DNA from: Candidatus Rifleibacteriota bacterium
Lineage (GTDB): Bacteria; Muiribacteriota; Ozemobacteria; Ozemobacterales; Ozemobacteraceae
Reading direction: 5' to 3'
Assembly: GCA_905236675.1 (NCBI GenBank)
Contig: CAJOND010000002.1
Coordinates: 22,010 to 86,009, forward strand
Length of the DNA stretch: 64,000 bases
Both the position numbers and the translations under genes were made by a program. Position 1 is the first letter of the stretch; each line of letters opens with the position of its first letter. The notes beneath the pieces are model-generated. The model was not told the origin of the DNA. It did not search any database and saw only the letters and a list, made by a program, of their open reading frames with translations. Shown piece after piece: positions 1 to 64,000 of the stretch.

Positions 1-1277
1 CGTTAGGTTGTTCAAAAAATACTTCAGATTCTGAACATTTAGCGAATCAATTTACAGCAACTGGCTGGGAATGGGTTGATAAACCAGAAAAATCTGACTT
101 AATTCTTATAAATACCTGTGGTTTCATCAACGATGCTAAAGAAGAATCATTACGAAACATTATGGAAGCTATTTCCATAAAAAAGAAAAATCCAAGCATA
201 AAACTAGTAGTTTTTGGTTGCTTAATAAAGAGATACCACAAAGAAATACAGGAACAGATTCCTGAAATAGATTATCTATTTGATTTTCTTACCCCAAAAG
301 AAGTTTCAAAGTTATGTAAATTAGCGGGTAAAAGCTATAAAGAACCTGATTATTCCAAGAGTAACAGATTTTTTAATCCAAAACATATAGGAATATTAAA
401 AATAGGTGAAGGCTGCAATAATAGATGCGCATATTGTGCAATACCCTATATAAGAGGATCTTATTATTCTTTTAAAGAAGAAGATATATTACAAGATTGT
501 GAAAATCTTGTAAAAACCGGAGCAAAAGAAATATCTGTTGTAGCTCAGGATATTACGAGATATGGCACTGATAAAGGTGGAGTTTGCCAACTTCCTTTAT
601 TGCTTAAAAATATATCTAGAATAAAAGGTGTTGAATGGATTAGACTTCATTATATGCATCCTAGAGGTCTAACAACAAAACTTATCGATGAGATTTTTAC
701 AATAAATAAAGTCCTCCCCTATTTCGATATTCCTTTTCAACATATTTCTGCAAAGCTTATAAAGTCTATGAATCGTCATACAACACCAGAGCACATGATA
801 AGTCTGATTAAGCATATTCGTTCAAATTACCCGAAAGGAATTATCAGAACAACCTTTATCGTAGGTTTTCCTGGTGAACAAAAACGTGATTTTGACAAAC
901 TAATAGATTTTATAGAAGAATATCCATTAGACAGAATAGGTGCTTTTATGTATTCACCTGAAGAAAACACTGCTGCTTTTTCTATGACACCTAAAGTCAG
1001 AGAATCTACCAAACAAGCACGGTTAGATCAGTTGATGACTCTTCAGCAACTTATAATTGAAGAAAGAAATAAAAAACTTATTGGGAATAAAATTGATGTT
1101 ATAATTGATGAAATATCAAAAAATGGAGAAGCTATTGGCAGAACCATTTATGATGCCTACGAAGTAGATAACATTACTACAATAAAAAATGCAAAGGGAT
1201 TTAAGCCAGGCGACATAGTTAAAGTTAAAATAACGGATGCTGATGCCTACGACTTTAAAGCAGAAATACAGAAATGA
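1..1277 (+). CDS. rimO: Ribosomal protein S12 methylthiotransferase RimO (5' truncated by window edge)
   Basis: Frame 3 is open from the window start (LGCSKNTSDSEHLANQF...LILINTCGFINDAKEES), so the ORF-track start at 162 is internal; radical SAM CxxxCxxC (GCNNRCAYCAIP), TRAM-like C-terminus. Confidence 0.93.
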   Translation, partial: LGCSKNTSDSEHLANQFTATGWEWVDKPEKSDLILINTCGFINDAKEESLRNIMEAISIKKKNPSIKLVVFGCLIKRYHKEIQEQIPEIDYLFDFLTPKEVSKLCKLAGKSYKEPDYSKSNRFFNPKHIGILKIGEGCNNRCAYCAIPYIRGSYYSFKEEDILQDCENLVKTGAKEISVVAQDITRYGTDKGGVCQLPLLLKNISRIKGVEWIRLHYMHPRGLTTKLIDEIFTINKVLPYFDIPFQHISAKLIKSMNRHTTPEHMISLIKHIRSNYPKGIIRTTFIVGFPGEQKRDFDKLIDFIEEYPLDRIGAFMYSPEENTAAFSMTPKVRESTKQARLDQLMTLQQLIIEERNKKLIGNKIDVIIDEISKNGEAIGRTIYDAYEVDNITTIKNAKGFKPGDIVKVKITDADAYDFKAEIQK

Positions 1278-1885
1278 ATCTAGCAACTAAATTGACCATA
1301 GCGAGAGTAATCGCAATACCCATATTTATGATTGCTTTTCTGTGGAAAGCTCCTAATGAATCTTTAATAACTGATTGGGGCAAAATCATAGCAACACTAG
1401 TTTTTATAATTGCCGCTATTACTGATTATTATGATGGTTATCTTGCCAGGCGCTATAATATGGTTACAACTTTTGGTAAATTTATTGATCCAATTGCGGA
1501 CAAATTATTAGTGTCTGCTGCGCTTGTTATAATGGTTGCTTATCAGCCAATAACCTATACTTCCGCATGGATTGCAGTTATTATTATTGCAAGGGAATTT
1601 GCTGTTACAGGTCTAAGACTAATATGTGCAGAACAAGGAATTGTAATTGCTGCTTCCAAAGCAGGTAAATTCAAAACTGTTACTCAACTAACAGCTATTA
1701 TTACTACTTTATGCTTTATTTCTATACGAATAGTTCTTGAAACACAAAATCTAACAGATTATCTTACTCCATTTAAAGCTTATTACGGCTATGTAATATA
1801 TGCTCTTATGACTATTGCCGCAATAGCAACAATTTATTCAGGTTATGATTACTTCATTAAAAACAAATCCTTCCTGGAAAAATAG
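1274..1885 (+). CDS. pgsA: CDP-diacylglycerol--glycerol-3-phosphate 3-phosphatidyltransferase
   Basis: CDP-alcohol phosphatidyltransferase motif (DYYDGYLARRYNMVTTFGKFIDPIADKLL); ATGA overlap with rimO. Confidence 0.92.
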   Translation: MNLATKLTIARVIAIPIFMIAFLWKAPNESLITDWGKIIATLVFIIAAITDYYDGYLARRYNMVTTFGKFIDPIADKLLVSAALVIMVAYQPITYTSAWIAVIIIAREFAVTGLRLICAEQGIVIAASKAGKFKTVTQLTAIITTLCFISIRIVLETQNLTDYLTPFKAYYGYVIYALMTIAAIATIYSGYDYFIKNKSFLEK

Positions 1886-2348
1886 ACCAGAAGCTAAAAG
1901 ACTAATCAGACTTCTAGGATCTTGCTGTTATCTTGGATATATAAAAAAATATCCAGGAACTTTTGGCAGTCTTCCTGGAATAGTATTCTTTCTAATAACT
2001 AAAAATTTAAACTTTTGGCTGCAAGGTTCTATATTAATTCTCTTCATTTTGTTTGCTATATTTATTTCTGAAGCCATGGAAGATATAGAAGAAACAAGAG
2101 ATCCTATAGAAATAGTTATTGATGAAGCTGCAGGAATGTGGGTTGCTTTATTTGGTCTTTGGGATATTAACCTAACTCTTATAATATTAGCATTTTTATT
2201 ATTTAGACTATTAGATTTCTTTAAACCTTTCCCCATCTCTATTTTTCAAACTTTTAGAGGTGGAAAAGGAATCGTTGCTGATGATGTAGCTGTCGGTATG
2301 GTAACAAATTTAATAATTCGTTTCTTACTAATTAAAAGTTTTTTTTAA
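1845..2348 (+). CDS. pgpA: Phosphatidylglycerophosphatase A
   Basis: PgpA signatures YPGTFGSLPG, DPIEIVIDEAAGMWVAL, FRLLDFFKPFPI; overlaps the pgsA 3' end. Confidence 0.88.
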   Translation: MITSLKTNPSWKNRPEAKRLIRLLGSCCYLGYIKKYPGTFGSLPGIVFFLITKNLNFWLQGSILILFILFAIFISEAMEDIEETRDPIEIVIDEAAGMWVALFGLWDINLTLIILAFLLFRLLDFFKPFPISIFQTFRGGKGIVADDVAVGMVTNLIIRFLLIKSFF

Positions 2349-2443
2349 ATGCCATTTTTTTACATTAATACTTGATTGTGCACGGTATACACCAAACAAA
2401 AAAGTTATTTAATTCACAAAGTTAAAAAAAAATAAATTTACTA

Positions 2444-2473
2444 TTGCAAAGAAATAATTACCTGTACTATACT
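2444..2473 (+). promoter_or_regulatory. Possible sigma70-type promoter upstream of flhA (TTGCAA-N18-TATACT)
   Basis: Motif match in the intergenic region only. Confidence 0.35.
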
Positions 2474-2564
2474 AAAACCTGTGCATAATATTATGGCAAA
2501 ATGCGTTATAAAAACCGCATAAATAGCCAATTTTAATCCAACAGGTAAGGAATTAATATTTTAA

Positions 2565-4670
2565 ATGGCAACAGCAACAAGTGGTAGTGCAATTAGAAGT
2601 GCCGTGCCCCTTTCTATGCTTTTTAAGAATCAAGATATCATCTTTGCCTTTGGTGTAGTAACCATAGTATTAGCTCTTATTATTCCCCTACCCTCTTTCT
2701 TATTAGATGTGTTATTGACATTAAATATTGCAATTTCATTAACTATATTATTAGTTGCAATTTTTAATCATGATGCACTACAATTTTCTGTATTTCCAAG
2801 TATATTGCTTGTTACAACTCTTTTTAGACTTGCATTAAATGTCAGCACTACTCGTATTATATTATCAGGACAAGGCCAAACAATGCATCTTATCAGATCT
2901 TTTGGTAATTTCGTTGTTGGTGGCAACTATGTTGTTGGTTTTGTTGTATTTTTAATACTAGTCTTAATACAATTCCTTGTTATTACAAAAGGTGCAGAAC
3001 GTGTAGCTGAAGTCCAGGCAAGATTTACTCTAGACGCTATGCCTATTAAAGGTATGGCAATTGATGCCGACTTAAACGCTGGTGCAATAGATCAGGATGA
3101 AGCTACAAGAAGACGATTAAACCTTTCCAGAGAAGCTGATTTTTTCGGTGCAATGGATGGTGCTAGTAAATTCGTTAAAAATGACTCTATAGCCGGCATA
3201 ATAATTACTGTTATTAATTTAATAGGTGGGATATTAATAGGAATTATTTCTCGTAATGAATCCGCTGCCGATGCACTAGCTGCTTATGCACTATATACAG
3301 TAGGTGATGGTCTTTGTTCTCAAATACCTAGTTTGCTTATATCTACTGCAACTGGTATTGTAGTAACACGTTCCAGATCTGATTCTAGTATGGGCGAAGA
3401 AGTAACTACACAGTTGTTCTCTAAAACAAAAATACTTGGTATTACTTCTGGTTCTCTACTATTTCTAGCTTTAATTCCAGGTTTACCTAAGCCAAGTTTC
3501 ATACTCTTAGCCATAATATTCGGAGTTTTAGCTTACATAAATAAGAAAAGTGATGATGAAGCTGAATTAAAACAACAAGAAACCAAAGAAGCAGAAAAGA
3601 AAGCAGAAGCTGCTAATAATGGTCCGGAAGATGTTTCTTCTCTTCTTACTGTAGATCAACTTGAATTAGAAATTGGTTATAATTTAATTCCTCTTTGCGA
3701 CACTAACCAAGGTGGCGATTTATTAAACAGAATTGCACTTATCAGACGCCAGATTGCCATGGATTTAGGTCTTATTGTTCCTGCAATCAGAATTAGAGAT
3801 AACATTCAATTAAATCAAAATGAATATGTATTTAAAATAAAAGGCAGTGAATATGCCTCTTATGAAATAATGCCAGACAATTATTTAGCAATGATAACAG
3901 AACCAGTTGCAAATAAAATAAATGGAATCGAAGTTCAAGAACCAGCCTTTGGTATGCCTGCAATTTGGATACCTGCTTCAATGAGAGACAAAGCTGAAAT
4001 GTCAGGGTATACGGTTGTTGATCCGTGCACTGTAATAGCTACACATCTTACCGAAATCATACGTAAAAATGCTGACGAAATCCTTGGTCGCCAAGAAGTT
4101 CAACAGTTACTTGACAGTATTAAAAAGACCAATCCGTTGCTTCATGATGAAGTTATTCCTAATATAATAAGTCAATCCGTTTTACTTAAAATTCTACAGA
4201 ATTTGCTTAGAGAAGGCGTTACTATAAAATATATTGGAAGTATATTAGAAGCTTTAGCTGATTGCAGAGGTATAAACGACCTTGACACTCTAACAGAAGT
4301 TGCTAGACAAGGACTTTCTAGACATATAGTCAAACCTTTACTCGGCTCGGACGGAGTATTGCGTGTTCTTTCTCTAGAACCTCAGCTTGAACAAAGCCTG
4401 GCTAATGCACTTCAAAAAGTTGATGGACAAGTTACACTTGCTATCGATCCAAATTCAGCATCAAAACTGCTTGAAAGAATAAGACTTAAAATTGAAGAAG
4501 TAATAAACGAAGGCTTTACGCCAATAATTCTTTGTAATTCTGCACTTCGACTTAGCATTAAGCGATTAACAGAACGAATGGCTCCAAAACTTAATGTTCT
4601 AGCTTATAATGAAATTCCAAATTCTATTAAGTTAGAATCAATAGGTTTAATATCTTTAAAGGGGAAATAA
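2565..4670 (+). CDS. flhA: Flagellar biosynthesis protein FlhA
   Basis: FHIPEP family: multi-TM N-terminus, ...ERVAEVQARFTLDAMPIKGMAIDADLNAGAIDQDEATRRR. Confidence 0.97.
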   Translation: MATATSGSAIRSAVPLSMLFKNQDIIFAFGVVTIVLALIIPLPSFLLDVLLTLNIAISLTILLVAIFNHDALQFSVFPSILLVTTLFRLALNVSTTRIILSGQGQTMHLIRSFGNFVVGGNYVVGFVVFLILVLIQFLVITKGAERVAEVQARFTLDAMPIKGMAIDADLNAGAIDQDEATRRRLNLSREADFFGAMDGASKFVKNDSIAGIIITVINLIGGILIGIISRNESAADALAAYALYTVGDGLCSQIPSLLISTATGIVVTRSRSDSSMGEEVTTQLFSKTKILGITSGSLLFLALIPGLPKPSFILLAIIFGVLAYINKKSDDEAELKQQETKEAEKKAEAANNGPEDVSSLLTVDQLELEIGYNLIPLCDTNQGGDLLNRIALIRRQIAMDLGLIVPAIRIRDNIQLNQNEYVFKIKGSEYASYEIMPDNYLAMITEPVANKINGIEVQEPAFGMPAIWIPASMRDKAEMSGYTVVDPCTVIATHLTEIIRKNADEILGRQEVQQLLDSIKKTNPLLHDEVIPNIISQSVLLKILQNLLREGVTIKYIGSILEALADCRGINDLDTLTEVARQGLSRHIVKPLLGSDGVLRVLSLEPQLEQSLANALQKVDGQVTLAIDPNSASKLLERIRLKIEEVINEGFTPIILCNSALRLSIKRLTERMAPKLNVLAYNEIPNSIKLESIGLISLKGK

Positions 4671-4673
4671 TAA

Positions 4674-5477
4674 ATGAAAGATCAAGCAACCTCTTTAAGA
4701 GCATTAAAAGCTAATTTTGATAGAATGGTTATAAAACCTAAAATCGAAACAGCTGATGATTTCTTGGAAAAAATGAAAGGAGTTTCACCTTTAAAAGCTT
4801 ATATACTGGTTTATCCTGACTATTTAAAGACCGAATTTCCTGAAATAGACGACTGGTTGTCTAAAATAGACAATACTTCTCAAACCTATCTTTGGGACCA
4901 GGCAGGATTAATTAGTAATAAGATACTTACTTCAAAACCTTCTGAATCTTTGTCTTTTCATGTATTATCAAAGCAGATGGCTATGCTGGACATGATAAGC
5001 AAAAATGATTCAGAACGTTATGAATTTTTAAGAAATTTATCAAACACTCTTGACAAACAAACAAAAATATGGGTTACCGTAAAAGCGAGTGAAATTTCAT
5101 ATTATACTTATTTATTCAATGCCTCAAATCTTCTTTACATCATGCTTCCAGACATTGAAGACAGTATTTTAAAGGGTTATGAAATTGTTAAAACAATTTA
5201 TAATTTGAAAATAGCAACGCCTATTCATCTTTTGGAATTTTCTTCAAAACCCTTTTTATCAGAAGATTTCCTGTGCAATAGAATAAAAAATGTTGCAAAA
5301 AAATTTTTAGGTATTGACCTTTATAATGGAGGAGTGGTACTCTCTAACTGTAGATACATCCCCCCAGTTAATGAAGGCAATCTAAACAGTATAAAAAATC
5401 AAACAGGCTCGTCCTGTTGTGATTTTATGTACTCTTTCAGTGAAAATATCATTAACTTACCATTAGGAACATATTAA
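4674..5477 (+). CDS. Uncharacterised protein, probable degenerate MinD/FlhG-like fold lacking Walker A
   Basis: Between flhA and flhG; C-terminal half aligns by eye with the adjacent FlhG (NRIKNVAKKFLGIDLYNGGVV vs RRLSNVAKEYLNNFEVHYLGCL); no P-loop. Confidence 0.55.
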   Translation: MKDQATSLRALKANFDRMVIKPKIETADDFLEKMKGVSPLKAYILVYPDYLKTEFPEIDDWLSKIDNTSQTYLWDQAGLISNKILTSKPSESLSFHVLSKQMAMLDMISKNDSERYEFLRNLSNTLDKQTKIWVTVKASEISYYTYLFNASNLLYIMLPDIEDSILKGYEIVKTIYNLKIATPIHLLEFSSKPFLSEDFLCNRIKNVAKKFLGIDLYNGGVVLSNCRYIPPVNEGNLNSIKNQTGSSCCDFMYSFSENIINLPLGTY

Positions 5478-5478
5478 A

Positions 5479-6426
5479 ATGACCGAACCAGTAATGAAAT
5501 CTATTGAAGCCATTATAGCTGAAACCAAACAGGAAATTCAGCCATATGTTTTCAAAAGACTTGAAGCAAGAACTCCAAGAAAAGCAGGAGAAAAAATTGC
5601 TCGAACTATTACTGTAACATCAGGAAAAGGCGGCGTTGGGAAAACAAGCTTAGTAGCTAATTTAGCAATTTGCCTTGCTCAAGCTGGTCAAAGAGTTATT
5701 ATCCTTGATGCAGACCTTGGTTTAGCTAATATAGATGTTGTATTTGGCATCAGACCTCGCTATAATCTCATGGATGTTATTAATGGCGACATGGATATAG
5801 ACAAAATAATGGTATCTGGTCCTTATGGTATACAAATAATAGCTGGTGGTTCTGGCGTTATGGAATTAGCTGATTTAGAAAATGATAAAGCAGAACGCCT
5901 TTTTAAACAGCTACATTTTTTAGAAGATAAAACAGATTTCTTATTAATTGATACAGGCGCAGGCATCAGCAAAAGTGTCATATCTTTTTGTCAAGCTGCA
6001 GATCAAGTAATTGTTATTAGCACTACGGAGCCAACTTCTTTAGTAGATGCTTTTGGAATAATAAAAGTTTTAAGCAATAAAAGACCTGATTCTTACGTAT
6101 ATGCTTTAGTCAATAAAGTTGAAAATAATAAAGAAGGAGAACAAATCTTTAGAAGACTATCCAACGTAGCTAAGGAATATTTAAATAATTTTGAGGTGCA
6201 TTACTTAGGCTGTCTAAAACAAGACCGCAATATGCACATAGCGGTAAGGCAACAAACGCCGCTGATGATGTTTTCACCAATGTCAACGGCGGCAGTAGAA
6301 ATAAGAAAAATTGTTTCAGAGTCGTTTTACGAGTTACCAGAACAATTACAAAATAAAGATAGTAATAACGAAGGTTTTTTCAAAAGGCTAGCAAAAATAT
6401 TTAAAGGAGGAAAAAATAACGAATGA
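5479..6426 (+). CDS. flhG: MinD/ParA-like ATPase FlhG (FleN)
   Basis: TSGKGGVGKTSLVANLA Walker A, LDADLGLANIDVVFGI, next to flhF. Confidence 0.95.
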   Translation: MTEPVMKSIEAIIAETKQEIQPYVFKRLEARTPRKAGEKIARTITVTSGKGGVGKTSLVANLAICLAQAGQRVIILDADLGLANIDVVFGIRPRYNLMDVINGDMDIDKIMVSGPYGIQIIAGGSGVMELADLENDKAERLFKQLHFLEDKTDFLLIDTGAGISKSVISFCQAADQVIVISTTEPTSLVDAFGIIKVLSNKRPDSYVYALVNKVENNKEGEQIFRRLSNVAKEYLNNFEVHYLGCLKQDRNMHIAVRQQTPLMMFSPMSTAAVEIRKIVSESFYELPEQLQNKDSNNEGFFKRLAKIFKGGKNNE

Positions 6427-7898
6427 CCGATTTATACGAAACCATCGTTGCTGAAACTCCTTTCGAAGCAAATATTATTGCAGAAGAACGATATGGTAAA
6501 AACTACGAAGTAGTTAAAACAGATACCGTAAAAGAAAAGACCTTTTGGGGTTATAAAGAAATGGTTAGAATTACTGTAAGACCATTTATTAACCACTTTA
6601 ACAGTCATATGAATCAAAATAATTATTCTTTACAAAACCATTCAACTCCTAACCAACTAGATTCATTAAGTCATTATTCAGATAATAATAGCTTAAAAGA
6701 AACTCAAAGTTCTTATGAACCACGACAGGTTTCTGTTCCAATAAATGTTGCCAAAAATAATTATAGAAAAGCACAATCAAAGTTACGTATGTCCATTGAT
6801 GGAATCCATGATATTCAGGAAGAAAACGTAGAAACAAAATCAGAAAAAATAACAAACAATAAAGATTATTCTGAACTAAGAGATGATTTGTTAGAAAGTA
6901 TTAACGAATTAAGAAATGGTCGCAAAAAAGATAGAACCATAGCCGGGGAAATAAAAAACAATAGCATAACATCTAGAAAACTTGAAGAACTTCAAGAAAA
7001 AATAGAACTACTCACAGCTACGGTTTCAAAAATGGCTCAAAATTCCAACAACTTTCTCAAAGAGAATCAATTACCCCAGGGACTTTACGACGTAGAAAAA
7101 GAATTACAAGATATAGAAACGCCCCAGGAAATAATAAAAGAACTATTCAGAGATTTAAGATTAAATTGCGATAAAGAAACTTTATGCAAATCAAAAGACA
7201 CCTATAATGCAATACATAGTTTAATAAAAAATAAACTTTCAATCTCTTCTGAATTTGAAATAAAAAAGAGTTCGGCACCGCAGGTAATAGTTTTAATGGG
7301 TCCAACAGGTGTTGGAAAGACAACAACTATAGCAAAACTAGCAGCTAAGTTTTGTTTCAACACTGAAAAACCTATAAAAGCATGTTTTTTAAATATAGAC
7401 TTCTATAAATTAGGTGCAAAAGATCAATTACAAAAATATGCTGATATATTCCAGATTCCACTAGAAGATATTAGTTCTATAGCTAGTTTAGATTACTTCT
7501 TAAACAAACACAAAGATGATGATTTGATTATTGTTGATACAGCAGGCAGAAGTCAATATGCACACGAAGATCTTGAAGAATTAAAAGCCTATGTAAGCAG
7601 AATTCCAAATGCAACAAAATATTTAACCGTTTCTTCAACATCTAAATACAGTGATTTAAAAGAAATAGTTGCCAGCTTTGGACGCATAGGTTTTGACCAT
7701 ATTATTTTAACAAAAACAGACGAAACCAAAACTATAGGTCCTGCCGTAGGAATGCTTCTAAAGTCTAATAAGTCACTGGCCTATATAACTCATGGACAGG
7801 CAGTTCCAGAAGACTACAGAATTGCAGACTTCGATTTTTTTGAAGAAAAAATATTTCATTCTTTACAAAACTTCAATAATCATAGACAAGTTTTATAA
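6423..7898 (+). CDS. flhF: Flagellar biosynthesis SRP-like GTPase FlhF
   Basis: NG domain: MGPTGVGKTTTIAKLAAKF, DTAGRSQ, TKTDET. Confidence 0.94.
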   Translation: MTDLYETIVAETPFEANIIAEERYGKNYEVVKTDTVKEKTFWGYKEMVRITVRPFINHFNSHMNQNNYSLQNHSTPNQLDSLSHYSDNNSLKETQSSYEPRQVSVPINVAKNNYRKAQSKLRMSIDGIHDIQEENVETKSEKITNNKDYSELRDDLLESINELRNGRKKDRTIAGEIKNNSITSRKLEELQEKIELLTATVSKMAQNSNNFLKENQLPQGLYDVEKELQDIETPQEIIKELFRDLRLNCDKETLCKSKDTYNAIHSLIKNKLSISSEFEIKKSSAPQVIVLMGPTGVGKTTTIAKLAAKFCFNTEKPIKACFLNIDFYKLGAKDQLQKYADIFQIPLEDISSIASLDYFLNKHKDDDLIIVDTAGRSQYAHEDLEELKAYVSRIPNATKYLTVSSTSKYSDLKEIVASFGRIGFDHIILTKTDETKTIGPAVGMLLKSNKSLAYITHGQAVPEDYRIADFDFFEEKIFHSLQNFNNHRQVL

Positions 7899-7993
7899 GA
7901 AAAAACAAATATTTTCCTTTTTACTCCATTTTGGGGTATAATTTGTAATCTGAAAAATGAAGTTATTAATTAAATAAACTTTAGCCGAGGCAA

Positions 7994-10258
7994 TTGATGG
8001 ATATTGATCTATCCCAATATATGGGGATGTATATCGACGGTTCCAAAGAGAATCTCGATTTAATGGATAAATACCTACTGGCTTTAGAACAAGATCCGAG
8101 TAATCTTGAAGCAGTTGGAGAAATATTTAGAGCAGCTCATACTCTTAAAGGGATGTCTGCAACTATGGGTTTTGAAAAAGTAGCTCATCTGACCCATGTT
8201 ATGGAAAACATCCTGGATAAACTTCGAAACCATCAATTAGATGTTACACCTCCAATTATAGATTTGGTTTTTGAAACTTTTGATGTTTTAAGAGTTTTAA
8301 TTAATGACAGTATAGAATCTACAGATTCAGGAGTAGATCTGGATGGTATTGTTGCGAAACTAAACGCAGCAGCAAATGGGCAGGCTCCTAGTGCAAAAGT
8401 TGAAGCCGCTCCTGCTCAAGCCCAAGCAACTTCCGCTTCATCTCAAGCTAGTAGTTCTAATAGCGGTGCAGATTCTGCAAAAGCTGCAGAATTAGCTGAT
8501 ATAACAATAAACGAATTTGAAAATCAGGTTCTTCTAGAAGCTGCAAATAACAATCAAAATATATTATTAATAAAAGTAACTTTAGTTCCAGACTGTCTGT
8601 TGAAAGCACCGAGAGCTTTTATGGTTACTAGAGGTTTAGAAGAGCTAAGTTTTGATACTATTAAATCAGTTCCAGACACAAAAGATATTGAAGAAGAAAA
8701 ATTTGATTTATCTTTTAAGATGGTCGTGATAGGTCCAAAAACAGAAGCAGATGCCAGAGATGCTATAGAAGGCATTTCCGAAATAGAATCTGTTTTAATC
8801 ATAAAGCTGTCTCCAAATGATTTTAAAATACAGTCTAGTATGGTTCAAGCACCTGCCCCTGCCCCTCGTCCAACCCCTGCACCTCCACCACCTCCCACAC
8901 CGCCTGTTGCCACACCAGTAGCAACACCAGTGATGCCCAGTGCTCCAGTCGTGCAGCCTGCGATGCCAACTACTCCTCCGCCTACACCGCCTGTTGTACC
9001 TCCTGCAGCTCCACCACCTCCTAACAAACCAGCTCCTCCAAAGCCAGCAGCTAAAGGTGGTGCTGAAAAGCATGCTACTCAAACAGTTCGTGTCGATATG
9101 CGTCGTCTTGACGAACTCATGAATCTTGCTGGGGAACTCGTTATCAACAGAACACGTTTATTTGAAATAGGTGGCAAGCATAAGTTAAAAGATCTTAATG
9201 AAGCTCTGACACGCGTTTCTCAGATAAGTACCTCATTGCAAAGTGTTGTTATGCAGGTTCGAATGGTTCCTGTAGAACAGCTTTTTGAAAGATTTCCAAG
9301 AATGGTGCGCGACCTTTCCAAAAAGCTTAATAAGAAAATAAATCTTGTGGTTGAAGGTAAGGAAACCGAAATGGATAGAACGGTTATAGATGAAATCGGA
9401 GATCCAATGGTTCACCTAATAAGAAACTCCATAGACCACGGGATTGAGTTGCCTGAAGAACGTATTGCAAAAGGCAAACCAGAAGTTGGAACCATAACTC
9501 TAATAGCTCGTCATGAAGGTAACAATGTATTAATAGAAGTTAAGGATGATGGCAAAGGCGTTGACCCAACAGTCGTAGGAAGAAAAGCTGTAGAAAAAGG
9601 CATGTTTACTCAGGAACAAATTAATAAAATGAGTCCTGAAGACATTCAGAAAATCATTTACCTGCCAGGTTTTTCTACTGCAGCCACAGTAAGTGATATT
9701 TCTGGTCGTGGTGTTGGGATGGATGCTGTTAAAGCAAAACTTGAAGACCTTAATGGAGTATTAGAGCTAGAATCAAAAGTCAACGAAGGATCAAAAGTAA
9801 CAATCAAATTACCTTTGACATTGGCAATTTTGCAAGCTCTAATGGTAAGAATCGGCAAAGAAATATTTGCTATTCCTTTGGGTTCTGTTCAAGAAACAAT
9901 GGATATAACAAAATCTGACATTAATATAGTTCAGCATCAAGAAGTTACTTTATTACGTGGTGATGTACTTCCAATCATAAGGTTAAGAAACATTTTAAAT
10001 GTTCCGACTACGGAAGAAGAAAAAAAAGCTTTAGATGCCAAAGAAGATGAAATATCAATAGTTGTATGTTCTTCAGGGGAAAAACGAGCAGGTTTTATGG
10101 TAGATGAACTACAGGGACAACAAGAAATAGTTATTAAGTCTCTTGGAAACCTGCTTAGCGGAATTCCAGGAATAATGGGTGCAACAATGCGTGGTGACGG
10201 TGACGTTGCATTGATTCTTGATATACCTGCTTTCTTCCAAAAAGGGCAGTCAATGTAG
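7994..10258 (+). CDS. cheA: Chemotaxis histidine kinase CheA
   Basis: HPt (AAHTLKGMSATMGF), P2-like segment, Pro-rich linker, dimerisation domain, HATPase (NSIDHGIE, DDGKGVD, GRGVGMDAV), C-terminal CheW-like domain. Confidence 0.97.
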   Translation: MMDIDLSQYMGMYIDGSKENLDLMDKYLLALEQDPSNLEAVGEIFRAAHTLKGMSATMGFEKVAHLTHVMENILDKLRNHQLDVTPPIIDLVFETFDVLRVLINDSIESTDSGVDLDGIVAKLNAAANGQAPSAKVEAAPAQAQATSASSQASSSNSGADSAKAAELADITINEFENQVLLEAANNNQNILLIKVTLVPDCLLKAPRAFMVTRGLEELSFDTIKSVPDTKDIEEEKFDLSFKMVVIGPKTEADARDAIEGISEIESVLIIKLSPNDFKIQSSMVQAPAPAPRPTPAPPPPPTPPVATPVATPVMPSAPVVQPAMPTTPPPTPPVVPPAAPPPPNKPAPPKPAAKGGAEKHATQTVRVDMRRLDELMNLAGELVINRTRLFEIGGKHKLKDLNEALTRVSQISTSLQSVVMQVRMVPVEQLFERFPRMVRDLSKKLNKKINLVVEGKETEMDRTVIDEIGDPMVHLIRNSIDHGIELPEERIAKGKPEVGTITLIARHEGNNVLIEVKDDGKGVDPTVVGRKAVEKGMFTQEQINKMSPEDIQKIIYLPGFSTAATVSDISGRGVGMDAVKAKLEDLNGVLELESKVNEGSKVTIKLPLTLAILQALMVRIGKEIFAIPLGSVQETMDITKSDINIVQHQEVTLLRGDVLPIIRLRNILNVPTTEEEKKALDAKEDEISIVVCSSGEKRAGFMVDELQGQQEIVIKSLGNLLSGIPGIMGATMRGDGDVALILDIPAFFQKGQSM

Positions 10259-10292
10259 CAAGTATGATGAATCTAAATAAGGAGTATTAGCT

Positions 10293-11813
10293 TTGGAAAT
10301 AGATCTTTCTGAATATATGGGAGCCTACATTGACGGTGCCCGTGAAAATCTAGATTTGATGGACAAAAGACTGCTAGAATTAGAGCAGAATCCTTCAAAC
10401 ACAGAAGCTGTAGGTGAAATATTCAGAGCCGCTCATACTCTTAAAGGAATGTCGGCTACAATGGGCTTTGAAAAAATAGCCCATCTCACCCATGAAATGG
10501 AAAACCTTCTCGACAAACTGAGAAACAATCAGTTAGCCGTTACTCCTCCTGTTATTGATTTAATATTTGAAACTTTTGATATTTTAAGAACCTTAGTTGA
10601 TGACAGTATAAACCAAACAGAATCAACTATAGATTTGGGTGAAATATCAGCAAAACTTGGAGCAATGGCTAATGGAACAGCTCCATCTCAAACTGCTTCT
10701 CAACCAGCAGTTAGTAATACTCCAGCATCATCTCAACAGTATTCAAGTAACAATGTTGCAAAATCTAATAATACTGATATTTCAGAATTTGGTCTTTCAG
10801 AATTAGAGCTATCTAGCTTGCACGAATCCAAAGATAATAACAAACATGTAATACTATTAAAAGTATCGCTTGTTTCTGACTGCTTGTTAAAAGGTCCTCG
10901 CGTATTTATGGTAATGCGTGCAATAGAGGAATGCCAAGCTGAAATAGCAAAATCATTACCAGATGTAAAAGACTTAGAAAATGAAAAATTTGATAAATCT
11001 TTCAAAATGATTTTGATTTCTTCTCAAAGCTGTCAAGAAGTTAAAGAAGCTATTGAAGGGATTTCAGAAATAGAAAGTGTTGAAACTATAGAGTTAGATT
11101 TATCGGAAACATATGGTGAAACCGACAATTCTACTCCAGTAGCTAAACCAGTTTATTCTGCACCTAGTCAGCCAATTTCTCCACCACCAGTTCAAATTCA
11201 GAAACCAGTTCAAGCTGCTCCCCAACCACGAACTCCTGTTTATACACAGCAAGCCTCAACACCTGTTTCTATTCCTCAAGCTCCGTCCCAACCTTCTATT
11301 GTTACTCCTGCAGCTCCTTCGCAACCACCTCAAACACCACCAGAAGAACAAGAAGAAGAAAAAGAAGTTATTGGTTTTACTCAAATTATTACATTTGTTT
11401 TAGCGGGTGAAACTTACGCTCTGGAAATTCAACAAGTTGAAACAATCATTAATATTACCAATATAACAAGGGTTCCTAAAGCCCCATCTCATATTGATGG
11501 TGTAATAAATCTACGTGGGGAAATAATTCCTGTTATAAACACTCGCCGAAGATTAAAACTTGGTGAAATAGAAAAGTCCCCAAATAATCAGATTATTATT
11601 CTTAATTTCGAAGAAGAAAAAGTTAAAGTTGGATTTCTAGTAGATAGCGTCAAAGAAGTTAAAATTCTACCAGAAACTTCTATTGAACCACCTACTAGAG
11701 TTAGTGAAAGTGTAGATATTGAATATTTACGTGGTGTAGGTAAAATAGATAAAGATATTATTATCCTTCTAAATGCTCACAGAATAATTTTTGATAATCC
11801 AAAAGAAGAATAA
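10293..11813 (+). CDS. HPt - P2-like - Pro-rich linker - CheW fusion protein lacking the CheA kinase core
   Basis: TTG start with upstream AAGGAG; HPt AAHTLKGMSATMGFEKIAHLTHEMENLLDKL nearly identical to CheA; C-terminal CheW (TFVLAGETYALEIQQVETIINITNITRVPKAPSHIDGVINLRGEIIPVI); no HATPase motifs. Confidence 0.93.
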   Translation: MEIDLSEYMGAYIDGARENLDLMDKRLLELEQNPSNTEAVGEIFRAAHTLKGMSATMGFEKIAHLTHEMENLLDKLRNNQLAVTPPVIDLIFETFDILRTLVDDSINQTESTIDLGEISAKLGAMANGTAPSQTASQPAVSNTPASSQQYSSNNVAKSNNTDISEFGLSELELSSLHESKDNNKHVILLKVSLVSDCLLKGPRVFMVMRAIEECQAEIAKSLPDVKDLENEKFDKSFKMILISSQSCQEVKEAIEGISEIESVETIELDLSETYGETDNSTPVAKPVYSAPSQPISPPPVQIQKPVQAAPQPRTPVYTQQASTPVSIPQAPSQPSIVTPAAPSQPPQTPPEEQEEEKEVIGFTQIITFVLAGETYALEIQQVETIINITNITRVPKAPSHIDGVINLRGEIIPVINTRRRLKLGEIEKSPNNQIIILNFEEEKVKVGFLVDSVKEVKILPETSIEPPTRVSESVDIEYLRGVGKIDKDIIILLNAHRIIFDNPKEE

Positions 11814-11815
11814 TC

Positions 11816-12421
11816 TTAAAAAACAGAATCAAAAAGTCTAGTCATAATTCCATGACGATTAGCTCTTGAAACAGTCCCCTTGCCATCAAACTTTATCTGA
11901 GCATCAGCAAGAAGCTTTGAATCTATACTGTTGTTGGCATTTATATCTTTTGGTCTTGCTACACCTCTTACTCTCATTATCTGAGTTTCTTTATTAACAG
12001 CAATATTTCGGCTGCCTTCAATTAGTAAATTTCCATTTGGAAGAATTTCAAGAACAGTTGCAGTAATAGTACCTTCAAGGCTACCACTTCTTGTTGTAGT
12101 GCCTTCCCCATCAAATTCGTTATTTATTCTCTGTTCTCCAGTGATGTTTTTCATGATTTTCTTAAATATCGGAATTTTTGGCTGTGCTGTAGCTTCTGTT
12201 TTTGTTTCTTTTTCAGTTTTTGTTGTTGCTTTTGATTGAGCACTAGTTGATTCTGAAATAACAATTGTAATTATATCACCAGGCTGATAGTTTCTTGCAG
12301 CTCCCTGTGAAGAATAAAGATCGTTTCCGTTTAGCCAAAGAGAAGCAGCATTGCATTGAAATGCATTTCCGAAAAGAGTTAAACCTATTGCCAAAACTAG
12401 AGTCAAATTATTTCTGCGCAT
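11816..12421 (-). CDS. flgH: Flagellar basal body L-ring protein FlgH
   Basis: LWLNGNDLYSSQGAARNYQPGDIITIVISESTSAQ; GNLLIEGSRNIAVNKE. Confidence 0.92.
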   Translation of the reverse strand: MRRNNLTLVLAIGLTLFGNAFQCNAASLWLNGNDLYSSQGAARNYQPGDIITIVISESTSAQSKATTKTEKETKTEATAQPKIPIFKKIMKNITGEQRINNEFDGEGTTTRSGSLEGTITATVLEILPNGNLLIEGSRNIAVNKETQIMRVRGVARPKDINANNSIDSKLLADAQIKFDGKGTVSRANRHGIMTRLFDSVF

Positions 12422-13493
12422 ATTCTACAACACCTTTTTCTGTTATTACACCGCTGATTCTGCGTTTATTCTTTAAATTAATCAGTTCTATTTCATCCCC
12501 ACTATTGCCGCCTTGAACAGCTTTTGCAGGTATACTTAAAGAAAGAGCTCCGCTATTAACTCTAAATTCAACATTTTCTCCTGGTTTTACAAGAAAACTT
12601 TCATTTAAAGCTGTATTTTTCAATGTTGCTGACATCATATTCAAAGCTTGAGGTGTCCTTATTCCCTCGGCTTTTGAAGTTGTTTTACGACCTTGAGCTG
12701 TTTTAACTGCTGTTCCAGACTTAGATAAATCTGAATATCTAATAATGGTTCCTGCCGATTTAAATCTATCTAAAGTTTTTCCCAAAACATCTTTATATAA
12801 AACTGCAGTATTATTCTTTTCGTTTTTTATAGTATAGGGAACAGGTTTAATCATGTCTTCTGTAATAACTTCACCTGGTTTTACTAACTGGCAAAGTTCA
12901 GCAGCTTCGATAGTTTTACTAACATTTACCTGAATAAGCTGTCTGAAAGGGCCACCTTCTGTTTCAGCTTCCAAAGCGAACAATCTCATACCCAATTCAT
13001 TACTTGAATTTGATTTCACATTCCAACTTAAAATATTTCCTGGCAATACTATTATAGAAGACAGTCTAGAGTAATCAAATGTTAATTTGTCATCAGTATC
13101 TGATTGGCATATTTCTTCTATTTTTGATTTCACGTAATCGCTACTTAATGCTGTTCCAAGTCTTTTAATTGTCACATTTTCAGGAATTTCTATAGAATCA
13201 GCTAAATCACCAAGTTTTTGACTAATACTTTCTTTATCAAGAATTATTTCTCCTAAAGGATTAGGTATATTGCCTAATTGAATATTAGCCAGTTCCTTAG
13301 TAAGATTTTCATCTGCATTTCTAACTAATGAATCTGCGTTTACTATGCTTCCAGCAACAACTGCACTTCTTTTCAAAGAAACGGGATTGCTTGAATAACC
13401 CTGCTTTTTCATTGTTGCCATAACTGGATTGCTTAATGAAATTCCAACTATACTGAGAATAATGCTATTAATAATAGTGTTACGTGAAATCAT
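12408..13493 (-). CDS. flgA: Flagellar basal body P-ring formation protein FlgA (SAF domain)
   Basis: SAF-like region (LVKPGEVITEDMIKPVPYTIK), C-terminal FlgA module; between flgG and flgH. Confidence 0.85.
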   Translation of the reverse strand: MISRNTIINSIILSIVGISLSNPVMATMKKQGYSSNPVSLKRSAVVAGSIVNADSLVRNADENLTKELANIQLGNIPNPLGEIILDKESISQKLGDLADSIEIPENVTIKRLGTALSSDYVKSKIEEICQSDTDDKLTFDYSRLSSIIVLPGNILSWNVKSNSSNELGMRLFALEAETEGGPFRQLIQVNVSKTIEAAELCQLVKPGEVITEDMIKPVPYTIKNEKNNTAVLYKDVLGKTLDRFKSAGTIIRYSDLSKSGTAVKTAQGRKTTSKAEGIRTPQALNMMSATLKNTALNESFLVKPGENVEFRVNSGALSLSIPAKAVQGGNSGDEIELINLKNKRRISGVITEKGVVEYAQK

Positions 13494-13502
13494 TTTAATT
13501 TA

Positions 13503-14291
13503 CTATCTCCTGAGATTGTTAGCTATCTGCAGCATGGTATCTGAAGTCTGTATTGTCTTAGAATTTGCTTCATATGCGCGTTGTGCAACAATCATATTTA
13601 CCATTTCTTCAACGACTTTAACATTTGACATTTCAATAAAACCTTGAGCTATTTCGCCGAATTCATCAGTGCCAGGAAGTCCTACTACAGGGTCACCAGA
13701 ACTGCCTGATGGAACGAAAAGATTCTTACCTAATGCTCTCAAACCTGATGGGTTTATAAAATCAGCTAATTCAATCTGACCTATAACTTCAAGGTCAGTC
13801 TGGTTAGGCATTTTGGCAGCAATAATACCACCAGAAGTAATGTTTAGACCAAGTGCGTCTTGAGGAATAGTAACTTCTGGAAGAACAGTATAGCCATTTG
13901 AAGTAACAATTATTCCATCTTCAGATATTTTCCAAGCACCATCTCTAGTGTAAGCAATATCACCGTTTGGGAGCTGAACCTGGAAGAAACCTTCACCTTC
14001 TATAGCCACATCAAGAGATTCGTCCGTCTGCTGATATTCGCCCTGGGAGAATAACCTGTGGGTTGCAACAGGTTTAACACCATGACCAAGCTGAACACCA
14101 ACTGGATATTTGTGGTCTGCAGTAATTGGTGCACCTGGCTCAATAATTGTCTGATACATCAAGTCTTCAAAGTCAACACGTTGTTTTTTATAGCCTGTAG
14201 TAGAAACGTTAGCCAAATTGTTTGATACTACTGCTATGTGTGTTTCCTGTCCTTTCATGCCAGTCGAAGCTGACCATAATGATCTCATCAT
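13503..14291 (-). CDS. flgG: Flagellar basal-body rod protein FlgG
   Basis: MMRSLWSASTGMKGQETHIAVVSNNLANVSTTGYKKQRVDFEDLMYQT; C-terminal MSNVKVVEEMVNMIVAQRAYEANSKTIQTSDTML. Confidence 0.95.
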   Translation of the reverse strand: MMRSLWSASTGMKGQETHIAVVSNNLANVSTTGYKKQRVDFEDLMYQTIIEPGAPITADHKYPVGVQLGHGVKPVATHRLFSQGEYQQTDESLDVAIEGEGFFQVQLPNGDIAYTRDGAWKISEDGIIVTSNGYTVLPEVTIPQDALGLNITSGGIIAAKMPNQTDLEVIGQIELADFINPSGLRALGKNLFVPSGSSGDPVVGLPGTDEFGEIAQGFIEMSNVKVVEEMVNMIVAQRAYEANSKTIQTSDTMLQIANNLRR

Positions 14292-14332
14292 AGGACTTTA
14301 TTCCTCCGTTTGCTTTGAATTAATTTTTACTA

Positions 14333-15178
14333 TCAAGAGCGTCTGGTTGTTCCAACGCTATTAATACATTTGTCTAAGAGATTGTCATGTGATTGAATTA
14401 CCTTAGAATTTGCTTCGTAAGCTCTTGATACTTCAATCATTCTGACCATTTCTTCTACAACACTAAAATTTGGTTTTTCCAAATATCCTGGTAAAAAATT
14501 TGTTTCAGCTCTGGTGACATCACCGTATGCTCTTATAAACTTATTTGAACCCTCTTTTCTAAAAGCTTTTCTATCGGCTGCAATACCAGTAACAATTCTG
14601 AATAAAGGTTCGTTATCCAATAAAACTCGCCCTTCTTCATCAACAGTGCATTTCTTTCCCAAACCGACCTGAATACGTTGGAAATTAGCATTTACAGTTC
14701 CATCATCGTTGATAAGAACTCCAGAATTCTGATCTTCATCACCAAGAATTTCACCTAAAATATAATCCCCGTTAGAATCCATCAAAAAGCCTTCATCATC
14801 AAGGGTCCATGAGCCATCACGAGAGAATCTGATTCCATTTTTCCCATCAACAATAAAGAAAGCTTTTTCGTTATCCAGACTTACATCAAGCTCATTGCCT
14901 GTGTAACTCATTTTTCCAGCTTCCCATCTAGTATAGGTTTCGTCGGCAATAGCTCCTGTACCAATTTTTCCTATTCGAGGGTATTTATAAATAGGTCTTG
15001 GAGGATAAAGTTTTCCATCATTAACTCTGCGTATACGCATGGCTGGAAGTTCTTTAAAAACCATGCCATCCTGCTTATAGCCTGTTGTGTCAACATTTGC
15101 AAGATTGTTGGCAACCTGATCCTGACGCATGGTTTCAACCAACATTCCAGCGGCTGAGGTGTATATACCTCGTATCAT
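14333..15178 (-). CDS. flgF: Flagellar basal-body rod protein FlgF (FlgF/FlgG family)
   Basis: MIRGIYTSAAGMLVETMRQDQVANNLANVDTTGYKQD; rod/hook family C-terminus. Confidence 0.87.
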   Translation of the reverse strand: MIRGIYTSAAGMLVETMRQDQVANNLANVDTTGYKQDGMVFKELPAMRIRRVNDGKLYPPRPIYKYPRIGKIGTGAIADETYTRWEAGKMSYTGNELDVSLDNEKAFFIVDGKNGIRFSRDGSWTLDDEGFLMDSNGDYILGEILGDEDQNSGVLINDDGTVNANFQRIQVGLGKKCTVDEEGRVLLDNEPLFRIVTGIAADRKAFRKEGSNKFIRAYGDVTRAETNFLPGYLEKPNFSVVEEMVRMIEVSRAYEANSKVIQSHDNLLDKCINSVGTTRRS

Positions 15179-15732
15179 TTTTCGCCTCCAATTGATTCAC
15201 AACCACAATTTGAGTCTTTTAAGCAAATACCAGTTTTTTCCAGTATCTCTTTTCCAATTGGATTATTGCCAAAAGCCAAATAATGAGCTAAATGTGCGTG
15301 TAGACATTTGACTCCATGATAATCACGGCTTCCTGCCACACTAGTATTTTTCAGAATTTCATAAATATGGTCAGGAAGAGGTTTTGTAAACTTATCTTGA
15401 GCTAGTTTCAATCTGTAGTCTGCTATTTCTTTCTGCCCTTTGAGAAATTCATCTCGAAAATCCTTATCCATTCTTAGTTTTTGGGAATAATATTTAACGA
15501 AACCCTGTTGTTCTAAGTCTGCCACAAGAGCTTTTAATCTTGGGCATACCAACCAGATAAAAGATGGAAAAGGCTTCCATATGTTATCTTCAAGGAATAT
15601 TGGATCTGCAACTAAGGTTTGGGGACAGCCATTGGCACATCTAGTCTTGATAATAAAAGGAGTTCTGGGGGGACGTCCAAGAAGGGCAACCGCTTTTAAG
15701 TAATCCTTTTCTTCTAAAGATTTATCTGCCAT
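15175..15732 (-). CDS. DUF501-like protein in the flagellar rod operon
   Basis: CP/WLVCPRLKALVADLEQQG and GVKCLHAHLAHYLAFGNNPIG typical of DUF501; overlaps the flgF start by ATGA. Confidence 0.75.
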   Translation of the reverse strand: MADKSLEEKDYLKAVALLGRPPRTPFIIKTRCANGCPQTLVADPIFLEDNIWKPFPSFIWLVCPRLKALVADLEQQGFVKYYSQKLRMDKDFRDEFLKGQKEIADYRLKLAQDKFTKPLPDHIYEILKNTSVAGSRDYHGVKCLHAHLAHYLAFGNNPIGKEILEKTGICLKDSNCGCESIGGEK

Positions 15733-15769
15733 AGCCTATTATTCCCTAACTAATTATTTCTTAGGAAAT

Positions 15770-15797
15770 AAATCGGCATTTTGCTCCTCAGACTTTA
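15770..15797 (-). promoter_or_regulatory. Sigma28-type promoter (TAAAGTCT-N12-GCCGATTT) upstream of DUF501-flgFGAH
   Basis: Minus-strand TAAAGTCTgaggagcaaaatGCCGATTT; same spacing as sites at 36582 and 63193. Confidence 0.7.
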
Positions 15798-15862
15798 GCT
15801 TTTTTTAAAATTTAATTAATTTTTTTAAAAGCCTATCATTAGCAGTATTTTTCATATACTAG

Positions 15863-17983
15863 TTAATTAGTTTGAAAACTCTTTATTATTTCCATCAGTT
15901 TTGTTTCTGAAAATTTCTTTCTATTAGCAATTTTTTTAAGAGCCTTAATTTCTTCTTCTGATATTTTTCCATCTGATGCCGCTATTAAAACCAAAATAAA
16001 CATAAAATTCTTATCAATTTCAGATGCAGTATTATTTATAGCAAAATCTACAGGATCAATCTTTGATTGCATCTCAAAGTTAATTTTTAAAAATTCTTCC
16101 TCTGTAATACTACAAAATCTACAAATATTATTAATTTCCTCAAATTCACTAGAGTCTGTTATACCATCTGAAAGCATTACGGCAATAGTTAATCTTAAAA
16201 GATCAGTTTTAGAGTATTTTTTTAAAGATGACCAGTCAATATCATAAGTGTTTTTTCTTTTTTCCTTATCCTTAAATTTTTTCTTCTTATAAACAACTAT
16301 CTCTGTTTTTTGAGAATCAGAATAATCATTTTTATAATCTCTATCCTGATTTCGTAATTCTACTTTTTTTAGATTTTTCTTATTAGAATAATATTCTTTA
16401 ATCTTAATCTTAGTTTCTTTATTAAAATTTAATCTATTGTCAAAAATCCAGTCTTTTTCGTTCCTATAAGTTTTGTTTATTATTCCTTCAAAAGTCAATG
16501 TATTATCCCCATTATATATTTCTGTCACAAACCATTCTTTTGTATCTAACAAAGGTTTATGGCAGTAAGAACAACGATTGTCCTCTTTATAATCTTTTAA
16601 TAATCCACAGTATGAACAATGTAAGCTTGAAAAAAGACTATTTTTATCTGTAGTTCCTTCTATATCTCTCCTTAAAAGAAGTATTGACCTAGTTTCTTTA
16701 ATAAATTGAGAATCGTTATAACCACTCCCCCTCCAAATTATTTCTCCAATAAGCATGTCCTTATTCTTAACTGTATCAATTATATATCCTAAAATATTGA
16801 TTGAATTTATACTGACTCTTTCATAATATGAAAAATCAGGATACTTATCTTTTCCTTTATCCATATAATCTGTAACTTCTAAAGTCTGAAACCGAACTGA
16901 ATCATCTGTATCATTATTTATTATAGAAAGAATAATTTGCCAGAACTTTACAGATAAAATGTCTACTATATTAAGTACATTAAAATCTGGATCTTTTTCT
17001 TTTAATTCAACCCAATCAAAAATATCTGAATATTTAGAACTATCTGAAGAACTACTATTATTTTGTTTTTCAAGTAATTTAGGCAAAGCCGAACCGTCCC
17101 AATCACTTGCCTTTTGAATTTTAATAAGAATCCAATCATACTTTCCCGTTTTAAAGAAAGCTTTACAATTATGACATATTGAAAATACCGGTTCTTCAAT
17201 ATAATTACCACATTTAGGGCAGAACCCTTCAATTAGACCTTTGTTAGTTTCTACTCTTTTTATTTTTTTCATAAAAGTCCATATTTCAGTATCAATGGTC
17301 AAATTGCCACTTGAAGATTCGTCACCAGTATTCCCTCTATTATCATTGGACTTAAATGTTACAGCAAAAGAAGCAATATAATTTTCGGAATAAATTTCCA
17401 ATTTTACAGCATTAATACTTATTAATTCAAAGTATTTATCAGCAAGATCGGCAGAATGATTCTGATACAATAATTGATTGAAAACACCATCTGAAAGGAA
17501 CAAATGAACTTTATCATTATCACTATCATATTCAGCATCTCTGATTTGAGCAAAAGCGTTTTCAATCCTCCCTTTAAAATCTTCTAAGGAATACTTTGAG
17601 TTAACCTTTCGCATATCATCAAGGAATTCTTTTTCTAATTGTTCTGTAAAATTTAATGTTTTATCTGATTCTGTATGTTCTTTTAACTTTTCAGATTTTG
17701 TTGATTCTTCTTCATTTAATTTTTTTTGTTCTTCGTCTTTTTTTAATTTACGTTTATTAAACTCATCTATAAGAACCCAGTCAAACAAAATAGCAGCAGG
17801 GGCTAAAAATATTAATATAAGTGCAAAAAACCAAAGAACTTGCATTAATATAAATAAAAACAAAGAGGAAGGTTTTTTTAAATTAAATAATTTATTTTCT
17901 GTTCTACAAACTATTACACTTGTAACCAAGTGAAAAGTAGTAAAAATCATCATTAATATAATTATCATGCTTAGATTATCCAT
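15863..17983 (-). CDS. Membrane-anchored protein with possible Tim44-like domain, two zinc ribbons and C-terminal TerB-like domain
   Basis: N-terminal TM helices; FCPKCGNYIEEPVFSICHNCKAFF and HCSYCGLLKDYKEDNRCSYCHKPLL; C-terminal SDGITDSSEFEEI...AASDGKISEEEIKALKKIANR. Confidence 0.6.
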   Translation of the reverse strand: MDNLSMIIILMMIFTTFHLVTSVIVCRTENKLFNLKKPSSLFLFILMQVLWFFALILIFLAPAAILFDWVLIDEFNKRKLKKDEEQKKLNEEESTKSEKLKEHTESDKTLNFTEQLEKEFLDDMRKVNSKYSLEDFKGRIENAFAQIRDAEYDSDNDKVHLFLSDGVFNQLLYQNHSADLADKYFELISINAVKLEIYSENYIASFAVTFKSNDNRGNTGDESSSGNLTIDTEIWTFMKKIKRVETNKGLIEGFCPKCGNYIEEPVFSICHNCKAFFKTGKYDWILIKIQKASDWDGSALPKLLEKQNNSSSSDSSKYSDIFDWVELKEKDPDFNVLNIVDILSVKFWQIILSIINNDTDDSVRFQTLEVTDYMDKGKDKYPDFSYYERVSINSINILGYIIDTVKNKDMLIGEIIWRGSGYNDSQFIKETRSILLLRRDIEGTTDKNSLFSSLHCSYCGLLKDYKEDNRCSYCHKPLLDTKEWFVTEIYNGDNTLTFEGIINKTYRNEKDWIFDNRLNFNKETKIKIKEYYSNKKNLKKVELRNQDRDYKNDYSDSQKTEIVVYKKKKFKDKEKRKNTYDIDWSSLKKYSKTDLLRLTIAVMLSDGITDSSEFEEINNICRFCSITEEEFLKINFEMQSKIDPVDFAINNTASEIDKNFMFILVLIAASDGKISEEEIKALKKIANRKKFSETKLMEIIKSFQTN

Positions 17984-18025
17984 ATTTGTAAATTTAAAAT
18001 ATTCAATAAAAACAACAAAATATTA

Positions 18026-19405
18026 TTATTCATTAACTAGATTAGAAATCCAAACACCTTTTTTTATCAAAACGTAGCCAATTATTATCTTTATTATATC
18101 TAAACTACTAACAATAGCAAATATAGTCAAAATTGAATAATCTACGTATTTACTCAACAAAAAAGCAGTAGGAACTATGAACACCCATGTAAACACAGAG
18201 TCAAATAAAAAAGTTATAAAAGTCTTTCCGCCGGAGCGCAAAGTAAAATAAAGAGAGTTTAAAATACCTAGCAAAGGAAGAAATATAGCATTAATAATAA
18301 TGAAATCTCTAGCCATAATCCTTATACTTTCGGTGGTTTCAAAAAAAGTCGGGAATACTCCAGAAATTGTAATAACCATTAAAGCTACAATCAACCCCAA
18401 AAAACATGTAAAACGAGTTAATCTTAATGAGTTCTCTTTTGCTTCTTCAAATTTTGAAGCTCCGAGTTGCTGACCTATTAAAATTCCAACAGAATTACCC
18501 ATAGAAATAATTACAACTATAACCAAATTATGTAAAGTTGATGCAATGTTTAAGGCAGCGACTACATCTAATCCCTTTAAAGAATAGCACTGAAAAGTTC
18601 CAATAAAACCTGCTGCCCATAAAAATTCATTAAAAAATATTGGTAAACTCGTCTTTATTACAACCATCAAATTACTTAGAGGTATTGTAATTTCACGAAG
18701 AGCTCCTGCAATATATTTATTCTTCTTTTTTTCAGAATAAACCCAAACTACTATAACAAGCATTTCTACTACTCTTGCAATAACCGTTGCAATCGCAGCT
18801 CCTTCTACCCCTAGACATGGGAAGCCAAATTTTCCAAAAATAAGTAAATAATTAAATAACACATCAGCGACAACAGATGAAATACCCGCAATCATTGGTT
18901 TTACACTCTCACCTGTTTCACGCCAGGAATTAGCATAAATTTGTGTTACAGCAAAAGGCAAAAGAGTCCAAAGCATAATTTTTAAATAATTTGAACTGAG
19001 ATTTAATGTTATTGCTTTATCAATACCTGAATTATTTCCACGCAAATAAAGATTAATTAAATCTAATGCGAAAAAATGATATATTAAAAAGCCAATTGCC
19101 ATAACAATAAAGCATATCCAAATTTTTAAACGAAAAACGTTCCCAAAACCCTCTTTATTTTCCTGACCATAATATTGGGCACAGTAGATACCAGGACCAG
19201 AAATGGCCCCAAACACTGCCAGATTATAAACAAATATAAGTTGAACAGCAATTGAAACAGCTGTAATGCTTTCTGTTCCAAGAGATCCAACCATTAAATC
19301 ATCAATTAAACCAACGGCGTTAGTGATTCCATTTTGAATCATCATTGGAATAGCTAATATTAAAGCCTGTCTGTATATATCTGTTTTCTCAGTCCACTTA
19401 AGCAT
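18026..19405 (-). CDS. MATE family efflux transporter
   Basis: 12-TM MatE-type sequence (ALILAIPMMIQNGITNAVGLIDDLMVGSLGTESITAVSIA). Confidence 0.93.
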   Translation of the reverse strand: MLKWTEKTDIYRQALILAIPMMIQNGITNAVGLIDDLMVGSLGTESITAVSIAVQLIFVYNLAVFGAISGPGIYCAQYYGQENKEGFGNVFRLKIWICFIVMAIGFLIYHFFALDLINLYLRGNNSGIDKAITLNLSSNYLKIMLWTLLPFAVTQIYANSWRETGESVKPMIAGISSVVADVLFNYLLIFGKFGFPCLGVEGAAIATVIARVVEMLVIVVWVYSEKKKNKYIAGALREITIPLSNLMVVIKTSLPIFFNEFLWAAGFIGTFQCYSLKGLDVVAALNIASTLHNLVIVVIISMGNSVGILIGQQLGASKFEEAKENSLRLTRFTCFLGLIVALMVITISGVFPTFFETTESIRIMARDFIIINAIFLPLLGILNSLYFTLRSGGKTFITFLFDSVFTWVFIVPTAFLLSKYVDYSILTIFAIVSSLDIIKIIIGYVLIKKGVWISNLVNE

Positions 19406-19567
19406 AAGTCATATTATAACATAGGCAATCTTGAGTTAGATAAAATAATATGTATAAATGTTTACTTTTGTTAAACAGAATATTAGTTATTTTAACAATC
19501 TTGTATGCTGTAAATATCCATTTAGAGAGACTATGAATAGTATTTGAAAAAATAAGACAATTTATTT

Positions 19568-20473
19568 TTATTCTTTTTCATCAGGGCGCGCTGAGAGTAT
19601 AAATATTGTAGATAATATGCAAATAGAACCTATAATATCCATAAAATGGAATTGCTGCCCAAGCAATAGTGCAGACAAAAATGTAGCGGTCATTGGTTCC
19701 ATATTTGAAAGCATAACAGCTCTGTTAGCTCCTGCAAGAACTACTCCTCGAAGATACATTGCAAAAGGAAGAATTGTTCCCAAAAAAATAATTATAATAA
19801 CCGCAGTAATTACCTGTGTGTCGAGATTTGTCTCAATTGTCCAAGGTTTAAAAACCAGCTGTAGAACTATTCCGCCAATAAGCATTGCCCAACCAGTTAC
19901 TGCCAATGCACCATACTTATTTATTAATTTTACAGGGATCAATGTATATAAAGTAACAGCAAGTGCATTGCAGAATCCCCAGAACAATCCAGCTTCAGAC
20001 ATTACTAGACTTTTAATGTTTCCGTGAGTTGCAATAAGAAAAGCACCGATTAGAGCTAAAACGAGTGAAATCAACTCTTTTTTGTCAGGCAATTTCTTAT
20101 TTTTAAAACAAGTATAAAGCATAACAAAAATAATGCTGAATTGTTGAAGAACTGTTGCTGTTCCTGCATTTGAAGCAGCTATAGAAGAAAAATATGAAAA
20201 CTGACAAAAAGTCATTCCGCATAATGCAAAAACCAGAAGCCTTAAAAAGTCATTTTTCCAAACATCAAGAAATTGCTTACCTTGCTTGATAAAACCTATC
20301 GTTATCATTATGAGGCCAGCAAAAACAAGCCTGAAAGGAACCAACCAGGTAGTTGTAATTCCCTTCTGCTGCATTATGTATTGTCCGCACACGCCAGAAA
20401 AGCCCCATAATAGCCCTGCAATAAGACATATTATAGTACCTTTTTTTATATTGTTCTGATTATCATTTTTCAT
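19568..20473 (-). CDS. EamA/DMT family transporter
   Basis: 10-TM protein with two EamA halves (LLWGFSGVCGQYIM; NMEPMTATFLSALLLGQQF). Confidence 0.9.
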   Translation of the reverse strand: MKNDNQNNIKKGTIICLIAGLLWGFSGVCGQYIMQQKGITTTWLVPFRLVFAGLIMITIGFIKQGKQFLDVWKNDFLRLLVFALCGMTFCQFSYFSSIAASNAGTATVLQQFSIIFVMLYTCFKNKKLPDKKELISLVLALIGAFLIATHGNIKSLVMSEAGLFWGFCNALAVTLYTLIPVKLINKYGALAVTGWAMLIGGIVLQLVFKPWTIETNLDTQVITAVIIIIFLGTILPFAMYLRGVVLAGANRAVMLSNMEPMTATFLSALLLGQQFHFMDIIGSICILSTIFILSARPDEKE

Positions 20474-20664
20474 AATGTGAATTTTATCACAAAGTTTTTA
20501 AAAGAAAAGTTTTATTTTTACAGAGTTTTATAAAACAAAAGTAATGTACATAAATAACTAATTTATATTTGGCTAACTGTAATTAGTCTTAACACTTTTT
20601 TCTTGACTAATTAAGCTTTTAATGAGAATTTTTTTTAAAACAATCTACCTTTAAGGGAATAAAA

Positions 20665-22290
20665 ATGAATAAAAATAATCTTTTGGCTTCCGCCCTTGTT
20701 ATTTCTACAGCCTCTGTGTTATTTACTGGACAACCAGTACATTCACAAATGCTGACAAAAGGTTTACAAATCACAAGAAATGAAGATTTTGTAACCAAAA
20801 TAGTATCGTTAAAAAATAGAACCGCTGATGATGTTTATAAGCTGGTTCAGAATTTGAAGAAAAGAATAGATATAGATTATGATTCATCAACAAATTCTAT
20901 TGTTCTTATGGGCGATAGAAAATTAGTTAATCAGGCTGAAATCCTTTGTAAGAACCTGGATTCTATGCCTGTAGATGAACATTCCAACAATAAGACAAAG
21001 TTAATAAAAGACAAAGGTTTTGTTACAAGAACTTACGGATTAGAACTCAATGATTATGATGATTTGGAAAAAGAATTAGAAGCAATCATCGACCGTAAAG
21101 GTAATGATTCTGACATGTCTAGAGCTAATTCAAAAGAAGATTTCAATAAAGAATATTTCCTGATTAACAAAGAAAAGAAAGTCGTTATTGTACACACTAA
21201 ACCTGAAAAATTCGCAGTAATTGATGAATATTTCAAGGAAATTAATAAGCCTTCTCCACAAGTTCTTATTGAAGCTAGTATAGTTGCCGTTGACGATGGC
21301 TTAGAAAAACAGCTTGGAATAAAGTGGAATGGTTTTGAAGGTACCTCTGGTTATTTCGGACCACAAGAAAAAGAAGAAGAAGAAACTAATCCTTTAGCAG
21401 CTTTGATGGGCGGTGGTGGAGACGAAGAAGATGATGGTCATAATGGCAAAGGTTGGACAAGCAAAAGCCTTAGAGATTATATAAAATATGGTGGAACCTG
21501 GAACTTCTCAAGTGTACAGGCTTTATTAAGAGCTGTTGAACAGGATGGAAAAAGTCAGGTTCTCTCTAAACCAAGATTAATGACCATTGCTGGTGAAACT
21601 TCTAGTATTCATGTAGGCGATGAAATACCTTATACTTCTGGGAAAACAGTTACCGATGGTGGAAATGTTACTTCCAGTATCGAGTTTAAAAAAGTTGGCA
21701 TTAAACTTGATGTAACACCTTCTGTTAATAAAAATGATGAAAAAACTATTAATATGAAGGTAGCTCCTGAAGTATCACAATATGTTCGTGATATTGTAAT
21801 GGGTGACAATAGAGTTCCTCAAGTAGCAACCAGAAGAGCAGAATCTACAATAAAAGTTAAAGACGGACAGACTGTAGTTATTGGTGGTTTAATAGAAACC
21901 AAATTAATTAAATCTCTTTATAAGCTTCCGCTTTTGGGAGATTTGCCGCTGGTTGGTAAAGCATTTAGAACAAAAAGCAATTCTAACACTAAGACAAATT
22001 TAATAATATTGTTAACTGTTCATATATTAAATGACAAAGATAATACTCTGTCTAAAAATGCTTTAAGAGAAATCAACAATATTAATATTAAAAATTTAAA
22101 AGATTCTGAAACCCTTAAAGAATTATCTATGCCATTAATAGTAAGACCTGGTGTTTATGGGGAAGAATCTGAAGATGATTTGCAGAATGAAAATAAAACA
22201 TCCGAAAAAGAAGTTATTGATTATGAAAATCAAGAAGAAGTATTTAAGCATTTGAATGATAAATTAAAACAAATTAAGAATCACAAATGA
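20665..22290 (+). CDS. Secretin (GspD/PilQ-like outer-membrane channel)
   Basis: Signal peptide, N-domains, secretin core (VLSKPRLMTIAGETSSIHVGDEIPYTS; VKDGQTVVIGGLIETKLIKSLYKLPLLGDLPLVGKAFR). Confidence 0.9.
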   Translation: MNKNNLLASALVISTASVLFTGQPVHSQMLTKGLQITRNEDFVTKIVSLKNRTADDVYKLVQNLKKRIDIDYDSSTNSIVLMGDRKLVNQAEILCKNLDSMPVDEHSNNKTKLIKDKGFVTRTYGLELNDYDDLEKELEAIIDRKGNDSDMSRANSKEDFNKEYFLINKEKKVVIVHTKPEKFAVIDEYFKEINKPSPQVLIEASIVAVDDGLEKQLGIKWNGFEGTSGYFGPQEKEEEETNPLAALMGGGGDEEDDGHNGKGWTSKSLRDYIKYGGTWNFSSVQALLRAVEQDGKSQVLSKPRLMTIAGETSSIHVGDEIPYTSGKTVTDGGNVTSSIEFKKVGIKLDVTPSVNKNDEKTINMKVAPEVSQYVRDIVMGDNRVPQVATRRAESTIKVKDGQTVVIGGLIETKLIKSLYKLPLLGDLPLVGKAFRTKSNSNTKTNLIILLTVHILNDKDNTLSKNALREINNINIKNLKDSETLKELSMPLIVRPGVYGEESEDDLQNENKTSEKEVIDYENQEEVFKHLNDKLKQIKNHK

Positions 22291-22320
22291 TTTAATTTAT
22301 TAGCTAAGACTCAGAAAAAC

Positions 22321-22350
22321 CTTCAACTTAAAAGTTGAAGTTTTTTTTCT
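22321..22350 (+). terminator. Rho-independent terminator after secretin gene
   Basis: CTTCAACTT-AA-AAGTTGAAG perfect 9-bp stem followed by a T-run. Confidence 0.85.
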
Positions 22351-22409
22351 TGTGTTTGTTCTTTGATATAAAAACCTTGGTTTATATATGTTTCCGAGTT
22401 TTTTCTCAG

Positions 22410-23405
22410 TCAGAATTTAACAAATTTATCGCTACAAATAAGTGCGATACGGAAACCGCAAGCTGTTCCTGCACCAGCACAGGTGTAATATCTAAAAGCA
22501 GAACGACAGTATCTAGGTTCATCGTCGAAGCTTCCACCACGACAGACTTTATTCCAAGCGTATTTTCTCTCATTTGGGTTGGTAGTTGTATCTGGATCGG
22601 CATTTTCTGGTAAATAATTTTCCCAGTAATAATCTCTGCACCATTCTAATACGTTGCCGTGCATATCATATATACCCCAATTATTCGGCTTTTTTTTGCC
22701 TACAGGATGAGTTTCCTTGTTAGAATTAAAATCATACCATCCTACTTCATCAAGATAAGGGCAGTTAGGTCTATAACCATAATAAAGATTTTTATTTATT
22801 CCTCTTCTTAAACTTTCGTTTATATACTTGCTTATATTATTTCCATTATTCAAAGAAGTATTAGTATTTGCACGGCAAGCATATTCCCACTGAGCTTCTG
22901 TAGGTAAATCAAAAAGATAGCCAGCAGGTCTGATATTTTGTGTAGCTTCATTAAGTCTATAGCAGAATTCTTTTGCATGGTCCCAATCTACTGAGTCAAC
23001 AGGATTATTCGGACCTTTAAATTTGGAAGGATTGTATTCCATTAATGCTTTATATTGGTCTTGAGTTACAGGATATTTTCCGATATAAAAATCTTTTTTT
23101 ATAATAACTTCATGCAGAGCTTCATTTTTAAATCTACCTATTTCATCATCTGGGCTTCCCATTAAGAATTTACCAGCAAAGCATTTTATAAGTTCAAAAT
23201 TAGTATCAAAAACATTGAATGAAACCAAATTACCAAGAGAAAGAGTTAAATCAGATGAATTGTTCACAATATATGCTGAAGGAGATTTCTTTTCTTCTTT
23301 TTCTTTCTTTTCGGTGTTTATCTCTAATCCGCAATATGGGCAATAATTAAAACCTTTTAAAAACATAAAAGAGTTTAAATCATGATTACAGTTTTTACAG
23401 TTCAT
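22410..23405 (-). CDS. SUMF1/FGE-like lectin-fold protein with N-terminal zinc ribbon (copy 1)
   Basis: NCKNCNHDL...NYCPYCG zinc ribbon; AGKFLMGSP, PVTQDQY, LPTEAQWEYACRA, GNVLEWCRD, CRGGSFDDEPRYCRSAFR..GFRIAL. Confidence 0.88.
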   Translation of the reverse strand: MNCKNCNHDLNSFMFLKGFNYCPYCGLEINTEKKEKEEKKSPSAYIVNNSSDLTLSLGNLVSFNVFDTNFELIKCFAGKFLMGSPDDEIGRFKNEALHEVIIKKDFYIGKYPVTQDQYKALMEYNPSKFKGPNNPVDSVDWDHAKEFCYRLNEATQNIRPAGYLFDLPTEAQWEYACRANTNTSLNNGNNISKYINESLRRGINKNLYYGYRPNCPYLDEVGWYDFNSNKETHPVGKKKPNNWGIYDMHGNVLEWCRDYYWENYLPENADPDTTTNPNERKYAWNKVCRGGSFDDEPRYCRSAFRYYTCAGAGTACGFRIALICSDKFVKF

Positions 23406-23449
23406 ATCTTAGTATTTCCATTTTTCGTAAAATATTTGTGCTAAACGAA

Positions 23450-24427
23450 TCAATCATCATCTCTGCGCACCCAATGAGAAGGTGGAGTAAGGTCTTCACC
23501 GACATTATAAAACATAGTGAATTTATTACTTTTAATTAAAGCTAAGCGAATAGTGGTTTCTGTTCCTAAAATAGGATGTGTATAAAACCTAGAAGCTGAA
23601 CGACACATTGGAGGATATGTACGGAAAGAACCGTTACGAAATACTCTGTGAATATTTCTGTCTTCCCCATCTGGGTCAGCATTTTCTGGCAAATAGTTTT
23701 CTAAATAATAATCTCTACACCATTCGCAAAGGTTTCCGTGCATATCGTATATACCCCAGCTATTTGGTTTCTTTTGCCCTACTGGGTGAGTTTTACGACC
23801 AGAATTATATTCATACCAACCTAATTCATCAAGATTACGGCAGCCAGTAGAACGATAAGTAATATTTTTCCCGCTGTTCAAAGATGTTGTGGTATTGGCA
23901 CGGCAAGCATATTCCCATTGAGCTTCTGTGGGTAAATCGAATAGATAGCCAGCAGGTCTGATATTAACCGTAGCTTCATTTAGTCTATAGCAAAATTCTT
24001 TTGCCTGATGCCAGTTTACACAATCAACTGGATTATTCGGACCTTCATAGCAAGATGGATTTTGTTTTGTTACTGCTTCATATTGAGCTTGAGTTACAGG
24101 AAATCTTCCAATATAAAAATCATCGGATATAGTAACTTCGTGCTGTGTTTCGTTTTTGCTTCTACCTAATTCATCTGCAGGACTTCCCATTAAAAATTTA
24201 CCAGCAGGGCATTTTATAAGTTCAAAACGAGTATTAAAAGCATTAATGATAAGAAGATTTTCAGAAGGAACTACTGAATCAATAATAACGACAGTTTCAT
24301 TAGCTGATTGAGTATTGGAAAAAGCTCTTTTTTCTCCGTTTAATCCTGTTCCACAAAACGGGCAGAATTTAAAACCATTTAAAAACATAAAAGGAGTTAA
24401 ATCTTCATTACAATTCTTACAGTTCAT
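23450..24427 (-). CDS. SUMF1/FGE-like lectin-fold protein with N-terminal zinc ribbon (copy 2)
   Basis: Paralogue of the neighbouring gene; same core with altered C-terminal segment (RNGSFRTYPPMCRSASRFYTHPILGTETTIRLAL). Confidence 0.86.
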   Translation of the reverse strand: MNCKNCNEDLTPFMFLNGFKFCPFCGTGLNGEKRAFSNTQSANETVVIIDSVVPSENLLIINAFNTRFELIKCPAGKFLMGSPADELGRSKNETQHEVTISDDFYIGRFPVTQAQYEAVTKQNPSCYEGPNNPVDCVNWHQAKEFCYRLNEATVNIRPAGYLFDLPTEAQWEYACRANTTTSLNSGKNITYRSTGCRNLDELGWYEYNSGRKTHPVGQKKPNSWGIYDMHGNLCEWCRDYYLENYLPENADPDGEDRNIHRVFRNGSFRTYPPMCRSASRFYTHPILGTETTIRLALIKSNKFTMFYNVGEDLTPPSHWVRRDDD

Positions 24428-24493
24428 TTTTTTAGCTGCCGTTCCCCTCTCATTAATAGCTGTTTGAAGTTTTCATTGCTTAATTCTCAATTC

Positions 24494-25327
24494 CTACTTT
24501 TCTTCATTTTTCTCAAGTTTTGTATTTAATCCAATTTGCTTATTTTCTTTATCCATTGATTCTTTGGCAAACCCAGACTGGTTATTAGAATTAATCCCGC
24601 TATTCTTATCTGTTTTACAAAAACTATACTTTTCAGAGCCAGATTCAGTATTCCCTGATTGCTCATCGACTTTATTTTCATCATCATCTTCATCTATACT
24701 GCTTTTATCTGCTTCTTGATAATAACTCTGTTCATATTTATGCTTACTTTTTAATTCCAATAATATTTTTGAATAATCCTCTTTATTTAACTCAGATTGG
24801 TTATTGTATTTAATATAGCTACTTTTATCTGTTTTACAAAAATTATACGTTTCAGAATTTGATTCAGTATTGCCACTTTGTTCATTATCGCTATTTTCAT
24901 CTACATAGTCATATTTGTTTGCATCTTCATCTTCATCTATACTGCCTTTATCTGCTTCTTGATAATAACTCTGCTCATATTTATGCTTACTTTTTAATTC
25001 CAATAATATTTTTGAATAATCCTCTTTATTTTTAAAATATGTTTCATGTGTATCATATGTATCTGTTCTAAAACTTTGTTTAAAAAAGAAAGGGATTAAA
25101 ACAATATTTATTATAATAATAGGAATATAAAAATCACTAGAATTAAAATTTTTAAAAAATGAAAACAAGAAAAAAACAATAACCATATTTAACAAAAACA
25201 GATGAAAGAAAAAATATAATACAGATCTTTCTTTTATTCGTGACTCAAATAACTCTGTTATTTTTAATATAACTATAATTAATACAATAATAAAAAAACC
25301 AGTTATTGTACCAATATTCATTCCCAT
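24494..25327 (-). CDS. Uncharacterised membrane protein with internally repeated hydrophilic tail
   Basis: Three to four hydrophobic N-terminal segments, then a duplicated KEDYSKILLELKSKHKYEQSYYQEADK...EQSGNTES module. Confidence 0.6.
   Translation of the reverse strand: MGMNIGTITGFFIIVLIIVILKITELFESRIKERSVLYFFFHLFLLNMVIVFFLFSFFKNFNSSDFYIPIIIINIVLIPFFFKQSFRTDTYDTHETYFKNKEDYSKILLELKSKHKYEQSYYQEADKGSIDEDEDANKYDYVDENSDNEQSGNTESNSETYNFCKTDKSSYIKYNNQSELNKEDYSKILLELKSKHKYEQSYYQEADKSSIDEDDDENKVDEQSGNTESGSEKYSFCKTDKNSGINSNNQSGFAKESMDKENKQIGLNTKLEKNEEK
24687..25031 (-). repeat. In-frame direct duplication (copies about 24687-24788 and 24930-25031, offset 243 bp)
   Basis: Near-identical nucleotide strings GCTTCTTGATAATAACTCTG(T/C)TCATATTTATGCTTAC... 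at 24711 and 24954. Confidence 0.85.
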
Positions 25328-25373
25328 ATATTATTTATCTACCTCTTCATTCCTAACTTAACTATAAATGAAA

Positions 25374-26090
25374 CTAATCATATTTATATATTTTAATATT
25401 TTTATTTTCTATTATAACAGACTGTTCTGAATTAAACCCAATCCTTTTCTTGTCTTTATCTTCTGATTTTTTAACAAACTCAGACTGCCTATTATACTTA
25501 ATCTCTCCAACCTTCTCTTTTTTAGAAAAACTATTTTGCATTGAATCAGATTCAGTATTTCCCGATTGCTCATCATCATTTCTAAAGTATTCATCATCCA
25601 CTATATTCCCCAGTCCTTCATGAAAATCATCTCTTTTTTCTTCAGTATCTTTTCGAGTTTTTTCCTGTTCTTTTGCTTTTTCCATCTTTTCTTGTTCAAT
25701 GTCGTCATTATATGAGTCCGCAAAACTCAATATAAAAGGGAATAAAATAAAAGTTAAAATTAAACTTCCAAAAAAAATATAAACAATATTAATATAATTA
25801 AAGTTAATCTTAAAAGACTTAAGAGATATTGAAGTAATAAAGGAATTTATAAATAAATAAGCAATACAAAAATTTTTACTATTTTCCCTGTCAAGTCGGA
25901 AAAAGTCTATTATAAAATTCCATAGTGGCAAGAATACCCATTTAATAATCGCAAAAAAATTAAAGAATAACAATATTATAAAAAAAGCAGCTGAACGATC
26001 CCATTGTGAATGTGTTCGCCAAAAAGTAAATAGATTATAAGTAATAAAAGATAATATTATAGTAAAAACAAAACGTGTAAATGATTTCAT
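25374..26090 (-). CDS. Uncharacterised membrane protein sharing the EQSGNTES tail module
   Basis: TM-rich N-terminus; tail DDEQSGNTESDSMQNSFSKKEKVGEIKYNRQSEFVKKSEDKDKKRIGFN. Confidence 0.6.
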   Translation of the reverse strand: MKSFTRFVFTIILSFITYNLFTFWRTHSQWDRSAAFFIILLFFNFFAIIKWVFLPLWNFIIDFFRLDRENSKNFCIAYLFINSFITSISLKSFKINFNYINIVYIFFGSLILTFILFPFILSFADSYNDDIEQEKMEKAKEQEKTRKDTEEKRDDFHEGLGNIVDDEYFRNDDEQSGNTESDSMQNSFSKKEKVGEIKYNRQSEFVKKSEDKDKKRIGFNSEQSVIIENKNIKIYKYD

Positions 26091-26375
26091 AATATTTTAA
26101 GTTGTTTTTGTTTTTTGAATTTTAATCTTTGACTTTATTCTATAGATATATACTTAAAAATTCAATATTCAAAAAAGAATAATCATAATGGCATTAACAT
26201 TGTTGCGAAAAATCTAAAGCAAATTTATAATTAAGATACATACAACTTTGATTGGTGATTAATTACTAAACAATGTATTGCCTCGTCAGCCTTATAGCTG
26301 GCTCGAAGTAACATCTACTGCAAACAAAGCAGGTTAGTAATTATAAGCTTAAGAAACTAATAAAAAAGGGCAACA

Positions 26376-29300
26376 ATGAAAAATTCGCGACGAATTATTA
26401 TTATAATATTATTATTCCTAGCATTCTTGGAAACAAGTTTCACAGGCTGTGGTGGTGGAGGTTCAAATAGTTTTGAAACCCAAAATTCAACTGCGCAGAA
26501 ATACAAATATACTTCTGCTAAATCTCTTAAGGATGGAAGTTTCTCGTTAAGATCAACTTCTAGCAATATTAATATAAAAGCCGAAGAGAACACTCTTTCT
26601 GATAATGCTGATATAACTCTTATTGAAAGACAACCTACAGCAAATGAAAGCAAGCAGTTTGGCGGTCTTAGCACGAATGTTTACCGACTTGTTGCCGTCA
26701 CTCAAAATCAATCAGGATTATTAAGTTCCAAACTGAACATTGAACAGGCCAAAAAGCCTATGCAGATAAAAATAATCCAGAAGTTTCCAGAAAACATTTC
26801 TAACTTTTATTTGGGAATGAGGAGTTCTAACGAAGCAGACTGGCAATATTCTAAGCTTCATCAGGATGGTTATGCCTCTTATAGCAATTCCTATCCTTCC
26901 AATACCCTAAGTTCAGCAAGAGCCGTTGCTGTAGCCTCTATTAGCTATACATTCACAATCAATACCACTACTTTTGGTGATGAAATAGCTGTTTTCGGCG
27001 AACCTGTGGCTAGTTCTACTCTTAATTCTATAAATGGCGTTAAAAGTATGAATTTTACCACAGATTTACCCTATCTTGATTTAAAATTTGACTCAGAAGG
27101 TAAATACGTCTATAACACAGATTTAATAATTAATACCTGTATAGAAGCAGAAAGACTAGGCTCTTTATTTTCTGACGCCAATGTTCAAACTGTTCTCACT
27201 TTCCTTACCAATTCTGGAACAACAATAGAAAGCCTTAGAGTTGTTGGTAATTCTACAGCTTATGCAACACAAGATGTATCTGGAGAAGGTGGTGGAGCTG
27301 GTGATCAATACACTCATACTATATATTTCAAAGACTACCCTACTCCTTCAAAAAGCGGTCGTCTAGCAACTTATTCTTTCACTCTTAAAACCAGAAATGT
27401 ACCATTAGATGAATTTCCAGCAACTTTCACAATAAAGACAATTTTAATCGACAATACTTTACCAATCGCTTATGCAAGCGAATGTACTCTTGAAAGAGAA
27501 GATGTACTTTCATATTTCGAATCTCTTTCTCCCACAACCGGAAGTGGTGCTGTAGATATAGGCACCAATCTAGTTATGAAATACATCGCCCACGACATTG
27601 CTTCTCTTACTGTTAGATATACATACTCTGGCTTGGAAAACAGCATTATAATGCCAGGCACTTTCTCGTTAGATGAAGAAAACCATTTGATAACCTTTGC
27701 TCCAGATCAGCCTTGGCCAACAACCCAAACTATTATAGCTTCTGCTACAGCTTCCTGTTGTAGCGAACATGGTGCCAACGGGATAAAAACTACTTCTTTC
27801 AAATTCTTAACTGGTGAATTAGGCAGCGGTTCTGTTGTTATAGGCTCAACTACTTATGATCCTGTTACCGTTGAAATGATTGAGCCTAACCCAACTACAG
27901 AAGTACCTGTTGACTCACAAATAGTATTGCAGTTTTCCGATACCATTGAATGGCTTGATTCATACAAGCCCCTGCTTAGCTTGAGTTCTGGAACACTTTC
28001 AGTTTCTATTGGAACTACTACTTTTGACGCTACAGAAAAAACTCTGACTTTTGCTGCTGAAAAAGGACTTTGTTACAATTCTAGTTACACATTACAGTTA
28101 GATGCTTTTACAGATAGCGTTAATCATAAAATTGTATCATTAGCAAGTTTCAGCTTTTCAACCGGTGACGGTATTCATGGACAAGCAACTATTGTAGCTT
28201 CTGACGGAAGTATAATCGATGATAAATTTGTTACTAATCCTATTTTTGTAATAGACTTTGGCAAAGACATCACACAAAGCGACTATATCAACGAAAATAG
28301 AATCAATCAAGCTTTTAACGCAATTAAAATTTATCAGAACGATTCATTGTTAAACAGCAGTAAAGTTGCTAAAAATTGGATAGAACCTTACCGTTATGTC
28401 CAATTAACATTTACTTCGCCTCTAGAAGCCAGTTCAACTTATAAAATAGTTATGGGAAAAGGTGTATTAGACTTTGAAAACCTTGAAATAGACCCATTTG
28501 AACCATATATTTTCACTACTATGTCAGATGTAACTGCTGAATTTGCTGTTCCTGCTTCCCCAATAGATGTTGCTATTGATACAGATTTGGTTGTTCAGTT
28601 CTCTGGCGAAGTTGAATGGGTTGCAAGCTATAGCAAGAGTTTCAATCTATTTATAGGTAAAGAAGAAATTCCTATTGCAAGCTATGTATACGATGATACA
28701 AACTATACGCTTACAATGACTCCAAAAGAAACTCTATGCTATAATTCAAGCTATACCTTGTTAATAGCTCCAGGGTTGCAAAATCCAACAACTAAACAGA
28801 AAATTGACAGTAATGCATTCTATTTTGAAACCTGCGATGGAGACCATTATAACGCCTCTATTTCAATAGCAACAGATAGTTTGCACGATGATAAAGCTAT
28901 TATAAAGCCAACTTTAATAATTGATTATGGTGAAAGAGTCCAGAACTACAATGTTGCTAGAGCAGCAGTCAGAATAAAGAAAAATGGCGTTGAAATAGCC
29001 TTTACTCCATTGATTGAATGGTTAGATGGCTATAGCAAAGTTGCTTTGACTTACACTCTTGAGCCAAGTACTACTTATACTGTTACTTTAGATGAAGGTG
29101 TTAAAACCTTCAAAGGCAATCTAATTGACCCATTTGCGGAATTTACGTTTACAACTGTCGATGATATTATCGCAACAGTGACAACACCAGAATCTGCTGC
29201 TGGTGTAGCTACCAGTTCAAAGATTATATTTACATTTACAGATGATATTGCCTGGTCGCCAACTACTGAAAACATTCAATTATTTAGTTTCTATAGAGGG

Positions 29301-32147
29301 TTTACAAACGTAACATCAACCATTAAAAGCTTCGATTATGCAACCGCAGCAAAACAATTGACTTTAACTCCTAGTTCAATGTTTTATAATGCTTCTTACA
29401 CAATCAAACTAGACGAAGGCTTAGTTAATAGCTTAACTGGCCAAAAAGTAAGCTCTGCAACCTTCTATTTTGAAACTGCCGATGGGGAACACGCTGTAGC
29501 TTCCGCCTCATTAACTGCTTCTTCACAAATGGACGACAAAGCTATTTTAACACCAACTATAACGGTTGATTTCTCAAAACCTGTTATGAATTTCAGCCTT
29601 GCCAACGACAATTTAAAACTTTATAAAGGCGATACGCTCGTCAGTGGCTACACTCGTAAATGGTCTAACGACAAGTCTAAAGTTGACCTGGTGTTTGCTA
29701 ATCCGTTAAATCCTGGAACCCAATACACTTTGAAGATGATTAACGGCACTCAAGATTATGAAGGTATTGTCATAGACCCATTTGCAGACCTTGTTTTCAC
29801 AACTATAGACAACATTACCGCAAGTTTAACAACTCCTGCCGAATTAACAGATGTTGCAACATCTACTAAACTTGTAATAACTTTCACTAACTCTATTTCC
29901 TGGAATGAAGCAGAAGATGCAAATAAAGTTCCATTAAAGCTTAACGGACAAGATGTAGCAATAAAGAAATACCTTTATTCTGACACAGACAAAACTTTGA
30001 CTTTAACACCAAAATACCCGTTGATTCATAACGCAACTTATTCTCTAAGAATAAATGAATGGCTTAAAAACTCTACTACAGGACAAAAGGTAACTACAAC
30101 AACATTTACTTTTGTCACTGCAGATGGTGCTCACAATCAAGCTTCTATATCATTTGCAGAAGGTTCTGTTATAGAATCAAAAGTAATATTAGAACCAACT
30201 ATTCTCATTGATTTTAAGAGTGATTTGCTAAATTCTGATGTTATAAAAGGACAGGAAGCAATTAAAGTCTTTAAAGGCAGTACTGAAGTAAAAACTCTCT
30301 ATAAAACCTGGGATAGAGAATATTCTAAGCTTAAATTAACTTTCTCAGAAATTCTTGAATCAAATCAAACCTACAAAGTTACAATGGATGAGGGAATTAG
30401 ATCTGTAAATGGGGCTTTCATAGATCCTTTTGCTGATTTTGAGTTTACCACTCAGGAAGAAATTGATTTTACTCTGACTACACCAGCAGATACTACAAAT
30501 GTATCAACTTCAACAAAAATCATATTCACTTTTTCCAGCCCAGTAGATTGGGTTGCTACTTATTCGAACAAGTTTAAGTTCCAGATTGGTGACACGGTGC
30601 TAGGAATTGATAGCTTCCAATACAACGATACAAATCGAACTCTTACAATGACTCCAACTGAAAAGCTCTTATACGATACTACTTATACTATTGCAGTAAG
30701 AGCTGGAATCAAGAATAATACAACTCAGCAAATGACAACTAAGAAAAATTTTGAATTTACCACAATGGATGGACAACATTCTTCTGCTACATTGAAAGTT
30801 TCAGAAGAGGACAAAGTCGATGATATGTACATTGTTACACCAACCTTTGTTGTAGATTTTGGAAAGACAGTAAAGGATAAAGATGCTGCTGAAAACTCTG
30901 TTGAATTATATAAAGGGAATGAAGAAATTACAACTCTTACAAAAAATTGGCTTACAGCAAAGCGCCAGCTTCAAATTACCTGTGATTCTATGCTTCAGTC
31001 AAACACAGAATATGTTATTTCCATGAAATCAGGCGTGAGAGACAGCGAAAATATTGTTATTGAACCTTTTGAAAATTTTACTTTCACAACAACTCCTAAT
31101 GGAACGGGCTCAGAAAAAGATCCATATTTGATTTATACTGCTTCCCAGCTTGATAATATTCGCAAAAACATGAATTCTTATTACAAGCTTAAAAAAGATA
31201 TAAACATCGCTACTTCTTCTTATAAGTCAGATAATAACCCCAATGATTATGGATGGCTTCCTATAGGCAAGGCCACATCTAGATTTAAGGGCGGTCTTGA
31301 CGGTGATGGTCATACAATCAGTGGTTTGAGCATCAATAGACCTACTACAGATTCTGTTGGACTTTTTGGTCAAATAGACAGTGCAAAAATAAAGAATATT
31401 TATCTTGTCGATGGTATTGTAATCGGTGAAGATTCTTGCGGTGGTCTTATTGGTTACGCCTATAACAGCGAAATAACAAATTGCTGCAACGAAAGTGTCA
31501 AGGTTAAAGGAACTTCTCACGTAGGAGGCATAAGTGGCGAAATATATTCTGTTGCTGCAAGCAAACTTAGAAATAAAGCAACTGTTACAGGGACTGGAAA
31601 CAGAATAGGCGGAATCGTAGGATGGAACAACATTTATTCTAGCATTAATGCCTGTTTTAACGAAGGGTCTATTACTGGGAGCACAGACCATGTTGGCGGT
31701 ATCGCTGGTTATAATAATGCAATCATAAACAACTCTGCTAATAATGCAACTATTACTGGTTATCAGTATATTGGCGGAATAGTAGGTAGCAATAATGCTT
31801 CTGGTAAGGTTAATAGATGTATTGCGGTTGGAAATATGATTTGTAACAATTTTTCTCCTGTTAATATTGGTGGTATTGGCGGTTATAATGATTCTGGTGC
31901 AAGTATTTTAAATTCAATTATAAACAATAATACATATATAAATGGAATCGCCTGTAGTGACAATTCTCAGGTAGTCTTCAATTATAGTGAAGGTACAAAC
32001 AAAAACTGCAACTATTACTTTGGTTCAATAACAGATTTAAATACTGCTCTTGGTGACCGAACTAAGTGGACAGATAACGACTACTGGAGTAGCCAAATCT
32101 GGAATATAAGTGCTGAAGGCATACCCACGCTCGTAGACTTGCCTTGA
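26376..32147 (+). CDS. Large surface lipoprotein with tandem Ig-like (Big_5-like) domains and C-terminal GLUG repeats
   Basis: Signal peptide with lipobox TSFTGC followed by GGGG; five two-part repeats (TPADTTNVSTSTKIIFTFSSPVDW... / DGQHSSATLKV..DDMYIVTPTFVVDFG); GLUG-type GGIVGWNN, GGIAGYNN, GGIVGSNN. Confidence 0.85.
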   Translation: MKNSRRIIIIILLFLAFLETSFTGCGGGGSNSFETQNSTAQKYKYTSAKSLKDGSFSLRSTSSNINIKAEENTLSDNADITLIERQPTANESKQFGGLSTNVYRLVAVTQNQSGLLSSKLNIEQAKKPMQIKIIQKFPENISNFYLGMRSSNEADWQYSKLHQDGYASYSNSYPSNTLSSARAVAVASISYTFTINTTTFGDEIAVFGEPVASSTLNSINGVKSMNFTTDLPYLDLKFDSEGKYVYNTDLIINTCIEAERLGSLFSDANVQTVLTFLTNSGTTIESLRVVGNSTAYATQDVSGEGGGAGDQYTHTIYFKDYPTPSKSGRLATYSFTLKTRNVPLDEFPATFTIKTILIDNTLPIAYASECTLEREDVLSYFESLSPTTGSGAVDIGTNLVMKYIAHDIASLTVRYTYSGLENSIIMPGTFSLDEENHLITFAPDQPWPTTQTIIASATASCCSEHGANGIKTTSFKFLTGELGSGSVVIGSTTYDPVTVEMIEPNPTTEVPVDSQIVLQFSDTIEWLDSYKPLLSLSSGTLSVSIGTTTFDATEKTLTFAAEKGLCYNSSYTLQLDAFTDSVNHKIVSLASFSFSTGDGIHGQATIVASDGSIIDDKFVTNPIFVIDFGKDITQSDYINENRINQAFNAIKIYQNDSLLNSSKVAKNWIEPYRYVQLTFTSPLEASSTYKIVMGKGVLDFENLEIDPFEPYIFTTMSDVTAEFAVPASPIDVAIDTDLVVQFSGEVEWVASYSKSFNLFIGKEEIPIASYVYDDTNYTLTMTPKETLCYNSSYTLLIAPGLQNPTTKQKIDSNAFYFETCDGDHYNASISIATDSLHDDKAIIKPTLIIDYGERVQNYNVARAAVRIKKNGVEIAFTPLIEWLDGYSKVALTYTLEPSTTYTVTLDEGVKTFKGNLIDPFAEFTFTTVDDIIATVTTPESAAGVATSSKIIFTFTDDIAWSPTTENIQLFSFYRGFTNVTSTIKSFDYATAAKQLTLTPSSMFYNASYTIKLDEGLVNSLTGQKVSSATFYFETADGEHAVASASLTASSQMDDKAILTPTITVDFSKPVMNFSLANDNLKLYKGDTLVSGYTRKWSNDKSKVDLVFANPLNPGTQYTLKMINGTQDYEGIVIDPFADLVFTTIDNITASLTTPAELTDVATSTKLVITFTNSISWNEAEDANKVPLKLNGQDVAIKKYLYSDTDKTLTLTPKYPLIHNATYSLRINEWLKNSTTGQKVTTTTFTFVTADGAHNQASISFAEGSVIESKVILEPTILIDFKSDLLNSDVIKGQEAIKVFKGSTEVKTLYKTWDREYSKLKLTFSEILESNQTYKVTMDEGIRSVNGAFIDPFADFEFTTQEEIDFTLTTPADTTNVSTSTKIIFTFSSPVDWVATYSNKFKFQIGDTVLGIDSFQYNDTNRTLTMTPTEKLLYDTTYTIAVRAGIKNNTTQQMTTKKNFEFTTMDGQHSSATLKVSEEDKVDDMYIVTPTFVVDFGKTVKDKDAAENSVELYKGNEEITTLTKNWLTAKRQLQITCDSMLQSNTEYVISMKSGVRDSENIVIEPFENFTFTTTPNGTGSEKDPYLIYTASQLDNIRKNMNSYYKLKKDINIATSSYKSDNNPNDYGWLPIGKATSRFKGGLDGDGHTISGLSINRPTTDSVGLFGQIDSAKIKNIYLVDGIVIGEDSCGGLIGYAYNSEITNCCNESVKVKGTSHVGGISGEIYSVAASKLRNKATVTGTGNRIGGIVGWNNIYSSINACFNEGSITGSTDHVGGIAGYNNAIINNSANNATITGYQYIGGIVGSNNASGKVNRCIAVGNMICNNFSPVNIGGIGGYNDSGASILNSIINNNTYINGIACSDNSQVVFNYSEGTNKNCNYYFGSITDLNTALGDRTKWTDNDYWSSQIWNISAEGIPTLVDLP
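27850..31095 (+). repeat. Five tandem protein repeats of about 215 aa (paired Ig-like units)
   Basis: Recurring DG(I/D/E/A/Q)H and DPF..F.FTT motifs with regular spacing. Confidence 0.75.
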
Positions 32148-32221
32148 GGATTGAAGGAAATTTTAGAAGAAGACCCCTTTCGGTTCCTTTGGAACCACTT
32201 CCCCCGGCATAAAACAATTCC

Positions 32222-33673
32222 CTAACGTCTAAAATTATTCTTTTCTTCTTCTAGTATTGTCTTCAATTCTATTTCTGAAAAATTCATTCTTTTTGCAACA
32301 AAGCGTATTAATTCGAGTTCTTCTTTAGCTATCTTGCCATCAGCAAAGGCTACTCTAATAAGCATTCTCATAACTTGATCATTTTTAGGAATATTTGCCA
32401 TTTTTACTGATCGTAAAAGATTATTCGGCTGATTTTTTGCCAGGTTAACAATCTGTTCTATCTTTGCCTTTTCTAATCCTAAACTTAAACCATACTCAAC
32501 AATATTTCTAAGTTCGTTTTTATGAATATCCTTGTCGATTATCATCATTGCTGAGAGCAAAACAAGCTGGTCAGTAGGACTCATATTATTATTGTTATCA
32601 AAACCAGTCTCTTGATAACTACTTATATTTTCATGCTGTTCCACATAGGAATTATTCTCGTATGGCTCATTAACATTCTGGATCTGTTGAGTATAATCAA
32701 ACTGATTATTATTATTATCTTCTTCTGTTTGTGTATTTTGAATAAATTGATTAGTAGCAAATTGGTTGGTTTCTTCAAGCTGAGCAGCCTTATTTCCCAT
32801 ATTTATAGCACCAGGAGCTGGAGCATTAGAGAATTGAGCTTCCTGATTGGCTAAGAAACTGGACAAATCATCTTTTGGCTCTTCTTGTACATAGCCTGAA
32901 AAAGGTTTTGCTTTTGAAGCAGCATCTTGAACAACTGCATTAGCAATACCAGAAGCAATCTTATAAAAATTCTGAAGTTCAAATAAAGTTGTTTTTTCAC
33001 AACCAAATACATATATTTTTTTATCTTTACCATAAAACTGCATTCCATTAGTATTACCTGTATGACCAGTAATAAGATTCCCCAAGTCTTTCACAGACAT
33101 ATTTCTTTCAGAAGGCAAATGGTTTTTATCCATACTTATAAAGGCACTTTTTACTTTGGGAGTGAAAAATTTCTTTATTTGTGTTTCAAAATTACCTTTT
33201 AATGTGTAGGAATCAGAAAAACCTTTATCAAGTTTTATTACCTTCTCAGAAAAAAAATTAGTCACAGAATTTAATAATCCTACCCGATTATCAGTAATCT
33301 CAAATTCAGGGATAATAATATTGTCAAATTTAAAAATAATGAAAGAACTAGTAGAAGTAGATTTTGGCATATCCTTTAATTTTATAACTCTTTCACATTT
33401 ACCCCATATAGCTGTCCATTTTTTATCTTTTAATTCTAAGTAATTAAATACTTTACCCTGACCTATTATACCAGGTAATGCAAGTGAACTTATAATTTTA
33501 TCATCCGGTTTGGTAATAAAAACATAATTATGTTTTTCAGCAAAGGATTCCATTTCTTTAATATGCTTTTTTGCATATCTATTTCTAATAAAATAACCTA
33601 TTATACCTAAAATTGATGCAATTATATAAAAATAAAACTTAATTTCTTCTTCGTTTTCCATTAAATCACCCAA
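32222..33673 (-). CDS. Membrane-anchored protein with C-terminal TerB-like domain
   Basis: N-terminal TM; C-terminal RMLIRVAFADGKIAKEELELIRFVAKRMNFSEIELKTIL resembles the TerB-like end of the 15863-17983 protein. Confidence 0.6.
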   Translation of the reverse strand: MGDLMENEEEIKFYFYIIASILGIIGYFIRNRYAKKHIKEMESFAEKHNYVFITKPDDKIISSLALPGIIGQGKVFNYLELKDKKWTAIWGKCERVIKLKDMPKSTSTSSFIIFKFDNIIIPEFEITDNRVGLLNSVTNFFSEKVIKLDKGFSDSYTLKGNFETQIKKFFTPKVKSAFISMDKNHLPSERNMSVKDLGNLITGHTGNTNGMQFYGKDKKIYVFGCEKTTLFELQNFYKIASGIANAVVQDAASKAKPFSGYVQEEPKDDLSSFLANQEAQFSNAPAPGAINMGNKAAQLEETNQFATNQFIQNTQTEEDNNNNQFDYTQQIQNVNEPYENNSYVEQHENISSYQETGFDNNNNMSPTDQLVLLSAMMIIDKDIHKNELRNIVEYGLSLGLEKAKIEQIVNLAKNQPNNLLRSVKMANIPKNDQVMRMLIRVAFADGKIAKEELELIRFVAKRMNFSEIELKTILEEEKNNFRR

Positions 33674-33874
33674 TCAAATACATTTTACATAAGGAATTAC
33701 TTTCTTACACCTTAATTTTAAATAAAATCTGTTATAAACACAATAACATCGTATAGTATTAGTGAAAATAGATAAATAAAAAATAACTTATAAATATTTT
33801 CCACAGGATAAATAAATAATTCGTTATAAATCTATAATAATGTAATTTTTTATATAAAAATAACAAAATAACTT

Positions 33875-33905
33875 TTGACATTAGTATATATTATCTTTAT
33901 ATAAT
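33875..33905 (+). promoter_or_regulatory. Possible sigma70-type promoter upstream of preT (TTGACA ... TATAAT, spacer 17-19)
   Basis: TTGACAttagtatatattatctttaTATAAT (alternative TATATA gives a 17-nt spacer). Confidence 0.5.
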
Positions 33906-33952
33906 ATTTATTTACGATTAATAAATATTACATTAAGAAGGAGCATTCCTAA

Positions 33953-35215
33953 GTGAGTAATATTCTTAAACAAACTTACAAAGATGTTGAGGGCTTAGAA
34001 TACATAAGTCCCAAAATCGCTATGGAAGAGGCATCTCGTTGTTTACTTTGTTACGATGCACCTTGCAGCAAAAGTTGTCCAGCAGGAACAGATCCAGCTA
34101 AGTTTGTACGTTCAATAAGATTCAGAAACGTAAAAGGTGCTGCAGAAACAATTCGTGAAAACAACCCATTAGGTGGAATCTGCGCTAGAGTCTGCCCTTA
34201 TGATACTTTTTGTGAAAAAGCCTGTAGTGCAACTAAAATAGAAAAGCCTATTAGAATTGGTTTGTTACAGCAATTTGCTGTTCAGCAAGAAAAAGCTTAT
34301 GGAATGAAAGTTTTACAAGTCTCTTGCGATAAACAAAATAAAAAAATAGCCTGCATTGGTGCTGGTCCAGCTTCTTTAACTGTTGCATCTGAATTAGCCA
34401 GAGCAGGTTATGAAGTTACTATATTTGAAAAAGAAGCAAAGGCCGGAGGTATGCTTACCTTTGGCATAGCAACAGTAAGACTTCCTCAATCTGTAATAGA
34501 TTTCGATATTGAACAGATTAAGAATCTAGGCGTAAATTTCGTTTTTAATAAAAAAATACAAAAAGAAGAACTGGAAGACTTTGATGCAGTGTTTATTGGA
34601 ACAGGCCTTTGGGGTGAAAACTTGCCTAAGATAGATGGAATTCTCCTTCAAGGTTCGTTTTCTGCGATTAAGTTTTTAAAAGAATTTCGCAAAGGAAATC
34701 CTTATTTCGTAAAAGATAAAAAAGTAGTTGTAATTGGTGGCGGAGATGTAGCTATAGACTGTGCTGTAACTGCCAATATTTATGGAGCAAAAGATGTAAA
34801 GATTATTTATAGAAGATCATTAGAAGAAGCTCCTGGTAATATTAGAGAGTTTGTACATGCATTTGAAAGAGGAATTAGTGTTACAACTAATATGGCACCA
34901 GTTGCGTTAAAAGGTGATGGTAAAGTTGAAACAGTTGAATTTGAAGGATTCAAAAATAAATCTGATAAAATGACAGTTTCAGCCAACATAGTAGTTTTTG
35001 CTACTGGTCAAACATCTGAAATAAAAGAAACTGGTCTTGTTCCTGATGATAAATTGAATGAAAAAGGCTTTATAAAGACCAATGATACTAATATTACAGG
35101 GAAATTCTTTGCTGGTGGTGACATAGTTCATGGAGCCAAAACAGTTGTTGAAGCAGTAAAAGCTGGCAAAATTGCTGCTACAGCTATGAAAAAATACCTC
35201 GAAGGTAAAAACTAA
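33953..35215 (+). CDS. preT: NAD-dependent dihydropyrimidine dehydrogenase subunit PreT-like (GltD-type FAD/NAD oxidoreductase)
   Basis: GTG start; CLLCYDAPCSKSCPAGTDPAKF, GPASLTVASELARAGYEVTIFEKEAKAGGML; followed by preA. Confidence 0.85.
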   Translation: MSNILKQTYKDVEGLEYISPKIAMEEASRCLLCYDAPCSKSCPAGTDPAKFVRSIRFRNVKGAAETIRENNPLGGICARVCPYDTFCEKACSATKIEKPIRIGLLQQFAVQQEKAYGMKVLQVSCDKQNKKIACIGAGPASLTVASELARAGYEVTIFEKEAKAGGMLTFGIATVRLPQSVIDFDIEQIKNLGVNFVFNKKIQKEELEDFDAVFIGTGLWGENLPKIDGILLQGSFSAIKFLKEFRKGNPYFVKDKKVVVIGGGDVAIDCAVTANIYGAKDVKIIYRRSLEEAPGNIREFVHAFERGISVTTNMAPVALKGDGKVETVEFEGFKNKSDKMTVSANIVVFATGQTSEIKETGLVPDDKLNEKGFIKTNDTNITGKFFAGGDIVHGAKTVVEAVKAGKIAATAMKKYLEGKN

Positions 35216-35226
35216 GGAGAGGGAAA

Positions 35227-36489
35227 ATGACTATAAAAAAAGAATTATCAATAAAATACTTAGGCGTAGACTGTCTTAGCCCATTTTTCCTTTCTTCATC
35301 ACCTGTTTGTGCCAACTACGAAATGGTTGCTAAAGCCTATAAAGAAGGATGGGCAGGCTGTTTCTTTAAAACAGTTGGGCCTTATGCAATGGATGAATGT
35401 TCTCCCAGATTTGACAATGTTACCAAAGAAGGGACTCCATGGATAGGCTTTAAAAACATGGAACAGGTATCTCAGCACACACCAGAAGAAAACTTTGAAG
35501 CTATGGCGAAATTAAACCATGATTTTCCAGAACACATAACAGTAGCATCTATAATGGGTTCAACTGTTGAAGAATGGAAAAAACTAGCAACAATGGCAGA
35601 ACAATGTGGTGCGAAACTCATTGAAGGCAATTTTTCCTGTCCTCAAATGGCTACTAATGCAATGGGTTCAGATGTAGGAACTAACCCTGAACTGCTTTTC
35701 AAATATAGTCAGGCAGTAGCTTCTGTAACAAAGATTCCATTTATAGCAAAAATGACCCCTAACTGTACCGAAATGGTTTCTTTAGCTAAAAAAGCTATTG
35801 AAGGCGGTGCAAAAAGCGTTTCTGCAATTAATACAATCAAATCTATTACTAATATTGATTTTGAAAATATGACTGCTATGCCTGTAGTAAACGGCAAATC
35901 TTCTATTTCCGGGTATTCTGGTGCTGCTATAAAGCCAATCGCCTTAAGATTCTGTGCTCAACTTCTTCAAGGAATAGAAGGCTTAGAGCTTTCAGGAATA
36001 GGTGGAATTGAAACCTGGCGCGATGCTGCCGAATATCTGGTTTTGGGATGTCGAAATCTTCAGGTAACAACTTCTGTTATGCAATATGGTTACAGAATTG
36101 TTGAAGACATGAAGAATGGTTTAATGCATTTCATGGCTGAAAGGGGCTACGAAAAGCTAGATGATTTTGTTGGTAAAGCTATTGGAAATATAATTCCTGC
36201 TGAAAATCTAAATAGAGACTTTATGCTTCTTCCAAAATTTGACAAAGAAAAATGTTTGGGATGTGGCAGATGCTATGTTTCTTGTTTTGATGGTGGTCAT
36301 CAGGCATTAAAATGGGATGAAGAAGATAGAAAACCTATACTTATAAAAGACAAATGTGTTGGCTGTCATCTTTGTTTGAACATTTGTCCAATTGAAAACT
36401 GCATTACTACTGGTGAAATAGTCTGGAAAAAAGCTAGAAAACCAGTTGAAGTTACTTACAAAAAAGATTACAGTTCTTTAGGACTTTAA
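35227..36489 (+). CDS. preA: NAD-dependent dihydropyrimidine dehydrogenase subunit PreA
   Basis: DHOD-like barrel (EGNFSCPQM, SGIGGIETWRDAAEYLVLGC) plus two 4Fe-4S motifs (CLGCGRCYVSC; CVGCHLCLNIC). Confidence 0.9.
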   Translation: MTIKKELSIKYLGVDCLSPFFLSSSPVCANYEMVAKAYKEGWAGCFFKTVGPYAMDECSPRFDNVTKEGTPWIGFKNMEQVSQHTPEENFEAMAKLNHDFPEHITVASIMGSTVEEWKKLATMAEQCGAKLIEGNFSCPQMATNAMGSDVGTNPELLFKYSQAVASVTKIPFIAKMTPNCTEMVSLAKKAIEGGAKSVSAINTIKSITNIDFENMTAMPVVNGKSSISGYSGAAIKPIALRFCAQLLQGIEGLELSGIGGIETWRDAAEYLVLGCRNLQVTTSVMQYGYRIVEDMKNGLMHFMAERGYEKLDDFVGKAIGNIIPAENLNRDFMLLPKFDKEKCLGCGRCYVSCFDGGHQALKWDEEDRKPILIKDKCVGCHLCLNICPIENCITTGEIVWKKARKPVEVTYKKDYSSLGL

Positions 36490-36516
36490 AAGTAAAAAAA
36501 CATAAAAACCTTTTGA

Positions 36517-36543
36517 AACGCTTGCGAAAGCAAGCGTTTTTTT
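36517..36543 (+). terminator. Rho-independent terminator after preA
   Basis: AACGCTTGC-GAAA-GCAAGCGTT plus T-run. Confidence 0.9.
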
Positions 36544-36581
36544 ATGCCTCCCAAAAAAAATAATTTTTTTTTAAAAAAAGC

Positions 36582-36609
36582 TAAAGTTTCTTATTAGCTA
36601 AGACGATAT
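36582..36609 (+). promoter_or_regulatory. Sigma28-type promoter (TAAAGTTT-N12-GACGATAT) upstream of fliK
   Basis: -35 identical to the enteric FliA consensus; -10 GACGATAT. Confidence 0.75.
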
Positions 36610-36654
36610 AGAAAGTGGAAAGATATAAAAGGTTAAAAAGGAGGCGATAAAAAG

Positions 36655-38646
36655 GTGATGACTGACTTATTTGCCGGCAGCAATACAAGCATAAATGCAT
36701 CAGCTTTGATTGCATTAGCAAATGCCAGCACAAGTGCAAAAAATCATTCAGATTCAGATACTCCTGAAACTATTGATTTTGCAACACTTTTGAGTCAGAC
36801 AATGGATTCTGGTTTTTCTGTTAACTCACAAAACAACATTATTAAAGATTCCGTTAAAAGTTCTTTCGAAAGTTTATCACAAAACTCAGTTCTAACCGCT
36901 CAGCTTAAATCTAATGTTTCAGTTGATTCTTTCAACTCTTCCCCATTCGTGAACTTGAACGAACGCAACTCTTTTCAGAACAGTTTCGAAGTTAAGGATA
37001 GCAGAAATCTTTCTACAAAAAAAGATGCAAACCTTCGTTCAGAAAATACAAATCAGAATGTCGGTAAAAAAGCAAATGAAGTAAAAAAAGAAGATTCTGT
37101 AAAAAATGAAAAAGCAGAAACAAAAGGAAACGAATCTGTTCAGGAAAATGAAGCAGAAGAAAAAGTTGAAGCAAAAGGTATTTCATTAGAAGAAGCTAAT
37201 CTGCCAATCGAAGAAACCAGCGTAGAAGAATCTGAAATACAGGCAGCAGTAGAAACTGCTTCTGTAATAGAAGAAGCTTCCGTAGTTTCCGAAGATAAAG
37301 AAGACGAAACAATAGTAGTCAGCGAAACTGATAATGAAAACGTTGCTTTAAATTTCCAGAATGTAGAACAGATTGAAGCTAACGAAGTAGAAAACGTTGA
37401 AACTGACGTAGAAGTAGAAAAGGTTAGCGAAGTTGCTACCGAAAATACTTCTACTGAGCTGAAAATGGCTGATAAAGAAGTTGATACTGAAGAAGATGAA
37501 CTTTCTGACAAAACTGAAAAGAACGAAGTTCCTGTAAATGCAGCTGTTAATCCGATGCAAACTGCACAAGCAGTAGAAACTGTAAATAACGAAGTAATTG
37601 CAGAAGCTGATTCCGAAAATGAAAGCATTAAAAACATAATGGCAGCAAACAAAACTGCTTCTAACGAAGAAACAGAAGAAGCTACCGAAGTGGAAGAAAA
37701 TGCTGAAGATTCAGATAAAAGCTCTGAAATTACTGATAAAGAAAATACAGTTAAAGCTGAAAGCAAACAGGAAAAAGAATCAGGTCTGGACAAGATCGTT
37801 GAAGAAATGAAAAAAGACGATACTGTCGTTCCTGAAGAAAGCTTAAGACAGAAATTTGCAGAAGCAATAGGCCAGGAAAAACAAAACAGTTCAGAAAATC
37901 CAGATGCTAGTCTAACTCAACAGGCTATGAATGTTGGCGAGCAGGCACCCCAGGCTGCAGCAACAGCCACTAACTCGGCAGAAGAAACTGCTAACAAAAT
38001 ATTCGCTGCTCTTACAGGTAAAAGCGAAGGAGCTAATGGGAAGGCAGAACCAAGTCAAATTCTTGTAGCAGGAAGCGAAGGAGCAAGCAAAGGCTTCACA
38101 ATGGGCCAGAATAACGGTTCAGGAATGAATAACAGCTTCTCTTTCCAATCAGGTGTAAACCAGACCTACAATGAAAATGGCAAGATGAACCAGACTCAGA
38201 ATACTCCAATGACAAGTTTTTCAGAACTTCTTACCAAGGCTGAAATGGTTAAGACCAAGGATGGAGCCAAAGTCATGAACATTGAGCTTGAACAGGAAGG
38301 AATAGGAAAGCTTGAATTAGAACTTAGTTCTAAAGACGGCGAAGTCACAGCTAGACTTTCAGCAGAAAGTGAACTTGCAAAGGCAAAATTAGAAGAATTA
38401 ACACCTCAGATTAAAGAAAACTTAATAGAAAAGGGTGTGAACTTAACACAAATTAACGTGGATGTTTCCTCTAAAGATGCCGATGAAAGTGGAGACAAAT
38501 ACATAAATTCAGGAAGAAAAAGAAGCAAATCCAACCGACTTAACGGAATAGAAGGGAATTCTGTTAAGGAAATCATAGAAAAGAGAATTCTTCCGAATTT
38601 AAGGCGCGAAGCTCTGAACATTCAGAGTGTAGATATTACGGTTTAA
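36655..38646 (+). CDS. fliK: Flagellar hook-length control protein FliK
   Basis: Long acidic low-complexity middle; C-terminal Flg_hook domain (MNIELEQEGIGKLELELSSKDGEVTARLSAESELAKAKLEELTPQIKENLIEKGVNLTQINVDVS); upstream of flgD. Confidence 0.88.
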   Translation: MMTDLFAGSNTSINASALIALANASTSAKNHSDSDTPETIDFATLLSQTMDSGFSVNSQNNIIKDSVKSSFESLSQNSVLTAQLKSNVSVDSFNSSPFVNLNERNSFQNSFEVKDSRNLSTKKDANLRSENTNQNVGKKANEVKKEDSVKNEKAETKGNESVQENEAEEKVEAKGISLEEANLPIEETSVEESEIQAAVETASVIEEASVVSEDKEDETIVVSETDNENVALNFQNVEQIEANEVENVETDVEVEKVSEVATENTSTELKMADKEVDTEEDELSDKTEKNEVPVNAAVNPMQTAQAVETVNNEVIAEADSENESIKNIMAANKTASNEETEEATEVEENAEDSDKSSEITDKENTVKAESKQEKESGLDKIVEEMKKDDTVVPEESLRQKFAEAIGQEKQNSSENPDASLTQQAMNVGEQAPQAAATATNSAEETANKIFAALTGKSEGANGKAEPSQILVAGSEGASKGFTMGQNNGSGMNNSFSFQSGVNQTYNENGKMNQTQNTPMTSFSELLTKAEMVKTKDGAKVMNIELEQEGIGKLELELSSKDGEVTARLSAESELAKAKLEELTPQIKENLIEKGVNLTQINVDVSSKDADESGDKYINSGRKRSKSNRLNGIEGNSVKEIIEKRILPNLRREALNIQSVDITV

Positions 38647-38668
38647 TAGATAATCAGGAGGCAAAAAG

Positions 38669-39094
38669 ATGGCTATAGAAACTCTAACAGAAGCCCAAAG
38701 AATACAAGCTGCGAATTCCAAAAACGATAGAACTCCATCTTCTAATCTTGGGAAGGACGACTTTCTACAGCTTCTAACTACACAGCTTAAAAACCAGGAC
38801 CCGATGAACCCTATGGAAGACATGGATTTCATTGGTCAGATGGCTGAATTCTCTTCTCTGGAACAGATGTTGAATCTCAATTCCAGTGTAGAAAAAATCA
38901 ATACTGCTATTACAAACAATCAGACCACACAGGCTATGATGTTCTTAGGAACTAATGTAACTGCTGATGTTGATGATTCTGGAGAACCAATAACAGGGAC
39001 AGTTGAAATGATTGGTTTCAAAGATAGCCAGCCATATCTGAAGGTCGGAGATTACGCTGTAATGTTAGATCAGGTAAAACTTGTTAATTACTAA
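38669..39094 (+). CDS. flgD: Flagellar hook assembly protein FlgD
   Basis: LGKDDFLQLLTTQLKNQDPMNPMEDMDFIGQMAEFSSLEQMLNLN. Confidence 0.95.
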   Translation: MAIETLTEAQRIQAANSKNDRTPSSNLGKDDFLQLLTTQLKNQDPMNPMEDMDFIGQMAEFSSLEQMLNLNSSVEKINTAITNNQTTQAMMFLGTNVTADVDDSGEPITGTVEMIGFKDSQPYLKVGDYAVMLDQVKLVNY

Positions 39095-39106
39095 CAACGA
39101 AAACCC

Positions 39107-39134
39107 TAAAGTGTAAGTGAGTCGGCGACGACGA
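39107..39134 (+). promoter_or_regulatory. Weak sigma28-like site (TAAAGTGT-N12-GACGACGA)
   Basis: Good -35, partial -10, same 12-nt spacing. Confidence 0.3.
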
Positions 39135-39194
39135 AGGCACTTATAGGATGGAAACTTAGTAGACTGAAAATTTAATACTAGAAGAGGCAGATAT

Positions 39195-39614
39195 ATGGAT
39201 CCCAGACTTATGATTGGATCACGAAGTCCGCTGCTTAGAGGGTTATCGAATAGCGCAAACCTTAATGGTTATTCTTCCCAAAAGACCAATAATCAAAAGG
39301 GTGTAAGCTTTCAAGACCTACTCAATGGCGTATTAAATGATTCATCAAACAATGAGGAGTTTCACATCAGTTCTCATGCCCAGAAGAGGTTGAACGAAAG
39401 AAACATAACCATGGATTCTGATTTAAAGAGTTCTCTTTCAGAGGCTTTTAACGAATTAGAAGCAAAAGGTGCGAAGGATTCGCTGGTTCTCACTAGGGAA
39501 GGTGCATTCGTGGTAAATGTTCCGAGTAGGACGCTGATAACAGCTATGGGATTGAACGAAATGCGAGACAACATAGTTACAAATATAGATAGTGTTAATT
39601 TGAAGTTTGTATAA
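39195..39614 (+). CDS. Flagellar operon protein (TIGR02530 family)
   Basis: FHISSHAQKRLNERNITMDSDLKSSLSEAFNELEAKGAKDSLVLTREGAFVVNVPSRTLITAM; between flgD and flgE. Confidence 0.88.
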   Translation: MDPRLMIGSRSPLLRGLSNSANLNGYSSQKTNNQKGVSFQDLLNGVLNDSSNNEEFHISSHAQKRLNERNITMDSDLKSSLSEAFNELEAKGAKDSLVLTREGAFVVNVPSRTLITAMGLNEMRDNIVTNIDSVNLKFV

Positions 39615-39680
39615 GGAAGCAGCAAACAGAGAAAAAAGAAAGTAAAGATGTAACTGCAGCAAAAAGAATAATAGATAAAT

Positions 39681-39716
39681 GGATTGCCACGGCTAACGCC
39701 TCGCAATGACGATTGT
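39681..39716 (+). repeat. Short palindromic intergenic repeat (GGATTGCCACGGCTAACGCCTCGCAATGACGATTGT)
   Basis: ATTGC/GCAAT outer and GGC/GCC inner stems; 3' GCAATGACGATTGT recurs inside flhB. Confidence 0.7.
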
Positions 39717-39791
39717 TGCAGAAGTAGGAGAAGCAAACAAAGAGGGAAACGTAAAGAATCAGGAAAAAGAGCAAAACAAATCCGAATAGTA

Positions 39792-39956
39792 TATGACCGG
39801 ACCCTAACGGGAAGTCATAGACCACCCGACTGACTGAAGGTGGTCACGAATAGATAAAAGACTGATCTTTGCAATTCCCAGCAAGAGATCAGAGAAAGCA
39901 GACTGCATTAGCAGAAGCTTTCTTTGATCCGATGCTCCCCATAATGATTTCGGAGC
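39792..39956 (+). promoter_or_regulatory. Structured 5' leader of flgE with several consecutive hairpins
   Basis: TATGAC..GTCATA (39792-39819), GACCACC..GGTGGTC (39820-39845), GATCTTTGC..GCAAGAGATC (39864-39890), GATCAGAGAAAGC..GCTTTCTTTGATC (39887-39929), GCTCC..GGAGC (39934-39956). Confidence 0.5.
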
Positions 39957-40013
39957 CAACCGTGTATATGTTTTATCATATAGTGCGGAAACCCATTATA
40001 AAGGAATAGCATA

Positions 40014-42827
40014 ATGATCAGATCATTATTTACAGGTGTTACAGGTCTTAAGAACTTCCAGACAAAGATGGATGTTATCTCTAATAACATCGCTAACGTT
40101 AATACAACTGCATTCAAACGCGGTCGTACCGAGTTCGCCGACCTATTCTGCCAAACATTGAGATACGGTCAGCAGGCATTCGGCGATTACGGCAGTCAGA
40201 ACCCAATGCAGGTTGGTCTTGGTGTTAGAAAAGCATCAATCGATACCTTGATGGATCAGGGTAATATTGAATTCACTGGCAAAGACACTGACATTGCTAT
40301 TGAAGGTGAAGGATTCTTCGTAGTTCATTCATATGACGGCAGCACTTACTACACTCGTGACGGTAACCTTAACATTTCAGACAGCTACGACCTGGTTATG
40401 ACCAACACAGGTAGCAAAATTCAGGGTTGGTCAGCAGTTCAGAACTCCAAGACTGGTAATCTTGAAATGAAAGAAACCGGTATTGTTCCATCAGATATTA
40501 ACATCTGCAAGTATTTGAAGAAACACGCACATCAGACTAACGAAATAGTTTATTCTTGTAATCTTGATGCAAGTTCTAATGAAAGAGACGTAGAATTCGG
40601 TCTTAACACCCTCACATTCTTCGATAGCGAAGGCAATCAGCAGAATCTCCAGTTCAAGTTCAAAAAGCTTGATTCTAATAACTGGGTTTGGACTGCTTAT
40701 GACGACACAGAAGGCAACGTCGCTACAGGCACAATCAAGTGCGATGACGACGGTAATGTAATTGAAAGCACAGTTGAACCAGAAGGTGCAACTTCTAATA
40801 TATCTTCACCCTATTTCACTTATGACCCAGACGGCGACCCACAGCCAGGCTCTGCCACAATGCCGATCAACGCTGTAACTAATAGTGGTAACGGCGTAAG
40901 CTCAGGCGTTACAGTAACTGGAAAAGAAGTAAAAGACGAAACCGTAGAAATCATTTTCGACGGCGGCGATCCAACAAGAGCAACTTCTTTCCGCGTTGTA
41001 GGTTCTGAAAGAGGCTTTATCGGTTCTGGCACACTTGGTGGTGAACAGGCTCGTTTTGTTGGTGAACCTACACAATTCGGTAGCTTCTGGACTCCAGACG
41101 AAGATACTTCGTTCACAATCACAGACACTCAGATTTACACTCTTGATGACGGCACTGAACACACTGAAGTAACTTTCCCAAGAGAAGCTACAATTACTTT
41201 CACTAACGCAGACGCCCCCTACTCTACTTCTCAGATAGTAGACAAAATTAACGAAGAATTGGCTAACGCTGGCGTTCGTGCAACAATCTACTTCGACTCT
41301 GTAACTGCTAATTTCCAGCTTGTAAGTAACTCAACTGGTAGCAACCGCGAATTGAAGATAAGCAACGCTACTGGCAGTTTCTCAGACCTTGGTCTTTCTG
41401 AAGGTTCAGAAAGAGGAACAGGCGGATCAAAAGCTGAAGTATTCCAGGATGTTAATGCAGCTGAAGCAGCTATTATAGCCGCTGGCGGTGCAGCTGGCAG
41501 TGCAGATTTCTCTAACGACAACTGGGACCCAGCTAGTGATGTTAAGTTAATCATCACAGACAGACACGGCAACGCAACTCAGATTACTTTTGAAGACAAG
41601 CTCGCTGGTGCAAATCAGGTTTACACTCGTGGTGCAATCCTTGCATCAATCAACTCTAAGCTTGCAGCCGATAACGTTGATGCAACCGCGGCTTTCCAGG
41701 ATTCAGACAATGATGGAAGCCCAGATATGCTTGTAATCACAAGCAACACCCCTGGTTCCGGTGAACGATTATACATCAATGGCACCAATATCGACCAGTT
41801 AGGTTTAACTGCCGGCACTACTTTCGGAACTGCTGCAGTCAGCACATTCAACTATGGTGGACTCTCCTTCGATTTAACAGAAGGTATGGATGCCTGGCTT
41901 CCAAACGAAAAAATGAGTTTCACTACTACTGCTGAAAAAGGTGCTGCTGATTCAGTTAATATCTATGTTCCACAGCCAGCTTCTAAAACCATGACCTTCA
42001 AGTGCGAAGTAGATGGTGAAGAATATAAAATCGACGGTTCAATCGCAAAAGGTGCTACTCACTCAACCAATATCGTTTGTTACGACTCTCTTGGTGGTGC
42101 ACACGCATTAGTAACCAAGTGGGAACACACTAACTCTGAAACTCAAGAATGGACTTATAAAGTAAGCTATTCTCCAGATGATGATGAAATAATCAGATGG
42201 CTCAATGACCCCTCTAATGGTGTTATGGATCCAGAAGACCCCACCGAAGAAGAATTAGAAAGAGCTAATGACGCTCTCATTCAGAATCGTGAAGGTAAAA
42301 TGTATTTCACTCATGCTGGTAAAATAGACATTGGCAAGTCTTATATTCCAACTCTTACCATGCAGCCAGAAGGCAGTAATGAAGTAAACATCGAAATGAA
42401 GTGTGATCTCATTACACAGTTCGAATCAGACTTCACTACTAAAGCTGAAAGTCAGGACGGTTATGCAATGGGTCTTCTCCAGGAAATCTATTTTGAAGAA
42501 GACGGCGTAATAAGAGGTGTTTACTCTAACGGTCAGAAGCAACCTATTGCACAGGTAGCTATTGCAACCTTCAATAACCCTGCTGGTCTTGAAAAGACAG
42601 GAAACAACCTCTATGCATTCTCTCCAAGCTCTGGTCTTGCAGTTGTAACTAAACCAGGCATCAGCAAAGCTGGTATCATAGTTCCAAATTCATTGGAAAT
42701 GAGTAACGTTGACATTTCAGAAGAATTCACCAATATGATCGTAACTCAGAGAGCCTTCCAAGCTAACTCAAGAGTTATCACCACATCAGATGAAATACTT
42801 CAGGAAGTAGTGAACTTGAAGAGATAA
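40014..42827 (+). CDS. flgE: Flagellar hook protein FlgE (937 aa)
   Basis: MIRSLFTGVTGLKNFQTKMDVISNNIANVNTTAFKRGRTEFADLF; C-terminal NSLEMSNVDISEEFTNMIVTQRAFQANSRVITTSDEILQEVVNLKR. Confidence 0.96.
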   Translation: MIRSLFTGVTGLKNFQTKMDVISNNIANVNTTAFKRGRTEFADLFCQTLRYGQQAFGDYGSQNPMQVGLGVRKASIDTLMDQGNIEFTGKDTDIAIEGEGFFVVHSYDGSTYYTRDGNLNISDSYDLVMTNTGSKIQGWSAVQNSKTGNLEMKETGIVPSDINICKYLKKHAHQTNEIVYSCNLDASSNERDVEFGLNTLTFFDSEGNQQNLQFKFKKLDSNNWVWTAYDDTEGNVATGTIKCDDDGNVIESTVEPEGATSNISSPYFTYDPDGDPQPGSATMPINAVTNSGNGVSSGVTVTGKEVKDETVEIIFDGGDPTRATSFRVVGSERGFIGSGTLGGEQARFVGEPTQFGSFWTPDEDTSFTITDTQIYTLDDGTEHTEVTFPREATITFTNADAPYSTSQIVDKINEELANAGVRATIYFDSVTANFQLVSNSTGSNRELKISNATGSFSDLGLSEGSERGTGGSKAEVFQDVNAAEAAIIAAGGAAGSADFSNDNWDPASDVKLIITDRHGNATQITFEDKLAGANQVYTRGAILASINSKLAADNVDATAAFQDSDNDGSPDMLVITSNTPGSGERLYINGTNIDQLGLTAGTTFGTAAVSTFNYGGLSFDLTEGMDAWLPNEKMSFTTTAEKGAADSVNIYVPQPASKTMTFKCEVDGEEYKIDGSIAKGATHSTNIVCYDSLGGAHALVTKWEHTNSETQEWTYKVSYSPDDDEIIRWLNDPSNGVMDPEDPTEEELERANDALIQNREGKMYFTHAGKIDIGKSYIPTLTMQPEGSNEVNIEMKCDLITQFESDFTTKAESQDGYAMGLLQEIYFEEDGVIRGVYSNGQKQPIAQVAIATFNNPAGLEKTGNNLYAFSPSSGLAVVTKPGISKAGIIVPNSLEMSNVDISEEFTNMIVTQRAFQANSRVITTSDEILQEVVNLKR

Positions 42828-42830
42828 GAA

Positions 42831-42899
42831 AACTGAAAATTGAAAACTGAAAATTGAAAAATATAAATCAACTTTCAGTTTTCATCTTTCAATTTTCAA
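42831..42899 (+). repeat. Imperfect inverted repeat of CTGAAAATTGAAA units downstream of flgE (possible terminator)
   Basis: AACTGAAAATTGAAAACTGAAAATTGAAA ... TTTCAGTTTTCATCTTTCAATTTTCAA. Confidence 0.6.
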
Positions 42900-43013
42900 C
42901 TTAATAAGTATGGAAATATTTTCCAAAAAAGAGTATTCTAAGCAAAACAATATAACAAAAATTGAATAAAGCATTGACTTGCTTAAACTCTTCGTGGTAA
43001 AAAATAAAGAATT

Positions 43014-43487
43014 ATGTCAGGAAAAAAATTATTTGTACTTATAGTTTTACTAGTAATGCTAATTGTCTTAGCTGTAGTGGCAATTAGCTATTCTGCCTTT
43101 AAAAAAGGATCTACTGGTCCTAATACTCCGACACCACCTCCGAGTGAAATTCAACCCTTAGAATCAAAAGAAATAATGGGCCGTTTTGATTTAGGTGAAT
43201 TTGTTGCCAATACAAGAGACGAAGAATTACATTATATCAAGATACAAATAGAAATAGGTTATGTTGGAAATATTGAACAGGACCTAGAAGAACATAAAGC
43301 CGAACTTAGAGATAAAGTTAATATTACTCTTATGAAGTATAATGCAGAAAGATTAAAAGAAGATTATATCGATGGTTTTCTGCATGTTGAACTCTTATCT
43401 GAACTCAATAATTTGTTAGAAAAGAAAAATAAAGTCTTAGCAAGTAGAATAAAACAAGTTGTTATACCAACTTTTCTGATAAATTAA
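43014..43487 (+). CDS. fliL: Flagellar basal body-associated protein FliL
   Basis: Single TM plus FDLGEFVANTRDEELHYIKIQIEIGY...; precedes fliM. Confidence 0.85.
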   Translation: MSGKKLFVLIVLLVMLIVLAVVAISYSAFKKGSTGPNTPTPPPSEIQPLESKEIMGRFDLGEFVANTRDEELHYIKIQIEIGYVGNIEQDLEEHKAELRDKVNITLMKYNAERLKEDYIDGFLHVELLSELNNLLEKKNKVLASRIKQVVIPTFLIN

Positions 43488-43513
43488 AAATTATGTTCTT
43501 GGAATAAACCTCA

Positions 43514-44659
43514 ATGGTTGATACCTTAAGTCAAAACGAAATTGACGCATTGTTATCAGCATTACAGCCATCTGAAGATGCTGTTGCCGCCACTCCTGAT
43601 ACTTCACAGGGAGTGGCTGTTTCTGCGTCTGAAAATACTAATTCCAGAGAACAAACTCCTTCATTTAAAAATGAAATAAATAATATTACTTCAAAACTTT
43701 CCAATAATTCTTTTCAAGAGAATACATCAAGTTCCTCTTCCAGTAAAAGTAAAGGCAAAGAAAGAAAATACGATTTTAAACGACAAACCAAGTTTTCCAA
43801 GGAACAATTAGGAACCTTAGAACTTATTCATGAATCATTTGCCCGATTAATAGGAACCGATATATCAACCAGACTTAGAATGGGAGTTAATACAACCATT
43901 CTTCCCGTCACCCAGGAAACCTTTGAAGAATTTGTTGGCTCAATTTTTCCACCGACTTTCATAACCATTTTTAGATCTGACAGTTTAGGTGGTGAAGCAA
44001 TGCTTCAAATAGATTTAAGCATTGTTTTTTCTATACTCGACCGACTTCTTGGTGGAAACGGTGCACCATTATCTACTTTACGTCAGTTGACTGATGTAGA
44101 AAAACAAATAATGCAAAAAATAATGGTTGGTATAATAGACCGTTTGCGTGAGGCCTGGATAAACGTAGTAGATTTAATGCCCGTTATCGAATTAGTTGAA
44201 TCAAATCCACAGTTCGCACAAATAGTTCCACCTAACGATGTAGTAGTAACAATTAAAATAGAAATTAGCATATTAGATACCACAGGCAATTTGAAACTCT
44301 GTATTCCTTACAATACTTTAGAATCAATAACCCATAAGCTTAATGCGGCCTCATGGTTTGCTGCGGTTCGTAAAGAAGGCGAATCAACAAAATCCAGTGG
44401 GGATGCTATAGAAAAACAGGTTAAAGACGTTGTATTACCTGTTGTCGCAGAACTTGGTCGTGGTGTATACCCGCTTGAAGATATTATAAATTTACAAGTA
44501 GGTGACTGCCTTTTGACCAATCAGTTAGCGAAAGAAGAACTAAATATTAGGGTTGGAAATCAAATAAAATTTTGTGGCCGCCCAGGTATTCTTGGCAAAA
44601 AGATGGCCATTTCAATAACCAAGGTTTTTGAGCCCCCTGGACAAGAGGAGGATGAATAA
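43514..44659 (+). CDS. fliM: Flagellar motor switch protein FliM
   Basis: LSQNEIDALLSAL N-terminal CheY-binding motif; YDFKRQTKFSKEQLGTLELIHESFARL; LLGGNGAP; C-terminal SpoA domain. Confidence 0.95.
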   Translation: MVDTLSQNEIDALLSALQPSEDAVAATPDTSQGVAVSASENTNSREQTPSFKNEINNITSKLSNNSFQENTSSSSSSKSKGKERKYDFKRQTKFSKEQLGTLELIHESFARLIGTDISTRLRMGVNTTILPVTQETFEEFVGSIFPPTFITIFRSDSLGGEAMLQIDLSIVFSILDRLLGGNGAPLSTLRQLTDVEKQIMQKIMVGIIDRLREAWINVVDLMPVIELVESNPQFAQIVPPNDVVVTIKIEISILDTTGNLKLCIPYNTLESITHKLNAASWFAAVRKEGESTKSSGDAIEKQVKDVVLPVVAELGRGVYPLEDIINLQVGDCLLTNQLAKEELNIRVGNQIKFCGRPGILGKKMAISITKVFEPPGQEEDE

Positions 44660-44661
44660 AC

Positions 44662-45969
44662 GTGAGTGACGCTGTACTCTCGCAAGAAGAAATCAATGCT
44701 CTTTTAAATGGAAGTTTAGGAGGAGGAAGCTCGTCTATCGCAGATGCTTCTCCTGCTCCTAGTTCTGTACCACCTGCAGCTCCAATGCCGAGTAGTGCTG
44801 GTTCAGCAGCTAATTTTACTGAAGAAGACATTAACCAACTTACTGAAGTTGCTAAACTAGCTTTAGGTGCGACTTCTTCTGTTGTTCAAATGTTCGTAAA
44901 CCAGCAAAATGCTGAAATCGCCTTAGAACAGGTCAGAGTAATCTCTTATTCTGATTTGGTTAGAGAATGTGCCAGTGACGAATATTTGGTATTAAAAATA
45001 GCTTATATTGAAGGTTTTGATGGGCTTACCTATCTGGTCTTAAAAAAATCAACTGTTGCAATAATAGGTGATTTGGCTATGGGTGGTTCTGGCTTGAATG
45101 TGGAATTTCAAGAAATGCATATTTCTGCAAATCAGGAAATGCTTAACCAAATGATGGGAAAAACCACAACAAGTCTCGCTGAAATATTCAAAAAGCGCGT
45201 AGATATATCTCCGCCAACTCCAGAAATGATAAATTTTAGTAAGGGAACACCTGCTGACATGCCAGATTTTCATGAAGGAGCTGATTTCTTAAGAATAGGA
45301 TATAATCTTAAATTAGGTGATGTAGCTATTACTGAAATGATTCAGCTTTATCCTGCTGATTTTGCATTGCTTATGGCTCATGAACTAAATAAACCTGCCA
45401 AAGAACCTCCAAAACCTCAGGTTGCACCTCCTCCCCCTAATGCGGGAATGCCACCAATGATGGATCCAATGCAGCAACAGCCTATTCCAGGTCAAATACC
45501 TGGACAAATGCCTGGTATGATGCCTAATATGGGTATGCCAATGCCTGGTCAAATGCCTGGTATGATGCCTAATATGGGTATGCCAATGCCTGGTCAAATG
45601 CCTGGTATGATGCCTAATATGGGTATGCCAATGCCTGGTCAGATGCCTAATATGTTCCAAGGTTCACCTGCCGAATTCGGTATGTTACAAATGCCTGGTG
45701 GAATCGGTTTACAATCTAATATAGATTTACTTCTTGATGTTCCATTAGAAATAACCGTTGAATTAGGCAGAACTAGAATGTTAATAAAAGATGTACTTGA
45801 ATTAGGTATAGGTTCTGTAGTAGAGTTAAATAAGTTAGCTGGTGAATCAGTTGAAGTATTTGTTAATAATAAATTAATTGCTAAAGGTGAAGTAGTTGTT
45901 ATTGATGAAAACTTTGCGGTTCGCATTACAAATATAATCAATCCACAAGATAGATTACAGGCTCTCTAA
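44662..45969 (+). CDS. fliY: Flagellar motor switch protein FliY/FliN (CheC-like domain plus FliN SpoA domain)
   Basis: GTG start; LSQEEINALLNGSLGG motif; CheC-like middle; Met/Pro/Gly repeat linker; C-terminal DVPLEITVELGRTRMLIKDVLELGIGSVVELNKLAGE. Confidence 0.9.
   Translation: MSDAVLSQEEINALLNGSLGGGSSSIADASPAPSSVPPAAPMPSSAGSAANFTEEDINQLTEVAKLALGATSSVVQMFVNQQNAEIALEQVRVISYSDLVRECASDEYLVLKIAYIEGFDGLTYLVLKKSTVAIIGDLAMGGSGLNVEFQEMHISANQEMLNQMMGKTTTSLAEIFKKRVDISPPTPEMINFSKGTPADMPDFHEGADFLRIGYNLKLGDVAITEMIQLYPADFALLMAHELNKPAKEPPKPQVAPPPPNAGMPPMMDPMQQQPIPGQIPGQMPGMMPNMGMPMPGQMPGMMPNMGMPMPGQMPGMMPNMGMPMPGQMPNMFQGSPAEFGMLQMPGGIGLQSNIDLLLDVPLEITVELGRTRMLIKDVLELGIGSVVELNKLAGESVEVFVNNKLIAKGEVVVIDENFAVRITNIINPQDRLQAL
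45508..45642 (+). repeat. Tandem 45-bp repeat, 3 copies, encoding MPGMMPNMGMPMPGQ
   Basis: ATGCCTGGTATGATGCCTAATATGGGTATGCCAATGCCTGGTCAA starts at 45508, 45553 and 45598; only the last base of copy 3 differs. Confidence 0.95.
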
Positions 45970-45986
45970 GGAGATTTCCTTCTGAT

Positions 45987-46349
45987 ATGGGAAAAACAAT
46001 TCTAATAGTCGACGACGCAGCATTCATGCGTATGATGATCAAAGATATTCTTACGAAGAACGGTTTTGAAGTAATAGGTGAAGCCCAAACTGGCAAAGTC
46101 GCAGTTGAGCTTTATCAAAAGCTAAAACCAGATTTGGTAACAATGGATATTACTATGCCGGAAATGAATGGTATAGAAGCCGTTAAAGCCATTAAAAAAC
46201 TTGATCCTGCAGCAAGAGTAATAATGTGCAGTGCCATGGGACAGCAAGCTATGGTTATTGATGCAATTCAAGCAGGAGCACGTGATTTTATTGTAAAACC
46301 GTTCCAACCAAATCGTGTAATAGAAGCAGTTCAAAAAGCTCTTCGTTAA
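45987..46349 (+). CDS. cheY: Chemotaxis response regulator CheY
   Basis: Single receiver domain: ILIVDDAAFMRMMIKDILTKNGFEVIGEA..DLVTMDITMPEMNGIEAVK..VIMCSAMGQQ..DFIVKPF. Confidence 0.95.
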   Translation: MGKTILIVDDAAFMRMMIKDILTKNGFEVIGEAQTGKVAVELYQKLKPDLVTMDITMPEMNGIEAVKAIKKLDPAARVIMCSAMGQQAMVIDAIQAGARDFIVKPFQPNRVIEAVQKALR

Positions 46350-46382
46350 GGTATATCTTAATCAAAAAAATAAAAGTAAAAA

Positions 46383-47195
46383 GTGAAAAAAGCTATTAAC
46401 TTTGCCTTGTTAGGTATATTGGTTCTTATAGCATCTTTTTGGAATCTTCAAACCGTTGTTGCTGACAACAGCGGTTTGTTTTTATCAAATAATGAGTCTA
46501 ATTCCGCAAAAGATTTTATAAACGCAACAAAAACATCTAATCAAGATGAAAATCAAGTTACAGTCAACTCTGTTTCTACCTATACCCCTACAGTTTTAGC
46601 CTCATCTAGCCTAGACAATAAAAATGAAAAAAAAATAAATACTGTAGACGAAGGTTCCCTACCCCTTTTTTCCAACAGATATTCTTCTTCTACAAGAAGG
46701 TTAGATTCCACAGGAGATAATCTCTCTGCTACATTTAGCATGCTAACCTCTTTAATAGCAATTATAATTCTTGCTCTCGTAGCATCATGGTTTATCCAGA
46801 AAAAAACAGGATTAGCTTCCAATAATTTTGGAAAAGTTCTAGGAATGGTTCCTATAGACAACAGAAGAATTATCTATATTGTCGATGTTATGGGCAAAAT
46901 GTTAGTTTTAGGTGTAACAGAGCACAATATTAACTATCTTACAGAAATAACAGATAAAGATACAATAGATGCATATAGATTAAAATATGGGCAAAATATT
47001 ACTCCTGGTTTAGAAAAACTTTTCCCTTTTATTAATAAAAATAATTCAAGTGAAACAGATGAAGAATCAGATTTAGACGATTCTCAAAAAAAGATTTTGG
47101 CAGAAAAAAAGAGTGAAGAAATAAAAAATGAAATAGATGAAAACAGGAAAAAACGGGAAGAACGTCTAAGAAATCTACTTATTAAAAAAAAGTAG
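46383..47195 (+). CDS. fliO: Flagellar biosynthetic protein FliO-like
   Basis: Single TM followed by VPIDNRRIIYIVDVMGKMLVLGVTEHNINYLTEI; directly upstream of fliP. Confidence 0.75.
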   Translation: MKKAINFALLGILVLIASFWNLQTVVADNSGLFLSNNESNSAKDFINATKTSNQDENQVTVNSVSTYTPTVLASSSLDNKNEKKINTVDEGSLPLFSNRYSSSTRRLDSTGDNLSATFSMLTSLIAIIILALVASWFIQKKTGLASNNFGKVLGMVPIDNRRIIYIVDVMGKMLVLGVTEHNINYLTEITDKDTIDAYRLKYGQNITPGLEKLFPFINKNNSSETDEESDLDDSQKKILAEKKSEEIKNEIDENRKKREERLRNLLIKKK

Positions 47196-47213
47196 AATAT
47201 CAGAATTAGGGTA

Positions 47214-47243
47214 TTGACATTAACTGTTTAATTGGAGTACATT
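47214..47243 (+). promoter_or_regulatory. Possible sigma70-type promoter upstream of fliP (TTGACA-N18-TACATT)
   Basis: Motif match in the 95-bp fliO-fliP gap. Confidence 0.4.
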
Positions 47244-47290
47244 TTTTCTATAAATTTCACGAATCTAATCCAAATTTAATTTAGGATATT

Positions 47291-48157
47291 ATGCACCAGT
47301 CTTTTAATAAAAATAACCTGTTTTCGTACGTACGCTTTATAAGTATTTTAGTAATCTTCTCTCTATTCTTTGTTTATCCGAGTTATGCACAGCAATCCAG
47401 AGGCAATGCAAGAGTAAATATTAACGATAATACAAGAATAGACCGCACACCAGTAGACAGCACCCCATTCCCTATTCCAGCAATTACAGTTCACGTCGAT
47501 CCTTCAAGAGAACGTGGACAAATAGGAACAGGTCTGCAAATTTTAATTCTATTAACTATACTAAGCTTAGCTCCATCAATTTTGATAATGCTGACAAGCT
47601 TTACAAGAATATTAATTGTATTAAGTTTTGTAAGACGTGCTTTAGGAACAAATACAGAACCAAGCAATCAGATTTTAATCGGATTAGCATTATTTATTAC
47701 TTTCTTTACGATGTCACCTGTTATAGATCAAGTGTATAACAACGGAATTAAGCCATATATCAATAGAGAAATAGACTATGTTGAATGCTATAACCGTTCA
47801 ATAAAACCGATAAGAACATTTATGTTCAAACATACAAGAGAGAGTGATCTACGACTTTTTGCCGAAATGGAAGGTGCACCCAAACCTCAAACAAGAGATG
47901 ATTTAAGTACTATAGCATTAATTCCTGCTTTTATAACCAGTGAATTAAGAACAGCTTTTCAGATGGGCGTAGTAATATATCTGCCATTCTTAGTAATAGA
48001 TATGCTTGTTTCAAGTATTTTAATGGCTATGGGTATGATGATGCTTCCGCCAGCAATGATTTCATTACCCTTTAAACTTCTGTTATTTATATTAGTTGAT
48101 GGCTGGAATTTAGTAATAAAATCGTTAGTCACAAGTATAGCTGGCGGTTTATCATGA
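47291..48157 (+). CDS. fliP: Flagellar type III export protein FliP
   Basis: LTSFTRILIVLSFVRRALGTNTEPSNQILIGLALFITFFTMSPV. Confidence 0.97.
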   Translation: MHQSFNKNNLFSYVRFISILVIFSLFFVYPSYAQQSRGNARVNINDNTRIDRTPVDSTPFPIPAITVHVDPSRERGQIGTGLQILILLTILSLAPSILIMLTSFTRILIVLSFVRRALGTNTEPSNQILIGLALFITFFTMSPVIDQVYNNGIKPYINREIDYVECYNRSIKPIRTFMFKHTRESDLRLFAEMEGAPKPQTRDDLSTIALIPAFITSELRTAFQMGVVIYLPFLVIDMLVSSILMAMGMMMLPPAMISLPFKLLLFILVDGWNLVIKSLVTSIAGGLS

Positions 48158-48426
48158 CAGAATATGTAGTATTAGCTCTTTTAAAACAAACATTCTGGGT
48201 AAGTATTATATTAACCACACCTATTTTGTTAATAGGAATGATTATAGGGGTTATTATCAGTATTATTCAGACTGCTACTTCTATTCAGGAACAAAGTCTG
48301 ACTGTCGTTCCAAAGCTTATTATAACTGTTTTAGCTATTATGGGGATGTCAAGCTGGATGATTAGTTATATGATCACTTTTGCCACACAATTACTAGGTT
48401 CTTTATTCGAATACGCCAGGATGTAA
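48154..48426 (+). CDS. fliQ: Flagellar type III export protein FliQ
   Basis: 90-aa two-TM protein; IIQTATSIQEQSLTVVPKLI. Confidence 0.95.
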   Translation: MTEYVVLALLKQTFWVSIILTTPILLIGMIIGVIISIIQTATSIQEQSLTVVPKLIITVLAIMGMSSWMISYMITFATQLLGSLFEYARM

Positions 48427-48435
48427 CTATATTTT

Positions 48436-49224
48436 ATGCCTATTACAGAAACCGCTTTTTTAAATGCAGTAGGATTATTTCTAATCGCTTTGGTAAGATT
48501 CAGCGGTTTCTTTTTAATAACCCCTGTTTTTTCTGATAATACCGCACCTACAAGAGTAAAAGCTGGCCTTTGCGCTCTATGTGCCGTATTAATACTTCCT
48601 CATTTAATATCTACAACAACTCTACCTAATTTAAGTGTAGTAGGATATGGGATAATGGTAATAAAAGAGCTAGCTCTAGGGTTTATGCTCGGTTTTATTG
48701 TATTATTTTTAAGTTCAGCATTAAGAATGGGCGGAAACCTTATAGGAATGCAAATAGGTTTTTCTTATGCCCAGGTTGCTGACCCTGGTTCTAATCAAAG
48801 CGTTGGAATTATTTCAGAACTGCTTCAACTTGCGGGTTCACTTCTTTTCTTGTTCTTTAACGGGCATTTAATAATTTTAAAATCATTTTTTCAAAGTTTT
48901 TCTATGGTGCCCCCTGCTGGTTTAATATTAACAAATAGCGTCATAGAAGAGGTGCTTCTATATAGCAGAATGATATTTATCTGTGGATTACAAATATCTA
49001 TGCCAATTATTGCAGTAGTTTTAGTCGGAGATGTAGCATTGGGCATAATTGCACGAACAGTTCCCCGAATGAATATTTTCCAACTTGGTTTTGCAGTAAA
49101 AATTATAGGTGGTTTGATTGTTATTTATTTCTTTATTAATTGCCTTGCTGATGTAATAAAAAGTTTATTAAATATAAGTCTTGAAGAAGTTATGCTCATT
49201 TTAAAGCATTTAGGTGGTACATAA
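48436..49224 (+). CDS. fliR: Flagellar type III export protein FliR
   Basis: FliR family: FLSSALRMGGNLIGMQIGFSYAQVADPGSNQS. Confidence 0.95.
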   Translation: MPITETAFLNAVGLFLIALVRFSGFFLITPVFSDNTAPTRVKAGLCALCAVLILPHLISTTTLPNLSVVGYGIMVIKELALGFMLGFIVLFLSSALRMGGNLIGMQIGFSYAQVADPGSNQSVGIISELLQLAGSLLFLFFNGHLIILKSFFQSFSMVPPAGLILTNSVIEEVLLYSRMIFICGLQISMPIIAVVLVGDVALGIIARTVPRMNIFQLGFAVKIIGGLIVIYFFINCLADVIKSLLNISLEEVMLILKHLGGT

Positions 49225-50489
49225 TGACTCAAGATATTAAACTATTATTCATGGGGAAGAAATGTATAGACAAGTCTCTGATTGCTTTGCAATCAGCCCC
49301 CTCAGTCTCACTAACGTTCGACAGCTTCCCAACCATTCGTGGGGGAGCTTCTATGGCTTGCAATGACGATTGTATCCAAGAATTAGATAATTATATCACC
49401 ATCTCCGACCTGCCCTTCGACCTACAGATGTTCGCTGGGGAAAAAACAGAAGAAGCAACAGAAAAACGTAAGAGAGATGCTATTCAAGAAGGAAATGTAG
49501 CGAAATCACAAGATCTTGGTTCTGTAGTTATACTTCTAGTTAGCTTTATTATGCTTCGTGCATACGGCGAAAATATGTATAGCCGCTGTGCTGACTATAT
49601 GAGATACACTCTTAGTCATGCTATTCATTCTCCTTTAACCTTTAACGAAGGTATTATTCTTATTGAGCAGTTTATTGTAGTAACCCTGACAGTAATCTTG
49701 CCATTTTTAATAGTCATTATGATTGCTGCAGTTTTTGCCAACGTCATTCAGGTAGGATTTCTATTTCGTTTTGATCCTATGACTCCGAATTTTGACAGAT
49801 TAAATCCTGTTTCAAATATTCAAAATATGTTTTCATGGAAACTTGTAGCCGAACTAGTTAAATCGATATTGAAAATACTAATAGTAGCCTATGTTCCATA
49901 TTCCACGATAAAAGGAGAATTAAGTGAATTTATAGGTTTTGTTAAAGCCAATCCACTACCCTCTTTTGGAAAAATTCTAGATACTTGCTATTATATGGGA
50001 ATTAAAATTATATTAATATTTCTTATCTTAGCTCTTGTTGACTGGGGATTTCAGGTTTGGCGTCATAATGAAGGTTTGAAAATGTCTAAAGAAGAAATAA
50101 AAGAAGAACATAAACAACAAGAAGGAGATCCTCACGTAAAACAAAAGATAAGAGAAAGACAGAGACAAGCTTCTTCACGTCGTCAAATGGAAGAAGTTCC
50201 AAAAGCTACAGTTGTAGTAACAAACCCAACCCATATAGCTGTAGCTCTTAAATATATTTATAAAGAAATGCCGGCACCAATAATTGTTGCTATGGGTACC
50301 GGACTTATTGCTCAGAAAATAAAAGATATAGCAAGAGAAAACGATGTTCCTATCGTAGAAAATAAGCCATTAGCTCGTGAAATGTTTAAAAAAGCTAATG
50401 TAGGTGACGAAATTCCTCCAGAACTATTTAATGCTGTAGCAGAAATAATTGGTCAGATTATGATGAAGAAAAATCAAAAAGCCGCTTAA
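49224..50489 (+). CDS. flhB: Flagellar type III export protein FlhB (start uncertain: 49224, 49353 or 49428)
   Basis: FDLQMFAGEKTEEATEKRKRDAIQEGNVAKSQDL; autocleavage motif NPTH (VVVTNPTHIAVALKY); about 65-aa N-terminal extension contains a repeat. Confidence 0.95.
   Translation: MTQDIKLLFMGKKCIDKSLIALQSAPSVSLTFDSFPTIRGGASMACNDDCIQELDNYITISDLPFDLQMFAGEKTEEATEKRKRDAIQEGNVAKSQDLGSVVILLVSFIMLRAYGENMYSRCADYMRYTLSHAIHSPLTFNEGIILIEQFIVVTLTVILPFLIVIMIAAVFANVIQVGFLFRFDPMTPNFDRLNPVSNIQNMFSWKLVAELVKSILKILIVAYVPYSTIKGELSEFIGFVKANPLPSFGKILDTCYYMGIKIILIFLILALVDWGFQVWRHNEGLKMSKEEIKEEHKQQEGDPHVKQKIRERQRQASSRRQMEEVPKATVVVTNPTHIAVALKYIYKEMPAPIIVAMGTGLIAQKIKDIARENDVPIVENKPLAREMFKKANVGDEIPPELFNAVAEIIGQIMMKKNQKAA
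49279..49374 (+). repeat. Palindromic intergenic-type repeat embedded in the flhB 5' coding region
   Basis: GATTGCTTTGCAATCAGCCCCCTCAGTCTCACTAACGTTCGACAGCTTCCCAACCATTCGTGGGGGAGCTTCTATGGCTTGCAATGACGATTGT; resembles 63489-63555 and shares GCAATGACGATTGT with 39681-39716. Confidence 0.8.
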
Positions 50490-50499
50490 GTAAAGCGGC
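50481..50499 (+). terminator. Hairpin overlapping the flhB stop codon, possible terminator
   Basis: GCCGCTT-AAGTA-AAGCGGC followed by CCAACTTTTCT (weak T-tract). Confidence 0.5.
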
Positions 50500-50577
50500 C
50501 CAACTTTTCTACTACTTTATTAGTTTCAAAAATTAATTAATAAAATAATTTTAAATAAAAATACAATGGAAGTATTT

Positions 50578-51279
50578 TTATTCATATTTTGAATTCAGCA
50601 CACGAGAATATATGCGAGTTACAAAAACGCGGTCTTTAATTGGCTTTTTACTTGAATCAAGCATTTCATGCATACAAAGCTGAACTTCTACCCCTTTTAT
50701 TTTTTCCAAGCTTTTCAAACCATCTGGATATGGACTAGAAGGATGATAATAGTGAGGTCCAAGATATCTCTGATAATGGTCTAGAGATTCATCAAGCTCT
50801 TGATTTCTAAAAATAGTTCCATCGGTTCCCCAGACTTTCAAATAATTCAACTGGGTTGTAATCAAGGCCTTTCTTGTTTCACCATCAACCTGTCGATAAA
50901 CGATCTTTTGCATATCAGAAGAATCTTGATGCAACTCTGGACCTTCATAAGTATATGTTACTTTTCTCGTTGAATTACCTGTCTTCGAAGGAATAAGCAA
51001 TACAAGCTTATACATAAGAGCATTTTGCTCATCAAATAAACTTTCTTTATATATAGTATCAAGTTCTTCAACTTTTATCATTTCTCTTAAATCACGTTCG
51101 ATTATCATCAAGAAATCTCTAGCTTCATGCAATGTATCTAAAGATTGTCTTTGTCTTTCCAGACTTACAAAAGTTCTATTAATCATTGCATATCCAATTG
51201 CTAATACTATAGCAAAAAGAAGCATAGCTATCATTACTTCTACAAGAGTTACCGCTTTTCTGTTTTTTATAATAGTCAT
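50578..51279 (-). CDS. Type IV prepilin-like / pseudopilin (GspJ-like)
   Basis: N-terminal RKAVTLVEVMIAMLLFAIVLAIGYAM methylation motif. Confidence 0.75.
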   Translation of the reverse strand: MTIIKNRKAVTLVEVMIAMLLFAIVLAIGYAMINRTFVSLERQRQSLDTLHEARDFLMIIERDLREMIKVEELDTIYKESLFDEQNALMYKLVLLIPSKTGNSTRKVTYTYEGPELHQDSSDMQKIVYRQVDGETRKALITTQLNYLKVWGTDGTIFRNQELDESLDHYQRYLGPHYYHPSSPYPDGLKSLEKIKGVEVQLCMHEMLDSSKKPIKDRVFVTRIYSRVLNSKYE

Positions 51280-51291
51280 ATTTGCCTCTTT

Positions 51292-51846
51292 TTATATACC
51301 TGCAGTATAGGTTGCATTTAGGCCGCTACCTAAAGTTTCATCAGAAACAATAGTAGATAATTCAAAATGCTTTTCTTTATCTTTTAATCCAGCAGATTTT
51401 TCTATAAATTTAACTATGACTCTTATTCTAATACGTCTTTTCTGAAGTTCAAAGTCAGTTTGAGAAGGATCTGGGTCTACATAAGGATAAAAAGAAATAC
51501 GTGGTTCCCTGGCATATTCTACCCCTGGAGTATTCCAAACGCCATTCAATTCCAAAGGAAGAACCACTTCTTTAAATGGACCTTCTTCAGGATCATCAGA
51601 AGCCTGTTCTATAATTTGCTTTAATTCCTCAAAAGGTCTGCTTTTTAATTCTTCTATTTTTTGAAGTCCCAAATTGCAGGCTACAACTTCATTTATACTT
51701 TTATAAGTAACTTTTTCTGTTATTCCAAAGATAAGAATCATTGGAAGCATAACAAGAGATGCCAGACAGATGGCAATAAGAATTTCTATTAAAGTAGCAC
51801 CTGATTTTCTATTTATAAATTTTATTTTAATTTTTTTCAAAATCAT
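51292..51846 (-). CDS. Type IV prepilin-like / pseudopilin
   Basis: N-terminal RKSGATLIEILIAICLASLVMLPMIL. Confidence 0.75.
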   Translation of the reverse strand: MILKKIKIKFINRKSGATLIEILIAICLASLVMLPMILIFGITEKVTYKSINEVVACNLGLQKIEELKSRPFEELKQIIEQASDDPEEGPFKEVVLPLELNGVWNTPGVEYAREPRISFYPYVDPDPSQTDFELQKRRIRIRVIVKFIEKSAGLKDKEKHFELSTIVSDETLGSGLNATYTAGI

Positions 51847-51873
51847 AAACTCCTTTGCTCAAACTGTCGATAC
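51846..51873 (+). promoter_or_regulatory. Weak sigma28-like site (TAAACTCC-N12-GTCGATAC)
   Basis: Good -10 core CGATA, degenerate -35, same 12-nt spacing; upstream of the 51907 gene. Confidence 0.3.
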
Positions 51874-51906
51874 TTCTTTAAAAGAAGATTTCTACGAGGT
51901 CAAACA

Positions 51907-52389
51907 ATGAAAGTAAATAAAAAACATTTCGGTCTCATGCTCGCATCAATATTAGCCCTATCTTTTAATAGTCATTTCGCTCAAGCAGCTAGAAAAACCA
52001 CTGAAGTTTTTTCCGGTTCCAAGGTTTATGCTTTCAAAAAAGTAGGCAATAACAGATATGCACCACTTGAAGAAGTCACCGCCGAAAACGTTGTAGTTAA
52101 GAAAACTGGTGTTAAAATCGACCGAACCAATGTTTACATTGGGGGGTATTTAGTTAACACCACTGATAAGACTATTCCTCATATCAGAATTTTCCCAACT
52201 TTTGCTGATAGCAAGCTATCAACTACCAACCTTGTAGATAACCTAACCCATGATGAATTAGATTTAGCTCCCAAGGAAATCAGAAGATTCGTAATAATGC
52301 GACCAGCTTCTGAACTAGCTCCTTTGCTAACTACCAGCGTTCCTTTCAACGACAATTGTATTCTTTATTGTAGAGAAATTAACGGGTAG
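51907..52389 (+). CDS. Uncharacterised secreted protein
   Basis: Signal peptide (MKVNKKHFGLMLASILALSFNSHFAQA), 160 aa, no family recognised. Confidence 0.6.
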   Translation: MKVNKKHFGLMLASILALSFNSHFAQAARKTTEVFSGSKVYAFKKVGNNRYAPLEEVTAENVVVKKTGVKIDRTNVYIGGYLVNTTDKTIPHIRIFPTFADSKLSTTNLVDNLTHDELDLAPKEIRRFVIMRPASELAPLLTTSVPFNDNCILYCREING

Positions 52390-53164
52390 GCTTAGCTCTT
52401 ATCTGTTCAATATTGCCAATTGCATTATCCCAGTCAGACCTCTGAGAATCAGGGGCCTGACTTTTCATTAGTTTAAAAGCGTTCAGATACGCTTCTTTTG
52501 CTTTTTCTTCCCTGTTATTTTTCTGATATACCTTAGCCAATTGTTCATATGCAATTATGTAAAGGTCTGCATCAGAACTATCTCCACCAGAGTAACGAGC
52601 CTCGTCAAGGAAACTTTCAAGTTTCATAATTCCTAGCATATTTGAATCTTGAGCTGCCATGACAGCTTCTTTTAATCTTAAAGATCTATTAGATGTAAGC
52701 TTTTGTCTATGTTCTTCTTTTTCTCTAGCTCTTCGTTCAGCAGTCTGTCTTGATGCTTCGTATTTACGCATAGCTAAGAGTTTTCTTTGTTCTCTTAGAT
52801 TCTTAGTATCTACTTTTACTTCAAAAGATTCTGCATTTTCATCAATACCCATATTTTTTAACTGTTCTTGCTGTGTAGTTCCAATATCTTTAGCTTTTTC
52901 ATTTTTGAAAGCTCCAGATAAAGACCAGTTAAAAGAATTTTCTTTTCTTCTAGTTGCCGAAACAGAGGTATCAATAACTTTTCTTGAACGACTTGAATGA
53001 ATAATAATAACGATAACAAAAATAATTATGACCAGTGCAATAGAAATTAAATAAGGATTCTTACAAAGACTGATTATATAAGCCTTTTTTGCTTTTTGAG
53101 CATCTTTAATCTTTTTCCTTTTATCTGGCGATATATCGCTTAAAGGATAAAGAGGTTTCACCAT
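52379..53164 (-). CDS. Single-TM protein with TPR-like C-terminus
   Basis: Central TM IALVIIIFVIVIII; AYEQLAKVYQKNNREEKAKEAYLNAFKLMK. Confidence 0.6.
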   Translation of the reverse strand: MVKPLYPLSDISPDKRKKIKDAQKAKKAYIISLCKNPYLISIALVIIIFVIVIIIHSSRSRKVIDTSVSATRRKENSFNWSLSGAFKNEKAKDIGTTQQEQLKNMGIDENAESFEVKVDTKNLREQRKLLAMRKYEASRQTAERRAREKEEHRQKLTSNRSLRLKEAVMAAQDSNMLGIMKLESFLDEARYSGGDSSDADLYIIAYEQLAKVYQKNNREEKAKEAYLNAFKLMKSQAPDSQRSDWDNAIGNIEQIRAKPTR

Positions 53165-53430
53165 GGTATATTTCCTTATTTGCTATTGTTATATAATAGT
53201 ATAACAAACATGGGTACAATTATCAATAAGCATATTACTTCAACCACCACTTATCATCAACCACTAAAAAAAGCTGACATTTGCCGGCCTTTTTATTTGT
53301 AAACGTAGATTATTTATTCTTTATTGCAATTGTAAGAAGGCTTATCTACTCTCGCTTAGACTATAACTACTAAAAGATGCATAGCATCTAACTACCTACT
53401 ACAATAACTACGCCAAGCTTTGCTTGGCTA

Positions 53431-56400
53431 TTACTTATGAGTAAGTATATATCTTCCATCCCAGCCTTCTGGCGGTGGATTTACCTTGTATTCGTTACAG
53501 CGGGTAATATAAGTCTTTGAAGGACCGTCATTGGGATCTAGCTTTAAAACTTCTTCAAAGGTTGCTATGGCTTCATCCCACTTTCTTTCAAGATGCAACT
53601 GAATAGCTTTATCATAAAGTTCAGTCTTTTCAAACCAGCCTTCTGGTTCATCACCAATCTTACAGACAAGCTCGTGAACTTTGACTGGTTCTTTTTTCCC
53701 TTTAACAGCAAGAAAATCTAGGAAACGACCGCGGACAGCGTGTTTTACGCGTTGATAAGTGTTATCGCTTACCATCATCATCGTGCCATATTCTTTGTTA
53801 GCACCTTCAAGACGAGAAGCTAGGTTTACACCGTCGCCCATACAGGTGAAGTTCATCTGAGCCTTCTGTGAACCCATGTAACCAACAACAACATCTTGAG
53901 TATTAATACCGCATCTGGCAGCAACTTTCGGGAAACCTCGTCTAGCCCAATCTATCTGTAATTCCTTAATCTTTTTCTGCATTGCTATAGCACAGAGAAC
54001 AGCTCTAACAGCATGATCTTCCTGCTTTTTGGGGAAATTCCAAAATGCCATAACTGCATCGCCAATGAATTTATCAAGTGTTCCACCGTATTCAAAAAGC
54101 AGGTCTGTCATGGCACCTAAGTATTCATTAAGCAATATAACCAGATCTTCTGGTGAAAGCCCTTCTGAAATTGTAGTAAAACCAGCTACGTCCGAGAAGA
54201 AAATTGTTAGCTCTGTCTTTGTTCCGCCAGGTCTTACCAAATCAGGATTATCAAGCATATACTGAACAACATCCTTAGAAACGAACCTTGAGAACATGGC
54301 CTTGGTGCTATTGGCTTTTTTACGCTGTTTTAAGTAATTAATAAGAGTATTTACTACCCAGATAGATAAAATAGAAGCTAGTATAGGAGCTAAATCAAAA
54401 ACCTGACCAAGAAAATGATATGAGTAATAACTATAACTAAAAGCAATAAAAGCGAATAACAATGCTACAATAGCTCCAATAGCAGGCGAAAACATTTCTA
54501 ATACAAAAGCAGAAATAAAAGTGAATAATATCAAAGTTATAAAAGTAACAGAAAATTTAGATTTTTTAATAAAATTTTTATTAAGCAAATTCATAATAAC
54601 ATTGGCATGAATTTCTATTCCCATCAACGGTTCATTAACTATTTGAAAACCTGTTGGATAATTTACTGGAGTTGAATAAAAATCAAATTCTCTAGAATCA
54701 AAGGGACCTGCAATATAAACTCGTTCTCCTTTGTTTTCTTCTTTCTTACCTAATGTTCTTCTGTGAGCAAAGTTAGGCTCTAATCTTGTACTCTCTGGGT
54801 TTTTCTTTAAATATTCTTTTAATGTATTATCATCTAAAGCTTCATAATAAGAAATAGAATTTATTGCGGCAACCTTTTTATTGCCTTTCCTTGTAGAACC
54901 AGCAAAATTAATATATAATCTTCCTTCTTCAGATAAAGGAATTTCTAAATCTTTAATTTTTAATACCCCCTTGAACTTTCCATTACAAAAGTCTTCTTTT
55001 ATTTCTTCGAAAACTCTTTTTTGTTCTTCAATATAGGTAGGTTTTGCATTTGCAAGTTTCTTTTTTATATCTTCTATTTCTATTTCAGCTTCTTTAACTA
55101 TAGTTCCAAATCCTTCTTTGCCTTTTTTTTCTTTAATTGTCTTTTCCAATTCTATTAAACGCTTAGGAAAAACATATTTATTATCATAATCTAATTTTTC
55201 TAGAGCTATTCTTAATGCAAAAGAAGGTTTTATTATCTGCTTAGTGATAAGTTTATGATTATCATCAAATTCTCTTTCATCAAATTTAACTATTATTGGT
55301 GCTTCTGTAACATATGATTTGCTACCTTGAGCCATATCAATCATTGCCCAATCAACATATTCTTTATTTTTTAGAAAACAATCCATTGGTATTACAGAAA
55401 CATCTTCTGAAATACTCTCTATACCTTTTTGAGAAAAGGTTATTGGTTCATTAGATGAGGTTTTTGAGACATTATTATCTCTACTCTTATATTTCATCAT
55501 TTGTGTAAATGATTCTTCATCTCTGGCACCTTCATCTTCTATTTTTTCCGTAGTTCTATTAGCTGCTAAAATAACTTTACTTTTAACATTCTCTAAAGCC
55601 TTTTCTAACATTAAATCATGTTCTTTATTTGTTTCTCCGATTAATACAAAGTCAAAGCCAATTACAGAAGCAGGTTCAACCCAATAAGAATTATCTCTAG
55701 GATAAGTTTTTAGTTTAATAGAAAAAGTAAAAAAGCTTTTTTCGCTACCTGCTAAATCAGCATCTTTTTTAAACTTTGGGAAAAATTTAAATTCATAAAT
55801 TACTTCTGAATATAGAAGATTTTCAAAAAATTTACCCCATGCCTTAACAATACGTTCCAACTCAATGTCTATTTTTTCTTGAGTTTTATTTGTAATTTGG
55901 TTTTTATTATTCTCTTCACTATTATCTATATCAAAGATTTTAGATATTTTGTTTTTTATTTCTTCAGTTTCCCAAGGTATAATTAAAGTAGGTAAAACTA
56001 GATATTTCTTGTTTTCACCTGATAAGTTTTTAAAAATATTGGTTCCCTTTGGTCCCCAGGTTTTACCTGTTATTTTAATTAGAGAAGATATACCTTTTTT
56101 ATCTTTATTTTCTGGCTTTTTATAATAATTAATAACCTGTCTTGAAGCACTTAGCCAATTATCTTGATCATAATTAGTTATATTTTTATTATATTTATCT
56201 TTACTATCGTCAATAAAAGTTCGCCATTCATCATATGAAGTTGCCATTATGTGCTGGTTACGAATATTTTCAAATAATCCAAACTTAATTGATAATAGTT
56301 CAAAGTTTAAAGCACGACTTTTTGCTTCTTTCTTTTGTCTTTGACCTAAAAAATTAAACATAGAAGCATGAATATCTCTACTATTGACTTTAGTTCTAAG

Positions 56401-56655
56401 ATATCTAGCAGTAGTATCATCTTTTTTTACAACAGTTACTAAATTTCTGTCCTCTGGTATTTGATAGCCAAATTGATAAATAAAAGCTTGTAAATATCTT
56501 TCAAACTCATCCAAAACATGATGAGAAGATAATAATAAAACAACAATAAAAACAACTAACCCTATTACTAAGCTAAGAGTATAGTTTTTCTCTTTTTTTA
56601 GAAATAACTTAGACAATTTACTTTTTATATTAGATAATTTTGAAGAAATATTCAT
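53431..56655 (-). CDS. CHASE2-type membrane class III adenylate/guanylate cyclase
   Basis: Catalytic LTIFFSDVAGFTTISEGLSPEDLVILLNEYLGAMTDLLFEYGGTLDKFIGDAVMAFW; GIEIHANVIMNLL CHASE2-type end, TM helices, TPR-like tail. Confidence 0.9.
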   Translation of the reverse strand: MNISSKLSNIKSKLSKLFLKKEKNYTLSLVIGLVVFIVVLLLSSHHVLDEFERYLQAFIYQFGYQIPEDRNLVTVVKKDDTTARYLRTKVNSRDIHASMFNFLGQRQKKEAKSRALNFELLSIKFGLFENIRNQHIMATSYDEWRTFIDDSKDKYNKNITNYDQDNWLSASRQVINYYKKPENKDKKGISSLIKITGKTWGPKGTNIFKNLSGENKKYLVLPTLIIPWETEEIKNKISKIFDIDNSEENNKNQITNKTQEKIDIELERIVKAWGKFFENLLYSEVIYEFKFFPKFKKDADLAGSEKSFFTFSIKLKTYPRDNSYWVEPASVIGFDFVLIGETNKEHDLMLEKALENVKSKVILAANRTTEKIEDEGARDEESFTQMMKYKSRDNNVSKTSSNEPITFSQKGIESISEDVSVIPMDCFLKNKEYVDWAMIDMAQGSKSYVTEAPIIVKFDEREFDDNHKLITKQIIKPSFALRIALEKLDYDNKYVFPKRLIELEKTIKEKKGKEGFGTIVKEAEIEIEDIKKKLANAKPTYIEEQKRVFEEIKEDFCNGKFKGVLKIKDLEIPLSEEGRLYINFAGSTRKGNKKVAAINSISYYEALDDNTLKEYLKKNPESTRLEPNFAHRRTLGKKEENKGERVYIAGPFDSREFDFYSTPVNYPTGFQIVNEPLMGIEIHANVIMNLLNKNFIKKSKFSVTFITLILFTFISAFVLEMFSPAIGAIVALLFAFIAFSYSYYSYHFLGQVFDLAPILASILSIWVVNTLINYLKQRKKANSTKAMFSRFVSKDVVQYMLDNPDLVRPGGTKTELTIFFSDVAGFTTISEGLSPEDLVILLNEYLGAMTDLLFEYGGTLDKFIGDAVMAFWNFPKKQEDHAVRAVLCAIAMQKKIKELQIDWARRGFPKVAARCGINTQDVVVGYMGSQKAQMNFTCMGDGVNLASRLEGANKEYGTMMMVSDNTYQRVKHAVRGRFLDFLAVKGKKEPVKVHELVCKIGDEPEGWFEKTELYDKAIQLHLERKWDEAIATFEEVLKLDPNDGPSKTYITRCNEYKVNPPPEGWDGRYILTHK

Positions 56656-58283
56656 TTGTTGTTCCTACTACTTTGATAAACTCTATAATCCATTTCAGGG
56701 AAAATATTATCTCTTCGTTCTACTTCTCGAAGCCAAGGCACATCAATTTTCCCTTTATTTATATCTTCAAAAAGCTTAGTAAAACGGAAAACATGATCTT
56801 TAACCCGCTTTTTAGCATAACCTACGGTTGTACCCATTTTCATAATAAAAGCCCAGTCCGATGACTGTAAAAGCATTAATTCTCGAGCAGCCTGGTTTAA
56901 TGCTTCTTTTGTTATTCCTTGAGCATTAGGGAAAGAATCAGATAATGTTATCATACGTTCTGCAGCTTTATGCATATGCGGATATATCCAAGCATTTGTG
57001 TCGTTAAGCCAGACTTCACTATATCCGTTAGCTCCCCAAGTTGAATCAGACGGGTTAGCTTCTTGAATACCTGGATAATAATCTAAGTAATCAGAAGGAG
57101 TGACAAGACTAGCGTATTTACTTTCTAAGGCTGTCTTTTTTAAGACATAATAAATAAAGTCCGGACCTTCATACCACCAATGTCCAAAAAGTTCGCAGTC
57201 ATAGGGAGCAACAACGATAGGTTTTCTATCCATATGCTGTATCAAATACTCTATTTGTCTTTCTCTACACCATATAAAATGCCCGCCGTGAGTGGCTGCT
57301 CTTTTCATAGCTTCAGAATAAGAATAGGGCTCTTTTTCTGATGAATTTCTATCAGTAATTCTATAATATTTTATTCCTGTATTAAGCCTCATTCCTGATT
57401 CATGTATATAGGGCTTAATATAATCAAAATCTAAATCGTAGCCTATATCTCTGTAAAACTCTCTATAATATGGGTCTCCTGGGTAACCAATAATAGACGA
57501 CCAAACCTGATGACCACTTTCCAAATCACGCCCGAAAGCTTTTACTCCTGAATTTGGACACTTTATAGGAGCATAAACACCATAGCTAGGTCTTGGTTCT
57601 GCTTTAGTAATTCCATGAGAATCAGTAATAAAGTATTCAATTCCATAATCTTTAAGAATTTGGTCATCTCCTCTATGAAATGCACATTCTGCAAGCCATA
57701 TGCCTCTGGGAGGTTTATTAAAAAATCTGATATATTCACTGACTCCGACTTCTATCTGTGCTCTTACGGAAGGTCTGTAATCTTTCATTAAAGGCAAGAA
57801 ACCATGAGTTGCACAGCAGGTTATTATTTCTAAGACGCCCTTATCTTGAAAATATTTAAAGGCATTTATTAAATTATGTTCTAATTTCTCAAAAATATCT
57901 CTGAATTTTTTATACTTAGCTCTATATAACCTTGCTGTATCATAAAACTCGGGCATTTTTCTAGTTCTTATTTCTTCTTTTTCTGACAATTCTTCCAGTT
58001 TTGCCAAATAATCAGAATATCTGTTCATAAGAAGTTCGTCAGAAAGCATATTTAATAGAGGGGGAGTCAAAGTCATTGTAATACGAAAATTAATTCCTTC
58101 ATTTAACAGCTTATAAAAAACGTCTATTAATGGAATATAGGTTTCTGTGATCGCTTCGTATAACCAACGTTCTTCCATCATGTCAGAATATTCTGGATGC
58201 CTGACAAATGGCAAATGAGCATGAAGTATTATTGATAAAAAGCCTGGTCTTGAATCTAAGTTATTATTTGTATTATTTTGCAT
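56652..58283 (-). CDS. Glycoside hydrolase family 57 protein (1,4-alpha-glucan branching enzyme-like)
   Basis: GFLSIILHAHLPFVRHPEYSDMMEERWLYEAITETYIPL; GIWLAECAF; APYDCELFGHWWYEGPDF. Confidence 0.92.
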   Translation of the reverse strand: MQNNTNNNLDSRPGFLSIILHAHLPFVRHPEYSDMMEERWLYEAITETYIPLIDVFYKLLNEGINFRITMTLTPPLLNMLSDELLMNRYSDYLAKLEELSEKEEIRTRKMPEFYDTARLYRAKYKKFRDIFEKLEHNLINAFKYFQDKGVLEIITCCATHGFLPLMKDYRPSVRAQIEVGVSEYIRFFNKPPRGIWLAECAFHRGDDQILKDYGIEYFITDSHGITKAEPRPSYGVYAPIKCPNSGVKAFGRDLESGHQVWSSIIGYPGDPYYREFYRDIGYDLDFDYIKPYIHESGMRLNTGIKYYRITDRNSSEKEPYSYSEAMKRAATHGGHFIWCRERQIEYLIQHMDRKPIVVAPYDCELFGHWWYEGPDFIYYVLKKTALESKYASLVTPSDYLDYYPGIQEANPSDSTWGANGYSEVWLNDTNAWIYPHMHKAAERMITLSDSFPNAQGITKEALNQAARELMLLQSSDWAFIMKMGTTVGYAKKRVKDHVFRFTKLFEDINKGKIDVPWLREVERRDNIFPEMDYRVYQSSRNNK

Positions 58284-58297
58284 TTTAGTGGTTTTTA

Positions 58298-58392
58298 CTC
58301 CTCTTAATAAGAGGAGAAGTCAGCGATAGCTGACAGAGAGGTTTTAAAATCCCCCTGTCTACTTCGTAGACATCCCCCTTTATAAAGGGGGG
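58298..58392. repeat. Cluster of four palindromes in the DUF4912-GH57 spacer
   Basis: CTCCTCTT-AAT-AAGAGGAG; GTCAGC-GATA-GCTGAC; GTCTAC-TTC-GTAGAC; CCCCCTTTATAAAGGGGG. Confidence 0.85.
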
Positions 58393-58396
58393 TAGT

Positions 58397-59146
58397 TTAT
58401 CTTTTCAACAATTCGTCAGAACTGCTGATAGAAGGCAACTCTGTCTTAGAATCTGAATCAATTACTTTATGTAACTCAAAATTATCAATAATTTCGATTC
58501 TTTCTTTTAATTCACTCTTACTTATTTCTTTTGGTTCAGATTCATTTAATAATTCTATATTTTTTTCTTCTTCTTTTGGAGGATTAGCAGGAACCCATTC
58601 AGCCAGGTTTTCAGAAACTTTGTCTGTTGGTAAATGAATTGTCTGAGAAGTAGCTAAAACTTTAACGCCAGTTGTAGGAATCTTAATACAAAGCTGAACG
58701 AAATAATCACAATCACTGTCGTTAAGGCTTAAATACCAGTTATCGCAATTTTCTGGAAGTAAAATTTCAAAAGTATAATCTAAGCTTTTATTGAATACTT
58801 TAAGGAATAACTGAGTATGTGCATATTCAAAAGCTCCCAACTCAATCTCAAGCTTTTTTCGTTCAATAGAAGAAAATTCCCAATAAGCCCACACCCAATG
58901 TGGATCTCTTGCTTGAATTACAATTCTAGTTTCACCATATTCAGATGGCAGTTCACCCGTAAGAGATTCTTCTGTTATTACAACAGTAGATAGTTTTGGA
59001 GAATTCCCAACAATATCTACATTCTCAATTGTTGTATTTAATTGTGGGTATTTCTGAAGAATTCTTTCTGATTCTTCAGAAATAGGTTGATTAATTTTTA
59101 AATTTACAGGGATTGCGACACTATTAGCAATATCAATCCCACTCAT
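58397..59146 (-). CDS. DUF4912 domain protein
   Basis: ETRIVIQARDPHWVWAYWEFSSIERKKLE...LFLKVFNKSLDYTFEILLPENCDNWYLSL. Confidence 0.82.
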   Translation of the reverse strand: MSGIDIANSVAIPVNLKINQPISEESERILQKYPQLNTTIENVDIVGNSPKLSTVVITEESLTGELPSEYGETRIVIQARDPHWVWAYWEFSSIERKKLEIELGAFEYAHTQLFLKVFNKSLDYTFEILLPENCDNWYLSLNDSDCDYFVQLCIKIPTTGVKVLATSQTIHLPTDKVSENLAEWVPANPPKEEEKNIELLNESEPKEISKSELKERIEIIDNFELHKVIDSDSKTELPSISSSDELLKR

Positions 59147-60444
59147 TGTTTTTTTTTCTCTAAGCCTAGCAATTTATTCAGCTTATTATAATCTTCTATT
59201 TCTTTTTTACTAGTTGAAGATGCTTTTTCAGTTTTTCCACTTTTAGGAACTACATTTACATTTGCATCGTTATTTTTTGTTGGTCTGCCACGTTTCTTTG
59301 GAGCAACAACTACTGGCTTAGCATCTTTTTTAGGTTCAACCTTTGCAACTTTTTCTGCTGGTTCAGCAACTTTAGACTTAACTGGTCTGCCACGTTTCTT
59401 CGGGGCAACTGCTGTTGGCTTAGTTTCTTTTTTAGGTTCAACTTTTTCTATTTTTTCTGCTTTTGCAGCTACTTCAGCCTTGGCTGGTCTGCCACGTTTC
59501 TTCGGAGCTACAGCTGCTGGCTTTGTTTCTTTTTTAGGTTCAACCTTTGTAACTTTTCCTGCTGGTTCAGCAACTTTAGCCTTGGCTGGTCTGCCACGTT
59601 TCTTCGGAGCTACAGCTGCTGGCTTTGTTTCTTTCTTAGGTTCAACCTTGGCTACTTTTTCTGCTGGTTCAGCAACTTTAGCCTTGGCTGGTCTGCCACG
59701 TTTCTTAGGAGCTACTGCTGCTGGCTTTGTTTCTTTCTTAGGTTCAACCTTGGCTACTTTTTCTGCTGGTTCAGCAACTTTAGCCTTGGCTGGTCTGCCA
59801 CGTTTCTTTGGTGCTACAGCTGCTGGCTTTGTTTCTTTCTTAGGTTCAACCTTGGCTACTTTTTCTGCTGGTTCAGCAACTATAGCCTTGGCTGGTCTGC
59901 CACGTTTCTTAGGAGCTACTGCGACTGGCTTTGTTTCTTTCTTAGGTTCAACCTTAGCTACTTTTTCTGCTGGTTCATCAACTTCAGCCTTGGCTGGTCT
60001 GCCACGTTTCTTTGGTGCTACAGCTGCTGGCTTTGTTTCTTTTTTAGGTTCAACTTTTTCTGTTTTTTCTGTTTTTTCTGCTTTTGCAGCTACTTCAGCC
60101 TTGGCTGGTCTGCCACGTTTCTTTGGTGCTACAGCTGCTGGCTTTGTTTCTTTCTTAGGTTCAACCTTAGCTACTTTTTCTGCTGGTTCAGCAACTTTAG
60201 CCTTGGCTGGTCTGCCACGTTTCTTTGGTGCTACAGCTGCTGGCTTAGCATCTTTTTTAGGTTCAACCACTTTTTTATCTTTAATTTTATTTGCTAATTC
60301 TTTTTTTTCAATATTAAAACCTAATAATAATTTAATTATATCATCTTTGGAAGCCTTAGAAGAATAGTCTAAGCCTATAATTTGAGCAAAGGTAATAATT
60401 TCCGCCTTTGTCATTTTTTTTAATTTTTCTTCTGAAAATTTCAT
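59143..60444 (-). CDS. Rho_N/SAP-like plus ten-AT-hook repeat protein (histone H1-like composition)
   Basis: N-terminal KKMTKAEIITFAQIIGLDYSSKASKDDIIKLLL; ten PKKRGRP(A/V/T)K motifs; ATGA overlap with DUF4912 gene. Confidence 0.88.
   Translation of the reverse strand: MKFSEEKLKKMTKAEIITFAQIIGLDYSSKASKDDIIKLLLGFNIEKKELANKIKDKKVVEPKKDAKPAAVAPKKRGRPAKAKVAEPAEKVAKVEPKKETKPAAVAPKKRGRPAKAEVAAKAEKTEKTEKVEPKKETKPAAVAPKKRGRPAKAEVDEPAEKVAKVEPKKETKPVAVAPKKRGRPAKAIVAEPAEKVAKVEPKKETKPAAVAPKKRGRPAKAKVAEPAEKVAKVEPKKETKPAAVAPKKRGRPAKAKVAEPAEKVAKVEPKKETKPAAVAPKKRGRPAKAKVAEPAGKVTKVEPKKETKPAAVAPKKRGRPAKAEVAAKAEKIEKVEPKKETKPTAVAPKKRGRPVKSKVAEPAEKVAKVEPKKDAKPVVVAPKKRGRPTKNNDANVNVVPKSGKTEKASSTSKKEIEDYNKLNKLLGLEKKKQ
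59275..60267 (-). repeat. Tandem repeat of about 102 bp / 34 aa (VEPKKETKPAAVAPKKRGRPAKAKVAEPAEKVAK), 10 copies
   Basis: Counted directly from the translation. Confidence 0.93.
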
Positions 60445-60530
60445 TATTCAAGCTCCCAAAATCATTTTAAACAAATTTATTTATGCAATTATTCTAACAT
60501 ATTTTTATAAAAAAATAATAATAATATTTT

Positions 60531-60656
60531 TTATTTTTCTTCATTTATTATTTGATCTAAGAATTTATTTAATAATGCAGGAAGAAAAATAAAAAATAAA
60601 TAATAGTGCAATGCCATAAATAACCCGAATAAATAACCGAACATTTGATAAAACAT
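60531..60656 (-). CDS. 41-aa hydrophobic microprotein MFYQMFGYLFGLFMALHYYLFFIFLPALLNKFLDQIINEEK
   Basis: Below ORF-track cutoff; minus strand AAAGGAGATAAAAATG gives a strong Shine-Dalgarno; starts 14 nt after the upstream TPR gene stop. Confidence 0.65.
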   Translation of the reverse strand: MFYQMFGYLFGLFMALHYYLFFIFLPALLNKFLDQIINEEK

Positions 60657-60670
60657 TTTTATCTCCTTTA

Positions 60671-61813
60671 TTATTCGTATTTATGTTCAATTTTAACAAG
60701 AACTCTAATACTAGAAAAAAGTGGAACAGCCTGTTTACCACCAGAATAAAGATCTTGAATGAAACCCTTTGTAATACTAACATCTGAAAATGTAAGATAA
60801 TATTTTAATCTTGCAGTATCAAATGTTATTGAACTTTCTTCCATTCCATCTGATGCAGAAAATAAATAATCATGTTTTTCAGAACCTTTACCAAGAACAA
60901 TAGAAAACCATTCAAAACGATTTGCCGGAATTCCATCTCTTTCATTGAAAGCTCTTAAAGAAAATCCTCCTGCTTCTACGTCCCTAGCTATAGAACCAGT
61001 ATTGCTAAATTCAAAAGTATCTTGAAATATAACGACATTTTCTGCTGTGGTAACTTCAGAAACAGCATCATGGGGTTTTACAGTTTCCAAATACGAGACT
61101 TTTTTAGAACTAAAATTATCTAATTTTAATTCAGCCTGACTAGCCTCATTTGAATCTGGGTAAATAATAACAATTTGCTGAAGAGTTTCAATTGACTTTT
61201 CTATGTCTCCACGAAGTTCAAGCATAGTTGCCAGTTTTAAAAGCCTGTCCGGCTCTTTGTCTTTAGTTTCAGACAAATAAGTCAGATACTTTACAGCATC
61301 TTCAATAAGACCATGTTCGTCTTTTTCCATTAAGGTAGGCATTAAACGGAGACTAGCCAAATAATCATCTATAGCTGCTCTAATGTTCCTTTTTTTATAA
61401 TATTCCATCGCGGAATTAAAAAGCCTTGTTGCCTCTTCTGTTTGAGCCAGTTCAGGAAGATGTTCCAATTTCATAAAGGCTCTGCTTTGTAGTAAATCAG
61501 GTAAACTACCAGTTTTTAGAGCTAATTTATAGTGATAAGTTGCAAATTCAAATCGTCGTATACCTTCGAGACATTCGCCAATACGAAAATGCAGCTTAGC
61601 TACAATTTCACTGCTGGTAGTCATTCCTAAACCTTCATAATAAAAAACAAGGGCTTCTCTATAGTCGTTACGCCTAAAGAGCTCTTCTGCCCTCAGAAGA
61701 CACTTGTTAATAGTATATGGATGAGTGATATTGTCGTTGTTTTGTGCAAAAGAAATTTCTGAAAAGAATAAAGCAGAAATTAATAAAGCATTTAAGCAAA
61801 TCTTTTTATTCAT
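60671..61813 (-). CDS. Secreted TPR-repeat protein
   Basis: Signal peptide MNKKICLNALLISALFFSEISFAQ; TPR-like AEELFRRNDYREALVFYYEGLG..., AKLHFRIGECLEGIRRFEFATYHYKLAL. Confidence 0.75.
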   Translation of the reverse strand: MNKKICLNALLISALFFSEISFAQNNDNITHPYTINKCLLRAEELFRRNDYREALVFYYEGLGMTTSSEIVAKLHFRIGECLEGIRRFEFATYHYKLALKTGSLPDLLQSRAFMKLEHLPELAQTEEATRLFNSAMEYYKKRNIRAAIDDYLASLRLMPTLMEKDEHGLIEDAVKYLTYLSETKDKEPDRLLKLATMLELRGDIEKSIETLQQIVIIYPDSNEASQAELKLDNFSSKKVSYLETVKPHDAVSEVTTAENVVIFQDTFEFSNTGSIARDVEAGGFSLRAFNERDGIPANRFEWFSIVLGKGSEKHDYLFSASDGMEESSITFDTARLKYYLTFSDVSITKGFIQDLYSGGKQAVPLFSSIRVLVKIEHKYE

Positions 61814-61959
61814 CTTGCACCTCCATATTATTATTAGGTTTTATTACTACTCCTAATTGTAATGGTTTTTATCAAAAGAAAAAGCTAGATTGTCACGCTG
61901 ACGAGCTTTTTAAATATTCAATTCATAATTACTTATTGCTCATTGCTAATTAGTAATTA

Positions 61960-63105
61960 TCAAAACCTACCTGTAAAATTATCTGGTACAACATAACGCA
62001 TAATAATATCGTTATTTTTTGTATTGGGAACAGTTTCAAGTAGCAAGTATCTCGTTTTTCCTTGTTCAATATCCTTGTGAATATCTTTAAGTAAAGGAAT
62101 TATGTTTAAATCACCATTTTGAAAAAGTCCAAGATTATAAAGATTATTTTTATTTGCATCTATATATGCGTAATATGCATCGTTATATCTAATTAAAACT
62201 TTTTCAGCATAAGGCAAATCTTTGTCGGCGAGACCTTTATTATAGTCTTTTTCTGCTTTAAGCATTTCTTTCAGGGATTTTTCGGTTTCTTCTCTTTTTG
62301 AAACCCATTTATCTAATCCCTGGATAAGCTGCTGAAACATTACTACTTTTATATATTCAGAGTTCTGGTTATAAACTTCAACAATATTGTCACATTCAAG
62401 AAGTGCTATACCTACATTATAAGCGAGACCTACTCCAAATTCCTTAGCTATCTTTTTGAATACTGGAGCAGAAATACCACCATTGCGTAAAAGAACTTTC
62501 ATGCCAGTTTTACTAGCTTCTTCACAAATAACTTTTAAAGATTTTTTAAATTGTTTTTCTGCCAGCGGATCTATAAATTGTCCAGGTTCAGATACGGGAA
62601 CAATGATGTTTTTAACTCCATATTTTGCCCCCATTTCTATAATTGGCAAACAATCTTCAACATTTAGCTGAGTATATATTTTATTCCCTTTAAGAGCTGT
62701 TGGAATAGATAAATAACAAGGTCTGAAATGAACTAATCTTTCAGGTCTTTGATATATTTTTCTTTTACCTCGAATCTTTTCATCTTCCTGTTTAGAAGAC
62801 GTAGAATTTGAATTAGGTAAAGGCGGAACCTTGTGTGACTTACCTATAAATTCTGGTAATGTCAAAATGGCTTCGATACCTAATTCTTGAGTTTTTTCGA
62901 GCATTTTTTCAAACGCTTCTTTGTCTTGCTTAAGTCCAGGATCGTTAACTCTTATATCAATAAAATTCAGTTTATCACGCCATTTAGCCAATGAGCCATT
63001 ACAACTCACAGAAATAGGTGGATCTAATGGATCTTGAGATGCACCTAGAGCTTGTTCTACATAACCGAGAAGAAAAGTTGATTCTGTATTATTCATAATA
63101 GTCAT
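61960..63105 (-). CDS. TIM-barrel sugar phosphate isomerase/epimerase-like protein
   Basis: Alternating strand/helix pattern (FIDIRVNDPG, GIEAILTLPEF, GVKNIIVPVSEPGQF, GMKVLLRNGG). Confidence 0.5.
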   Translation of the reverse strand: MTIMNNTESTFLLGYVEQALGASQDPLDPPISVSCNGSLAKWRDKLNFIDIRVNDPGLKQDKEAFEKMLEKTQELGIEAILTLPEFIGKSHKVPPLPNSNSTSSKQEDEKIRGKRKIYQRPERLVHFRPCYLSIPTALKGNKIYTQLNVEDCLPIIEMGAKYGVKNIIVPVSEPGQFIDPLAEKQFKKSLKVICEEASKTGMKVLLRNGGISAPVFKKIAKEFGVGLAYNVGIALLECDNIVEVYNQNSEYIKVVMFQQLIQGLDKWVSKREETEKSLKEMLKAEKDYNKGLADKDLPYAEKVLIRYNDAYYAYIDANKNNLYNLGLFQNGDLNIIPLLKDIHKDIEQGKTRYLLLETVPNTKNNDIIMRYVVPDNFTGRF

Positions 63106-63192
63106 AATCTAACACATTAAGCAGCTATTAGCAATACTATTGTTGTTTAATGTAATTTTAAAAGAGCTCTAAAAAAAATAATAAAAAAGTAC

Positions 63193-63220
63193 TAAAGTAT
63201 GACCAGAAAGTTTCCGATAT
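63193..63220 (+). promoter_or_regulatory. Sigma28-type promoter (TAAAGTAT-N12-TCCGATAT)
   Basis: Same architecture as sites at 15770 and 36582; upstream of the 63262 gene. Confidence 0.7.
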
Positions 63221-63261
63221 GTATTAAAGAAAAGCGAAAAATAGGCAAGGAGGCACTTACA

Positions 63262-63435
63262 ATGCAATTAAACCAAGAAGAAGCTTACTACGTTCTTACC
63301 AATCTCGATGTTTTTGTTAGCAGATTCGAAAGAGCAACTCATAAAAAAGTTACTCCAGGTGCTTTACAGATAATTCATGAAATTCTTACTGAAGCATCAT
63401 TCCCAGAAGGAATAAAGTCTAAAAACCTCAACTAA
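63262..63435 (+). CDS. 57-aa uncharacterised cytoplasmic protein, putative flagellar regulon member
   Basis: AAGGAGG 8 nt upstream of ATG at 63262; ORF-track start at 63199 lies inside the promoter. Confidence 0.7.
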   Translation: MQLNQEEAYYVLTNLDVFVSRFERATHKKVTPGALQIIHEILTEASFPEGIKSKNLN

Positions 63436-63441
63436 AATAAA

Positions 63442-63466
63442 AAAGAGGCATTAGCCTCTTTTTATT
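63442..63466 (+). terminator. Rho-independent terminator after the 57-aa gene
   Basis: AAAGAGGC-ATTA-GCCTCTTT then T-rich. Confidence 0.85.
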
Positions 63467-63488
63467 TTAGGCAACTCTTAACTTTCAC

Positions 63489-63555
63489 GCAATGCTTTGC
63501 ATTGCTCCCCCCTCAGTCACTACGTGACAGCTCCCCCGCAAGCAGGGGAGCTTCT
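63489..63555 (+). repeat. Palindromic intergenic repeat (three stacked hairpins)
   Basis: GCAATG-CTTTG-CATTGC; GTCAC-TAC-GTGAC; CTCCCC...GGGGAG. Confidence 0.8.
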
Positions 63556-63597
63556 TCGGAGAGACTTCTCAAGTAGAATCTTTAGGGAACATTCTCT

Positions 63598-63960
63598 CAA
63601 CTTTCAATTTTCCGTTCTCCGCTCTCTTCCTTCTTCCTTCTTCAATCTCCATTTTTGGTCTTATATCTCATTTCTCATTTCTTTCTACCCCATAAACGGG
63701 GTTTTCTCTAGTTAGGTCACCACTCCGGCTGCTTTCAGCAGCCACATCAGCGACTCGATAACATCCTGTTGCTCGCTTGCACGCCAACATCCTTGGTGGC
63801 TGTCCTCAAGGAAAGGCTTTAGGACATCCTCACTTCTCAGTTTTCACCAATCACTACATTACTCAGCTCTCCAGCTCTAAGAGGCTTCAGCCTCGACTGC
63901 TCTTGAAGTGTACCCAATGTCAAGGACATTTATATATAGGGGGGTATAAAAATTACTCCC
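63598..63960. other. Non-coding, locally GC-richer, hairpin-rich sequence at the right edge
   Basis: GGCTGC-TTTC-AGCAGCC and similar motifs; ORFs here have no recognisable protein features. Confidence 0.4.
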
Positions 63961-64000
63961 CTTTGAAATAAAAAAAATAATAGCCCTCCTTTCTTTTATA

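Follow-up and report, generated by a model that had tools for sequence, protein, structure and literature searches.

The stretch of DNA analysed here (the window, 64,000 nucleotides) belongs to the draft genome of a gut-type Candidatus Riflebacteria species (5.17 Mb, 228 contigs). By sequence comparison, its named relatives are Riflebacteria MAGs of rumen, goat abomasum and other origin, together with Ca. Rifleibacterium and Ca. Ozemobacter. Downstream of a flagellar gene cluster the window encodes a complete cheA, which is followed on the same strand by an open reading frame that joins an HPt, a P2 and a CheW domain on one chain (Table 1). The original prediction, which was made from the letters of the sequence, had placed such a protein beside a full CheA, and it was exact with regard to the position; the three domains and the full neighbouring CheA were confirmed. 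The reading frame has zero internal stops, and a GGAG motif lies 9 bases upstream of its start codon.

Table 1 Features of the chemotaxis locus. Positions refer to the window; the table indicates the feature, its position, the strand and the supporting evidence.
Feature	Position	Strand	Evidence
Flagellar cluster flhA, 267-aa gene, flhG-like, flhF	2565..7898	+	Upstream of cheA
cheA (HPt, P2, dimerisation, HATPase, P5)	7994..10258	+	Pfam, all five domains
HPt-P2-CheW fusion gene	10293..11813	+	506-aa ORF, TTG start, Pfam domains, 20 full-length orthologues
HPt domain, residues 8-100	10314..10592	+	Pfam PF01627, 63 bits
Phosphorylatable His48 codon, AAHTLKG motif	10434..10436	+	Aligned with AAHTLKG His of CheA
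P2 response-regulator docking domain, residues 189-265	10857..11087	+	Pfam PF07194, 72 bits
Pro-rich linker, P2 to CheW, ~residues 276-359	11118..11369	+	Low pLDDT, high dN
CheW domain, residues 364-499, adaptor-CheW lineage	11382..11789	+	Pfam PF01584, 116 bits; tree; identities

Domain layout and genomic context

All three domains score far above the Pfam cut-offs, and the same search detected no Response_reg domain in the protein. The dimerisation and ATPase domains (H-kinase_dim and HATPase_c), whose absence had been predicted, were found by Pfam neither in this protein nor in the 19 further full-length orthologues. About 360 residues with the HPt and P2 domains precede the CheW domain, and the protein is therefore not a single-domain adaptor. 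The HPt carries His48, Lys51, His67 and Glu70, the first of these being the phosphorylatable histidine of the AAHTLKG motif that the original prediction had singled out. Its description of HPt and P2 as near-duplicates of CheA is apt for the HPt, which is 79% identical to its paralogue in the neighbouring CheA, and applies only loosely to P2, for which this value is 55%. In the predicted structure, the HPt resembles CheA P1 structures with a TM score of 0.86-0.90 depending on the target, and P2 matches PDB 1u0s, the complex of T. maritima CheA P2 with CheY, with a TM score of 0.94 and an rmsd of 0.9; the P2 sequence matches the same entry with E=1.8e-10. The CheW part of the model, based on a 20-row alignment, is of low confidence, and CheW structures rank above P5 structures for it.

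The neighbouring CheA is the sole CheA found in the genome (single H-kinase_dim match). The genome encodes two P2 domains, one in CheA and one in the HPt-P2-CheW protein. Its other chemotaxis genes comprise five MCP matches, one cheR-cheB pair and, on contig C16, a CheC-type phosphatase. Within the window there is no stand-alone cheW, as had been stated; genome-wide this does not hold, since contig C32 encodes a canonical CheW of 161 aa and contig C48 a divergent CheW-like protein of 177 aa (L004:1318-1851). With a canonical CheW encoded elsewhere, the HPt-P2-CheW protein is not the only coupler of this genome, and the suggestion that it could be the main coupling protein fails. The match of the C48 protein covers only the initial two thirds of the CheW profile, and G007, G012, G015 and G020 have partial matches of a similar kind (profile 2-89). 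Two further genes of the window were recorded. The 267-aa gene that follows flhA and precedes the flhG-like gene (4674-5477, +) has no Pfam match and keeps its position in relatives. A 435-aa reading frame at 44662-45969 (+) shows a CheC-like match; it probably encodes a flagellar switch protein of the FliY type that acts as a CheY-P phosphatase.

Distribution and origin of the fusion

The full-length architecture is present in 20 of the 24 genomes searched from the Riflebacteria family, where the orthologous reading frames (497-601 aa, 10 genera) are intact and collinear. The order flhA, 267-aa gene, flhG-like, flhF, cheA and HPt-P2-CheW gene is conserved across relatives of several genera, and cheA lies directly upstream of the fusion gene in 18 of the 20 genomes. 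In G021 the upstream side is cut by a contig end, and in G010 (64% complete, no CheA found) the gene stands in a different neighbourhood, away from cheA. Two genomes (G007 and G015) contain the front of cheA running up to one contig end and, at the end of a different contig, the CheW half that matches it, G012 contains cheA fragments only, and G016 (70% complete) contains neither gene.

In several relatives, contigs end within this repeated cheA/HPt-P2-CheW region, which might be taken to favour a broken cheA, that is, a pseudogene, a frameshift or an assembly artefact. The original prediction had itself raised this possibility. It is not borne out and can be dismissed with near certainty, as the 20 intact, collinear orthologues are under purifying selection (see below) and the CheW domain is not derived from P5.

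Outside the family, the HPt-P2-CheW architecture was absent from all 16 genomes that represented the other families of the phylum. We also surveyed 161 genomes of two other phyla, a sample rather than a census that covers P2-bearing proteins and not HPt-CheW proteins devoid of P2, and detected no P2 protein with this layout. P2 domains occurred in 50 of these genomes, nearly all within CheA-sized frames; the short P2 frames that were opened, which did not include those at contig edges in G110, were contig-edge CheA fragments or weak matches without a CheW domain. Within the family, P2 domains are confined to the flagellar CheA and the HPt-P2-CheW protein, and this holds even for genomes that encode 8-12 CheA-type kinases. 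This points to a dedicated partnership of the two proteins.

A few related arrangements were noted in passing. A record titled Candidatus Methylomirabilis (L045, DYKG01000016.1) holds a Riflebacteria-type pair of cheA and HPt-P2-CheW gene and is probably misnamed or misbinned. Contig C8 of G009, a relative with 12 CheA-type kinases, encodes two proteins (643 and 627 aa; L098:768-2696 and L098:7130-9010), each of which has a CheW domain at either end. Furthermore, G004 encodes a 493-aa frame with three tandem HPt matches (L123:3279-4757) and a 264-aa protein (L122:2351-3142) whose HPt shares 56% identity with that of the HPt-P2-CheW protein and which has no CheW or P2 match. It is possible that these two proteins are further HPt spin-offs.

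The original prediction regarded the protein as a CheA with the kinase core removed, and here the C-terminal domain tells otherwise. It is 39% identical to the CheW of the same genome compared to 23% for the P5 domain of the same genome's CheA, and the corresponding ranges across the genomes compared are 35-46% and 19-26%. In the CheW-domain tree, a branch with 100/100 support separates the adaptor-CheW side from all CheA P5 domains, and 22 copies of the domain form one clade (100/99) on the adaptor side. The P2 domains of the HPt-P2-CheW proteins likewise form one clade (99/97) as opposed to the P2 domains of CheA. As the C-terminal domain belongs to the adaptor CheWs and not to P5, the gene is, by these sequence comparisons, a fusion rather than a CheA without its core; it was made once, from a duplicated CheA front half (HPt and P2) and an adaptor-type CheW. 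The trees show that the fusion arose in or before the ancestor of the Riflebacteria family. An internal deletion of CheA is ruled out by the CheW/P5 tree. Repeated re-duplication from, or gene conversion with, cheA was rejected for P2, which forms one clade in 100% of the bootstrap trees; taken by itself, the HPt does not allow a decision on this point, owing to its shortness and conservation.

Constraint and loss of the phosphorylatable histidine

HPt, P2 and CheW are all under purifying selection, and the linkers are nearly free to change, with dN values of 0.4-0.5 for the Pro-rich linker between several congeners. Between close relatives, dN of the HPt is ~0.00-0.03 compared to a dS of 0.47-1.77. 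Within the protein, conservation is highest for the HPt in 18 of the 20 members (77% mean identity versus 57% for P2). The CheW domain is constrained to about the same degree as the stand-alone CheW of the family (76% versus 73% mean identity) and retains an NLRG-type motif. On the sequence level, selection on the HPt and on a CheW-type domain fits an extra array-docked element for phosphotransfer or CheY docking.

Of the 20 orthologues, 18 retain His48 and Lys51, and the phosphosite network of His48, Lys51, His67 and Glu70 is conserved in nearly all members with a live HPt. A loss of the histidine in close orthologues, which the original prediction had named as evidence against its interpretation, did occur in the remaining two (G013 and G023). 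In both, the histidine is replaced by alanine and the HPt motif is gone, and Pfam detects P2 and CheW and no HPt. The dead HPts fall to identities of 0.41 (G013) and 0.36 (G023) with live members; the CheW domains hold 0.60 and 0.78, respectively. The HPt of CheA itself is intact in both genomes, in G023 on a separate contig fragment. Mapped on the CheA-core tree, the pattern needs two separate losses, and no bootstrap tree gave a single one. The two dead HPts group in the HPt+P2 tree; a common origin was nevertheless rejected, since this grouping was flagged as long-branch attraction and the CheA-core tree disagrees with it.

As the histidine was lost in two of 20 members that kept P2 and CheW, phosphotransfer is probably not the only, or not an indispensable, function of the protein, and these lineages suggest that docking by itself is of use. 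In the remaining members the HPt is strongly constrained, which suggests that phosphotransfer matters there. One could go further and assume that the conserved task throughout is to place an extra P2 for the docking of CheY or CheB via the CheW domain, the HPt being a tolerated or structural by-product of duplication. The independent double loss of the histidine and its hydrogen-bond network, with P2 and CheW retained, would be in line with this, as would the model of a dead-HPt member, which still forms a five-helix bundle, a result biased by the live relatives in its alignment. The very low dN of the HPt and its lead in conservation over P2 speak against it, however, and the catalytic helix of the live HPts is identical to that of CheA, which is unexpected for a tolerated by-product. 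We regard this explanation as unlikely.

Proposed role and comparison with known systems

We consider it reasonably probable that the HPt-P2-CheW protein acts as an accessory array adaptor that provides an extra HPt substrate and an extra docking site for response regulators. Its CheW domain would take a seat in the CheW/P5 ring under the receptors, beside CheA, and the tethered P2 would recruit the same response regulator or regulators as the P2 of CheA. In most members, the HPt could be phosphorylated in trans by the P4 domain of the neighbouring CheA or, alternatively, receive its phosphate by back-phosphorylation from CheY-P, and it would then pass the phosphate to the P2-bound regulator. 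In this way the protein may enlarge or buffer the pool of HPt and docking sites of the array, and in two lineages it would have turned into an adaptor for docking only. Some observations speak against such an accessory role: an additional copy of HPt and P2 is not obviously needed beside the intact ones of CheA, two lineages do without the HPt, and the gene of G010 stands apart from cheA.

A related possibility is that the HPt mainly reclaims phosphate from CheY-P and thereby shortens or smooths signals. R. sphaeroides provides established cases of reverse phosphotransfer and phosphate sinks (PMC2924250), and a sink function has been suggested for CheV (PMC4742279). We consider such a main function rather improbable here, as the genome already encodes the CheC-type phosphatase on contig C16 and the CheC-like domain of the 435-aa window protein. 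A phosphorylated HPt is a donor as well as an acceptor, and on this point sequence cannot tell a sink from an accessory adaptor.

Compared to the flagellar, P2-bearing CheA, the protein has paralogous HPt and P2 domains and shares the phosphosite motif and the P2 fold; it differs in having neither the dimerisation nor the ATPase domain and in a C-terminal domain outside the P5 lineage. Of the features that define a CheA it thus has the phosphorylatable histidine of the HPt and lacks HATPase_c and a P5-type C-terminus. With CheW it shares a C-terminal domain that groups with CheW rather than with P5, the degree of constraint and the NLRG-type motif, but this domain forms its own clade, has about 40% identity to the CheW of the same genome and is part of a multidomain chain. 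CheV is an array adaptor with a CheW domain and a proposed phosphate sink (PMC4742279). Both proteins combine a CheW domain with a partner module for phosphotransfer on one chain and are extra array adaptors, whereas the module of CheV is a receiver (Asp) and that of the HPt-P2-CheW protein an HPt (His) with a P2 docking domain and no Response_reg.

In R. sphaeroides, CheA3, which does not autophosphorylate, and CheA4 together make up one functional CheA (PMC10542144). The logic is partly the same, namely an HPt and a CheW domain without a working kinase, with the kinase supplied by a partner from the operon (PMC10542144). It might therefore be argued that the HPt-P2-CheW protein is the main phosphodonor and CheA just the ATPase. 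However, CheA4 lacks an HPt, while the partner CheA here is complete, with its own intact HPt, histidine and P2 wherever it is assembled in the family, which argues against a strict split kinase. The HPt of the HPt-P2-CheW protein is moreover dead in two lineages, and we regard this explanation as highly improbable. The CheA3 of Rhodobacter (Cereibacter) sphaeroides is also a full CheA that has decayed, its 794-aa middle part retaining the kinase, P2 and HPt domains in vestigial form, unlike the compact fusion with its intact P2. By analogy, the HPt-P2-CheW protein may work most like a mirror-image CheV, or like a CheA3 that was free of a kinase from the start.

Accessory proteins that join arrays by a CheW domain include ParP (PMC5706961), CheV (PMC4742279) and CheWS (PMC10653840). 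ParP and the CheW-CheR-like CheWS insert a CheW/P5-like domain into the array core unit (PMC5706961, PMC10653840), but their remaining domains localise arrays or sense SAM and neither contains an HPt or P2. A survey of CheA architectures reported HATPase_c in every CheA (PMC10542144), and a survey of CheW architectures removed all Hpt- or HATPase-containing ones as presumed CheA (PMC10653840), so that proteins of the present kind fall between both. We found no description of this kind in these architecture surveys or in the other literature consulted, and a literature search on chemotaxis in Riflebacteria returned nothing on the protein.

It is possible, though short of probable, that the HPt-P2-CheW protein is a dedicated extra core component of the arrays of one Riflebacteria family, an adaptor with a phosphorylatable HPt and a response-regulator docking domain. 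Chemosensory arrays are usually described as consisting of receptors, CheA and CheW, with CheV as an optional second adaptor. The protein described here would be a family-wide adaptor that bears the opposite half of the phosphotransfer reaction. If the proposed mechanism is true, the number of phosphotransfer sites could be adjusted independently of that of the kinases. Kinase output would then be spread over CheA and adaptor positions, and the amount of HPt per kinase would be set by the composition of the array. Through the two independent losses of the HPt, the docking role could be told apart from the phosphotransfer role, and losses of the type seen in G013 and G023 would be natural mutants in which the adaptor has turned docking-only.

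Follow-up and report, generated by a model that had tools for sequence, protein, structure and literature searches.

At the junction of fliR and flhB in this Riflebacteria genome, the question arises of how the flhB product came to carry a leader of 64 residues, and from which codon that product is translated. The window (the whole 64,000-nucleotide stretch analysed) lies in a contig that is part of a 5.17 Mb MAG, labelled G000, and the genomes compared with it are likewise MAGs. FlhB relatives in named genomes assign it to Ca. Riflebacteria of ruminants; the closest are from the goat abomasum genome RGIG1619 (81% identity), RUG334 (75%) and a rumen MAG (74%). The TAA stop of fliR (49222-49224) shares one base with the flhB ATG (49224-49226), while the match to the FlhB model TIGR00328 covers residues 73-418 of the product (E = 3e-116) and alignments to FlhB chains in the PDB start at residue 72-73. 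A preliminary description of this DNA had proposed that an intergenic palindromic repeat is read in frame as the N-terminus of FlhB, and this was borne out: the open reading frame of 421 codons begins at the TAATG overlap and includes a repeat (about 49278-49374; approximately residues 15-50) that is shared with the intergenic segment 63489-63555. Exact copies of CCCCCTCAGTC lie at 49297-49307 and 63508-63518 (chance expectation 0.21 at ≤1 mismatch), and the likeness to 39681-39716 was likewise found, as CAATGACGATTG at both 49361-49372 and 39704-39715. About 65 extra residues had been claimed; the repeat-derived part (about residues 15-50) stands and the rest does not, since a leader of about 14-40 residues is present in relatives as well. 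Hairpin 2 of the flhB copy lacks a TGA, and the common form of this hairpin, GTCACTTCGTGAC, would place a TGA in the flhB frame. The features of the locus are collected in Table 1.

Table 1. Features of the fliR-flhB junction and related repeats, in window positions
Feature	Position	Strand	Basis or remark
fliR (flagellar export protein FliR)	48436-49224	+	TIGR01400 above cut-off; sequence
AGGTGG, ribosome-site-like, 6 nt 5' of the coupled ATG 49224	49212-49226	+	sequence
flhB, 421 aa; leader, residues 1-64; FDLQMFAGEKTE starts at residue 65	49224-50489	+	sequence
Possible degenerate left arm of outer CGTC-type palindrome; TGTATAGACAAGTC vs consensus TGGATTGCCACGCC, 9/14; weak	49263-49276	+	by-eye comparison with full copies, e.g. 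L032, L033, L037
Hairpin 1, CTGATTGC-TTT-GCAATCAG	49278-49296	+	sequence; copy comparison
Conserved CCCCCTCAGTC	49297-49307	+	near-invariant columns across 35 copies
Hairpin 2 (GTCTCACTAACGTTCGAC), degraded variant	49305-49322	+	sequence; copy comparison
Hairpin 3, AGCTTCCC-AACCATTCGT-GGGGGAGCT; 3' arm is ribosome-site-like GGGGGAG	49323-49349	+	sequence; folding
Candidate internal start, in-frame ATG 5 nt 3' of GGGGGAG (49341-49347)	49353-49355	+	sequence
Outer palindrome, right arm (TGCAATGACGATTGTA)	49359-49374	+	- strand reads CGTCATTGC, the CGTC tag
Three-hairpin copy without outer arms, intergenic	63489-63555	+	z -3.3
Outer palindrome alone, GGATTGCCACGGCTAACGCCTCGCAATGACGATTGT, intergenic	39681-39716	+	also listed as G000:C2:61691-61720
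Predicted tryptic peptide SLIALQSAPSVSLTFDSFPTIR	flhB leader, within residues 2-43		
Predicted peptide MACNDDCIQELDNYITISDLPFDLQMFAGEK	FlhB N-terminus if the start is ATG 49353		

The repeat proved to be multi-copy, as its description had presumed. Within its own genome, BLAST gave 41 matches with the flhB copy as query and 47 with the intergenic copy 63489-63555, and a profile search, made with an RNAalifold model (R1) that captured hairpin 3 only, gave at least 127 copies. The copies share hairpin 1, CCCC(C/T)TCAGTC, hairpin 2, CAGCT(C/T)CCC, and hairpin 3 with the end GGGGGAGC; some of them, including that in flhB, are also flanked on one or both sides by the arms of an outer palindrome, GATTGCCACG..CGCAATGACG, which stands alone in the 39681 copy and in 20 solo copies in G000. 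The 205 parsed copies show 75 distinct forms of hairpin 2, and 3.97 of the five outer pairs of this hairpin are formed on average, against 3.37 when the 3' arms were re-dealt (maximum 3.5 in 200 deals); the two arms thus covary, and the fold is therefore maintained. The idea that copies inside genes have lost the hairpins was not supported (MFE difference, p = 0.13). The flhB element had no match at E ≤ 5 among the curated covariance models of Rfam. The neighbors of intergenic copies are unidirectional in 92 cases, convergent in 40 and divergent in 15. Within the explanation that we consider very probable as a whole, the family would comprise non-autonomous elements of about 65-110 bp with three hairpins, some of them nested in a CGTC-tagged REP-like palindrome.

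The exact inner pattern was present in all four genus genomes searched (86, 14, 92 and 56 copies), in none of 20 same-family genomes from other genera, and in one of 376 non-genus genomes (49 copies). The last, G323, is G+C-rich and lies outside the phylum; its 49 copies have the CCCCCTCAGTC..CAGCTCCCC core (L390-L397), which suggests that the palindrome may cross phyla. The outer pattern was found in 4/4 genus genomes and 20/376 others, nearly all of other phyla, and its reversed control gave zero matches. In these approximately 20 genomes, the GATTGCCACG..CGCAATGACG palindromes have identical arms and variable inner stems.

Comparison of flhB among five members of the genus bears on both the origin of the leader and the start codon. 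The residues preceding FDLQMFAGEKTE number 64 in G000, 67 in G003, 47 in Tb.RUG.116, 38 in G002 and 20 in G001. The leader material is the palindrome in G000, an AAGCT tandem plus a palindrome of another subtype in G003, and a AACACTTCC tandem of nine-base AACxCTTCC units in Tb.RUG.116 and G002, and there is no repeat in G001. In the flhB leaders of two close relatives (L092 and L097), the AACxCTTCC tandems are in frame (Asn-Thr/Pro/Ser-Ser) and unequal in copy number, possibly representing a length-variable FlhB tail. The hairpin-1 module and the 3' flank differ between the G000 and G003 copies, and the upstream CTATTATT..GGAAG is similar; the two may derive either from one ancestral insertion or from independent insertions. 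In genus-mates and other family members, about 14-40 residues precede FDLQ(M/L)FAGEKTE, for example MSEESYLNKYNNYIKVSEIP in an empty-site species. AlphaFold predicts the core of the protein confidently and residues 1-71 with pLDDT < 50, so that the extension is predicted to be disordered, although its alignment contained no homologues of the leader, which in itself accounts for part of this low confidence.

In all five genus members the flhB ATG overlaps the fliR stop, and all five leaders are open from this coupled ATG with both other frames closed (product of the leader shuffle probabilities 5e-6, with related leaders treated as independent). Because it is the only candidate common to all five, the coupled ATG 49224 is most likely the start from which the extension is translated, and of the two outcomes envisaged in the preliminary description the five-species comparison supports this one. 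In the other outcome, GGGGGAG from the repeat would act as a new ribosome-binding site and ATG 49353 as the start, all or part of FlhB would be made from that start independently of fliR, and the repeat would be an untranslated 5' segment. GGGGGAG (49341-49347) does precede an in-frame ATG at a good spacing of 5 nt, and REPs at N-termini are often extragenic ones drawn in through misannotation (PMC3733652). The N-terminal aroC copy in G000 resembles such an untranslated 5' repeat: it has a good ribosome site and an ATG 3' of the repeat, and on this ground it is probably a 5' UTR (it stays counted among the 32 in-frame copies given below). However, GGGGGAG in flhB is paired by folding as the 3' arm of the stable hairpin 3, ATG 49353 is owed to base changes peculiar to this copy (TTCTTCGG to TTCTATGG), and in G003 the interval from GGGGGAG to FDLQ holds no ATG, GTG or TTG. 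Nor is there any further ATG, GTG or TTG before FDLQ in Tb.RUG.116, G002 or G001, and the 43 codons upstream of ATG 49353 are open, as an untranslated leader need not be. Uncoupling by the repeat is thus not supported, and we regard it as unlikely.

Initiation still further downstream, at the ATG in LQMFAGEK, would leave the whole leader untranslated and FlhB of canonical length. The starts of the profile and PDB matches at residues 72-73 agree with this, as does the length of MFAGEKTE, which is like that of other FlhB N-termini. However, FDLQ(L/M)FAGEKTE is kept in other Riflebacteria, with a close version in Paenibacillus, and often contains no internal ATG; FDLQLFAGEKTE in other Riflebacteria has none at that point, and no ribosome site lies upstream of the LQMFAGEK ATG. 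In other genera the M of the motif is L, and therefore initiation should lie upstream of it. We consider a start at this ATG highly improbable. To the same slight degree we would credit the view that selection maintains the extension as a functional part of the N-terminus (for example, in the control of secretion or assembly) and that its likeness to the repeat is fortuitous: all genus members do retain an in-frame leader, but the leaders range from 20 to 67 aa, are unrelated in sequence across species except for the last 10 residues or so, and consist of different repeat classes in different species. Neither of the observations that the preliminary description had named as refuting it was made: the extension is not conserved in distant FlhB homologues, and the repeat is multi-copy.

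An in-frame position of the repeat is not peculiar to flhB. In three genomes, 32 of 227 copies, in both orientations, lie wholly within one open frame of an ORF of at least 200 aa (15/110 in G000, 12/56 in G003 and 5/61 in G002). The host genes encode PrmC, the HrpB helicase, a TrmH-type methylase, a TsaB-like protein, an ABC transporter, UvrD-like and RecC-like proteins, MBOAT enzymes, PglZ and HsdS. In PrmC, about 53 residues including the repeat exist in G000 only, and the site is empty in G001, G002, G003, G006 and G011, with a flank in G002 that is 98% identical; in its PDB homologue 1sg9, residues 169-228 correspond to a gap of about 5 residues. For HrpB, G003 and G002 have the filled site, whereas in G000, G001, G006 and G011 it is empty. 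The hrpB gene of G002 (L325 789-3638) has at least three repeat insertions, with two copies of opposite orientation back to back where G003 has one and one more around residue 530. Residues 323-360 of the ABC transporter have no counterpart in the PDB homologue 3qf4; the insertions carried by this gene differ between G000 and G002, and the segment is shorter in G001. Residues 54-97 of the G003 TrmH correspond to 14 residues in 7qiu. For the epimerase gene, the orthologue search for an empty site found no close orthologue.

No gene split by a copy was seen, the ten candidates being adjacent different genes on inspection. That the repeat is itself adapted to be coding was rejected: intergenic copies have 2.35 open frames per copy, against 2.54 in shuffles. 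Given this lack of any excess over shuffles, purifying selection on the host genes is the preferred reading of the preserved frame. In one G003 frame (L295 1059-2978), a repeat copy links a sugar-transferase domain to a family-2 glycosyltransferase domain, a possible repeat-mediated gene fusion.

Repeats of other kinds were also recognized in the window. In a minus-strand gene (59143-60444), a 102-nt repeat that encodes AT-hook-like KKRGRPAKA modules recurs in frame about ten times, and a FliY/FliN-like gene (44662-45969) has an in-frame 45-nt tandem repeat (GQMPGMMPNMGMPMP) at 45495-45654. An inverted repeat of GAAAACTGAAAATTGA units (42828-42897), between a flgE-like gene and the next gene, belongs to a different intergenic repeat class.

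CGTC-tagged REPs are known from five phyla (Di Nocera et al. 2013, PMC3733652). They have an 8-9 bp stem and a 4-5 nt loop, occur predominantly as head-head dimers, have no dedicated transposase, and include intragenic copies in helicase and repair genes, with a warning about N-terminal misannotation (PMC3733652). The Riflebacteria repeats resemble them in the outer palindrome CGTC-ATTGCGAG...GTGGCAAT-CCA (about 29-37 bp) and in the intragenic copies in HrpB, UvrD-like and RecC-like genes. The CGTC (or TGTC/CCTC) end tag is found as CGTCATTGCG in nested copies and in solo copies, of which G000 has 20, and the A-T/T-A first two pairs with a CCA-like tail as ATTGC...GCAATCCA in the 39681 and PrmC copies. 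The stem differs, having 5 bp, an interruption and then a variable stem and loop in place of 8-9 bp and 4-5 nt, and it sometimes encloses a second, larger palindrome. In Rickettsia, the RPEs are multi-copy palindromes both intergenic and in frame in unrelated housekeeping genes, N-termini included (PMC3733652, PMC10969869); RPE-4 and RPE-6 of R. conorii (CGTC-4 and CGTC-1) are CGTC-tagged REPs (PMC3733652), and in-gene copies are kept open and expressed in that species (PMC3733652; PMC10969869). The repeats studied here are similar to RPE-4, RPE-6 and the protein-coding RPE-1 in being multi-copy, intergenic and in frame, and absent from orthologues, a likeness of behaviour and CGTC tag alone; they differ in phylum and in their core, CCCCYTCAGTC..CAGCTYCCCC..GGGGGAGC.

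Enterobacterial RU/ERIC and ORF-bearing MITEs are likewise small and non-autonomous and can become fused in frame to genes (PMC2759123, PMC10969869), as can the repeats of Riflebacteria, in which, however, neither terminal inverted repeats of the MITE type nor target duplications were recognized. The bias of intergenic copies to unidirectional and convergent neighbors follows the REP pattern (PMC3733652), as in GTAG REP/BIME with RAYT, whereas the GTAG tag and a RAYT flanked by repeats are both lacking. A Y1/RAYT mobiliser was rejected: G000 has only a truncated IS200-like TnpA with no adjoining repeats and G003 has none, while repeat-free relatives carry intact Y1 transposases. The transposase search of G000 and G003 did not find a mobilising enzyme. 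None of the families found in this analysis matched the three-hairpin core, and among the papers accessible to the search none joined Riflebacteria to palindromic repeats, nor did we find an earlier account of such in-gene repeats in this phylum; a 2024 review of MITEs called the same mechanism of protein evolution in other prokaryotes merely 'conceivable' (PMC10969869). In short, intragenic palindromes that add protein segments are a known phenomenon, of which the three-hairpin family in Riflebacteria appears to be a new form. The flhB case alone is ordinary within the known kind, and the genus-wide pattern is more interesting.

We therefore favor, with considerable confidence, the explanation that flhB carries at its 5' end, in frame, one copy of a palindromic repeat of the REP/RPE kind that has spread through a Riflebacteria genus. 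Most copies are intergenic; the minority that entered genes would survive only if the ORF is not interrupted, through suitable length and frame, and if the encoded peptide lies in a flexible terminus, a linker or a loop. The insertion in flhB would have hit a short cytoplasmic leader, disordered and not conserved, between the coupled ATG and FDLQMFAGEKTE; the ribosome would start at that ATG and read through the repeat, by whose insertion FlhB would have gained a segment of about 35-45 residues, probably a neutral one.

More tentatively, and with rather less than even confidence, we suggest that this may be a recently active, protein-invading palindrome of a rumen phylum, with RPE-type CGTC ends, a nested second palindrome and no RAYT, which repeatedly adds in-frame segments to core genes such as flhB, prmC, hrpB, trmH and ABC transporters, with matched filled and empty alleles in sister species. 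Protein-coding palindromes are best known in Rickettsia, and here they would be found in rumen bacteria of another phylum. The filled and empty sister alleles would let the tolerance of repeat-encoded segments in core proteins be tested directly, and the same system would make the question of what moves CGTC-type REPs directly testable.
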